Assembly: GCA_902761575.1 (NCBI GenBank)
Contig: CACWKU010000004.1
Span: 1 to 42,963 of the forward strand
Direction of reading: 5' to 3'
Source of the DNA: an uncultured bacterium
Lineage (GTDB): Bacteria; Verrucomicrobiota; Kiritimatiellia; RFP12; UBA3636
Length of the DNA stretch: 42,963 bases
Under the pieces are notes generated by a model that did not search any database, was not told the origin of the DNA, and saw only the letters and a list, made by a program, of their open reading frames with translations. Position numbers and translations under genes: made by a program. This document shows, piece after piece, positions 1 through 42,963 of the stretch (position 1 is its first letter; each line of letters opens with the position of its first letter).

Positions 1-290
1 AACGCGCCGCATCGGCGCCCGCCGCCGGTCGGGCCGCGGCGGCCTGCGCGCCCGCGCCCGTTCCCGCGGTCGTCCTTCCGCCCGACGACACGCTCGCGCC
101 GAAGGACGGCTTTGAAATCCACACGATGACGGCGGAGGACAAGACGCTATCGAACCTGGCCCGCTCGCGCGGAATCACCCTGGCCGAACTCCTCGCCGCC
201 AACCCGCAGATCGCGGATCCCGACCTCGTCCGCGCCGGCCAGCCCGTCTACCTCCCGATCCCCTCGGCGCGCCCCGAACCGGCGCCCTGA
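1..290 (+). CDS. LysM-domain protein, C-terminal part (5' end outside window)
   Basis: The frame is open from base 3 to the TGA at 288-290, giving about 95 residues without a start, so the gene begins before the window. After an Ala/Pro-rich linker the end reads as one LysM module (motifs FEIHTMTAEDKTLSNLARSR, LLAANPQI and YLPIPS). LysM folds bind N-acetylglucosamine-containing glycans such as peptidoglycan, so an envelope or secreted location is likely, but the signal peptide would lie outside the window. A second LysM protein is encoded at 10855-11346. The domain call is good; the enzymatic role, if any, cannot be seen. Confidence 0.75.
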   Translation, partial: RAASAPAAGRAAAACAPAPVPAVVLPPDDTLAPKDGFEIHTMTAEDKTLSNLARSRGITLAELLAANPQIADPDLVRAGQPVYLPIPSARPEPAP

Positions 291-307
291 CCCGCCCGCC
301 CGTCCGG

Positions 308-391
308 ATGGTCGTCACGGCGACCGGCGACTACGCCTACCGCCGCCCGGACGGAACGATCGTCTGCCCCCTCTCGGCCCTGAAGCCGTAG
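308..391 (+). pseudogene. 27-codon possible gene remnant
   Basis: A short frame from ATG 308 to TAG 389-391 encodes 27 residues with a protein-like ending (motif DYAYRRPDGTIVCPLSALKP). It has no clear ribosome site and follows the LysM gene by 17 bases. It may be the tail of a decayed gene or a chance frame; no function is proposed. Confidence 0.25.
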
Positions 392-558
392 CGCCGCGCC
401 CCTCGCGCGCCCGGTCGCGCGAACCGTCGACCTGTCGCCCCGCGAGTGATGCGCGCCACGGCGCGGGTTTGCCTTCCAATGGAGGCGGTTTTGTCGAAAA
501 TGTAAAAGCAGACAAAAACTGGAAACATCCTGTTCCTATTTTACGCGATATTGCCACA

Positions 559-610
559 GGGCGTGCCGCCCCGCTGCGCGCGTCCGCGCGTAGCGGGGCT
601 TGGCACGCCC
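559..610. repeat. GC hairpin overlapping the glnN sigma-54 promoter
   Basis: An inverted repeat pairs 559-575 with 592-610, interrupted by a two-base TT bulge at 600-601. The right arm contains the -24 element of the sigma-54 promoter. The rest of 291-663 holds an AT-richer patch at 487-545 and nothing else I can name. Confidence 0.7.
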
Positions 611-616
611 TTTGCT
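601..616 (+). promoter_or_regulatory. Sigma-54 (RpoN) promoter of glnN
   Basis: TGGCACGCCCTTTGCT matches the established RpoN consensus (TGGCACR-N4-TTGCW) at every defined position. Transcription would start near 626-628, leaving a leader of about 37 bases with a good ribosome site before ATG 664. No NtrC enhancer sites were identified. Confidence 0.85.
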
Positions 617-663
617 ACCACGCTTGGCGGGCAGCACGCCCCAACACCAAGGAGACCCACCCC

Positions 664-2766
664 ATGACGGAAGAAACGAAGAAAGCGACCGACTTCGGCG
701 CCGACGTGTTCGGCGAGGAGGCGATCCGGACCTACCTCTCGAAGGAGACCGCGAAGAAGCTCCAGGCCACGATCCGCGAGGGCAAGCCGCTCGACCCGTC
801 CATCGCCGGCGAGGTCGCCCACGGCATCCGCCACTGGGCGATGGACCGCGGCGCCACGCACTACACGCACTGGTTCCTGCCGATGACCGGCTCCACCGCC
901 GAGAAGCACGACGCCTTCCTCGAGCTCAAGGACGGCGAGCCCGTGATGCAGTTCTCCGGCAAGAACCTCATCGTCGGCGAGCCCGACGCCTCCTCGTTCC
1001 CGAGCGGCGGCATCCGCTCCACGTTCGAGGCCCGCGGCTACACGGCGTGGGACGCCACCTCGCCCGCCTTCATCAAGCGCCACTCCAACGGCGCCACGCT
1101 CTGCATCCCGACGGCGTTCTGCGCCTACACGGGCGAGGCGCTCGACAAGAAGACGCCGCTCCTGCGCTCGATGCAGGCCCTCGACCGCTCGCTCAAGCGC
1201 CTGATGAAGCTCTTCGGCGTCGCCGAGGCCCACACCGGCTGCACGCTCGGCGCCGAGCAGGAATACTTCCTCGTCGACAAGGAGTTCTGGAAGAAGCGCC
1301 CGGACCTCGTCCTCACCGGCCGCACCCTCTTCGGCGCGGCGTCCGCCAAGGGACAGCAGCTCGAGGACCACTACTTCGGCACCGTTCCGGACCGCGTCCT
1401 CTCGTTCATGAACGACGTCGAGCGCGAGCTCTGGCGCCTCGGCATCCCCGCCAAGACGCGCCACAACGAGGTCGCCCCCGCGCAGTTCGAGCTCGCGCCG
1501 CAGTTCGAGGAGCTCAACCTCGCGATCGACCACAACATGCTCGTCATGGACGCCCTCCGCAACGTCGCCGAGAAGCACGGCCTCAAGTGCCTCCTGCACG
1601 AGAAGCCCTACGCCGGCGTGAACGGCTCCGGCAAGCACAACAACTGGTCGGTCGCCTACGGCGGGCGCAACCTCCTGGACCCCGGCACCAACCCGGCCGA
1701 GAACGCGCTCTTCCTCACGATGCTCTGCGCCGTGATCGAGGCCGTCGACAAGCACGCGGACCTGCTGCGCGCCTCCGTCGCCGGCGCCGGCAACGACCAC
1801 CGCCTCGGCGCCAACGAGGCCCCGCCCGCCGTCATCTCGATCTACGTCGGCGACCAGCTCGCCGAGGTCCTCGACCGCCTCGAGAAGGGCGGCGGCGAGA
1901 AGGCCCGGACCGGCGACGCGATGAAGCTCGGCGTCGACACCCTCCCGGCGATCCCCAAGGACGCCACCGACCGCAACCGCACCTCGCCCTTCGCCTTCAC
2001 CGGCAACAAGTTCGAGTTCCGCGCGCCCGGCTCCAGCATCTGCTGCTCCGGCCCGATGACCGTCCTCAACACGATCGTCGCCGAGGCCGTAGACCGCATC
2101 GCCGCCGAGCTCGAGAAGGCCAAGGTCGCCGGCAAGGCGAAGCCCGGCCAGCACACGCCCGCCTTCCACGCCGCGCTGCAGAGGATCCTGCAGGCCTCGC
2201 TCAAGGAGCACAAGCGCGTCGTCTTCAACGGCAACGGCTACGAGCCCGGCTGGCTCAAGGAGGCCGCCCGCCGCGGGCTCCCGAACGCGCCGGACACCCC
2301 CGCCGCCCTCGCCGCGCTCGCCAAGAAGGAGAACGCCGCGCTCTTCGAGAAGTACGGCGTGATGACGAGGCGCGAGCTCGCGAGCCGCCACGAGATCTTC
2401 CTGGAGGAATACGCCAAGAAGGTGCGCATCGAGGGCGCCTGCGCCCGCGACATCGCCGCGGAGATGGTCTTCCCGGCCGTCAAGGCCGAGTACCTGGAGA
2501 CCGTCCAGGCGCTCGTCGGCTCCGAGAAGGCGGCGGCCGCCGCCGGAGCGACCGCGCTGCGCGCCAGCGCCGAGGAGCTCGGCGAGGGGCTCGACGGGCT
2601 CCGCGTCGGCATCCGCGCCCTGGAGGCGTCGCTCGCCGGCCCGGACGAGGCCGCGATCCTGGCCGACATGGCGTCCCTGCGCGCCACCGTGGACGCCCTC
2701 GAGCGCCGCGTCTCCTCGGCCCGCTGGCCCCTGCCCAAGTACCGGGACATGCTGTTCCTCTATTAG
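664..2766 (+). CDS. glnN: Glutamine synthetase type III (GSIII)
   Basis: The 700-residue product condenses glutamate and ammonia with ATP to give glutamine in the cytoplasm. Length near 700 and the GSIII-type signatures fit the family: [14 protein letters not shown] near residues 192-205 and [10 protein letters not shown] near 320-330 in the catalytic core, with a long helical C-terminal extension. The start at ATG 664 is chosen because AAGGAG sits at 649-654 and the encoded N-terminus ([17 protein letters not shown]) is family-like; the frame is open further upstream but without protein character. A perfect sigma-54 promoter precedes it and a PII gene follows 130 bases downstream, so nitrogen-limitation control is likely. 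No interspersed repeat interrupts this gene. Function is very secure. Confidence 0.96.
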
Positions 2767-2775
2767 GGAAGTCCC

Positions 2776-2813
2776 CTCCGCGCGGGCGCCGGCTTCGCCG
2801 CGCCCGCGCGGAG
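2776..2813. terminator. Hairpin after glnN
   Basis: A perfect 13-bp stem (2776-2788 with 2801-2813) starts ten bases after the glnN stop. There is no T tract, so it may be an attenuator or 3' stabiliser rather than a classic terminator. It runs directly into the repeat leader of glnK. Confidence 0.55.
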
Positions 2814-2815
2814 CG

Positions 2816-2899
2816 GGCTTGGAACGCCGCCGCAGGCGGCTTCGAACCTGCGAACTTTCGAACTTTCGAACCTTCGAACCTGCGAACCACCGAACCGTG
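2816..2899 (+). repeat. Modular repeat leader of glnK (hairpin module plus CGAACCTT octamers)
   Basis: A module with the GCCGCCgcaGGCGGC hairpin (2826-2840) is followed by seven 8-nt units from 2843, each CGAAC plus three variable bases. The last unit (2891-2898) overlaps the GTG start at 2897. No Shine-Dalgarno sequence is present. The same layout precedes pyrG and, in degenerate form, purF. Confidence 0.85.
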
Positions 2900-3238
2900 A
2901 AACTCATCATCGCCTACATCCAGCCCGAGCGGCTGAACGCCGTCAAGCAGGCGCTCTTCGCCCGCGAGATCTACAAGATGTCCGTCACCAACGCGCTCGG
3001 GTGCGGGCAGCAGGGCGGCTACGTCCACATGTACCGCGGCGCCACCGAGGAGGTGACGCTGCACAAGAAGATGCGCCTCGCGATCGGCGTCAACGACGAC
3101 TTCATCGAGAAGACCATCGAGGCCATCGTCGAGGGCGCCCGCACCGGCGACATCGGCGACGGCAAGATCTTCGTCCTCCCGATGGACGAATGCGTCCGCA
3201 TCCGCACCGGAGAACGCGGCCCCGCCGCGATCGGATAG
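2897..3238 (+). CDS. glnK: Nitrogen regulatory protein PII
   Basis: The 113-residue product is a PII signal protein. Trimeric members of this family sense 2-oxoglutarate and ATP/ADP and bind targets such as AmtB. The T-loop region (about residues 36-55) keeps the tyrosine in the HMYRGA motif that is uridylylated in proteobacterial PII, and the end carries the family signature [15 protein letters not shown] followed by RIRTGERG. The T-loop is otherwise unusual (GCGQQGGYV), suggesting altered partners. GTG 2897 is the start because the preceding frame is pure repeat. It lies between glnN and, 1.8 kb on, amtB. The missing ribosome site and octamer leader are odd. I name it glnK from context; glnB is possible. 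Confidence 0.93.
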
Positions 3239-3243
3239 CCCCT

Positions 3244-3280
3244 CGCGGGGGCCAGGCGCAATTCGCGCCCGGCCCCCGCG
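3244..3280. terminator. Hairpin after glnK
   Basis: A 16-bp-per-arm inverted repeat with one mismatch (3244-3259 with 3265-3280) begins five bases after the glnK stop. There is no T tract immediately after it. It is a probable 3' end of the glnN-glnK message. Confidence 0.6.
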
Positions 3281-3359
3281 ACGGTCTGAGCTCGCCGCTT
3301 CGCGGCTCGGCTCCGCAAACGGGAGGCGCTTTTTTCCGCGTGACTTGCGGGGCGGGGTC

Positions 3360-3368
3360 TGATAGACT
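3360..3368 (+). promoter_or_regulatory. Extended -10 promoter of the toxin-antitoxin pair
   Basis: TGATAGACT (TGn plus TAGACT) ends 25 bases before the ATG at 3394, leaving room for a short leader with AAGGGG as ribosome site. No good -35 hexamer is visible. Confidence 0.55.
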
Positions 3369-3393
3369 TGGCGGCGCTGAAGGGGAAAACGCC

Positions 3394-3690
3394 ATGTGCA
3401 AGCTCGACGAGATCCTCGCGCGCCGCGACGAAGTGAACGCGCTCGCCCGGAAGAACCGGGCGGGCCGGATGTTCGTCTTCGGCTCCTGCGCCCGCAAGGA
3501 GGAAACGCCGGAGAGCGACATCGACTTCCTCGCGGAATTCGAGCCGACGGCTTCGCTCATGAACCGCGCCGCGCTCGTGGTCGAGCTGGAAGACCTGTTC
3601 GGCTGCGGGATCGACGTGGTTCCGGCCAAGTCCCTTTCCTCCAATCCGGCATTCGCAGCAAACGTGCGAAAGGATCTGGTGGCCGTATGA
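3394..3690 (+). CDS. mntA: MNT-type nucleotidyltransferase antitoxin
   Basis: The 98-residue protein is a minimal nucleotidyltransferase. It shows the family signature GS-x10-D-x-D as GSCARKEETPESDID near residues 30-44 and a conserved later acid in GIDVVP. In characterised HEPN/MNT pairs such an enzyme AMPylates the toxin on a tyrosine and neutralises it. The start ATG 3394 is preceded by AAGGGG. Its stop overlaps the start of the HEPN gene (ATGA at 3687-3690), the usual coupling of this toxin-antitoxin type. It splits glnK from amtB, so insertion into a nitrogen cluster is likely. AMPylation activity here is inferred from family. Confidence 0.88.
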   Translation: MCKLDEILARRDEVNALARKNRAGRMFVFGSCARKEETPESDIDFLAEFEPTASLMNRAALVVELEDLFGCGIDVVPAKSLSSNPAFAANVRKDLVAV

Positions 3691-4040
3691 CGTCCGACCT
3701 CGACCGAATCCAACACGTCTTGGACGCCATCGCGAGGATCAAGCGTTTCACGGCCGGCATGAACCGGGACTCGTTCGTGTCGGATCCGACCACAGCGGAC
3801 GCCGTCGCCTACAACATCATGATCGTCGGCGAAGCGACGCGTTGCATCTCGGATGCGTTCAAAGAGGCCCATCCCGACGTGCCGTGGAAGCAGATTCGCG
3901 CCATGCGGAACATTCTCGTCCACGACTATGTCCGCACGGACGTCGACCAACTCTGGCTCGTCGTCGAAAACGATCTTGACGATCTGACCGCGAAAATGAC
4001 CGCGGCAAAAGACTCCTCACCTTCTTCGCCACCCCTTTGA
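3687..4040 (+). CDS. hepT: HEPN-domain toxin (DUF86 type)
   Basis: The 117-residue protein is a HEPN ribonuclease of the HepT/DUF86 family. It carries the catalytic R-x4-H-x-Y motif as RNILVHDY near residues 73-80; in studied pairs the tyrosine is the AMPylation target that disarms the enzyme. It overlaps the mntA stop by four bases. The final dozen residues (Ser/Pro-rich) look like a read-out into downstream DNA. The pair most likely acts as a stress or phage-defence toxin-antitoxin system; the RNA target is unknown. Confidence 0.88.
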   Translation: MTSDLDRIQHVLDAIARIKRFTAGMNRDSFVSDPTTADAVAYNIMIVGEATRCISDAFKEAHPDVPWKQIRAMRNILVHDYVRTDVDQLWLVVENDLDDLTAKMTAAKDSSPSSPPL

Positions 4041-4332
4041 GCATTGCGCATGCGCAAGACCCATATGAGGACCACCCCGCCACCCAGCACCCTTTGACAA
4101 CAAACGAACCAGCTTGCTAACTGCAAGCGTCGCCGCCCTGAATCCGTGGAAAGATTCGCTGACGACACAAAGCAGGAACGCGCCCCGCGCGTCTTCCTTC
4201 ATGTGTTTCAGCAATGGCCTTTCCACGGAGCCAAGGGCGGGACACCGGAGGAAGGCGCTTTCTTTTTGCCTTGGCGTTGGAATCCGGAATCCAAACGAAA
4301 CACCAAGGCAAGAGAAAGGAACAAAGCGTCCG
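4041..4332. other. Lower-GC non-coding stretch
   Basis: No gene is supported here. Base composition is visibly less GC-rich than the flanks and continues into the lipoprotein gene at 4333-4698, consistent with acquired DNA together with the adjacent toxin-antitoxin pair. Confidence 0.4.
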
Positions 4333-4698
4333 ATGAAAAGTCACACCATGCTGTTGGCAATCGCCATTGTCACCATCCTTCTTTCCGGTTGCGGAAACAA
4401 GCCACCCGTGGGGGCGGAAGTTCGCTATGGGCTTCTGTCCGATTCCGTTTTGCAACTTTATAACTCCTCCCACGAACGAATGAACATTCAAGTTACCTTT
4501 ACGGCCAAGAATGGCGTTGACAGAGTTCGTCGATCTTTTCAGATTGCACCATTGTCCAGAATTGAGATTGGTGCACTTGAATGCCCGTGGAACTTTGAAG
4601 CAGGCGAAACCGCTGTTATCCATGTTGATGGATACGGGCAAGACTTACATGTCAAACTTTCCCAAGATGGCAAATCATACGAGACTTGGTATAGATGA
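4333..4698 (+). CDS. Small lipoprotein of unknown function
   Basis: The 121-residue product starts with a type II signal peptide: basic MKSHT, a hydrophobic run and the lipobox LLSGC with Cys near residue 19. The mature part looks like one small beta-rich domain (QVTFTAKN, ALECPWNFEAGETAVIHVDG). I do not recognise the family. ATG 4333 is chosen because the signal peptide begins there; an upstream AAAGGAA about 15 bases away is a loose ribosome site. Codon use is much less GC-biased than neighbouring genes, a sign of transfer. Confidence 0.7.
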   Translation: MKSHTMLLAIAIVTILLSGCGNKPPVGAEVRYGLLSDSVLQLYNSSHERMNIQVTFTAKNGVDRVRRSFQIAPLSRIEIGALECPWNFEAGETAVIHVDGYGQDLHVKLSQDGKSYETWYR

Positions 4699-4756
4699 GT
4701 GCAAAATCCTAAACTGAGCGCCACCGCACTCATCGCGTGAACATTAACTCCACGGA

Positions 4757-4895
4757 CTCTGCGTGAGTTTCAACGGGAGGAGGCTCCGCCTCCCCCGAAT
4801 CCCTGACGCATCCGGCGAGTCCGGGTTCCGCGTTCTCCGCGAACTCCGCGTGAGAATCGACCCTGTGCCCTCCGCGTGTAAAGCGCGCGGCGTCC
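4757..4895 (-). repeat. Interspersed repeat: 43-bp element plus degenerate CTCCGCGTG nonamers
   Basis: Bases 4757-4799 are the exact reverse complement of 8543-8585, which lies inside a coding sequence. They are followed by spaced, degenerate copies of a 9-nt unit (about 4829-4890) of the CTCTGCGTT type. The element contains a small hairpin around GGAGGCTCCGCCTCC. Confidence 0.8.
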
Positions 4896-4956
4896 GGCTT
4901 TCGGGAAATGTAAGCGATTCCGGGTCGGGCGGAGGAAACCGCGCGGATTCCCCGCG

Positions 4957-4972
4957 TGGCACGGCGGTTGCT
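4957..4972 (+). promoter_or_regulatory. Sigma-54 (RpoN) promoter of amtB
   Basis: TGGCACGGCGGTTGCT is a full match to the RpoN consensus. The predicted start near 4983-4985 puts the 20-bp hairpin at the very 5' end of the message, about 70 bases before ATG 5053. Confidence 0.85.
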
Positions 4973-4980
4973 ATCCGTGA

Positions 4981-5030
4981 GGTCCGGGGCGCCCGAGCGG
5001 GGCGAAGCCTCCGCTCGGGCGCCCCGGACC
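4981..5030 (+). promoter_or_regulatory. Perfect 20-bp hairpin in the amtB leader
   Basis: 4981-5000 pairs perfectly with 5011-5030 around a 10-base loop. Because it would sit at the 5' end of the sigma-54 transcript, it could protect the message or control translation; no known riboswitch fold is recognised. Confidence 0.6.
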
Positions 5031-5052
5031 CACACCGCAACACGCACACAAA

Positions 5053-6336
5053 ATGACTCCCGAACTCGTACAAGACAACCTGAACGTCGTCTGGACGCTC
5101 GTCGCCGGCATCCTCGTCTTCACGATGCAGGCGGGCTTCGCCCTGGTGGAGACCGGCTTCACGCGCGCCAAGAACGCGGCGAACATCATGATGAAGAACC
5201 TGATGGACTTCGCCGCCGGCTCGCTCGCGTTCTATGTCCTCGGCGCCGCGCTGATGTTCGGCGCGACGAAGCTCGGCGGCGCCCTCGGCTGGGGCGGCCT
5301 CGGGATGCCGGGGCTCGCCGAGGGCGAGGGCTCCTGGAACTGGACCTTCCTCTTCTTCCAGACGATGTTCGCCGCGACGGCCGCGACGATCGTCTCGGGC
5401 GCCGTCGCCGAGCGCATCGAGTTCAAGAGCTACCTCGTCTACTCGATCCTCGTCTCGGCGGTCGTCTACCCCGTAAGCGGCCACTGGATGTGGGGCGGCC
5501 TCGCGGGCGAGGGCTCCGCCGGCTGGCTCGAGGGGCTCGGCTTCCACGACTTCGCCGGATCGACCGTCGTGCACTCCGTCGGCGGCTGGATCGCCCTCGC
5601 CGGCGCGATCGCCCTCGGCCCGCGCATCGGCAAGTACCGGCACGACGGCACCGCGAACCCGATCCCCGGCCACTCGCTCGTCCTCGGCACGCTCGGCGTG
5701 TTCCTGCTCTGGATCGGGTGGTTCGGCTTCAACCCCGGCAGCTACACCGCGGGCGTCGGCTCCATCGGCCGCGTCGCGATGACGACGAACCTCGCCGCCT
5801 GCGCCGGCACCGTCGCCGCGCTCGCCACCGCGTGGGCGATCATGGGCAAGCCCGACCTCACGATGGCGCTCAACGGCTCGCTCGCGGGGCTCGTCGCCAT
5901 CACCGCGCCGTGCGACCTCGTGACCGCGAACGCCTCGATCGTCATCGGCCTCGTCGCGGGCGTCCTCGTCGTGCTCTCCGTCTTCGCGCTCGACAAGGCG
6001 CACGTCGACGACCCCGTCGGCGCCGTCTCCGTCCACTGCGTGAACGGCGTCTGGGGCACGCTCGCCGTCGGCCTCTTCGCCGCGCCCGTCGCCGCGGGCT
6101 ACGGCAACGACGCCCCCGGCCTGCTCTACGGCGGCGGGCTCCGGCTCCTCGGCGTCCAGGCGCTCGGCGCGCTCTGCACCGCCGCCTGGGCCTTCGGCAC
6201 CGGCACCGCGATCTTCTTCGCCCTCAAGAAGGCGCATATCCTCCGCGTCCCCGCCAAGACCGAACTCAAGGGCCTCGACCTCGTCGAGCACGGCCAGGAC
6301 GCCTACGCCTCCTTCCAGTTCTTCAGCAACACCTAG
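5053..6336 (+). CDS. amtB: Ammonium transporter
   Basis: The 427-residue inner-membrane protein is an Amt/Mep/Rh channel that takes up ammonium. Eleven hydrophobic segments fit the family. The two pore histidines are present, one in STVVHSVGG (about residue 175) and one in VSVHCVNGVWG (about residue 323), as is the HWMWGG signature. No N-terminal signal peptide is evident; the protein starts MTPELVQDNLNVVW as in many bacterial Amt proteins. ATG 5053 has no Shine-Dalgarno sequence. PII proteins block Amt channels, and a PII gene lies 1.8 kb upstream, separated by the toxin-antitoxin island. The sigma-54 promoter indicates induction under nitrogen limitation. Confidence 0.95.
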   Translation: MTPELVQDNLNVVWTLVAGILVFTMQAGFALVETGFTRAKNAANIMMKNLMDFAAGSLAFYVLGAALMFGATKLGGALGWGGLGMPGLAEGEGSWNWTFLFFQTMFAATAATIVSGAVAERIEFKSYLVYSILVSAVVYPVSGHWMWGGLAGEGSAGWLEGLGFHDFAGSTVVHSVGGWIALAGAIALGPRIGKYRHDGTANPIPGHSLVLGTLGVFLLWIGWFGFNPGSYTAGVGSIGRVAMTTNLAACAGTVAALATAWAIMGKPDLTMALNGSLAGLVAITAPCDLVTANASIVIGLVAGVLVVLSVFALDKAHVDDPVGAVSVHCVNGVWGTLAVGLFAAPVAAGYGNDAPGLLYGGGLRLLGVQALGALCTAAWAFGTGTAIFFALKKAHILRVPAKTELKGLDLVEHGQDAYASFQFFSNT

Positions 6337-6344
6337 TCGTGCGA

Positions 6345-6381
6345 GGGATGCGCGCGGCGGCGGCGCCGCCGCGCGCATCCC
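6345..6381. terminator. Perfect palindrome after amtB
   Basis: An 18-bp stem with a single-base centre (6345-6362 with 6364-6381) starts eight bases after the amtB stop. It lacks a T tract but is well placed as a terminator or 3' stability element. Confidence 0.65.
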
Positions 6382-6390
6382 GTCGGTTCT

Positions 6391-6464
6391 CCGCTTCGCT
6401 CCGGCCCCGCGCCGCTTCGCTCCGGCCCCGCGCCGCTTCGCTCCGGCCCCGCGCCGCTTCGCGC
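6391..6464. repeat. 21-nt tandem repeat, three full copies and a partial
   Basis: Identical units start at 6391, 6412 and 6433, with an 11-base partial at 6454. Each begins CCGCTTCGCTCCGG. The unit CTTCGCTCCGG recurs near 18257-18267. Confidence 0.9.
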
Positions 6465-6485
6465 CGCCGTGGCGCGATCGGATCG

Positions 6486-6596
6486 AGGACGACAAGGCGA
6501 CGGGACGACAAGACGACAGGAAAACGCCCCCGGGGATCCTTCGGGACGAATGGGGCGATTTCTCGTCGTCCCGTCAGCTCGTCGTCCCGTCGTCCA
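6486..6596. repeat. Fold-back array of GACGACAAG-type units
   Basis: Direct units of the GGACGACAAG kind (6486-6520) are mirrored by CGTCGTCCCGT units (6562-6596), giving a long imperfect hairpin with about 40 bases between arms. No gene is supported in 6337-6785. Confidence 0.75.
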
Positions 6597-6761
6597 TGAT
6601 CGTCATTTTCCCGAGCTTAGGGCTACGAACCCGGCGTGTGGAATTCGGATTGCTTTTCGTCCGCCCGCCGTCCCCCGGATGACGGAATCTACCGGCTTCG
6701 ACCGATCGGTACGCGGAGTCCCGCCGCGGAGCGGCCCTAAGAAAACGCCCCGCGAGAATCG

Positions 6762-6767
6762 TACAAT
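6762..6767 (+). promoter_or_regulatory. Possible -10 of the large secreted protein gene
   Basis: TACAAT ends 18 bases before the ATG at 6786. The -35 region is poor, so this is a weak call. Confidence 0.35.
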
Positions 6768-6785
6768 GCGACGGAGACCCCGACA

Positions 6786-9641
6786 ATGAAACGACTCCTC
6801 TCCCTTCCTCCGCACGGTCGCGCGCTCTGCGCGCTGGCCGCGCTGGCCGTCCTTCCCGCCCTCGCGCAGGACTCCGCCACGAGCGCCAACGACACGGTCG
6901 TCGTCGTGGAGCGGAGCTGCGTGAGCTCCGGGAGCGTCCTCGACCTCGTTCCGCCGCCGCCGGAGGCCGGCGAACCGGACGGCCGGCCCCTCCAGCCGTC
7001 CGGCGCGGCGGCGCGCGCGTTCCGCTTCCTCGCCGGAATGCAGCGGGAGGACGGTTCCTGGCCCGGCGACCCGCCGGAAATGGCGACGGCGTGGGTGCTC
7101 CTCGCGGCGCTCTACAACGGATGGTTCGAAGAGGACGAGTGGCGGGAGGCGTTCGCGCGGGGCGTCGGATTCCTCGTCGGGGCGATGCGCGAGGACGGGT
7201 CCTTCGACGCCGGGCCGTTCCCGCCGGGGCTGGGCGAACCGCGCGCCCCGGCGCTCGCGCTCCTCTACGCCGCGGACGCAACCTGCAATCCGCGCACCCG
7301 GGAGGCGGCGGACGCGGCCGCGCGCGCCGCGTTCGGGACGAACGCCCCGCCCGGCCTCTTCCGTTCGCTCGAGCTCCTCTCGTACCACCCGGTCTTCGGT
7401 CGCGCCTTCCGCGAACTGCGCATGGAGCGCGCCCGGGCTCTCGTTCCGACGGAACCGCGCGACGGCCGCCCGGCGGGCCTCTGGACCTCCTCGCCGGACT
7501 ACGGCGAACTCGACTATGTCCTGCCGAACCTGCCGTACTCCTCCCTCGTCTGGTTTCTCGGCGGAAGCTCGAATCGCGTGACCGTCTGCCACCGGGGCCG
7601 CGAGCGGACCTTCGTCCGGACGCCCGAAACGGAATCCGTCCGCGCCACCGCCGCCTCGCTGCTCGTCCCGGGAGGGATGGGCGTCATCAGCAATCGCCCC
7701 CCGTTCCCGACGGCGGAGGAGGTCGCCCGCGCGACCGCGCCCCTCGACAGGCTCTCCGCGAACAATCACCTTGTCCGGCACGCCGCGCTGCGCTGGCTCC
7801 GCGAGCGCCAGTCCGAGGACGGCTCCTGGCCCGGCGGCGACGACCCCGTCGTCGACACCGCGCTCGCCCTGCTCGCGTTCGCCGCGGACGGCGGCGACTT
7901 CGTGGACCGTCTCGGCGTCGACGGCCTCACGCGCGCCGTCCGCTTCCTCGCCGCGTCGATCCGCGACGACGGCTCGTTCCCCGTCCGCGACCCCGCGGGC
8001 GACGCCGCCGCGCTCCCCGTCCTCGCGCTCCGCGCCATCTCCGAAGCGTCGCCCCATCCCGAGGTCCGCCTCCTGCTCCGCAAGGCCGGCGCCGAGCCCT
8101 ACGACGCCGGCTCCGAATTCACCTTCGCCGAACGGCTCCTGCTCGCGTGGCCCGCCCTCCCGCCCGCCGACTGGGACGCGTTCCGCGAGGCCGACCTCCG
8201 CGCGCGGCGCTGGGAAGTCCGGCCGGAGCGCCCCTTCGAGCGGGACAAGGGCCCGAAGCTCGTCCTGCATTGGGACGAACCGCCGGTCGAGCCCCTCTTC
8301 GCCGATGGCACCCCGCTTCCAGCGGCGGCCTTCCGTCCGCCCCCCGCCGACGCCGCTCCCGACGCCCGCGCCCTCCGCGCCACAACCCGCTGGCTCCTCG
8401 TCCCCCCGGCCGGCTCCGTCCGGCATTTCCCGTCCGGACACGCCGTCGCCACCAACGCCCCCGCCGCCCTCTTCCCCGACGACGTCAAGGTCACCGTCCA
8501 CCGCCACGCGGAGGTCGCGGAGGTCTCCCTTCCCGGAGGGGGTTCGGGGGAGGCGGAGCCTCCTCCCGTTGAAACTCACGCAGAGCGCGCAGAGGCCGCA
8601 GAGTTTGGCTCCCCCGTTGGGGGAGCTGGCGAGCAAAGCGAGCCTGAGGGGGTCTCGCACGCGGCGTCCGTGGAGGGGGCTTTCTTTCTCGCTGCGCTCG
8701 AACGGGCGCGGGAGATCGCGTCGCGGGCGGGAGCCGAATGCCACGTTCGGACGCTCTATTCGGCGACGCGCGGGCGGGAGTTCAAGCGGGGAACCCAGTT
8801 TGCCGCCCAGCTGACGGTTCCGAATCCGTCGGCGGACGAGGATAAGACGTGGCTCTCCAAGGCGACCGCGACGCTTTATCTCGGACTCGTCGGCACGAAC
8901 GGGGTGGACCTGGCCGACTACGACGACGAAATCCGTTACGGCGAGCTCCGGAAGAAGGCCGACGTGAACGGCATCGTCTCCACCGGACAGGGTACGCAGC
9001 TCTGCCTGCGGCCCACGATCCGCAACAAGTGCCTGCATTGGACCGACGGGACGATCTACGCCATCCTGCAGTATCCGGTCCGCTTCGAGCCCGCGTTGTT
9101 CGCGGGCCTCTGGCGGGAGACGACGAACGCCGTCGCGGGCCGGGCGCTGTCCGCGCCGCCGCCCGCGGACGCTCCCGAGGCGCGTCCCGACGATCTGGAG
9201 GAGGAGGGCGTCCGCCTCCTTCCCGTGCTGACGGAGCGCTTCGCGGGGGCGGGCCTCGAAAGGATCTGGACCTGCTGGTTCGTCTCCCGCGCGCCGCTCT
9301 ACGATGGATCGTTTCTTCGCCTCTCCTCGGGGCAGGGCCTCGACAACACGAAGAACCGGGAGTGGTGGATGCGGATGACGGCGCACGCGGCGGACCCGGC
9401 GAATCCTGCGCGGGATCCCGCCGTGGCCGACCTGTTCTACGGGCGGACCGACGGCCGGCCGTTCGTCCTCGAGGACTACGCCCTTGCGAACCGGGACCGC
9501 ACGCCGAAAATCCGGGCATGGACCGACGGCGACCGCTTCGTCGTGCTGAGACCCTATACCCCTCGGGACGAGGACGCCGTCTGGGACCGCTTCTTCGAAA
9601 TCACGACGAACGTCGTTCGCGGCCCGGTCTTCGCTCCCTAG
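6786..9641 (+). CDS. Large secreted protein with prenyltransferase-like alpha-toroid repeats
   Basis: The 951-residue product begins with a signal peptide (MKRLLSLPPHGRALCALAAL, cleavage probably after ALAQ). Two segments, MQREDGSWPGDPP near residue 81 and RQSEDGSWPGGDDPV near 342, each followed by helical pairs, resemble repeats of the prenyltransferase/squalene-cyclase alpha-alpha toroid superfamily, also seen in non-enzymatic surface proteins. I see no cyclase DxDD motif, so catalysis is not claimed. Around residues 586-625 a block made of the interspersed 43-bp repeat and CGCAGAG nonamers interrupts the protein in frame (THAERAEAAE). The C-terminal third is unrecognised. AAGs are sparse before ATG 6786; ACGGAGAC at 6770-6777 may act as ribosome site. 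Likely periplasmic or surface. Confidence 0.75.
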   Translation: MKRLLSLPPHGRALCALAALAVLPALAQDSATSANDTVVVVERSCVSSGSVLDLVPPPPEAGEPDGRPLQPSGAAARAFRFLAGMQREDGSWPGDPPEMATAWVLLAALYNGWFEEDEWREAFARGVGFLVGAMREDGSFDAGPFPPGLGEPRAPALALLYAADATCNPRTREAADAAARAAFGTNAPPGLFRSLELLSYHPVFGRAFRELRMERARALVPTEPRDGRPAGLWTSSPDYGELDYVLPNLPYSSLVWFLGGSSNRVTVCHRGRERTFVRTPETESVRATAASLLVPGGMGVISNRPPFPTAEEVARATAPLDRLSANNHLVRHAALRWLRERQSEDGSWPGGDDPVVDTALALLAFAADGGDFVDRLGVDGLTRAVRFLAASIRDDGSFPVRDPAGDAAALPVLALRAISEASPHPEVRLLLRKAGAEPYDAGSEFTFAERLLLAWPALPPADWDAFREADLRARRWEVRPERPFERDKGPKLVLHWDEPPVEPLFADGTPLPAAAFRPPPADAAPDARALRATTRWLLVPPAGSVRHFPSGHAVATNAPAALFPDDVKVTVHRHAEVAEVSLPGGGSGEAEPPPVETHAERAEAAEFGSPVGGAGEQSEPEGVSHAASVEGAFFLAALERAREIASRAGAECHVRTLYSATRGREFKRGTQFAAQLTVPNPSADEDKTWLSKATATLYLGLVGTNGVDLADYDDEIRYGELRKKADVNGIVSTGQGTQLCLRPTIRNKCLHWTDGTIYAILQYPVRFEPALFAGLWRETTNAVAGRALSAPPPADAPEARPDDLEEEGVRLLPVLTERFAGAGLERIWTCWFVSRAPLYDGSFLRLSSGQGLDNTKNREWWMRMTAHAADPANPARDPAVADLFYGRTDGRPFVLEDYALANRDRTPKIRAWTDGDRFVVLRPYTPRDEDAVWDRFFEITTNVVRGPVFAP
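8540..8604 (+). repeat. In-frame repeat block: 43-bp element plus CGCAGAG nonamers
   Basis: 8543-8585 is the exact reverse complement of 4757-4799. Its first 19 bases (8540-8558) recur at 10537-10555. It continues into nonamers of the CGCGCAGAG kind. The reading frame stays open through it. Confidence 0.85.
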
Positions 9642-9686
9642 CCATCGGCCATCCCGTCATCCTTGCCCCTACTCCGCAGCCGATTC

Positions 9687-9755
9687 CACCGTGTGTGATT
9701 TTCAGCGCTTTTTCCGCTTCTGGAGATGATAATCGTGCAAGTTTTACACACGGTG
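9687..9755. repeat. 10-bp inverted repeat around an AT-richer core
   Basis: CACCGTGTGT (9687-9696) is mirrored by ACACACGGTG (9746-9755). The 49-base interior is AT-richer than its surroundings. It could be a terminal-inverted-repeat remnant or a regulator site; it begins 46 bases after the secreted-protein stop. Confidence 0.45.
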
Positions 9756-9797
9756 CGATTGCCTTTGTGCCGCCGCCGTGGCGGGATTGAGTTTCTT

Positions 9798-9864
9798 CGA
9801 CTTGGCGACCTGCCGACCCGTCGACTTGGGCCAAGTCGGCAAGTCGCCGAGTCGTCAAGTCGCC
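9798..9864. repeat. Octamer fold-back array, four plus four units
   Basis: Four CGACNNGN octamers (from 9798, 9806, 9814 and 9822) are followed by GCC and then four reverse-orientation octamers of the AAGTCGGC type (from 9833, 9841, 9849 and 9857). It is the clearest example here of a tandem array that flips strand in the middle. Confidence 0.9.
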
Positions 9865-9867
9865 CCT

Positions 9868-9896
9868 GCCGTGGCGGGGTGCGGACCCCGCCACGG
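9868..9896. repeat. GC palindrome, third copy of a REP-like element
   Basis: The 12-bp stem CCGTGGCGGGGT / ACCCCGCCACGG around GCGG or GCG is shared with 12601-12629 and 14217-14244. Here only the palindrome core is present, without the following 30 bases that the other two copies share. Confidence 0.85.
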
Positions 9897-9985
9897 ACGC
9901 CGACATCGCCGCCGCCGGACTTGCGCTCGCCTCCGGCGCGATGACGCAGGAGCGGCTCCTCGACTGGATCCTCGCCCGCCGGTAG
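9893..9985 (+). pseudogene. Possible gene remnant
   Basis: An open stretch ending at TAG 9983-9985 reads like a protein tail (DADIAAAGLALASGAMTQER then LLDWILARR). It has no start or ribosome site and begins inside the palindrome. It may be the end of a gene destroyed by repeat insertion. The rest of 9642-10087 holds only repeats. Confidence 0.3.
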
Positions 9986-10056
9986 GCCCCGGAATCCTGG
10001 CGCCGCAACGCGGCACGCCGACGGGCGCGATTCCGCTTCCCACCCGCTAACCGATA

Positions 10057-10065
10057 TGCTAGAAT
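10057..10065 (+). promoter_or_regulatory. Extended -10 promoter of the Cys-rich secreted protein gene
   Basis: TGCTAGAAT (TGn plus TAGAAT) ends 22 bases before ATG 10088, leaving a short leader that contains AAAGG as ribosome site. Confidence 0.65.
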
Positions 10066-10087
10066 GGCCCGCAGAAAGGTCCCCGCC

Positions 10088-10801
10088 ATGCCCACGCCGC
10101 CACGATCCTATTCCGCCGCCGCCGCGGAGAAGCTCCGCCTCGCGCTCCTCGCCCTCGCCGCGTCGGCGACCGTCGTCGCGTCCGCCCAGGACACCGACAC
10201 CGATGCAGATTTCGACGACCCGGATGTCCTCGGCGAAATCCCCGAGGACATCGAAACGGGCGGCGATTACGGCGACATCGCCTGCCCGAAGAAGGGATGC
10301 AAGTCCGAAGACTGCTGGTGCGACGACGATTGCGTCGAGGGAAAGCCCTGTACCGCCTGCGACACGCAGAGTGGCGACGGGAAGGAGAAAACTCACGCAG
10401 AGAACGCAGAGGGCGCAGAGTCTCAATCTCACGCAGAGAACGCAGAGGGCGCGGAGGCCAAAACTCACGAAGAGAACGCAGAGAGCGCGGAGGCCAAAAC
10501 TCACGCGGAGAGCGCAGAGGGCGCGGAGTCGGGAGAGGGTTCGGGGGAGGCGGAGTCTTCCCCGTCCGTTGCTCCCGCCGCCGCCACGAACGCCGTTCAG
10601 GAGCTTGCCCGCGCGATGTCCGAGAAGTCTGGCTATCCGGTTTCCGCGGACCTCGTTGTCACCGCCGCCAAGCGATTGAACCAAGACCCGGAGGAATACG
10701 CGAAGAAGACGCTTGAGGAGATCGGCGGCGCCGCCGCCTCCACCAACGCGCCCTCGTCCGCTCCGTCCGACCGAATCCTGGTTCTCGGTCGGCGGCGCTA
10801 G
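10088..10801 (+). CDS. Secreted acidic Cys-rich protein with 12-residue repeats
   Basis: The 237-residue product has a signal peptide (MPTPPRSYSAAAAEKLRLAL then LALAASATVVASAQ). A very acidic stretch follows, then a compact cluster of seven cysteines near residues 67-95 (ACPKKGC, CWC, DDDC, KPC, TAC). Next come four 12-residue repeats encoded by the CGCAGAG nonamer family (KTHAENAEGAES type, residues about 101-148), and a helical C-terminus. ATG 10088 is preferred over ATG 10064 because AAAGG precedes it and the downstream paralogous signal peptide starts identically. Function unknown. The Cys cluster could bind metal, form disulfides or be a substrate of the radical SAM enzyme 610 bases downstream; that last idea is speculative. 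Confidence 0.7.
   Translation: MPTPPRSYSAAAAEKLRLALLALAASATVVASAQDTDTDADFDDPDVLGEIPEDIETGGDYGDIACPKKGCKSEDCWCDDDCVEGKPCTACDTQSGDGKEKTHAENAEGAESQSHAENAEGAEAKTHEENAESAEAKTHAESAEGAESGEGSGEAESSPSVAPAAATNAVQELARAMSEKSGYPVSADLVVTAAKRLNQDPEEYAKKTLEEIGGAAASTNAPSSAPSDRILVLGRRR
10388..10531 (+). repeat. 36-nt tandem repeat, four copies, in frame
   Basis: Units start at 10388, 10424, 10460 and 10496; each is built of three or four 9-nt CGCAGAG-type subunits, so the 12-residue peptide keeps phase. A partial copy of the 43-bp element follows at 10537-10555. Confidence 0.95.
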
Positions 10802-10854
10802 ATTCCGCCCCGCCTTCGCCCGCGAAACGACAACAATCCTGAAACACCCTCGCC

Positions 10855-11346
10855 ATGCCAACGCCTCCACAATCCTATTCCGCCGCCGCCGCGGAAAAGC
10901 TCCGCCTCGCCCTCCTCGCCCTCGCCGCGACCGCGGTGGCGGGGTGCACGTCCCATCACGAACCGCCGTCGTCCTCCGAAAGAACGGCCGGCGTCATCGT
11001 GTGCCTCCCCCGCGAAACCGAGGTCGCGCCGGCCGTCCCTTCCCGCACGCGCCCGACGAAGGCGGGCGAATACATCGTCTACGACGTCGAGCCCGGCGAC
11101 ACGCTTTCGGACATCGCGCGCCGATACGGCGTTTCGGTCAAGTCCCTCAAGGAACTCAACAACCTCTCCGAACCGGACCGCCTCCGCGTGAAACAATCGC
11201 TCTTCATCCCGATGGAGAAGGATTCCTCCGCCACCAACGCCGCGCCGCGCGAAGCCGGTTCCGTGCCCGAGGCTTTAACCTCGGGTCCCGCCCCCATCAT
11301 CCTCCCCGTTTTTCGGACCAGTGGCCGCCTTCTGCCCGAACCCTAA
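10855..11346 (+). CDS. LysM-domain lipoprotein
   Basis: The 163-residue product opens with a signal peptide nearly identical to that of the gene upstream (MPTPPQSYSAAAAEKLRLAL) but ends in a lipobox AVAGC (Cys about residue 31), so it should be lipid-anchored. A single LysM module spans about residues 75-122 (YDVEPGDTLSDIARRYGV, LKELNNLSE, LFIPME) and would bind peptidoglycan glycans. A low-complexity tail follows. The start at ATG 10855 lacks a strong ribosome site. Probably an envelope tethering or cell-wall protein; no enzymatic domain is seen. Confidence 0.82.
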   Translation: MPTPPQSYSAAAAEKLRLALLALAATAVAGCTSHHEPPSSSERTAGVIVCLPRETEVAPAVPSRTRPTKAGEYIVYDVEPGDTLSDIARRYGVSVKSLKELNNLSEPDRLRVKQSLFIPMEKDSSATNAAPREAGSVPEALTSGPAPIILPVFRTSGRLLPEP

Positions 11347-11355
11347 CCACACCCG

Positions 11356-11401
11356 CGCTTGCGCCGGCGCCGGGCCGACGGCCCGGCGCCGGGCGCAAGC
11401 G
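11356..11401. repeat. 21-bp hairpin before the radical SAM gene
   Basis: 11356-11376 pairs with 11380-11401 with a 3-base loop and one bulged G. It ends ten bases before ATG 11412 and leaves no room for a normal ribosome site, so it may end the LysM message, lie in the radical SAM leader, or both. Confidence 0.75.
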
Positions 11402-11411
11402 ACGCCCAACC

Positions 11412-12584
11412 ATGCAGGTCACCCTCTGCCTCACGCACGACTGCACGCTGCGCTGCCCCTACTGCTACGCGGGGGCGAAGCGCCGAGCGGCGATGCCGTG
11501 GGAGGTGGCGAAGGCGGCGATCGACCGCACGGTCGCCTGGCAGCTCGCGCACTATCCCGAGAAGGACTACGTCCTCGGATTCTTCGGCGGCGAGCCGCTG
11601 CTCGAATGGGACCTGCTGCAGCGCGCCGACGCCTACGCGGCGGACGCCGCGCGCGCGGCGGGGCTGCGCTTCGGCCGAACGGTGACGACGAACCTCACGC
11701 TCCTCGACCGCGGGAAGGCCGACTGGCTCCGCGAGCGCCGCTACAAGCTCGGGCTCTCGATCGACGGCTCCCCGGCGATGCACGACGCCAACCGCCGCTT
11801 CCCCGACGGCCGCGGCTCGCACGCCGCGTGCATGGCCGCGCTCCCGCTCGTCGAGGACTTCCCCGCGCCGCGCCCGGAGATCATCTGCGTCGTCACCCCC
11901 GCCACCGCGCCGCTCCTCGCCGAGGGCGTCCGCTTCCTCCACGCGCGCTCGGCGCTGCCGATCGCCGTCAACCCCGACTTCACCGCCGACTGGGACGATG
12001 TCTCCCGCGCCGCCCTCCGCGCCGCCTACGAGAGCCTCGCCGAGGAGGTCCTCGCCTCGTGGCGGGCGGCCGCCCGCGAACCTTCGAACGCCGCCAAAGG
12101 CGGCTTGCGAACCTTCGAACCTTCGAACGGTGCGGCGGCGCGGCCGCTGCACCTCACGTGGTTCGACGGCAAGCTCAAGGCGCTGCGCATCGGCGGCTAC
12201 CGCGCGTGCGACAAGTGCGACCCCGTGCGACGGGAGCTCGCCGTGGCGCCGTCGGGCAACCTCTACCAATGCCCGAACCTCGTGGGCGACGACGACAAGG
12301 AGGACCTCCGCCTCGGCTCCGTGCAGACGGGGTTCGACCCGGCCGCCGTCGCGCGCGTCCTCGCGCGCCGCGGCAACCGCGACCCGGCCTGCCGCGACTG
12401 TCCCGCGGCGCCGCGGTGCGTGAACTGGTGCTGCTGCGCGAACTGGTTCTCGACGGGCCGGACCGACCGCGTCGGCTCCTTCGGCTGCTTCCACGAGAAG
12501 CTCTCGATCGAGCTTGCGGACCGCGTCGCCGAAACCCTCCTCGCCGAGCGCAACGAGCCCTTCGCCGCCTGGTTCAAGGCCTAG
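11412..12584 (+). CDS. Radical SAM/SPASM enzyme
   Basis: The 390-residue protein carries the radical SAM cluster motif C-x3-C-x2-C as CTLRCPYC near residues 11-18, the SAM-binding GFFGGEPLLEW near 57, and a C-terminal Cys-rich SPASM region (CDKCDPVRRELAV, YQCPN, CRDCPAAPRCVNWCCCANW, GCFHEK) that would hold auxiliary iron-sulfur clusters. SPASM enzymes usually modify peptides or proteins, for example sulfatases or ribosomal peptides. No sulfatase is in the window; the nearest Cys-rich secreted protein is at 10088. The octamer repeat with a hairpin module is inserted in frame around residues 223-240, between the catalytic barrel and SPASM. No Shine-Dalgarno sequence precedes ATG 11412. The substrate is unknown. 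Confidence 0.87.
   Translation: MQVTLCLTHDCTLRCPYCYAGAKRRAAMPWEVAKAAIDRTVAWQLAHYPEKDYVLGFFGGEPLLEWDLLQRADAYAADAARAAGLRFGRTVTTNLTLLDRGKADWLRERRYKLGLSIDGSPAMHDANRRFPDGRGSHAACMAALPLVEDFPAPRPEIICVVTPATAPLLAEGVRFLHARSALPIAVNPDFTADWDDVSRAALRAAYESLAEEVLASWRAAAREPSNAAKGGLRTFEPSNGAAARPLHLTWFDGKLKALRIGGYRACDKCDPVRRELAVAPSGNLYQCPNLVGDDDKEDLRLGSVQTGFDPAAVARVLARRGNRDPACRDCPAAPRCVNWCCCANWFSTGRTDRVGSFGCFHEKLSIELADRVAETLLAERNEPFAAWFKA
12077..12130 (+). repeat. In-frame octamer and hairpin repeat in the radical SAM gene
   Basis: CGAACCTT at 12077, a GCCGCCaaaGGCGGC hairpin module (12085-12107), then CGAACCTT at 12108 and 12116 and a partial unit. The encoded insert reads [19 protein letters not shown]. Confidence 0.9.
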
Positions 12585-12600
12585 CCGCTCCGCCGCCCCC

Positions 12601-12659
12601 GCCGTGGCGGGGTGCGGACCCCGCCACGGCGTGGAAGGCCGCGCACCGGCGGGCGACAG
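12601..12659. repeat. Direct repeat, left copy, with palindrome core
   Basis: The 59 bases match 14217-14274 with one indel and two mismatches, in the same orientation. The copy starts 17 bases after the radical SAM stop and lies beyond the 3' end of the DUF4143 gene. Confidence 0.92.
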
Positions 12660-12695
12660 TTTCTGCAATGATGACGGCGGCGGAACAATCGTCGG

Positions 12696-14039
12696 CTACG
12701 CGCGAACGCCGTCGGCGAGCAGCCGCGCGAGCAGGAAGGCGGAGAAGCGCGGGAGCGTGAGGATGCGGTTCTGGAATCCGACGTTGACGTCGCCGAACTT
12801 GATTCCCCACGAGATGTCGGGATAGCGCTTGTCGTCGATGAGCGTCCGCAGCGACCGGGAGCGGCCGTTCGTCGCCTTGACCTCGACCGGGATCAGACTC
12901 CGTTCGTCGCGGACGAAGAAGTCCTCCTCGAGCGGCGTCTCGTCGCGTTTCCAGTAGTAGAGGTCGAGGCCGGACTTGTGCAGGGACTCCGCGGCGACGT
13001 TCTCGTAGAGCGCTCCGCCCCAGACGCCGAAGTTCCGGTTGGCGCGCAGGTCCTTCTGCGCGGGCGCGTCGAGCATCGAAACGAGCAGGCCCGTGTCGGC
13101 CAGGTAGAGCTTGAACTTGTCCGGATCGTAGTTCCCCTTGAGCGGCAGCGACGGAAACAGCAGGCAGTGGCACGGCAGCACGATGCCCGCGTCCGCCAGC
13201 CAGTCCACGCACCCGCGGTAGTCTCGGAAGCGGGCGCCGTGCGCCACCTTCGAGATCTGGAACTTGCGGTTCTCCTTCGCGAGCTGCGCCGGCACGTGGT
13301 CCAGCACGTTCAGGATGCGGCCCTGGTCCAGCCCTTCGGCGTATTTCCGCGCGTCGTCGCGCCAGCCGTCCACGAGCGAGCGCTGCAGTTCGAGCGAACC
13401 TTCGAACGTCTTCCTTTCGAGATAGCCGGAAACCACCTCGGGCATTCCCCCGAGGACGCAGAAGTCCCGGAAGCGCTCGCGCAGGACGTCGCGCTCGAGC
13501 GTTTCGAACGGCCGCCGCTCCGCGAGGTGCGCGTAGATTTCCTCGACGAACCCCGCGTCGTATCCGAGAGCCCACAGGAACTCCTCGAAGTCGAGCGCGT
13601 GCATTTCGACGTCGGCCTTGTAGCCCATCGAATGGCTTGCGATCCGCTTGTAGTGGACGCCCAGCAGCGACCCGCTGGCGATCACGTCGAACCGGCCGTC
13701 CTGCGCGAAGAACTTGAGGCTCGTCGCGATTTCGGGGAACGCCTGGATCTCGTCGAAGAAGAGAAGCGTCCCGCCGGGGACGAACCGCAGGGACGGATCC
13801 ACGAGCGAAATGCGCCGGACGATCTCCTTCGCGGAGAACCCTCCGTCGGCGATCCGGAGGAACTCCGGGCGTTCCACGAAGTTGATTTCGACGACCGAGC
13901 CGTAGCGCCCGGCCGCGAAATGCCGGATCGATTCCGTCTTCCCGATCTGCCGGGCCCCCTTCAGCAGCAGCGGCTTTCGCTTCTCGCTCCGCGCCCATCG
14001 GTCGAGAACGCCGTCGATCTTCCGCGTGATGTATTTCAT
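12696..14039 (-). CDS. AAA-type ATPase with DUF4143 domain
   Basis: The 447-residue product has a Walker A motif GARQIGKTE near residues 28-36, a Walker B LLFFDEIQ near 92-99, and a C-terminal DUF4143 region with a nuclease-like IPVEVKA motif near residue 392. Proteins of this family are widespread, highly variable accessory ATPases of unsettled function; many occur in mobile or defence-like contexts. It is the only minus-strand gene among the plus-strand nitrogen cluster, has its own consensus promoter and AAAGGA ribosome site, and is bracketed by direct repeats, so it looks like an inserted cargo unit. It has no interspersed repeat inside. Family call is strong; role unknown. Confidence 0.87.
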   Translation of the reverse strand: MKYITRKIDGVLDRWARSEKRKPLLLKGARQIGKTESIRHFAAGRYGSVVEINFVERPEFLRIADGGFSAKEIVRRISLVDPSLRFVPGGTLLFFDEIQAFPEIATSLKFFAQDGRFDVIASGSLLGVHYKRIASHSMGYKADVEMHALDFEEFLWALGYDAGFVEEIYAHLAERRPFETLERDVLRERFRDFCVLGGMPEVVSGYLERKTFEGSLELQRSLVDGWRDDARKYAEGLDQGRILNVLDHVPAQLAKENRKFQISKVAHGARFRDYRGCVDWLADAGIVLPCHCLLFPSLPLKGNYDPDKFKLYLADTGLLVSMLDAPAQKDLRANRNFGVWGGALYENVAAESLHKSGLDLYYWKRDETPLEEDFFVRDERSLIPVEVKATNGRSRSLRTLIDDKRYPDISWGIKFGDVNVGFQNRILTLPRFSAFLLARLLADGVRA

Positions 14040-14062
14040 CGGATCGTTCCTTTCGGCACGGC

Positions 14063-14091
14063 ATTCTAGGAGACCCGCCGACCGATGTCAA
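14063..14091 (-). promoter_or_regulatory. Sigma-70 promoter of the DUF4143 gene
   Basis: On the minus strand TTGACA (14086-14091), a 17-base spacer and TAGAAT (14063-14068) form a near-consensus promoter ending 23 bases before the start codon. An AT-rich stretch lies just upstream (14092-14168). Confidence 0.88.
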
Positions 14092-14182
14092 CACAAAAAT
14101 CGATGACAAAATAGAATCAATTGCACAAAATAATACCATAATGGAAAGAAATTCCCGCAAAATATGAGGATGACGACCGTGA

Positions 14183-14205
14183 ATCATCTGCGTCGTCACC
14201 CCCGC
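14183..14205 (+). repeat. 23-bp duplicate of the radical SAM coding sequence
   Basis: These 23 bases equal 11880-11902 exactly, with similarity continuing about eight bases further with two mismatches. Here they are non-coding and end 11 bases before the right direct repeat. Confidence 0.8.
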
Positions 14206-14216
14206 TACCGCCCCAC

Positions 14217-14274
14217 GCCGTGGCGGGGTGCGACCCCGCCACGGCGTGGAAGGTCGCGCAACGGCGGGCGACAG
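14217..14274. repeat. Direct repeat, right copy, with palindrome core
   Basis: This copy matches 12601-12659 and lies upstream of the promoter of the DUF4143 gene. Together the two copies bracket about 1.56 kb. Confidence 0.92.
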
Positions 14275-14326
14275 AATTTGTAAAGCGGGGCAGCGAAGAA
14301 TGCGCAATGGCGGCCGCTTCGCGGGG

Positions 14327-14342
14327 TGGCACGGGGAATGCT
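14327..14342 (+). promoter_or_regulatory. Candidate sigma-54 promoter of pyrG
   Basis: TGGCACGGGGAATGCT keeps the -24 element and the essential GC at -12 with correct spacing; only the first T of TTGCT is replaced by A. The predicted start near 14353-14355 coincides with the first base of the repeat leader. Confidence 0.6.
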
Positions 14343-14353
14343 CATCCGAAGGC

Positions 14354-14455
14354 GAACGGCGGCGAAGCCGCCTTCGGACGCGCGCAAAGCGCGCCTGGAA
14401 CGCCGCCGAAGGCGGCTTCGAACCTGCGAACTTTCGAACCTGCGAACCTTCGAAC

Positions 14456-14458
<3 letters not shown>
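14354..14458 (+). repeat. Modular repeat leader of pyrG
   Basis: Order of modules: GGCGGCgaaGCCGCC hairpin, GCGCGCaaaGCGCGC hairpin, GCCGCCgaaGGCGGC hairpin, then five octamers from 14419. The last octamer CGAACATG (14451-14458) contains the start codon. Bases 14354-14405 match 18002-18053 inside purF with two mismatches. Confidence 0.92.
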
Positions 14459-16171
<1,713 letters not shown>

Positions 16172-16224
16172 CTCGCTTCGCTTGGCGCCGTACTGCTTCG
16201 CATCCTTCGGGCGGAATGCCGGCG

Positions 16225-16277
16225 TCGCCGGCTTTGAACCTGGAACCTTCCAACCCGAGAACCTTCGAACCATCCGA
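16225..16277 (+). repeat. Degenerate modular leader of purF
   Basis: A GCCGGCGtcGCCGGC-like hairpin near 16219-16232 is followed by five degraded octamers (16234-16273, for example GGAACCTT and CGAACCAT) that end four bases before ATG 16278. It looks like an older, drifted version of the glnK and pyrG leaders. Confidence 0.75.
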
Positions 16278-18194
16278 ATGTCCGACGAAATCAAGCACGA
16301 ATGTGCGGTGGCGCTGCTGCGGCTGCTGGATCCCCCCCCGGCGGCAGGGGGGGCGGGGGGCGCAGCCCCCCGTTCGTTGCCCGATCCCGGCGGGACGCTG
16401 CTCTCGCTGCTGCTCGAGAAGCAGCACAACCGCGGGCAGGACGGCGCCGGCGCGGCGATCCTTTCGCTCGCCCCCGAGCCCGGCCGGCCGGCCTGGTGGA
16501 TCCGCAGGTCCGCCTCCGCCACCGCCCTCGCGGACCTGCTCGGCGCAATCGGGCGTCGTCCCGCCGCCCCCGGCGAATCGCTCTTCCTCGGACACCTGCG
16601 CTACGCCACCTACGGCCGCGGGGACGAATCGTTCTGCCACCCGTTCGTCCACGCCGAGCCCCGCCTCGATCGCACGCTCTTCCTCGCCGGCAACTTCAAC
16701 CTCACGAACACGCACGAGCTGTTCGAGGCGTTCCGGAAGGCGGGAAACCATCCCGCGAGTTCGGCGGATGGATATCTGCTTTGCGAACTATTGGCCGCGG
16801 AGCTGGGATTGTCCACCAACTCCCAATGTTCACCATTGTCCACCAATTCAAATATCAATTCCAATCCCGGCGCGCTCGGAGAGCGCGCCCTACCAAAAGA
16901 AACTCTGCGTTCTCTGCGCTCTCTGCGTGAGAAAGAAACTCCCATCCTCCGCGCCCTCCGCGCGGTGCTTCCTAAGCTCGACGGCGCGTTCACGCTGTGC
17001 GGGATGACGGGCGACGGCTGGGCGTTCGCGGTGCGCGACGCGCACGGCATCCGCCCCGGCTGGTATCACGCCTCCCCGCGTGCGGTGGCGGTCGCCTCCG
17101 AGCGGCCCGCGATCCAGGCGGCGCTGGACTGTCCGACGGACGCGGTCCGCGAGCTGCCGCCCGGCGTGGCGCTGCTGGTATCCCCCGCGGGCGAGGTTCG
17201 TTTCGAGCGCGTTCTCGAGCCGGCCGAGCCCCGCCCCTGCGTGTTCGAGCGCATCTACTTCTCCCGCGCGAACGACGCCGACATCCACCGCGAGCGCAAG
17301 GCGCTCGGCGCCGCGCTCGCGGCGCCGATTCTGCGCGCGGTGGACTTCGACCTCGACCGGACGTTCTTCAGCTACATCCCCAACTCCGCGCAGGTCGCGT
17401 TCCACGGGCTGCTGGAGGCGCTCTGGACCGAGGGGCTCGCCGAGGGGCGGCCCGTGCGGTTCGGGCAGGTCGCCGTAAAGGACGCCAAGTTCCGCACGTT
17501 CATCGCGGACGCCGCCGCGCGCCGCGAGATCGGCAAGCACGTCTACGACGTCACCTACGGCCTCGTGCGCCCCGGCGTGGACACGCTGGTCGTGCTCGAC
17601 GACTCGATCGTGCGCGGCACGACGATGCGCGAGGCGATCCTGCCGATGCTCGACCGCCTCGGCCCGCGGCGGATTGTCGTCGCCTCCTCCGCTCCGCCCA
17701 TCCGCTACCCCGACTGCTACGGCATTGACATGTCCACGCTGGGCGAGCTCGTCGCCTTCCGCGCGCTCGTGAACCTGCTGGGCGACGAAGCGGAGGCGGC
17801 GCTGCGCGCGGCGCTTGCAAGCGCCGCGCCCGATTCGCTCGCCGCCCTCTACGCGCGGTTCACGGAGGCGGAGCACGCCGCCGAGATCGCGCGGCTCCTC
17901 ACGCCGCCCAGGATGCGCGCGCAGGTCTCGGTCGTGTACCAGACCGTCCCCGCCCTTCACGCCGCCCTGTCGGCGCGGGGAACGCCGCCTCCGGCGGCTT
18001 CGAACGGCGGCGAAGCCGCCTTCGAACGCGCGCAAAGCGCGCTTGGAACGCCGGCAACGCCGCCTTCGAACGCGCGCGACGCGCGCTTCGGCGACTGGTA
18101 CTTCACCGGCGACTATCCGACGCCGGGCGGCTATCGCGTCCTGCGACGCTCGCTCGAAAACCACCTCGCCCGCCGCGAAGGGCGGTCCTACTAG
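16278..18194 (+). CDS. purF: Amidophosphoribosyltransferase
   Basis: The 638-residue enzyme starts purine synthesis by making phosphoribosylamine from PRPP and glutamine. Cys9 in IKHECAVAL is the expected N-terminal nucleophile after removal of a short propeptide, and EKQHNRGQDGAG follows. The PRPP-binding motif is VVLDDSIVRGTTM near residues 437-449. The end (DWYFTGDYPTPGGYRV) is typical of the longer PurF type found in Bacteroidota and relatives. Two repeat blocks interrupt it in frame: one near residues 176-218 in the glutaminase half and one near 566-602 just before the DWYFTG end. The amidotransferase role is secure; tolerance of both inserts is inferred from the intact motifs around them. 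Confidence 0.94.
   Translation: MSDEIKHECAVALLRLLDPPPAAGGAGGAAPRSLPDPGGTLLSLLLEKQHNRGQDGAGAAILSLAPEPGRPAWWIRRSASATALADLLGAIGRRPAAPGESLFLGHLRYATYGRGDESFCHPFVHAEPRLDRTLFLAGNFNLTNTHELFEAFRKAGNHPASSADGYLLCELLAAELGLSTNSQCSPLSTNSNINSNPGALGERALPKETLRSLRSLREKETPILRALRAVLPKLDGAFTLCGMTGDGWAFAVRDAHGIRPGWYHASPRAVAVASERPAIQAALDCPTDAVRELPPGVALLVSPAGEVRFERVLEPAEPRPCVFERIYFSRANDADIHRERKALGAALAAPILRAVDFDLDRTFFSYIPNSAQVAFHGLLEALWTEGLAEGRPVRFGQVAVKDAKFRTFIADAAARREIGKHVYDVTYGLVRPGVDTLVVLDDSIVRGTTMREAILPMLDRLGPRRIVVASSAPPIRYPDCYGIDMSTLGELVAFRALVNLLGDEAEAALRAALASAAPDSLAALYARFTEAEHAAEIARLLTPPRMRAQVSVVYQTVPALHAALSARGTPPPAASNGGEAAFERAQSALGTPATPPSNARDARFGDWYFTGDYPTPGGYRVLRRSLENHLARREGRSY
16812..16930. repeat. Composite repeat inside purF, glutaminase half
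   Basis: Spaced CCACCAATTC-like units (16812-16849), a 9-bp hairpin GGCGCGCTC/GAGCGCGCC (16869-16889), then three CTCTGCGNT nonamers from 16903, the reverse of the CGCAGAG family seen at 10388. The local sequence at 16800-16865 is notably AT-rich. Confidence 0.85.
17979..18087 (+). repeat. Modular hairpin repeat inside purF, C-terminal
   Basis: A run of GGCGGC/GCCGCC and GCGCGC hairpin modules joined by TTCGAACG. 18002-18053 matches the pyrG leader 14354-14405 with two mismatches, here translated in frame (AASNGGEAAFERAQSALG). Confidence 0.92.
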
Positions 18195-18203
18195 CTCGCA
18201 AGT

Positions 18204-18245
18204 CCTGCGCAACGCGTCGGCGCATCGCGCCGACGGCCGCGCAGG
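18204..18245. terminator. Two-part hairpin after purF
   Basis: GTCGGCGC (18216-18223) pairs with GCGCCGAC (18227-18234), and CCTGCGC (18204-18210) with GCGCAGG (18239-18245) outside it. It starts ten bases after the purF stop. Confidence 0.6.
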
Positions 18246-18361
18246 GCGTTGAAGCTTCGCTTCGCTCCGGCTTTTCAGATTCTGTAAAACCATGCTCTCC
18301 GCTGGCGCGGATTGTGTCGCGGCGCAGTGCCGAAACGCGGAAAAACCACGAATACACTGTC

Positions 18362-18377
18362 TGGCACGGGCGATGCT
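18362..18377 (+). promoter_or_regulatory. Candidate sigma-54 promoter of carA
   Basis: TGGCACGGGCGATGCT again keeps TGGCACG and the -12 GC. The predicted start (about 18388) is only two bases before the chosen ATG 18390, so the message would be leaderless or the site may be decoy. Confidence 0.45.
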
Positions 18378-18389
18378 TCCATTCATTGT

Positions 18390-19691
18390 ATGAACTACGA
18401 GGAAAAATGGCAGGCGGAGCGCGAGCGCGCGGGGTTCCTCGTGCTGGCGGACGGCGCGGTGTTCCGCGGCGTCGCGTTCGGCGCGCGGGAGGACCGGCTC
18501 GGCGAGGCGGTCTTCAACACCGGGATGTCCGGCTATCAGGAGATCGCCACGGACCCCTCCTACGCCGGGCAGATCGTCGCCCTCACCACCGCCGAGGTCG
18601 GCAACTACGGGACGAACCCCGACGACGCCGAGTCGCGCGGGCTCTTCCTCTCCGGGCTCGTCGTGAACGAGCTCGCGGAGCCGTCCAACTTCCGCTCGAC
18701 CCTTCCGCTCGACCGGCTCCTCGCCGACGCGGGCGTGCCGGGGCTTCGCGCCCTCGACACGCGGAGCCTCACGCTTCACCTCCGCGACCATGGCTCGCAG
18801 AAGGCGTATTTGCATGCCTCGAACGAGCCGCTTGACCCTGCGGAGGCGGTCGAGCGTGCCCGTGCGTGGGAAGGCCTCGACGGACAGGACTACGCCGCGC
18901 GCGTCTCCTGCAAAGTCGCGTACGACTTCGCATCTGACCTTCGGGGCGAGGTTGAAAGTGTAAAGGGTAAAGGGAAAAGTGGCGGGCAGGACGAAACTTT
19001 ACCCTTTACCCTTTCAACTTTAAACTCGACCGCGACGAGCGGCGCGGAGCGTCCGCTCGTCGCGGTCTACGACTTCGGCGTAAAGCGCAACATCCTGCGG
19101 TCGCTCGCGTCGTTCGCGCGGGTGCGGGTCGTGCCGGCGAAGACGCCCGCGGAGGAGGTCCTCGCGCTCAAGCCCGCCGGCGTCTTCCTCTCCAACGGCC
19201 CCGCCGACCCCGCCGCGCTGCCCTACGCGATCGAGAACATCCGGAAGATCCTCGGACTTATCCCGTGCGATGACTCGCTCGTCACTCGTCACTCGTCACT
19301 CGTCACTCCCATGACGGGCGGCCCCCGGCCGCCCGTCATGGGCATCTGCCTCGGCCACCAGCTGCTCGCCCTCGCCTGCGGCGCGAAGACGGGGCGGCTC
19401 GCGTTCGGGCACCACGGGTGCAACCATCCGGTGAAGGAGCTGGCGACGGGCAAGGTGCAGATCACCTCGCAGAACCACAACTTCGCGGTCCTCGCGGACT
19501 CCCTCCCGCCGGAGCTCGAGGTCACGCACGTCAACCTCAACGACGGCACCATCGAGGGCCTCCGCCACAAAACCCTCCCGGCCTTCTCCGTCCAGTACCA
19601 CCCCGAGGCCTGCCCCGGCCCGCACGACGCCGCCCCGCTCTTCGACCGCTTTCGCGTCCTCCTCGCCTCGCGCGCTCCCGCCGCCCGCTAA
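18390..19691 (+). CDS. carA: Carbamoyl-phosphate synthase small subunit
   Basis: The 433-residue glutaminase subunit supplies ammonia to CarB for carbamoyl phosphate, feeding pyrimidines and arginine. The N-terminal domain has [19 protein letters not shown] near residues 45-63; the amidotransferase nucleophile is Cys320 in MGICLGHQ, with [12 protein letters not shown] near the end. It is about 50 residues longer than the E. coli protein (382), and two in-frame repeat blocks account for most of that: one near residues 188-213 and one near 297-318, the latter ending directly at the active-site strand. ATG 18390 is the first good start before the conserved [12 protein letters not shown]. It is followed by carB after a 58-base gap made of repeat. 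Confidence 0.95.
18953..19027. repeat. Heptamer fold-back inside carA
   Basis: GTAAAGG-type units (18953-18983) are mirrored by CCCTTTA units (18998-19027). The last 17 bases recur exactly at 19724-19740 before carB. Confidence 0.9.
19279..19342. repeat. Heptamers plus perfect palindrome inside carA
   Basis: Four TCGTCAC units (19279-19306) are followed by a perfect 15-bp stem with a 5-base loop (19308-19322 with 19328-19342). The codons continue without break into the active-site motif. Confidence 0.93.
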
Positions 19692-19741
19692 CCCTTTCAA
19701 CCCCTTCAACCTTTTCAACTTTTCCCTTTCAACTTTAAACC
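19692..19741 (+). repeat. CCCTTTCAA-type leader repeat of carB
   Basis: A pyrimidine-rich run of CCTTTCAAC-like units fills almost the whole carA-carB gap, ending eight bases before ATG 19750. No Shine-Dalgarno sequence is seen. Confidence 0.85.
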
Positions 19742-19749
19742 ACCGATCC

Positions 19750-22986
<3,237 letters not shown>

Positions 22987-23013
22987 CGGCGAACCCGCTC
23001 CGCCTCGCGTTCG

Positions 23014-23814
23014 TTACAGGCCGAGCGATTCCGCGATCGTATGGACGCCGGCGGGCTGCGCGGCGAGCCAGCGCGCGGCGCGCAGGGCGCCGCGGGAGAG
23101 GCACGAGCGCGAGGTCGCGCGGTGCGAGAGGCGCACGAGCTCGCCGTCCGCGGCGAAGACGACGTCGTGGTCGCCCACCACGTCGCCGCCGCGCAGCGCG
23201 TGGATCGCGATCTCGTCCGGCGGGCGCTCGCCCGTCACGCCCTCGCGGCCGTAGCGCGCGACGGCGTCCAGGTCGAGCCCGCGGCCCTCCGCCGCGGCGC
23301 GCGCGAGCGTGAGCGCGGTGCCGGAGGGGGCGTCCTTCTTGTGGCGGTGGTGCATCTCGACCACCTCGACGTCGAAGCCCGGTCCGAGAGCGGCGGCGGC
23401 GCGGCGCACGAGCGCCTCGAGGACGTTCACGCCGACGGACATGTTGGAGGCGATCAGCACGGGCGCGACCTCGCCGACGGCGAGGACGGCGGCGCGCTCC
23501 TCCGCGGTGAGCGCGGTCGTGCCGACGAGGAGCGCCCTGCGGTGCTTCCTCGCGAGCGCGGCGTGCTCCGGGACCGCGGTGTGGAACGTGAAGTCGATCG
23601 CTAGGTCGCACCCCGCCACGGCGGCCTCGGCATCGTCCGTCACCGGGACGCCGAGCGGCGCGACGCCGGCGAGCTCGCCGGCGTCGCGCCCGAGGAAGGG
23701 CGAGCCGGGCGCCTCGACGGCGGCGACGAGCGAGAGCTCCGGGAAGTCGGCGAGATTCGAGACCATCGACCGGCCCATGCGGCCGGCGGCGCCGAAGATC
23801 GAAATGCGGATCAT
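23014..23814 (-). CDS. dapB: 4-hydroxy-tetrahydrodipicolinate reductase
   Basis: The 266-residue enzyme performs the second committed step toward diaminopimelate and lysine. The nucleotide-binding motif FGAAGRMG lies at residues 6-13 and the catalytic signature EMHHRHKKDAPSGTA near 146-160. The start ATG overlaps the dapA stop (TGA at 23811-23813 within ATGA), so the two are translationally coupled. Its 3' end is 27 bases from the carB stop, so the genes converge. No repeats are inserted. Confidence 0.95.
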   Translation of the reverse strand: MIRISIFGAAGRMGRSMVSNLADFPELSLVAAVEAPGSPFLGRDAGELAGVAPLGVPVTDDAEAAVAGCDLAIDFTFHTAVPEHAALARKHRRALLVGTTALTAEERAAVLAVGEVAPVLIASNMSVGVNVLEALVRRAAAALGPGFDVEVVEMHHRHKKDAPSGTALTLARAAAEGRGLDLDAVARYGREGVTGERPPDEIAIHALRGGDVVGDHDVVFAADGELVRLSHRATSRSCLSRGALRAARWLAAQPAGVHTIAESLGL

Positions 23815-24686
23815 TTCACGAGGCCCAGCTTCTTCATCGTGGCGGCGAGCTTCTCCCTGTTCTCGGGCCTCATTTCGCACAGCGGCAGGCGGTAGACCTC
23901 CTGCGCGGTGCCGAGCATCGCCATCGCGGCCTTGACGGGGACGGGGTTGACCTCGATGAAGAGGTCGGCGAAGAGGTCGAGCAGGCGCGTGTGGATCCGC
24001 AGAGCGCCGGCGAAGTCGTTGGCGAGCGCGAGGCGCACCATCTCGACGACCTCGGCGGGGACGACGTTCGAGGCGACGGAGACGACGCCCTTCGCGCCGG
24101 CGGCCATCATCGGGAGCGTGAGCGAGTCGTCGCCCGAGAGGATGTCGATCTGGTCGCCGATCGCGGCGCGGATGAGGTTCACGCGGTTGGCGTCGCCCGC
24201 CGCCTCCTTGATGCCGGCGATCTTCGGGTGGCCGGCGAGGCGCTTCACGACGGCAACCGGGATGTCGCGCGACGTGCGGCCGGGGGCGTTGTAGAGCAGG
24301 ACCGGGAGCCCGACGTCCGCCACCTCGGAGAAGTGGCGGTAGAGCCCCTCGGGCGTGGGCTTGTTGTAGTAGGGGGCGATCTGGAGCGTGGCGTCCGCGC
24401 CGTCGTCGATCGCGTGGCGGGTGAGCTCCACCGCCTCGCGAGTGGAGTTGCCGCCCGTGCCGGCGACGACCTGCATGCGGCCGGCCGTGTACTCGACGGT
24501 CTTGCGGATGACCTCCTCGTGCTCCTCGTAGTCGAGGGTGGGGGATTCGCCGGTGGTGCCGACGGGGCAGACGCCGGCGATGCCGGCGGCGGCCTGGGCC
24601 TCGACGAGCGCGCGAAGCGCGCCGTAGTCGACGGAGCCGTCCTTGTTGAACGGGGTGACGAGGGCGGTGTAGGTGCCTTGGAACAT
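23811..24686 (-). CDS. dapA: 4-hydroxy-tetrahydrodipicolinate synthase
   Basis: The 291-residue enzyme condenses pyruvate with aspartate semialdehyde. It is a TIM-barrel aldolase with the Schiff-base lysine in GIKEAAGD near residue 160 and the tyrosine in LLYNAPGRT near 132; the GTTGESPTL motif is near residue 43. ATG at 24686 is chosen because AAAGGA lies at a suitable distance upstream and the protein then starts MFQGTYTAL as usual in the family. It leads a dapA-dapB operon supplying diaminopimelate for peptidoglycan. Confidence 0.95.
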   Translation of the reverse strand: MFQGTYTALVTPFNKDGSVDYGALRALVEAQAAAGIAGVCPVGTTGESPTLDYEEHEEVIRKTVEYTAGRMQVVAGTGGNSTREAVELTRHAIDDGADATLQIAPYYNKPTPEGLYRHFSEVADVGLPVLLYNAPGRTSRDIPVAVVKRLAGHPKIAGIKEAAGDANRVNLIRAAIGDQIDILSGDDSLTLPMMAAGAKGVVSVASNVVPAEVVEMVRLALANDFAGALRIHTRLLDLFADLFIEVNPVPVKAAMAMLGTAQEVYRLPLCEMRPENREKLAATMKKLGLVK

Positions 24687-24720
24687 GGGATGCGTCCTTT
24701 CGCGTGTGGAACGGCGCCGC

Positions 24721-24729
24721 ATCCTACCA
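24721..24729 (-). promoter_or_regulatory. Extended -10 of dapA
   Basis: On the minus strand TGGTAGGAT (hexamer 24721-24726) lies 34 bases before the start codon. The -35 is weak. Confidence 0.5.
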
Positions 24730-24792
24730 CAACGCCGCCGCGCGCGCAAACGCGGTCGCCTGCGCGCGGCGCTTTCCCTTCGCGCCGGATTC

Positions 24793-24801
24793 TGGTAGAC
24801 T
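24793..24801 (+). promoter_or_regulatory. Extended -10, seven bases before the permease ATG
   Basis: TGGTAGACT ends at 24801 and the start codon is at 24809. Transcription would begin at or next to the A of ATG, giving a leaderless message. Confidence 0.65.
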
Positions 24802-24808
24802 CGCGGGC

Positions 24809-25807
24809 ATGTCCGGCGCCCCCGCCACGAAGCCCGAGGAATCCGCCGCGTCCGCCCTGGGCCGGCGCGGTCGCGGCGGCGCCCTCCTGCGCTACGCGCT
24901 GCGGCGGCTGGCGGGGCTCGTGCCGACGCTGCTGGGGGTGACGCTGCTCACGTTCGTGCTCTTCGACGTCGTCGGCGGCTCGCCCGCGGCGATCGTCCTG
25001 GGCAAGAACGCGACGAAGGAGCAGATCGCCGAATACGACCACGTCCACGGCTACGACCGCCCGCTCGCCGTGCAATACGTCCGCTACCTCGGCGACCTCG
25101 CCCGCGGCGACCTCGGCGAGTCGCTCGAGTACCGCGAGCCCGTCGCGAAGGTCTTGCGGGACGGCGTCGGCGTCTCCCTCTCGCTCACGGTGCCGATCCT
25201 CGTCGTCGGGACGGTCGTCGCGCTGCTCGTGGGGCTGCTCTGCGCGGCGCGCGCAGGCGGGCCGCTCGACCGCGCGATGCTGGGCGCGACGACGGCGCTC
25301 ATGAGCGTGAACTACGTCGTCTGGGTCGCGGCGGGTCAGTACTTCCTCGCCTATCGGTTCGGTCTCTTCCCGCTCTGGGGCTTCGAGGACTGGACCTACC
25401 TGCTGCTGCCGATCCTCGTCGGCGTCCTGAGCTCGCTCGGGAGCGACGTGCGATTCTACCGCACGGCGATCCTCGACGAGATCGGCAGGCCCTACGTCCG
25501 CACCGCGATCGCCAAGGGCCTCTCGCCGATGCGCATCCTCGTCCGCCACGTGCTGCGCAACAGCCTGATCCCGGTCGTGACGAACGTGAGCCTCGCCGTC
25601 CCGTTCCTCTTCACCGGGAGCATCCTGCTCGAGAGCTTCTACGGAATCCCGGGCCTCGGCGGAATCGGACTCAACGCCGTCTACGCGTCGGACTTCGCGA
25701 CGGTCCGCGCGGTGGTGCTCGTCTCGGCGCTACTCTACCAGCTCGCGAACCTCCTCGCGGACCTCGCCTACGCCTGGCTCGACCCGCAGGTGCGCCTCGC
25801 GAAATGA
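24809..25807 (+). CDS. DppB-type ABC transporter permease, unpaired
   Basis: The 332-residue inner-membrane protein belongs to the permease family of peptide/nickel importers: a first helix RRLAGLVPTLLGVTLLTFVL near residue 31, a periplasmic segment with YDRPLAVQYVRYLGDLARGD, and the cytoplasmic coupling loop around YVRTAIAKGLSPMRILVRHV near 229-249, with six hydrophobic helices in all. Such transporters need a DppC partner, two ATPases and a binding protein, none of which adjoin; the next gene, overlapping by four bases, encodes an MFS carrier. It may join partners encoded elsewhere. No Shine-Dalgarno sequence; probably leaderless. Confidence 0.88.
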   Translation: MSGAPATKPEESAASALGRRGRGGALLRYALRRLAGLVPTLLGVTLLTFVLFDVVGGSPAAIVLGKNATKEQIAEYDHVHGYDRPLAVQYVRYLGDLARGDLGESLEYREPVAKVLRDGVGVSLSLTVPILVVGTVVALLVGLLCAARAGGPLDRAMLGATTALMSVNYVVWVAAGQYFLAYRFGLFPLWGFEDWTYLLLPILVGVLSSLGSDVRFYRTAILDEIGRPYVRTAIAKGLSPMRILVRHVLRNSLIPVVTNVSLAVPFLFTGSILLESFYGIPGLGGIGLNAVYASDFATVRAVVLVSALLYQLANLLADLAYAWLDPQVRLAK

Positions 25808-27102
25808 CCCCGCCACGCGACATGGAACCCGCCCCCGCCCGCGCCCCCGTCTTCTCGCGCACCGACCTGCGCGTCGTGTTCCTGCTCGTTCTCGGCTACT
25901 CGAGCGCCTACCTCGGGCGGCTCGACATGGGCGCGTCGATCCTCCCGATGTCCGCGTCGCTGGGCTGGAGCAACGAGACGCTCGGCTCGGTCGTCTCGTG
26001 CTTCTTCGTCGCCTACGCCTGCGGCCAGCTCGCGAGCGGCGTCCTCGCGCACTTCTTCGACCCGTTCTGGTCGTTCGGCCTCGCGCTCGCCGGCTCCGCG
26101 CTCTGCAACCTCGCGGTCACCTTCGCGCCCGGCCCGGCGGCGATGCGCGCGATCTGGTTCGCCAACGGCGCGCTGCAGTCCCTCCTCTGGTGCAGTCTCG
26201 TCAAGTCGATGGCGCAGCGCGTCTCGGAGCGCGCGATGCCGCGCGCGATCGTCTGCGTCTGCGCGACGCTGCCGATCGGCAGCGTCGCCGCGTTCGGCGC
26301 GGCCGCGGCGGGCGCGCCGTGCGGCTTCTGGCAGGGGACCTTCTACCTCGCCGCCGCCGCGCTCGGGATCTCGGCCGCGCTCTGGTTCCGGCTCTTCCGC
26401 TTCCCGGCGCCGCCCGCCGGCGCGCCGGCGGCGCACGCCGCGGCGAAGTCCTATCCGCGCGCGACGCGCTTCGCCGACGGGAAGGGTGACGCTGCCCCGG
26501 AAGGCCCCGGCTGGGGCCCGGTGGCGGCGCTCGTCGGCGCCACGGCGCTGGCCTGCGGCGCGTGCGGGTTCCTGCGCGACGGCCTCTCGACCTGGGCGCC
26601 GAAGGTGCTGCAGGACGCGTTCGGCCTGCCCGCGTCGATCTCGATCCTGCTCACGCTCGCGCTGCCGTTCGTGGGCCTCGCGGGCGCCTTCCTCAACAAG
26701 GCCTTCCACGAGCGCCAGCCGCTCGTCTCGGCGATGACGACGCTCTGCTTCGCCGCCGGGACGGCCTTCGCCGCGCTCGCGCTGCTGGGGATCGGCCTGC
26801 CGTCGCTCGCGATCGCCGTCGTCGCGTTCGCGGGCGTGTATCTCTCGATGGTGATGGTCACCAACGCCATCACGAGCATCTTCTGCCTCGCCTACCGCAA
26901 TCTCTTCGACGCCGCCCTCGTCGCGGGGATCGTCGACACGGTCTGCTACGTCGGCTCGTCGCTCGCGGCCTGGAGCCTCGGACGCGCCGTCGACGCGGGC
27001 GCGGGCTGGACGCCCGTCTTCGCGATGCTCGCCGTCTCCGGCGGCGCGGGCCTGCTCTTCTCGCTCCTTTCGCTCCGCATCGAGCGCCGCGTCGCGCGCT
27101 AG
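25804..27102 (+). CDS. MFS transporter, possibly organophosphate:phosphate antiporter type
   Basis: The 432-residue protein has about twelve membrane segments in two bundles joined by a Pro/Ala-rich central loop (about residues 200-230). Features such as YSSAYLGRLDMGASILPM near residue 32 and GFLRDGLSTWAPKVLQD near 256 recall the GlpT/UhpT group, but the substrate cannot be fixed from sequence alone. Its start overlaps the permease stop (ATGA), so the two are coupled. The stop TAG lies in the palindrome CTAG shared with the stop of the opposing transporter gene. Confidence 0.82.
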   Translation: MTPPRDMEPAPARAPVFSRTDLRVVFLLVLGYSSAYLGRLDMGASILPMSASLGWSNETLGSVVSCFFVAYACGQLASGVLAHFFDPFWSFGLALAGSALCNLAVTFAPGPAAMRAIWFANGALQSLLWCSLVKSMAQRVSERAMPRAIVCVCATLPIGSVAAFGAAAAGAPCGFWQGTFYLAAAALGISAALWFRLFRFPAPPAGAPAAHAAAKSYPRATRFADGKGDAAPEGPGWGPVAALVGATALACGACGFLRDGLSTWAPKVLQDAFGLPASISILLTLALPFVGLAGAFLNKAFHERQPLVSAMTTLCFAAGTAFAALALLGIGLPSLAIAVVAFAGVYLSMVMVTNAITSIFCLAYRNLFDAALVAGIVDTVCYVGSSLAAWSLGRAVDAGAGWTPVFAMLAVSGGAGLLFSLLSLRIERRVAR

Positions 27103-28040
27103 CGCGCGGCCGGCCTGCGCGCGGCGGCGAGCTGGACGAAGACCACCGCCGCGAAGACGAGCGCGCAGCCCGCGATCTGGCGCGGCGAGAGCGCCTGGCG
27201 CAGGAAGAGCCACCCGAAGAGCGCCGCGAAGACCGCCTCGAGGCTCATCAGGATCGAGGCGATCGCGGGGCGCGTGCGGCGCTGCGCGACGATCTGCAGC
27301 GTGTAGGCCACGCCCGAGGAGAGGAGGCCGGCGAAGGCGATCGCGGGGAGCGCCGCGCGCAGCGACGCGGCCGAGAGGCGCGCGGACTCGGAGGGGAGGA
27401 GCAGGAACGGGAGGCCCGCGAGGAACGAGACGAGGAACTCCCCCGCCGCGAGCGCGACCGGATCAAGGTCCGGGGCGAAGCGGTCGACGCAGAGGATCTG
27501 CACGGCGAAGAGCAGCGCGCAGAGCAGCGTGAGCGCCTCGCCACGCCCGACCGCGATCGACGCGTCCGGCCCGACGGAGATGAAGTAGAGGCCCGCCAGG
27601 GCGAGCGCGACGCCGACCCACGTGGTGCGCAGCGGGGGGCGGCCGACGAGGCAGCCGAGCACCGGTACGAGCAGCACGTAGTTGGCGGTGAGGAAGCCGG
27701 AGAGCCCCGCCGAGGTCCACTGGAGGCCGACCTGCTGGCACATCGACGCGGCGAAGAGCGCCGCGCCGCACGCGAGCGAGGCGAAGGCGAGGGCGCGGAA
27801 GCCGCCCTTCGCCGGCCGGAGCCCGAGCGCGCGGCGCCGCCAGGCGATGACCGGGAGCAGCGCGAGGAAGCCGAGCAGGTTCCTCGCGACCCCGAACGCC
27901 CAGGGGCCGACATGGTCCATGCCGAGTCGCTGCGCGACGAACGCCGCGCCCCAGATCACCGCGGTGAGCAGCAGCAGGAGCGACGGCACGACCGAGCCGG
28001 CGCGGCCGCGGGGCGGGGCGGGGGAGGGGAGGGCGTTCAC
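27099..28040 (-). CDS. EamA/DMT-family transporter
   Basis: The 313-residue product has ten hydrophobic segments in two EamA repeats (first LLLLLTAVIWGAAFVAQRLG near residue 21; second around LLCALLFAVQILCVD near 172). Members export metabolites or amino acids; the substrate here is unknown. Its upstream region holds two tRNA genes on the same strand, so it may be transcribed from a tRNA promoter. It converges on and overlaps the MFS gene by four bases at a CTAG palindrome. Confidence 0.88.
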   Translation of the reverse strand: MNALPSPAPPRGRAGSVVPSLLLLLTAVIWGAAFVAQRLGMDHVGPWAFGVARNLLGFLALLPVIAWRRRALGLRPAKGGFRALAFASLACGAALFAASMCQQVGLQWTSAGLSGFLTANYVLLVPVLGCLVGRPPLRTTWVGVALALAGLYFISVGPDASIAVGRGEALTLLCALLFAVQILCVDRFAPDLDPVALAAGEFLVSFLAGLPFLLLPSESARLSAASLRAALPAIAFAGLLSSGVAYTLQIVAQRRTRPAIASILMSLEAVFAALFGWLFLRQALSPRQIAGCALVFAAVVFVQLAAARRPAAR

Positions 28041-28062
28041 GGTTCGGAAGGGGCGCGGAAGA

Positions 28063-28150
28063 TGGCGGAGAGGGAGGGATTCGAACCCCCGGGCCCTTGC
28101 GGGCCAGCGGTTTTCAAGACCGCCGCGATCGACCGCTCCGCCACCTCTCC
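28063..28150 (-). tRNA. tRNA-Ser (UGA)
   Basis: The 88-base minus-strand sequence folds with acceptor GGAGAGG/CCTCTCC, a long variable arm, TTCGAATC in the T loop, an encoded CCA and anticodon TGA (CTTGAAA loop). Confidence 0.95.
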
Positions 28151-28155
28151 GTGCT

Positions 28156-28232
28156 TGGTGCCTCAGGCGGGGCTCGAACCCACAACCGTCGGCTTAGAAG
28201 GCCGATGCTCTGTCCAGTTGAGCTACTGAGGC
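28156..28232 (-). tRNA. tRNA-Arg (UCU)
   Basis: The 77-base minus-strand sequence has acceptor GCCTCAG/CTGAGGC, encoded CCA, TTCGAGC T loop and anticodon loop CTTCTAA with anticodon TCT. It lies five bases from tRNA-Ser, so they are probably cotranscribed. Confidence 0.95.
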
Positions 28233-28280
28233 GCAACGGGCCGGGATGATACCGGAAAGCCCCGCCGGATTCAAGCGCAT

Positions 28281-28308
28281 TTGACACGCCGCGCCGTTGT
28301 GCTATGCT
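28281..28308 (+). promoter_or_regulatory. Sigma-70 promoter, seven bases before the SDR ATG
   Basis: TTGACA (28281-28286), 16-base spacer, TATGCT (28303-28308) with upstream TG. The ATG at 28316 is seven bases on, predicting a leaderless transcript. Confidence 0.8.
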
Positions 28309-28315
28309 CCGCCGC

Positions 28316-29128
28316 ATGCAACCCGCAGACAAGGACCTCCCCGGATTCCACAACGTGCTCGTCACCGGCGCGACGAGCGGCATCGGCGAGGCCTGCGCCG
28401 AGTGGCTCGCCCGCCGCGGCGCGGAACGCATCTTCTTCTGCGGTCGCGACGAGGAGCGGCTCGCGTCGGTCGCGGAAGCGCTCCGCGCGCTCGGCGCGGA
28501 CGCCCGCCCGGAGAAGCTCGACGTCGCGGACGCCGCCGCCGCGGGCGACTGGATCCGCCGGTGCGACGCGGAGGCGCCGCTCGACCTCGTCTTCGCCAAC
28601 GCCGGCATGAGCGCCGACGGGCGCGAGGACGACGAGGCGGTCGTGCGCCGCGTCTTCGCGGTGAACGTCGGGGGCGTGCTGAACACCGTCCTGCCTGCGC
28701 TCGCGCTCTATCGTGAGCGGCCGGAGGGCCGCGCCGCGCGGCGCATCGCGATCACCTCGTCGATGACCGGCTACCACGGCATGCCGCAGTGCCCCGCCTA
28801 CAGCGCGAGCAAGGCGTGCGTCAAGGCGCTCGGCGCGGCGTTGCGCGGACGCGTCCGCGGCGAGGGGATCGCCGTCACCACGATCTGCCCGGGGTTCGTC
28901 CGGTCCCGCATCACCGACAAAAACACATGTCCGATGCCGTTCTTCCTCGAGGCGCCCGCCGCCGCGGAGATCATCGGGCGCGGCATCGAGCGCGGCAAGG
29001 GCATCGTCTCGTTCCCCTGGCCGATGCGCCTCGCGACATGGTGGCTCTCGACTCTCCCCGAGGCCCTCTCCGAGCTCCTCTTCCGCCTCCTGCCGGAGAA
29101 GACCGGCGCGAAAAGGCCGGGCGTTTGA
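28316..29128 (+). CDS. Short-chain dehydrogenase/reductase
   Basis: The 270-residue protein is a Rossmann-fold SDR: NAD(P)-binding VLVTGATSGIGEA near residues 14-26, FANAGMS near 93, the catalytic Ser in TSSMTGY near 145 and YSASK near 158, with a conserved CPGFVRS. Its substrate is not predictable; the C-terminal helix-rich stretch (FPWPMRLATWWLSTLPEALS) resembles SDRs acting on lipids or envelope precursors. I choose ATG 28316 over ATG 28304 because the latter lies inside the -10 hexamer. It is followed by the phosphohexomutase gene after 68 bases with its own promoter. Confidence 0.87.
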   Translation: MQPADKDLPGFHNVLVTGATSGIGEACAEWLARRGAERIFFCGRDEERLASVAEALRALGADARPEKLDVADAAAAGDWIRRCDAEAPLDLVFANAGMSADGREDDEAVVRRVFAVNVGGVLNTVLPALALYRERPEGRAARRIAITSSMTGYHGMPQCPAYSASKACVKALGAALRGRVRGEGIAVTTICPGFVRSRITDKNTCPMPFFLEAPAAAEIIGRGIERGKGIVSFPWPMRLATWWLSTLPEALSELLFRLLPEKTGAKRPGV

Positions 29129-29153
29129 GTTCCGCGGCGCGGCGTGGTACTAT
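29125..29153 (+). promoter_or_regulatory. Sigma-70 promoter of the phosphohexomutase gene
   Basis: TTGAGT (29125-29130), 17-base spacer, TACTAT (29148-29153). The -35 overlaps the SDR stop codon. The leader holds an 8-bp hairpin (29163-29182) and AAAGGAG before ATG 29197. Confidence 0.72.
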
Positions 29154-29196
29154 TGTCGCCATCGCGCGGGGAAGCCCGCGCGGAAAGGAGCGACCA

Positions 29197-30546
29197 ATGG
29201 GAGCCTTCCACGCATACGACATCCGCGGCGTCTGGAACGCCGACTTCGACGCCGACACGGTCTACCGCGTCGGCCGCTGCCTGCCGGGCCTGCTCGGCGC
29301 GGACCGCGTCCTCGTCGGGCGCGACGCGCGCGCCAGCTCGCCCGAGCTCTTCGAGGCGCTCTCGCGCGGCCTCGCCGAGGCCGGCGCGGACGTGGACGAC
29401 GTCGGGCTCTGCACGACGCCCGCGACCTACTGGCTCTGCGCCGAGCGCGGCTACGCGGCCGCCGTGATGATCACGGCCTCGCACAACGCCAAGGAGTACA
29501 ACGGCCTCAAGATCTCGCGCAAGGGCGCGCTGCCCGTCGGCGTCGACTCGGGCCTGAAGGAGCTCGAGGCGATGATCGCGGGCGGCCTCCCGCCGAAGGC
29601 CGCGAAGCCGGGCGCGGTGCGAGAGCTCCCGGGGGCGCTCGACGACTACGTCCGGTTCCAGTCGCTCTTCGCGCCGGACATCGCGGGGCTCAAGGTCGTC
29701 TTCGACTGCTCGAACGGCGTCGGCGCGCTCGTCGCGCGCCGGATCTACGGCGGCGGCGCGGCGTATCTCAACGAGGAGCTGGACGGCTCGTTCCCGAACC
29801 ACCCGCCGAACCCGCTCCTGCCGGAGGCGACGGCGCAGCTCTCCGCTGAGGTCGCGCGCACGGGCGCGGACCTCGGCGTCATCTTCGACGGCGACGCGGA
29901 CCGCGTGGCGTTCGTCGACGAGACCGGCGCGTTCGTCCGGCCCGACACGATGATCGCGGTCCTCGCGGAGCACTACCTCGAGGAGGAGCCGGGCGCGCGC
30001 GTGCTCTGCGACATCCGCACGTCGCGCGGCGTCACGGAGCGCGTCTCGGCGCTCGGCGGCGAGCCGCACCTCTGGAAGGTCGGCCACGCCTTCGCGAAGG
30101 TGAGGCTGCGCGAGCTCGGCGCCGCGTGCGGCGGGGAGCTCGCGGGGCACTACTACTTCCGCGACTTCCACAACTGCGACTCGGCGATGCTGTGCGCCTC
30201 GATCGTGCTCGGGCGCGCCGCGGCCGAGAAGCGCGCGGGCCGGCGCTTCTCCGACCTCGTGCGCGCGATCGACGTCTACGCCAACAGCGGCGAGTGCAAC
30301 TATACCGTCCCGGACAAGGACGGCGCGCTCGCGGCCGTGCGCGCGTGGGCGGATTCGCTCCCGCCGCCGGATCGCGTCCTCGACTTCGACGGCGTCCGCT
30401 ACGACTGGCCGGACTGGTGGTTCAACGTCCGCAAGTCCAACACCGAGCCCTACCTGCGCCTCATCGTCGAGGCGAAGACGCCGGAGCTGCTCGCGGACCG
30501 CAAGGCCGCGATCGAGGCGGCGCTGGCGCCGTTCATCGCGGGATAG
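29197..30546 (+). CDS. Phosphomannomutase/phosphoglucomutase
   Basis: The 449-residue enzyme interconverts hexose 1- and 6-phosphates, feeding polysaccharide and lipopolysaccharide sugars. The four-domain alpha-D-phosphohexomutase pattern is clear: AYDIRGVWN at residue 6, phosphoserine loop ITASHNAKEYNG near 90, metal-binding FDGDADR near 231, sugar-binding GGELAGHYYF near 309, and phosphate-binding RKSNTEPYLRL near 412. AAAGGAG six bases before the ATG is a strong ribosome site. Preference for mannose or glucose cannot be settled; I leave the symbol blank. Confidence 0.93.
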   Translation: MGAFHAYDIRGVWNADFDADTVYRVGRCLPGLLGADRVLVGRDARASSPELFEALSRGLAEAGADVDDVGLCTTPATYWLCAERGYAAAVMITASHNAKEYNGLKISRKGALPVGVDSGLKELEAMIAGGLPPKAAKPGAVRELPGALDDYVRFQSLFAPDIAGLKVVFDCSNGVGALVARRIYGGGAAYLNEELDGSFPNHPPNPLLPEATAQLSAEVARTGADLGVIFDGDADRVAFVDETGAFVRPDTMIAVLAEHYLEEEPGARVLCDIRTSRGVTERVSALGGEPHLWKVGHAFAKVRLRELGAACGGELAGHYYFRDFHNCDSAMLCASIVLGRAAAEKRAGRRFSDLVRAIDVYANSGECNYTVPDKDGALAAVRAWADSLPPPDRVLDFDGVRYDWPDWWFNVRKSNTEPYLRLIVEAKTPELLADRKAAIEAALAPFIAG

Positions 30547-30556
30547 CGTGGCGGCC

Positions 30557-30832
30557 TCACGCCGCCGGCGGGACGTTGTGCCGGTAGCGGAAGTAGAGCG
30601 CCAGGTCCGTTCCGACGATGACGAGGTTGAGAACGTAGAGCCAGACCGTCGGGTCGGTCGGGCCGGGTGCCGTCAGCTTGAACAGGATGCCCGCGACGTA
30701 GCCCGCCTCGATGATTCCCATGAACGCCGGGCTCTTGCCGGCGACAACCTTCGTCCGGATCGCCTTGAGGATGGAGAACGGCCAGCTGGCTGCGAAGCAC
30801 AGAAGCATGATCGCTTCGAAGACGGAGCTCAT
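30557..30832 (-). CDS. Small PQ-loop-like membrane protein
   Basis: The 91-residue product has three hydrophobic segments (EAIMLLCFAASWPFSI, MGIIEAGYVAGILFKL, WLYVLNLVIVGTDLAL). The first ends in SWPFSILKAIRTKVVAGKSP, reminiscent of PQ-loop/SemiSWEET half-transporters. ATG 30832 is chosen because the upstream frame is only the TCGTCAC heptamer array. That array abuts the start with three bases between, replacing a ribosome site, as in other genes here. Function unknown. Confidence 0.75.
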   Translation of the reverse strand: MSSVFEAIMLLCFAASWPFSILKAIRTKVVAGKSPAFMGIIEAGYVAGILFKLTAPGPTDPTVWLYVLNLVIVGTDLALYFRYRHNVPPAA

Positions 30833-30835
30833 GGG

Positions 30836-30911
30836 AGTGACGAGTGACGAGTGACGAGTGACGCCGAAGGCCCATTCAGCATTCAGCATTCAGCATTCAG
30901 CATTCAGCATT
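30836..30911 (-). repeat. Two heptamer arrays: AGTGACG x4 and ATTCAGC x5
   Basis: AGTGACG units run 30836-30863 (the reverse of TCGTCAC-type arrays in pyrG and carA). ATTCAGC units run from 30874 to about 30911. The second array extends into lpxI and supplies its stop codon. Confidence 0.95.
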
Positions 30912-31772
30912 GAGGACGGGGGCGGGGGGGAGGCCGGAGTCGAAGGCGACGATGGCGATGCCGCGGCGGTCGGCCTCGGCGACGACGGCGGGTAGGTCGA
31001 CGAAGAGCGTGCGCCCGGCCTGGACGGCAAGCGCGGTGCAATGCGCCTTGCGCATGACCTTGAGCGTCTTGAGGCCGACGGCGGGGATGTCGAAGCGCAT
31101 GTCGTGGCCGTGCTTGGCGACCTTGACGACCATCGCGCCGCGGCGCGCGATGCGTCCGCCGCGCCGGATCGTGGCGTTGGTGCCGTCGAACCCCTCCACG
31201 GCGAGCGCGACGCCGTCCTTCACGACGACGGTCTGACCGACGTCGAGGTCGCAGACGGCGAGCGCGAGCTTCGAGCCGTACGTCAGGTCGGCCTCCTCCT
31301 CCGGCGAAAGCGGGCGCTTCGTGAGAAGACCGGGTCGAGGAATGTGCGCGCCGAGGAAGAGGGAGGACGGCAGGACCTTCGCGCCGAGCGCCTCGATCTC
31401 GGAGACAAGGCGGCCGAACATCGTGTGGGCGTTGTGGACCCGCATCGTTGCGAGAATGGCCCGCAGCTCGGGGTCGAAAGCGGCTCGGAAGAACGAGAGA
31501 GGGTTGATCTGCCCGGCGAGGATGACATGCCGGAATCCCGAGGCGCGGACGCATTCCCGGAAGCGCGAGACCGAGGAGATCGAGATGCGGGCGGACCAGT
31601 CGGCGAGGGAGAGCGTCGAGCCGGGGGTCGTTCCCTTGAAGCCGAGCGCTCCGAGCCGTTTCACGCCCGCGGCTCGCGCACCCCGTAGGACGAGCTTCGG
31701 CAGCGCGCCTGCGCCCGCGAGGACGAGCAGGTCCTCGGGGACGGACGAAGAGGATGAGGACGGGGGCTTCAT
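30897..31772 (-). CDS. lpxI: UDP-2,3-diacylglucosamine pyrophosphatase, LpxI type (DUF1009)
   Basis: The 291-residue cytoplasmic enzyme cleaves UDP-2,3-diacylglucosamine to lipid X in lipid A synthesis. An N-terminal lobe starts with LLVLAGAGALPKLV, and the conserved C-terminal lobe shows DVGQTVVVKDG near residue 180, RRGGRIARRGAMVVKVAKHG and MRFDIPAVGLKTL. LpxI replaces LpxH in some lineages. The start ATG follows the ABC gene stop by two bases, so they are coupled. The last five codons and the TGA stop are made by the ATTCAGC heptamer array, so the native C-terminus has been replaced. Lipid A genes support a Gram-negative host. Confidence 0.9.
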   Translation of the reverse strand: MKPPSSSSSSVPEDLLVLAGAGALPKLVLRGARAAGVKRLGALGFKGTTPGSTLSLADWSARISISSVSRFRECVRASGFRHVILAGQINPLSFFRAAFDPELRAILATMRVHNAHTMFGRLVSEIEALGAKVLPSSLFLGAHIPRPGLLTKRPLSPEEEADLTYGSKLALAVCDLDVGQTVVVKDGVALAVEGFDGTNATIRRGGRIARRGAMVVKVAKHGHDMRFDIPAVGLKTLKVMRKAHCTALAVQAGRTLFVDLPAVVAEADRRGIAIVAFDSGLPPAPVLNAEC

Positions 31773-31774
31773 GT

Positions 31775-32794
31775 CTAGTCAGGCAGCGGAATGACATCGG
31801 TCGGGGCGACCCAGGCCTCGGTACGGCGGGATTCGTCGCGTGCGAGGACCTCGGGGTTGAGCTCGAAGACCTTGAGCTCGGGGGCGCCGGGGATTCCGGT
31901 GTCGAGCCGGTGCTCGGCGGTCTCGCCGAGGTAGGCGGTGCCGTGGAGGGTTCCGGAGAGTCGGAGCGCCTTGGCGAAGACGGGCGGTTTTCCAAGCCGG
32001 ATCGCCTCGGGCCGGACGGAGAGGGCCGCTGCGCCGGGGAAGGACGCCTGGGCGCCGAAGAAATCCGGCGGGAGGAAGTTCGTCTCGCCGATGAACGACG
32101 CGACGAAGCGGTTCCGGGGCCGGCGGTAGACCTCCAGCGGCGCGCCGACCTGCTCGAGGCGGCCGGCATGCATCACCGCCAGGCGATCCGCGATCGAGAG
32201 AGCCTCCTTCTGGTCGTGCGTCACGTAGACCGCGGTGAGGCCGGCCTCCTTGCAGATGCGGCGGATCTCGCCGCGCATCTCGAGCCGGAGCTTCGCGTCG
32301 AGGTTCGAGAGGGGTTCGTCGAGGAGCAGGCAGCGCGGCTGCACGACGAGTGCGCGGGCGAGCGCGACGCGCTGCTGCTGACCGCCGGAGAGCTCGTTGG
32401 GCCGACGCGAGGCCTTGTCCTCCATCTTCACCGCGGCAAGGGCCCTGCGGACCCGGTCGGCGGCCTCCGACTTGCCGACGCCGCGCATGCGGAGTCCGAA
32501 GGCGACGTTCTCGGCGAGTGTCATGTGCGGCCAGAGCGCGTAGCTCTGGAAGACCATGCCCGTGTCTCGCTTGTGAGGGGGAACGCGCGTGACGTCCTCG
32601 CCGCCTATGAGGATTCGGCCCTCATCCGGTTCGTAGAAGCCCGCGATGTGGCGCAGAAGCGTCGTCTTGCCGCATCCCGACGGCCCGAGCAGGAAGAAGA
32701 GCTCGCCGGGCTCGATCTGAAGATCGACATGATCGAGCGCGGTCGTCGCGCCGAAGCGCTTCGCGAGGTTCTGGATCTGGATGGAGACGGCCAT
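31775..32794 (-). CDS. ABC importer ATP-binding protein, PotA/UgpC type
   Basis: The 339-residue ATPase has Walker A GPSGCGKTT near residues 37-45, Q-loop VFQSYALWPHM, signature LSGGQQQRVALARAL near 134, Walker B CLLLDEPLSNLDAKLR, and the H-loop YVTHDQKEAL. A C-terminal TOBE-like region (VRPEAIRLG) marks it as the kind that energises sugar, polyamine or iron importers. No permease or binding protein of that system adjoins it. It sits between a membrane protein gene and lpxI in a minus-strand run. Its upstream spacer is a nonamer repeat. Confidence 0.9.
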   Translation of the reverse strand: MAVSIQIQNLAKRFGATTALDHVDLQIEPGELFFLLGPSGCGKTTLLRHIAGFYEPDEGRILIGGEDVTRVPPHKRDTGMVFQSYALWPHMTLAENVAFGLRMRGVGKSEAADRVRRALAAVKMEDKASRRPNELSGGQQQRVALARALVVQPRCLLLDEPLSNLDAKLRLEMRGEIRRICKEAGLTAVYVTHDQKEALSIADRLAVMHAGRLEQVGAPLEVYRRPRNRFVASFIGETNFLPPDFFGAQASFPGAAALSVRPEAIRLGKPPVFAKALRLSGTLHGTAYLGETAEHRLDTGIPGAPELKVFELNPEVLARDESRRTEAWVAPTDVIPLPD

Positions 32795-32808
32795 TTGGTG
32801 TCCGACTG

Positions 32809-33531
32809 TCAGACGGTCTGACGGTCTTGAGGGCCGGCACGACGGTCTGCAAGGGCGGGGGGAAGGACGGCGGAGGCGAGGACGAGAAGGTAGCAGGCGA
32901 GCTCGAAGGACTCCTCGACGATGTTCTTCACGTGCCGGACGATGTTGATCTCGGCGGGGAGGTGTCCGGTCTCGTCGAACAGCGGCGCGACAGTGTCGGT
33001 CCAGATCGGAACGTCGAAGACATGCTTCCAAAGGCCCTTGTAGCCGAGCGCCTGCGCGAAGAGGAGGGCGAAGGCGATGCCGGCGAGCAGCATCGGGCTT
33101 TCGGGACCGGCGGCGAAGTCCGCCAGATCGTGCGCGGATTCGGCCGGTCGGCGCATCAGGACGCAGAGGAACGCGGCGATGACGGCGCCGTCGATGACGC
33201 ACCATGCGCCATGGAAGAAGGCCAGATCGAGAAATCCGTCCAGTTCGCGAACGGCCATCGCGAGAACGAGCAGGGCGCAGAGGACAAGTGCGCGCGTAGG
33301 GCCGCGACGGGAGGCATTCGACGCACTGGCGCGAAGTCCGTAGGCGAGAGATGCGGCGGCGAGCACTGTGATCTGCGCTAGCTCGACCGGCCCGTTCTCG
33401 AGTACGTTGCCGTTGCGCCCGACCTCGAAGAGGACGAGCAGCGCTGCGCCGGCGACAAGGGCGGCGAATGCGGCCGCAATTGCGACGGCCCGGACGAGCC
33501 TGACAGAATCGGATCTTGTAGCGATGTGCAT
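32809..33531 (-). CDS. Membrane protein of unknown function
   Basis: The 240-residue product has about six hydrophobic segments (for example AVAIAAAFAALVAGAALLVL, LVLCALLVLAMAV, MLLAGIAFALLFAQALGY, FELACYLLVLASAVL). Charged motifs between them, such as VRELDGFLDLAF and KHVKNIVEE-like IVRHVKNIVEESFEL, may be functional. I do not recognise the family. The start at 33531 rather than the ATG six bases upstream is chosen from the -10 position, which predicts a leaderless message. The last codons and stop come from a CAGACGGTC nonamer repeat (32808-32828). Confidence 0.72.
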   Translation of the reverse strand: MHIATRSDSVRLVRAVAIAAAFAALVAGAALLVLFEVGRNGNVLENGPVELAQITVLAAASLAYGLRASASNASRRGPTRALVLCALLVLAMAVRELDGFLDLAFFHGAWCVIDGAVIAAFLCVLMRRPAESAHDLADFAAGPESPMLLAGIAFALLFAQALGYKGLWKHVFDVPIWTDTVAPLFDETGHLPAEINIVRHVKNIVEESFELACYLLVLASAVLPPALADRRAGPQDRQTV

Positions 33532-33538
33532 GGCCATG

Positions 33539-33568
33539 ATTCTACACCGAACCGCCATCGCCGCGCAA
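33539..33568 (-). promoter_or_regulatory. Promoter seven bases before the membrane protein ATG
   Basis: Minus strand: TTGCGC (33563-33568), 18-base spacer, TAGAAT (33539-33544). The TAG of the -10 is also the stop codon of the upstream glycosyltransferase gene. Confidence 0.72.
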
Positions 33569-34798
33569 GCCGGGCGTATGGAGGAATGTCACGGCGAGGA
33601 CCTCGTCCGGCGTCACGAGCGACATCACCGCGCGCTGCACTCGCGGGCCGTTGGAGGCGGTCGGGTGGAAGGGCGCCTCCGGCACGCTGTCCTGGTGTTG
33701 GAGCACGACGCTTCGCGGACCTTCCGGCGCCCACAGCGGCAGGCGCGACGCGCCGTCGATCGCGACGAGCGGGACGTCCAGCGCGTCCGCGATGTGCATC
33801 GGTCCGGTGTTGACGCTCGCGATCGCGCCGCACGCGGCGACCAGACGCGGCCATTCGGCGACGGAAGCGGCCTCGCGCACGCGGAGTGAGCTCGTTTCGC
33901 ACACGGAGTCCGCGGAGTCGGGTGGGGCGAGCTCTCCGAGCGAGCCGCCGACGGCGCGGAGCGCGGCCTCGGCTTCGCCGGGTCCGCAGAGCAGGGTGGG
34001 GGAGAAGCCCCTCGCGCGGAGGCCCTCGACGAGCGCGGACCAATGCTCCGCGGGCCATCGCTTGCCCTCCCACGGCGTGAGCGGGATCAAGCCGACGGTC
34101 TTCGGATCGGGACGCGGCGCATCCCCCAGCAGGTGCGCGAGGTCGGGGCGGCCGTAGGGAACGCCGGGCGGAGCGAAGGCGCGGGAGACCTCGCGGCGCG
34201 TCGCGCGACGGTCGAGCGGGACGAATCGCGCCGCGAACGGCGGCAGGCGGCAGTCCGTCGCGCTCCAGTAGAGCGGGAGCGATCGGACGGTGCGCGCGCC
34301 GGCGAGCCAGAGCGCGAGGATCGCGCGGGGGTCGCCGCGCGGCTCGATGCATTCCGCGCCCTTCGCGAAGGGTCGGAGGATGCGCGCGGCGTGGAGGACG
34401 TCGCGAACCGGGCCGCGGTATTTGCGCGCGGGGTCGGGCGACGCCCACGCGGGACGCGCCGGGACGAACGCGAATCCCTCCGCCGCCGGGAAGAGCGGCG
34501 CCCAGGCGGGATTGCCGGCGAAGGCGACCCGCTTTCCGGAGGCGAGCAGCGCGCGGACGAGCGGCTGCAGCAGGAGCGCGTCGCCCATCCCGAACGGCTC
34601 GAACACGAGCGCCGCGTCCCGCCGCTTCGTCCCGAGCGCCCGCCGCGGCCATGTGAGGATCCTCGCCGCGACGGCCGCGAGGCCCGTCGCGAGGAACGCC
34701 GCGCGCTTCGGCCACGGCGGATAGATCCGCCGGTCCGGAAAGCGCGAGGAGTCCCGGACGAGTCCCTCGCCATCCTTCGCTGCGGAGCCCGGGTTCAT
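33542..34798 (-). CDS. Family 9 glycosyltransferase (heptosyltransferase-like)
   Basis: The 418-residue protein resembles ADP-heptose:LPS heptosyltransferases. It has an N-terminal Rossmann lobe (AALVFEPFGMGDALLLQPLV near residue 49) and a C-terminal lobe with PWEGKRWPAEHW near residue 239 and the donor-site signature VNTGPMHIADALDVPLVAI near 321. A degenerate CGCAGAG-family repeat is inserted in frame near residues 293-308 (DSADSVCETSSLR). Its start overlaps the stop of the Ala-rich protein gene (ATGA). It likely transfers a sugar onto the lipopolysaccharide core, which fits the lpxI gene nearby; the exact sugar is unknown. Confidence 0.85.
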   Translation of the reverse strand: MNPGSAAKDGEGLVRDSSRFPDRRIYPPWPKRAAFLATGLAAVAARILTWPRRALGTKRRDAALVFEPFGMGDALLLQPLVRALLASGKRVAFAGNPAWAPLFPAAEGFAFVPARPAWASPDPARKYRGPVRDVLHAARILRPFAKGAECIEPRGDPRAILALWLAGARTVRSLPLYWSATDCRLPPFAARFVPLDRRATRREVSRAFAPPGVPYGRPDLAHLLGDAPRPDPKTVGLIPLTPWEGKRWPAEHWSALVEGLRARGFSPTLLCGPGEAEAALRAVGGSLGELAPPDSADSVCETSSLRVREAASVAEWPRLVAACGAIASVNTGPMHIADALDVPLVAIDGASRLPLWAPEGPRSVVLQHQDSVPEAPFHPTASNGPRVQRAVMSLVTPDEVLAVTFLHTPGLRGDGGSV

Positions 34799-35502
34799 TC
34801 GTCCGTGCTCGACGGGGCGGGGGAGGGGGATTTCAGCGCTTCGATCTGCGCGGCGGCGTCGTCCGCCGCCTTCTGCGCCTGGGTCTTCAACGCCTCGAGC
34901 GCCGGCCCGAGCTCCGCGGCGGCCTCCGACAGCTGCGCCTTGGCCGACTCGAGCGCGGGGCCGAGCGCGGCGGAAGCTTCCGAAAGCGACTGCGAGGCGG
35001 CGTCTGAGGCGTTGGAGAGCGCCTGCTTGAGCTGCTCCGCGGCCTCGTCGAGCGCGTTTTTCGCGGCATCGACGTAGACGGCAGAGGCTTCCTTCGCTTC
35101 CGCGGCCTTCGCCGCAGCAGCCTCGGACGCGGCTGCGACGAGCTGGGTCGCGGCCGCGGAGGCGGCGTCCGCCGTCGCGGAAAGCGCGGCGGAGAGGGCA
35201 GGGGAGGCGGCCCTCACGGCCTCCACGGCGTTGCTCGCCGCCTCCTGCGCGGCGGCGATACCCGGCGCGGCCGCCGCCGAAATCTTCGCCGCGGCGTCCT
35301 GGGCGACGTCTCCGAGCGTCGGAGCGGCCTGTGGCGCGGGCTGCGTCTCCGCCGGCGCGTCCGTATCGACCTCGATCGTCTCCGGTTCCTCCTGACGCGT
35401 GCATGCGACGCACAGCACCAGAACGGCGCCAAGGATCGCCGCGATTACGGCGACGACCATCCATCCGGCTCCCGTCGATTCCTTCTCCTGGCCTTCTTCC
35501 AT
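34795..35502 (-). CDS. Ala-rich coiled-coil protein with N-terminal membrane anchor
   Basis: The 235-residue product has one hydrophobic segment near residues 14-34 ending in VLCVACTRQ, which could be a membrane anchor or a lipobox-like site. A Pro/Glu-rich stalk follows, then about 150 residues of Ala-rich amphipathic helix with regular Ala/Glu/Lys spacing, probably a long coiled coil in the periplasm. Function unknown; it could be a Lpp-like or Tol-like structural protein. It leads the operon, with a good promoter and GAGG ribosome site, and overlaps the glycosyltransferase start. Confidence 0.75.
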   Translation of the reverse strand: MEEGQEKESTGAGWMVVAVIAAILGAVLVLCVACTRQEEPETIEVDTDAPAETQPAPQAAPTLGDVAQDAAAKISAAAAPGIAAAQEAASNAVEAVRAASPALSAALSATADAASAAATQLVAAASEAAAAKAAEAKEASAVYVDAAKNALDEAAEQLKQALSNASDAASQSLSEASAALGPALESAKAQLSEAAAELGPALEALKTQAQKAADDAAAQIEALKSPSPAPSSTDE

Positions 35503-35598
35503 CTTTCGTTCCTCTTCTCGTTGTGCGAGCCGCCCGTGTGCCGGGGCCGCTTGTCTTCGAACGGACGGGCTGTCCCCCGTCCCTGCCTTTTGACCGTT

Positions 35599-35627
35599 AT
35601 TCTACCCCCTTTCCGTCCCCCGTTCAA
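35599..35627 (-). promoter_or_regulatory. Sigma-70 promoter of the envelope operon
   Basis: Minus strand TTGAAC (35622-35627), 17-base spacer, TAGAAT (35599-35604), with a leader of about 90 bases to the start at 35502. Confidence 0.82.
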
Positions 35628-35641
35628 GAAACTATCTATGT

Positions 35642-35654
35642 CGCATAATATGCG
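35642..35654. promoter_or_regulatory. Palindrome CGCATAATATGCG between divergent promoters
   Basis: A perfect 6-1-6 palindrome lies between the minus promoter (35599-35627) and the plus promoter (35750-35778). It could be an operator; no regulator is identified. Confidence 0.4.
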
Positions 35655-35749
35655 TTATGTTTCAAACACGGATATCTGCGACTGGAGCCGTGTTCGCAGC
35701 TCTAGTCGCGGCGCATCGGCCCGAGTTGTCGCGTGTGCAGGTTCGCGGC

Positions 35750-35778
35750 TTGCACCGATGAGGTCCGTTGTGTAGAAT
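35750..35778 (+). promoter_or_regulatory. Sigma-70 promoter, eight bases before the ATG at 35787
   Basis: TTGCAC (35750-35755), 17-base spacer, TAGAAT (35773-35778). The short distance predicts a leaderless transcript. Confidence 0.8.
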
Positions 35779-35786
35779 CAACGCCA

Positions 35787-36848
35787 ATGGATTCAAATGG
35801 GACAAACGAACCAATCGAGGATGACGGACGGGAACGTTCCTTGACGTTCGAAGAAGCGACGGACCTGTTCCACGATCAGGCATTCGACCCCGACGCCGTG
35901 GAATTCGATCCGGCCGCCCGCCGCATCCGGTTGACGTTCGAACGGACGGACGAGACGCCGCCCGTACCCGGCGTCCGCTGGGTGCTCTCCATCGACGGCA
36001 CGGAAGGATTCGAACTCGAGGACAAGGCCGAAACAGGCGCCTACCTGGTCAACGAAATCCTGTTCGACGCCGCCGAAGGCGTCATCCGGATCACGAACGT
36101 CCTTCCCGGCCGGTTCGTCGTCAAGGCGCGGAACCCAACGCTGTCCGTTTGCCGCGCGGGAACGCCGGTCGCGACGCCGGAGAAACCCGTCCGACGCTGG
36201 AGCGTCCGTCCGGTGTTTCTCCTGCTCTTCGTCTTGACGGCGTTCCTGCTGCTGATCAAACTGCTCCTGGCGTTGAGCATGGCGCAGCACGGCATGACGC
36301 ACGCCGAGGCGGAAGAAGCGGAACGCCGGTGGCGCGCATCGATCGGCCGCACGTTGGGCGAATTGGCGGAGCTCCGCGCGAAGGAGGCCGGGGAACCGCT
36401 CGTCTACCGGTATTCGGAAGCCTCCGCGACCGCGGATTCCATCGCTTCGGCGACGTTCGTGAAGGCCTTGGTCGTCCAAAACCGGCATCCCTTTCCGGAC
36501 AGCATGTCGATCATCGAAGAGTCGCACGTCCTGAAATGCCTGCCCGACGCGTCGGTCGTCCGCGCGTCAGCGCGGCGTGGACGGCAGCTTGCGGAAGCGG
36601 TCGAGGTCGACGGTCTCAAGACGGTAGCCAAGATTCGGGCTGAGGTTCGTCATCGCGGCGTCGATGAGATCGGCGTAACGACGAATGGACGCGCCGGCGT
36701 GGTTATCGAACCAATGGATGCTCAGCAGGACCGGCTGTTCGCCGAGCAGAAGGAACTTCGGGTTCGACGAATCGCCCGCGACGAGCGTTTCGTAAAACGT
36801 GGCGCGCGTCGGGTTAAGGGGAACGCGGCTCGCAGCAAGCGACGGTAG
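35787..36848 (+). CDS. Single-pass membrane protein, 3' end antisense to next gene
   Basis: The 353-codon frame encodes an acidic cytoplasmic N-terminal part (SLTFEEATDLFHDQAFDP), a basic linker, one strong membrane helix near residues 147-168 (RPVFLLLFVLTAFLLLIKLL) and an outer domain that seems native to about residue 260 (SIIEESHVLKCLPDASVV). From base 36567 on, the frame is the reverse complement of the opposing gene and has shadow-like composition, so the true C-terminus may have been lost. Family not recognised. Confidence 0.65.
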   Translation: MDSNGTNEPIEDDGRERSLTFEEATDLFHDQAFDPDAVEFDPAARRIRLTFERTDETPPVPGVRWVLSIDGTEGFELEDKAETGAYLVNEILFDAAEGVIRITNVLPGRFVVKARNPTLSVCRAGTPVATPEKPVRRWSVRPVFLLLFVLTAFLLLIKLLLALSMAQHGMTHAEAEEAERRWRASIGRTLGELAELRAKEAGEPLVYRYSEASATADSIASATFVKALVVQNRHPFPDSMSIIEESHVLKCLPDASVVRASARRGRQLAEAVEVDGLKTVAKIRAEVRHRGVDEIGVTTNGRAGVVIEPMDAQQDRLFAEQKELRVRRIARDERFVKRGARRVKGNAARSKRR

Positions 36849-37859
36849 TTCCTCCTCGGCATCCTCGCCGGTTTCGAGGTCGACGATCTCCGACACGAGA
36901 ATCTTTCCCTCCTGGTCGAGCGAGACGGCCGGAAGCCCGAGCCCGGAACCCAGATGCTCGCGGAAGTTCTCCGGAAGGATCTTCGCCGGTTCGATCGCCG
37001 GAGGAAGCGGTTCGTCCAGGAGCGCAACCACGAGGTCCGTATCGGGCGTGGAATCGATTCGTTGCTTCGCCTGGATGCTACGGGCATAGACCGTGCCGTC
37101 CGGTGCGCGGAACCAGAAGCGGGTCCCTGGCTCGGGTGGATTGTGATGGTTCGCGAGCAGCATGTGCACGGGACTCACGAGCGTGCCCGACTTCCGGTTC
37201 TTCGCCTCGTCGTTCCACGGGCTCTCGCAGGAGAAGTCGACGTCGGCGGCCCAGCAGCCGGGGTTGGCCGCGAGCGCGTTCGTCGCGAACGCGGTCTGAG
37301 GATAGTCGAGGAAGTACGGCAGCGCCGTCGCAGGCGCCTTGCCGGCGAGTCTCGCGTCGACCGAACGAGCGAGGACGGCGAGCGCCGTGTCGGCGTCGTC
37401 AGACGCGTGCGGATCGGTCCCGTGCCAGAACTCGTGGAGGTTCGCGAGGCCGTCGCAATCGTCGTCGCGAACCGAATCGGCGGGATCGGTTGGATCGAGA
37501 CCGTTCGCCAGCTCCCATGCGTCCGGGATCGAATCGCCGTCCGCGTCGGCGCGCGTGCCGAGAAGGAAGAACGCTGCGGGGGCGTCCCGGAAGGCCGACG
37601 CGTCGACCGCGAAGGAATGCGGAGGCTCCCCTGCCCCGCCCTCGCTGTGGACGATCCGAGCGCCTCCGTGCGAGAGGTTCGTCCGGCAGTAGAGGTCGAG
37701 GAATCCGCCGGGCGGCGGGTCGTCGCTCGGCCACGTCGCGGTGAAGCGGAGCACGCCGTTCGACGCCGCGAAGTCCGTGATGCGGAAATCCTCCGCCGCG
37801 GTCGGCAAAATCGCGGAGACCGTCGCAAGGACGAATCGAATTGTCGGCCATCGTTTCAC
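36567..37859 (-). CDS. Secreted trypsin-like serine protease homologue with calcium-binding repeat
   Basis: The 430-residue product begins with a signal-like stretch (KRWPTIRFVLATVSAILPTA). A beta-rich region follows, then a DxDxDG-type calcium loop pair near residues 109-140 (DADGDSIPDAWELANGLDP and DDDCDGLANLHEFWHGTDP), as in thrombospondin type 3 or dockerin-like repeats. The rest reads like a chymotrypsin fold: a possible catalytic His in LLANHHNPP, Asp in DTDLVVALLD, and Ser in AGDSSNPKFLLLG. The GTG at 37859 is chosen because no ATG fits before the signal stretch. Location periplasmic or surface. Protease activity is inferred from motif order, not proven. Confidence 0.72.
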   Translation of the reverse strand: MKRWPTIRFVLATVSAILPTAAEDFRITDFAASNGVLRFTATWPSDDPPPGGFLDLYCRTNLSHGGARIVHSEGGAGEPPHSFAVDASAFRDAPAAFFLLGTRADADGDSIPDAWELANGLDPTDPADSVRDDDCDGLANLHEFWHGTDPHASDDADTALAVLARSVDARLAGKAPATALPYFLDYPQTAFATNALAANPGCWAADVDFSCESPWNDEAKNRKSGTLVSPVHMLLANHHNPPEPGTRFWFRAPDGTVYARSIQAKQRIDSTPDTDLVVALLDEPLPPAIEPAKILPENFREHLGSGLGLPAVSLDQEGKILVSEIVDLETGEDAEEELPSLAASRVPLNPTRATFYETLVAGDSSNPKFLLLGEQPVLLSIHWFDNHAGASIRRYADLIDAAMTNLSPNLGYRLETVDLDRFRKLPSTPR

Positions 37860-37915
37860 GGCAAGGTTTCGTCCAGGCGCCGGCGGCGCGCGGCGGGACA
37901 CCGCGCCGCGCGCCG

Positions 37916-39319
37916 TCAGATTTCCGCGACGAGATCGTAGTCGGTGTGGCCGACGTAGCGCACGCGGACGAAGTCGCCGACGCGGGCGGTCGCGGGAAGG
38001 CCGCGGACGAAGGTGACGCCGTCGATGTCGTCCGGCGCCTGGCGTTCGGTGCGGCCGGTCCACGGTTCGCCGCGGCGCGCGGGCGGGGACTCGAGGAGGA
38101 CCGTCGCCTCCGTTCCGGCGAGCGCGTCGAGCTTCTGCGCGACGACGGCGGCCTGGGCCTTCATCAGCCGCCGGTGGCGGGCGCGCGCGACGCGCGCCGG
38201 GACGGGATCCGGCATCGAGAAGGCCTTCGTGCCCTCCTCGGGCGAGAAGACGAACGCGCCGAGATGGTCGAACTTCGTCGCCTTCGCGAACGCGAGCAGC
38301 TCCTCGAACATCGCGTCGGTCTCGCCCGGGAAACCGACGAGGCAGGTCGTGCGGACGACGGCGCCCGGCACGCGCTCGCGGATGCGCTCGACCATGCGCG
38401 GGACCTCGGCGACCGTGTCGCGGCGGTCCATCAGGCGGAGGACGTCCGGCGAGGCGTGCTGGATCGGGATGTCGAAGTACGGGACGACGCGCCGGCTCGC
38501 GGCGACGGTGTCGAGCAGCTCGTCGGTGCAGCCCGCGGGATGGCCGTAGAGGAGGCGGACGCGGAACTCGCCCGGGAGCGCGTCGAGCTCGCGCAGGAGC
38601 GAGGCGAGGCCCGGTCGGCCCGGCAGGTCGCGGCCCCAGCTCATGACGTCCTGCGCGATGACGTCGAGCTCGCGGATGCCGTGCGAGACGAGCGCGCGCG
38701 CCTCGGCGACGAGGTTGGCGGCGGGGCGCGAGCGCAGGCGCCCGCGGATGCCGGGGATGGCGCAGAAGGCGCAGGCGTGGCGGCAGCCCTCGCCGATCTT
38801 GAGGTAGGCGTAGGGGCCGGGCGTGAGGACGAACCACGGCTCGCGCGCGGTGAAGAGCCTCGTCGAGCGGCCGCGCGCCACGGCGTCGATCGCGGGCGCG
38901 GCGGCGCCCGCCGCGGCCGCGCGGTCGATCGCGGCGCGGACGATCTCCGGCGCGCGGTCGAGGTCGTCGACGCCGAGGATGGCGTCGACCTCCGGGCAGG
39001 CCTCGAGGACCTTGCCGCGGTAGCGCTGCGGGAGGCACCCCGCCACGACGACCGCGGGCGCCCCCCTCCCCCGCCCCGCCGCCTCGGCCTTGCGCGAACA
39101 GGCCTCCTCGATGGCGTCGAGCGCCTCCTCCCGCGCGCTCTCGATGAACGCGCAGGTGTTGACGAGGATCGCGTCGGCCGCGTCCTCCGGCACGCCGACG
39201 TCGAACCCCGCGCCGCGCAGCGCGGAGGCGACGACCTGCAGGTCGACGAGGTTCTTCGGGCAGCCGAGCGAGACGAGCGCGACCTTCGCGCCGCGGCCGA
39301 TGTTGGCGGGGTGTTTCAT
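37916..39319 (-). CDS. rimO: Ribosomal protein uS12 methylthiotransferase RimO
   Basis: The 467-residue radical SAM enzyme adds a methylthio group to an aspartate of ribosomal protein S12. The N-terminal cluster domain has its three Cys in SLGCPKNLVDLQ, VNTCAFIESA and VAGCLPQRY; the radical SAM motif is GCRHACAFCAIPGIRG near residue 164; a TRAM domain ends the protein. SLGCPKNLVD distinguishes RimO from MiaB. A promoter with its -10 eight bases before ATG predicts a leaderless message. It lies 102 bases beyond the priA stop. Confidence 0.94.
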   Translation of the reverse strand: MKHPANIGRGAKVALVSLGCPKNLVDLQVVASALRGAGFDVGVPEDAADAILVNTCAFIESAREEALDAIEEACSRKAEAAGRGRGAPAVVVAGCLPQRYRGKVLEACPEVDAILGVDDLDRAPEIVRAAIDRAAAAGAAAPAIDAVARGRSTRLFTAREPWFVLTPGPYAYLKIGEGCRHACAFCAIPGIRGRLRSRPAANLVAEARALVSHGIRELDVIAQDVMSWGRDLPGRPGLASLLRELDALPGEFRVRLLYGHPAGCTDELLDTVAASRRVVPYFDIPIQHASPDVLRLMDRRDTVAEVPRMVERIRERVPGAVVRTTCLVGFPGETDAMFEELLAFAKATKFDHLGAFVFSPEEGTKAFSMPDPVPARVARARHRRLMKAQAAVVAQKLDALAGTEATVLLESPPARRGEPWTGRTERQAPDDIDGVTFVRGLPATARVGDFVRVRYVGHTDYDLVAEI

Positions 39320-39327
39320 GGAGGCGG

Positions 39328-39357
39328 ATTCTAGCACACGACCATGAGCCGGGGCAA
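39328..39357 (-). promoter_or_regulatory. Promoter eight bases before the rimO ATG
   Basis: Minus strand TTGCCC (39352-39357), 18-base spacer, TGCTAGAAT with hexamer at 39328-39333. Confidence 0.75.
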
Positions 39358-39420
39358 CGGGATCGACGACACCGGAAAGAATGCGGGATGCCGCTTTTCG
39401 CGGTGCGACGGGCCACGGGC

Positions 39421-41766
39421 TCACAGCAGGCCGACGGCGTCGACGTCGATCGCGACGCCGACGCCCTCCGGCGGCGGGAGCGCCGCCGCGGCGGCGCGGA
39501 GGCGCCCGTCGAGGACGCGCGGCGAGGCGCCGCGAAGCGTGATCTGGAAGCGCCACACGCCCTTCGCCTTCTCGATCGGCGCCGGGCAGGCGTCGCCGAG
39601 GACGTAGTCGCCCGACTTCCCCACGGCCGCCGCGAAGCGCTCGGCGTAGGACGCCGTCGCGTCGCGGTCGCGCCCGCGGAAGGTCACGCAGTCGAAGTGC
39701 GTGAAGGGCGGATAGCCCAGCTCGCGCCGGTCGGCGAGCTCCTCCTCGGCGAAGCCCTCGTAGTCCTCGGTGCGCGCGTGCACGATGGCCGGATGCTCCG
39801 GCGAGAGCGTCTGCACGATGACGTCGCCGGGCTTGGCGCCGCGCCCGGCGCGCCCCGCCATCTGCGCGATGAGCTGGAAGGTGCGCTCGCCCGCGCGGAA
39901 GTCCGGGAGCGAGAGGCCCGAGTCGGCGTTCAGGATCCCCGCGAGCGTGACGTTCGGGAAGTCGAGGCCCTTGGCGATCATCTGCGTGCCGACGAGGATG
40001 TCGGTCCGCCCCGCCCGGAAGCGGGCGAGGATCTCCTCGTGCGACGCCTTGCGCGTGGTGACGTCGAGGTCCATCCGCTCGATGCGCGCGGAGGGGAACA
40101 TCTTCCGCGCGATCGCCTCGACGCGCTGCGTGCCGATCCCCGCGAAGCGGTAGCCGGGGGCGCCGCACGCGGGGCAGGCCTGCGGCACGGGCCGCCACGC
40201 GCCGCAGACGTGGCAGCGCAGGACGCCGTCGTCGATGTGGTACGTCATCCCGACGGAGCACTCGTCGCACGTCTCGGCGTGGCCGCACGCCGGGCACTGC
40301 ACGGTCGGAGCGTAGCCGCGGCGGTTGAGGAAGAGCATCGTCTGCTCGCCGTTCTCAAGCCGGTCGCGGATCGCGGCGGCGAGCGTCTCGGAGAAGACGG
40401 GGAGCCTGCCGCCGCTCTTCGCGACCTCGCCGCGCATGTCGACGACGGCGACCTTCGGCAGCCGCGCCTCGCCGCTCGCGCGGCGCGCCATCGTCGCGAG
40501 CTCGTACTTGCCTTCGGTCGCGTTGCGCCAGCTCTCGAGCGAGGGCGTGGCGGAGCCGAGCACGACGGCGCAGCGCTCGATCCTCGCGCGCACGACGGCG
40601 ACGTCGCGCGCGTGGTAGCGCGGGGCCTCGTCCTGCTTGTAGCTCGGCTCGTGCTCCTCGTCCACGACGACGAGCCCGAGGTCCCTCACCGGCGCGAAGA
40701 GCGCGGAGCGCGGGCCGATGGCGACGCGCGCCTCGCCCGCGAGGATGCGGTGCCACTCGTCGTGCCGCTCGCCGTCGGAGAGGCGGCTGTGCAGCACCGC
40801 GACGATGCCGCCGAAGCGCCCGACGAACCGCTGGATCGTCTGCGGCGTGAGCGCGATCTCCGGCACGAGGACGATCGCTCCCCTGCCCTTCTCCAGCGCC
40901 GCCGCGATGGCCTGCAGGTAGACCTCGGTCTTGCCGCTCGCGGTGACGCCGCGCAGGAGGATCGGCTTCGGCGCGGGGGCGCCGGCGGGCGCGTCGATCG
41001 CCGCGCGGATCCTCGCGAGGGCGTCCGTCTGCTCGGGCGTGAGCGGCAGCGGCTTCGTCGGCAGGATGCGCCGGCCCGCGAGCGGATCGCGCCGCACGAC
41101 GCGCTCCTCGATCGCGACGAGGCCGTCCGCCTCCATCCGCCGCAGGGTCTCGGGCGCGACGCGCCACGTGCGGCAGAACCCCGCGAGGCTCTCCTCGCCG
41201 CCCGCCAGGCGCTCGAGGATCTCGCGCTGCCGCGCCGTCGGCTCCGCGCGCGGCGCGCGGACGGCGGCCGGCTTCGGCAACTTCGCCTTCCGGCCGAAGT
41301 CGAAGGTCGCCTGCGCGGGTTCGGCGGTCGTCGCACGGTCCGACGGTGTGACCGTCCGACCGTTCGACCGTTCGACCGTTCGGCCGTCGTCCGCGCCGAC
41401 GGCGCGGACGACGAGACGCCGCTCGAAGCCGTCCTCGCCGGCCGCGCCCGCGCGGACGGCGGGCGGGAGCATCGTGCGGATGCAGCGCTCGACCGGGGCG
41501 AGATAGTAGGCGGCCATCCAGCGCGCGAGCTCGACGAGCGGGGGCGGCAGCGCGGGCGCGCCGGGCGCGAGGCCGGCGAGCTCGCGGAGCGGGCCGCCGT
41601 GGGAGGAGCGGGAGGAGAGCGACAGCACCACGCCGGAGATCGTGCGCCGGCCGAGCGGCGCGAGGACGGTCGCGCCCGGCGCGACGGCTCCCTCGAGCGA
41701 CGCGGGGACCGCGTAGTCGAAGACGCGACCCGCCGCGCCTTCCGCCGCCACCTGCGCCACGACCAT
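39421..41766 (-). CDS. priA: Primosomal protein N' (replication restart helicase)
   Basis: The 781-residue helicase reloads the replisome at stalled forks. It shows the N-terminal DNA-binding domain, Walker A GVTASGKTEVYL near residue 278, VVVDEEHEPSYKQ (DEEH box), and the zinc-binding Cys pairs CPACGHAETCDEC and CHVC...CPACG near 500-540, followed by helicase motifs TQMIAKGLDFPNV and QMAGRAGRG. An octamer repeat is inserted in frame near residues 126-144 (DDGRTVERSNGRTV), between the N-terminal domain and the winged-helix region. It follows the kinase gene by 18 bases, probably cotranscribed. Confidence 0.95.
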   Translation of the reverse strand: MVVAQVAAEGAAGRVFDYAVPASLEGAVAPGATVLAPLGRRTISGVVLSLSSRSSHGGPLRELAGLAPGAPALPPPLVELARWMAAYYLAPVERCIRTMLPPAVRAGAAGEDGFERRLVVRAVGADDGRTVERSNGRTVTPSDRATTAEPAQATFDFGRKAKLPKPAAVRAPRAEPTARQREILERLAGGEESLAGFCRTWRVAPETLRRMEADGLVAIEERVVRRDPLAGRRILPTKPLPLTPEQTDALARIRAAIDAPAGAPAPKPILLRGVTASGKTEVYLQAIAAALEKGRGAIVLVPEIALTPQTIQRFVGRFGGIVAVLHSRLSDGERHDEWHRILAGEARVAIGPRSALFAPVRDLGLVVVDEEHEPSYKQDEAPRYHARDVAVVRARIERCAVVLGSATPSLESWRNATEGKYELATMARRASGEARLPKVAVVDMRGEVAKSGGRLPVFSETLAAAIRDRLENGEQTMLFLNRRGYAPTVQCPACGHAETCDECSVGMTYHIDDGVLRCHVCGAWRPVPQACPACGAPGYRFAGIGTQRVEAIARKMFPSARIERMDLDVTTRKASHEEILARFRAGRTDILVGTQMIAKGLDFPNVTLAGILNADSGLSLPDFRAGERTFQLIAQMAGRAGRGAKPGDVIVQTLSPEHPAIVHARTEDYEGFAEEELADRRELGYPPFTHFDCVTFRGRDRDATASYAERFAAAVGKSGDYVLGDACPAPIEKAKGVWRFQITLRGASPRVLDGRLRAAAAALPPPEGVGVAIDVDAVGLL
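41336..41391. repeat. Octamer array inside priA, with strand flip
   Basis: Seven 8-nt units: two of CGGTCCGA type, then CCGTCCGA, CCGTTCGA twice, and two variants. The flip of orientation after two units is the same architecture as at 9798-9864. Confidence 0.9.
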
Positions 41767-41784
41767 CGCCGGCCTCCGCGGGGG

Positions 41785-42963
41785 CTAGTTCCCCTGCGGT
41801 CCGTAGACCGGCATCGTCGGATCGGAGGCGTAGTCGCCGTAGTCCGGCGCCGTCGGGTCGACGGGCGCGTCCTCCGCGGACGCATCCTCCGCGGGTTCGC
41901 TCGACGCGGATTCGTTCGCCTCGGGCGCGTAGTCGAACGCGCCGACGCCCTCCGGGATGCCCTCCGTGGAATAGGCCGCGGCGTCCCCGGCGGCCTCCGG
42001 CGCCGGAGCGTCGGGCAGCTGGGCGGGGATGATCTCGATCGGCGCGAAGGGGTTGAACATCACCGACTCGCAGCCGCAGGCGCGGATCGCGTCCTGCGCG
42101 AACTCCGACACGGAGGCGTAGCGGAAGGCGGGGTCGTAGGCCGTCGCGCGGTCGAGCACCGCCGCCAGCTCGGGCGAGAGCGCGGAGAAGTCCGGGCGGC
42201 GGCCGGCGAGCAGGTCGTCGACGGTCGTGTCCGGCGGGAACGGGAAGCAGCCGACGAGCATGAGGTACGTCATCACGCCGAGCGCGTAGATGTCCGCGCC
42301 GGGCCCGACGGGATCGCCGCGGAGCTGCTCCGGGCACATGTACTCGGGGGTTCCGACGATGTCGCCGGAGGTCTGCGCGCGGACGTCGTTGAGGACCGCC
42401 GCGCCGAAGTCGATGATCTTGAGCGCGCCGGACTCGTCGATGAAGATGTTCTCCGGCTTGACGTCCTTGTGGACGACGTTGTACATGTGGGCGTAGCCGA
42501 GCGCGGAGGCGCACTGCGCGAGGATCTGGCACGCCGTGAGGGTCGAGAGGGCCCCGCTGCCGAGGATCGCGTCGCGCAGCGCGGTGCCGCGCACGAGCTC
42601 CATCACGATGTAGGGGCAGCCGCGGTTCTCCTGGAAGGAGTAGAGGCGCAGGATGTTCGGGTGCGAGAGCTGCATCGTGATGCGCGCCTCGTCCTTGAAG
42701 GCGGTCAGCACGTCCGGGTCCGCGAGGAGGTCCGGCGCGATGGTCTTCACCGCGACCTCGATCCCGAGGAAGCGGTCGAGCGCGCGGTAGACCGTCCCGG
42801 TGCCGCCCTTGCCGGCGACGCCGAGGATCTGGTACTTCTCCGGATCGGGCCCCTCCCCGTCGGCCCCCGCAGGCGCGGAGCCGGCGTTCCCGGCGCCGGC
42901 GGGGCGCGCCGCGCCCGCGCCGTCGGCGAGCGCCGCGTCGATCGTCTTCGCCAGCGTCTTGCG
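41785..42963 (-). CDS. Serine/threonine protein kinase, 5' end outside window
   Basis: The visible 392 residues (no start inside the window; frame open to base 42963) form a Hanks-type kinase: Gly-rich loop GVAGKGGTGTVYRA, invariant Lys in EVAVKTI, catalytic loop VVHKDVKPEN (HKD in place of HRD), DFG as IIDFGAAV, and GTPEYMCPEQL in the activation segment. A GTG at 42748-42750 is not a plausible start because it encodes the residue before the invariant Lys. After the kinase domain comes an acidic Ala/Pro/Asp-rich tail of about 100 residues, without a membrane helix or sensor domain. Targets are unknown. priA follows 18 bases downstream. Confidence 0.9.
   Translation of the reverse strand, partial: RKTLAKTIDAALADGAGAARPAGAGNAGSAPAGADGEGPDPEKYQILGVAGKGGTGTVYRALDRFLGIEVAVKTIAPDLLADPDVLTAFKDEARITMQLSHPNILRLYSFQENRGCPYIVMELVRGTALRDAILGSGALSTLTACQILAQCASALGYAHMYNVVHKDVKPENIFIDESGALKIIDFGAAVLNDVRAQTSGDIVGTPEYMCPEQLRGDPVGPGADIYALGVMTYLMLVGCFPFPPDTTVDDLLAGRRPDFSALSPELAAVLDRATAYDPAFRYASVSEFAQDAIRACGCESVMFNPFAPIEIIPAQLPDAPAPEAAGDAAAYSTEGIPEGVGAFDYAPEANESASSEPAEDASAEDAPVDPTAPDYGDYASDPTMPVYGPQGN

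Follow-up and report, generated by a model that had tools for sequence, protein, structure and literature searches.

Strand-reversing short-repeat arrays in a Kiritimatiellia genome: probable REPIN-like inverted doublets of dispersed short-period modules

Described repeat systems and the present arrays

Simple repeats of heptamers are usually kept apart from REP-type hairpins, with slippage invoked for the former and transposition for the latter. Here, arrays with the appearance of slippage products were found to be fixed-length, multicopy, doublet-forming modules whose families replace each other at identical sites in essential enzymes. Rickettsia palindromic elements, which are selfish palindromes located in frame within coding genes at tolerant positions of conserved genes, are longer and have arms that are not of short period. 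REPINs are REP doublets that form hairpins (Bertels and Rainey 2011, PMC3116915). The GGGAATC heptamers of Xanthomonas and Nostoc prefer four units (28 bp) (Rehm et al. 2015, PMC4692102) and form 70-75 convergent inverted pairs per Xanthomonas genome; they represent one G-rich word, are read via G-quadruplexes and are under-represented in coding regions (PMC4692102). TAACTGA heptamers, known from Beggiatoaceae, Cyanobacteria and Bacteroidetes, are almost only direct and mostly precede start codons (MacGregor 2015, PMC4679880). No literature linking Lentisphaerae or Kiritimatiellae to repeats of such kind was found.

The window, i.e. the whole stretch of 42,963 nucleotides that was analysed, is contig C4 of G000, a genome of 3.4 Mb in 304 contigs, and relatives of this genome are given G numbers. 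The nearest named relative of its CarB is a Lentisphaeria MAG (62% identical), while CarB identity to G000 is 96% in G008 and 95% in G010 (close congeners) and 88% in G002; G006 and G009 are ~94% identical to G000 across shared DNA.

With a probability of roughly 0.65, we regard the arrays as REPIN-like inverted doublets of a dispersed short-period module that has spread by copying. As with REPINs, inverted doublets and singlets of a short conserved sequence occur, the spacer being less conserved than the arms; they form a hairpin in single strands, are dispersed and multicopy, and constitute lineage-specific families in genomes in which RAYT-like genes are present. Unlike in REPINs, the arms are tandem 7-9-mers without a short palindrome per arm, the arrays reside in coding linkers (in frame in CarA, CarB and PriA) rather than in extragenic DNA, and they cluster locally with no RAYT gene beside them. 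Since RAYT linkage, palindromic arms and extragenic location were all tested and did not hold, we class the arrays as a variant resembling REPINs, not as REPINs proper; the presence of several families in coding linkers, unlike extragenic REPs, counts against even this reading. The direct-then-inverted layout is shared with the Xanthomonas GGGAATC repeats, and at 18951, at 21305 and in G010 the units are likewise of 7 nt, about four in number and convergent. The Xanthomonas heptamers differ, however, from the 8-nt units of the lead element described below, and from the arrays at large in that many words, coding linkers and site-level replacement are involved here; on reading the sequences for G-quadruplex potential, CGACNNGN and ACAGGATTN proved to be without G-tracts. 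As with the TAACTGA heptamers, short heptamer arrays are scattered over distant lineages. In-frame insertion at tolerant sites of protein genes, which was tested and found here, is shared with the Rickettsia palindromic elements, unlike which several word families occupy one site.

The lead element and its family

The first-pass annotation had described four octamers followed by four reverse complements at 9798, and this is exact in the sequence. The relevant features are:

9798..9829, + strand: lead element, left arm made of four CGACNNGN octamers (direct reading; family of ~9 copies in G000)
9831..9862, - strand: lead element, right arm made of four octamers in reverse complement past the 1-bp centre
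9653..9828, no strand: segment missing in G008 and G009, comprising the left arm and upstream DNA

Read directly, positions 9798-9862 consist of CGACTTGG CGACCTGC CGACCCGT CGACTTGG, a single G, and CCAAGTCG GCAAGTCG CCGAGTCG TCAAGTCG, i.e. exactly four CGACNNGN octamers, one base and four reverse-complement octamers. The element is intergenic. A search of the genome with the 67-bp lead element returned 12 matches at ~9 places in G000, and the CGACNNGN core pattern was present in G000, G002, G006, G008, G009 and G010 (6/59 genomes, all of the window's genus) and in none of the remaining relatives among the 59 searched. In 13 of the 14 distinct copies, both arms can be recognised as 4x8 units. 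Every copy has CGACTTGG as its innermost unit, since this was the search core, and most also agree in the outermost unit. Within the unit, the core positions CGAC..G are fixed in nearly all units of the 14 copies, while positions 5, 6 and 8 vary. Orthologous copies are stable, that at G000:C41 being identical to that at G008:C82 and those of G010, G006 and G008 nearly so. The earlier contention that the arrays reflect a common process rather than descent of one element is not supported in view of this fixed 4+4 form, its recurrence in G000 and its further copies in five congeners.

At the lead locus of G008 and G009, 176 bp including the left arm are gone and the right arm remains as a solo arm. 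The segment is bounded at both ends by 5-bp GGCCA repeats, one of which sits at the hairpin centre. They are the only candidate for a target-site duplication such as a MITE would leave at an empty site, and are best read as marking a putative deletion in G008/G009; we infer the direction of change to have been loss.

Carriage of the lead element by a phage or plasmid was rejected, as no phage or plasmid match to it was found, and so was an assembly artefact, since genomes assembled separately share identical orthologous copies. Rfam covariance models run over the window matched only two tRNAs, and the arrays correspond to no known structured RNA. A second, GC-rich hairpin (CCGTGGCGGGG TGCGGA CCCCGCCACGG, 9868-9895) adjoins the lead element and also several other copies of the CGACNNGN family.

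Module form, folding and the other arrays

The remaining features of the window are as follows:

6486..6521, + strand: left arm of the GACGACAA/GACGACGG element, intergenic, after the ammonium transporter gene
6564..6595, - strand: right arm of the GACGACAA/GACGACGG element
18312..19691, + strand: carA, carbamoyl-phosphate synthase small subunit, host to two in-frame arrays
18951..18980, + strand: left arm of the carA-linker element, GTTGAAAGTGTAAAGGGTAAAGGGAAAAGT
18996..19025, - strand: right arm of the carA-linker element, ACTTTACCCTTTACCCTTTCAACTTTAAAC
19278..19308, + strand: CTCGTCA heptamers in carA
19750..22986, + strand: carB, large subunit, host to the arrays 21046-21087 and 21305-21377
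21046..21087, + strand: TTCGAAGG octamers in carB (same in G008; AACCACC octamers instead in G010 and G002)
21305..21336, + strand: left arm of the carB hairpin, GRGACNN heptamers
21344..21376, - strand: right arm of the carB hairpin
41336..41391, no strand: GACCGTNN octamers, ~2 inverted then 5 direct, located where a linker joins the 3'BD and DEAD domains of PriA

The same layout had been proposed for four sites besides 9798. Single-stranded DNA folding was compared with 200 dinucleotide shuffles per array, none of which (0/200 in each case) folded as well as 9790-9872 (z -3.9), 6480-6602 (z -4.0), 18945-19035 (z -6.1) or 21300-21382 (z -3.4), while 41330-41395 folded no better than its shuffles (z -0.4, 59/200 as good). 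The secondary-structure check thus bears out the layout at 6486, 18951 and 21305 but not at 41336, where the array is mostly direct with ~2 inverted units at one end. The orthologue of the latter in G008 is 16 bp (two octamers) longer and includes a mirrored copy of GTGTGACC.

Arrays and hairpins were counted in a 443-kb sample of G000, taken in stretches; as a strict hairpin scan overlooked degenerate arrays, the criteria were relaxed and Markov-shuffled controls added. Nine hairpins with both arms periodic were detected, as opposed to none in three Markov-shuffled copies; five of period 8 and one of period 7 are true arrays, the rest being GC-rich. Neighbours at up to 120 bp were inverted for 11 (0.63 expected) and direct for two (0.58 expected) of the 48 non-palindromic 7/8-mer arrays of the sample. 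The excess of inverted over direct neighbours, upon which the first-pass annotation had staked its reading, is therefore present in this sample, although only certain families contribute: it is confined to some, namely CGACNNGN, AAAGGGT, GACGACAA and GACCGTNN, while the CTCGTCA, CGAACNNN, TTCAACC and CGCAGAG families form direct-only arrays. The layout is not confined to the window's order, since heptamer doublets of other words are carried by the Betaproteobacteria controls Accumulibacter (L057:5966-6136, GACAGAG) and Ferrigenium (L081:3919-3993 and 11013-11083, GAAGGGA doublets with near-identical arms and different loops).

The unit sequences are indeed unrelated between sites, yet each has further occurrences, either in the same genome or in congeners. 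Relatives of the 6486 element occur in G008 and G010, one of these relatives being periodic in both arms, and the carB hairpin at 21305 has one full relative (G000:C230:649-723). The CarA array at 18951-19025 belongs to the AAAGGGT family, which in G000 comprises many solo arms of 30-33 bp (97-100% identity, differing flanks) and at least six full doublets; 30-bp solo arms identical or near-identical to 18996..19025 are present at many other sites. All AAAGGGT doublets (7/7) are of the same polarity, with GTTGAAA... on the left and ...TTTCAAC on the right. Descent had been denied for these arrays as well; the existence of full-length relatives in G000 or congeners instead argues that each word represents a repeat family spread by copying and not a local product of slippage.

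Whether the word has 7, 8 or 9 nt, arms measure ~27-33 bp, modules being made up of 4x8, 3x9 or ~4.5x7 bp. In G039, a genome of another family, ~31 ACAGGATTN arrays have arms of nearly always exactly three 9-mers and occur solo or as convergent pairs; all strict pairs (7/7) are convergent, and the opposite polarity was sought among these arrays and not found. Judging by a handful of families, what is conserved thus seems to be module length and not word or copy number. Two G039 doublets have identical arms and unrelated 13-nt loops, a misfit with whole-element transposition.

Arms compared in mirror register resemble each other less within a CGACNNGN copy (0.757) than between copies (0.779; P for lower 0.006, 14 copies), the arm mismatches falling at unit positions 5, 6 and 8. 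Similarly, own arms score 0.862 in G039 versus 0.917 for arms of different copies (P ~0.001; n=7); both samples are small. These differences speak against recent fold-back copying and are compatible either with an inherited doublet whose two arms are distinct or with selection that disfavours perfect palindromes.

Retained arrays mostly differ from their orthologues by 0-10% substitutions, while the units within most retained octamer arrays differ from each other by 10-22%; since fresh slippage would yield identical units, the unit variants do not stem from it. Only CTCGTCA and CATTCAG arrays are near-perfect, and these, together with the CGAACNNN direct arrays, look like ordinary slippage-prone repeats and not fixed modules. 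Copy-number changes comprise whole units (14, 16 and 36 bp), which show slippage.

Perfect GAGTGAC and CATTCAG heptamer arrays lie side by side at the end of lpxI (30835-30911), with 14- and 13-bp gaps relative to G008. At 10388-10528, ACGCAGAG 9-mers occur in an array of 36-bp period with a 36-bp indel relative to G006 and G008, and 3.6 near-perfect copies of CCGCTTCGCTCCGGCCCCGCG (6391-6466) lie just before the 6486 element.

Turnover at fixed sites and the origin of the arrays

The coding arrays that were examined all keep the frame and lie at linkers or termini, the internal linkers being those of CarA, CarB, CTP synthase and PriA. The CarB linker before KVLVLG carries doublets of GGGACGA in G000, AATGCAC in G010, ACAGGATTN in G039, GCAATCGA in G032 and GGCAACATT in G020/G023, i.e. 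five unrelated words in six genomes, with both arms always of one word; CTAG-containing repeats are found there in G008 and G029, and TTTCAACC direct arrays in G001/G003/G007. The left half matches its own right half and not other words (exact permutation P 0.003, six genomes; P 0.008 without G023, five distinct words), and the flanks in the closest pair (G000 versus G010) are ~95-97% identical. In the CarA linker, GTTGAAAAG.../...CTTTCAACC arms in four congeners stand against GTAAAGG/CCTTTAC arms in G000. The expectation that both arms change together between strains is thus borne out in CarB and by the joint swapping of the CarA linker arms. Turnover likewise affects the first CarB site and the second CarA site (19278..19308), where G010 has AATGCAC and CATTCAG, G008 has AACCACC, G001/G003/G007 have TTTCAACC and G029 has nothing. 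As homologous sites offer natural before and after alleles, the entry, pairing and exit of repeats are testable by strain comparison.

The first-pass annotation envisaged that slippage expands a local seed and that the polymerase switches template at a hairpin, one arm being copied from the other and the word being incidental. Such a model accommodates the inverted excess among arrays, the word shared by both arms at each site and their joint change, the whole-unit indels, the rare variant that the G008 allele of 41336 carries in mirrored form (GTGTGACC/GGTCACAC), and the inverted host-flank copies that accompany arrays in G000 CarA and G001/G007 CarB. As the generator of the arrays it is nevertheless unlikely, being opposed by the fixed arm length, the polarity fixed per family, the copy number fixed at 4 or 3, the presence of the same words at distant loci, own arms less alike than those of different copies, and unit variants that are too divergent for fresh slippage and would have been present at birth. 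Slippage and template switching would be at most a secondary editor of arrays. The notion of a single process behind a shared architecture holds to the extent that the layout recurs with unrelated units above chance, although each unit is a family with its own descent.

Selection offers two further explanations. Were the modules functional sites, bound as DNA or RNA by a protein with 7-9 nt periodicity and changing their word together with that protein, the fixed module length would be expected, as would the invariant CGAC..G core across 14 copies with variation and arm mismatches limited to positions 5, 6 and 8; furthermore, TAACTGA heptamers have been proposed to be sites of a post-transcriptional regulator (PMC4679880). 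The many unrelated words per genome and even per gene, locations that include the internal linkers of CarA, CarB, CTP synthase and PriA, and presence or absence at the same site between strains make this distinctly improbable. That the arrays are merely tolerated as low-complexity linker coding, selected at the protein level, would agree with the in-frame position of the coding arrays at linkers or termini; it is hardly credible given that the lead and 6486 elements are intergenic, that neither period, 7 or 8, is divisible by three, and that 30-bp AAAGGGT solo arms are DNA-identical at unrelated loci.

Under the preferred reading of REPIN-like doublets, a strand-reversing array would be an inverted doublet of one dispersed repeat module of ~27-33 bp, itself of short period, in which two modules of the same family converge around a short, mostly unrelated loop to give an imperfect hairpin. 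Solo modules, which are common, could arise when one arm is lost. Each family would have spread through copying, its module or doublet acting as a REPIN-like element that is non-autonomous and probably passes through a single-stranded hairpin intermediate, and later slippage would add or remove whole units. Protein linkers and intergenic gaps would be the sites at which insertions survive, so that one site may be recolonised by different families. A more tentative and rather doubtful extension is that a dedicated copying system of the window's order writes ~30-bp short-period modules, singly or in convergent pairs, wherever a site is permissive and irrespective of the word; such indifference would give each lineage its own vocabulary and let words swap at the same linker within a few per cent divergence.

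Candidate movers are a RAYT-like HUH transposase and fork-associated template switching. RAYT-like Y1 transposases are encoded, one of them in the G000:C80:2341 region, scoring 51-65 bits to NF047646, under its 80-bit cut-off. REPINs are expected near their RAYT genes; no array of 13 scanned families lay within ~1.5 kb of 15 Y1-transposase hits in G000 and relatives, and RAYT linkage was rejected accordingly. Arrays are locally clustered: a single 88-kb contig contains 10/31 G039 arrays (P 4e-9), G039 has 11 neighbour pairs at most 2.5 kb apart where 0.65 would be expected, and a single 35-kb contig contains 4/8 G010 AATGCAC arrays (P 8e-7). Fork-associated template switching would fit such clustering.

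In carA of the window, a perfect 16-bp inverted repeat (CCCATGACGGGCGGCC-ccc-GGCCGCCCGTCATGGG, 19308-19342) contains, in reverse, a copy of the host coding sequence for PVMGI that is absent in G010 and G008 and looks like fold-back copying. At the carB site of G001 and G007 (L013, L016), a reverse host-flank copy (GGATCATGATGCG...CGCATCATGATCC) lies beside the TTTCAACC array. Both inverted host-flank copies and the 41336 alleles look like fold-back copying; as a general origin, fold-back copying of host flanks was rejected, with two independent cases among 21 site alleles tested. Additionally, the carA linkers of G010 (L156) and G002 (L168) contain tandem 24-mers (CATTTGCCGCGAAGCGGCACCCGT / CATTTGCGCCGCAGGCGCACCCGT) in frame, each unit of which is a small hairpin.
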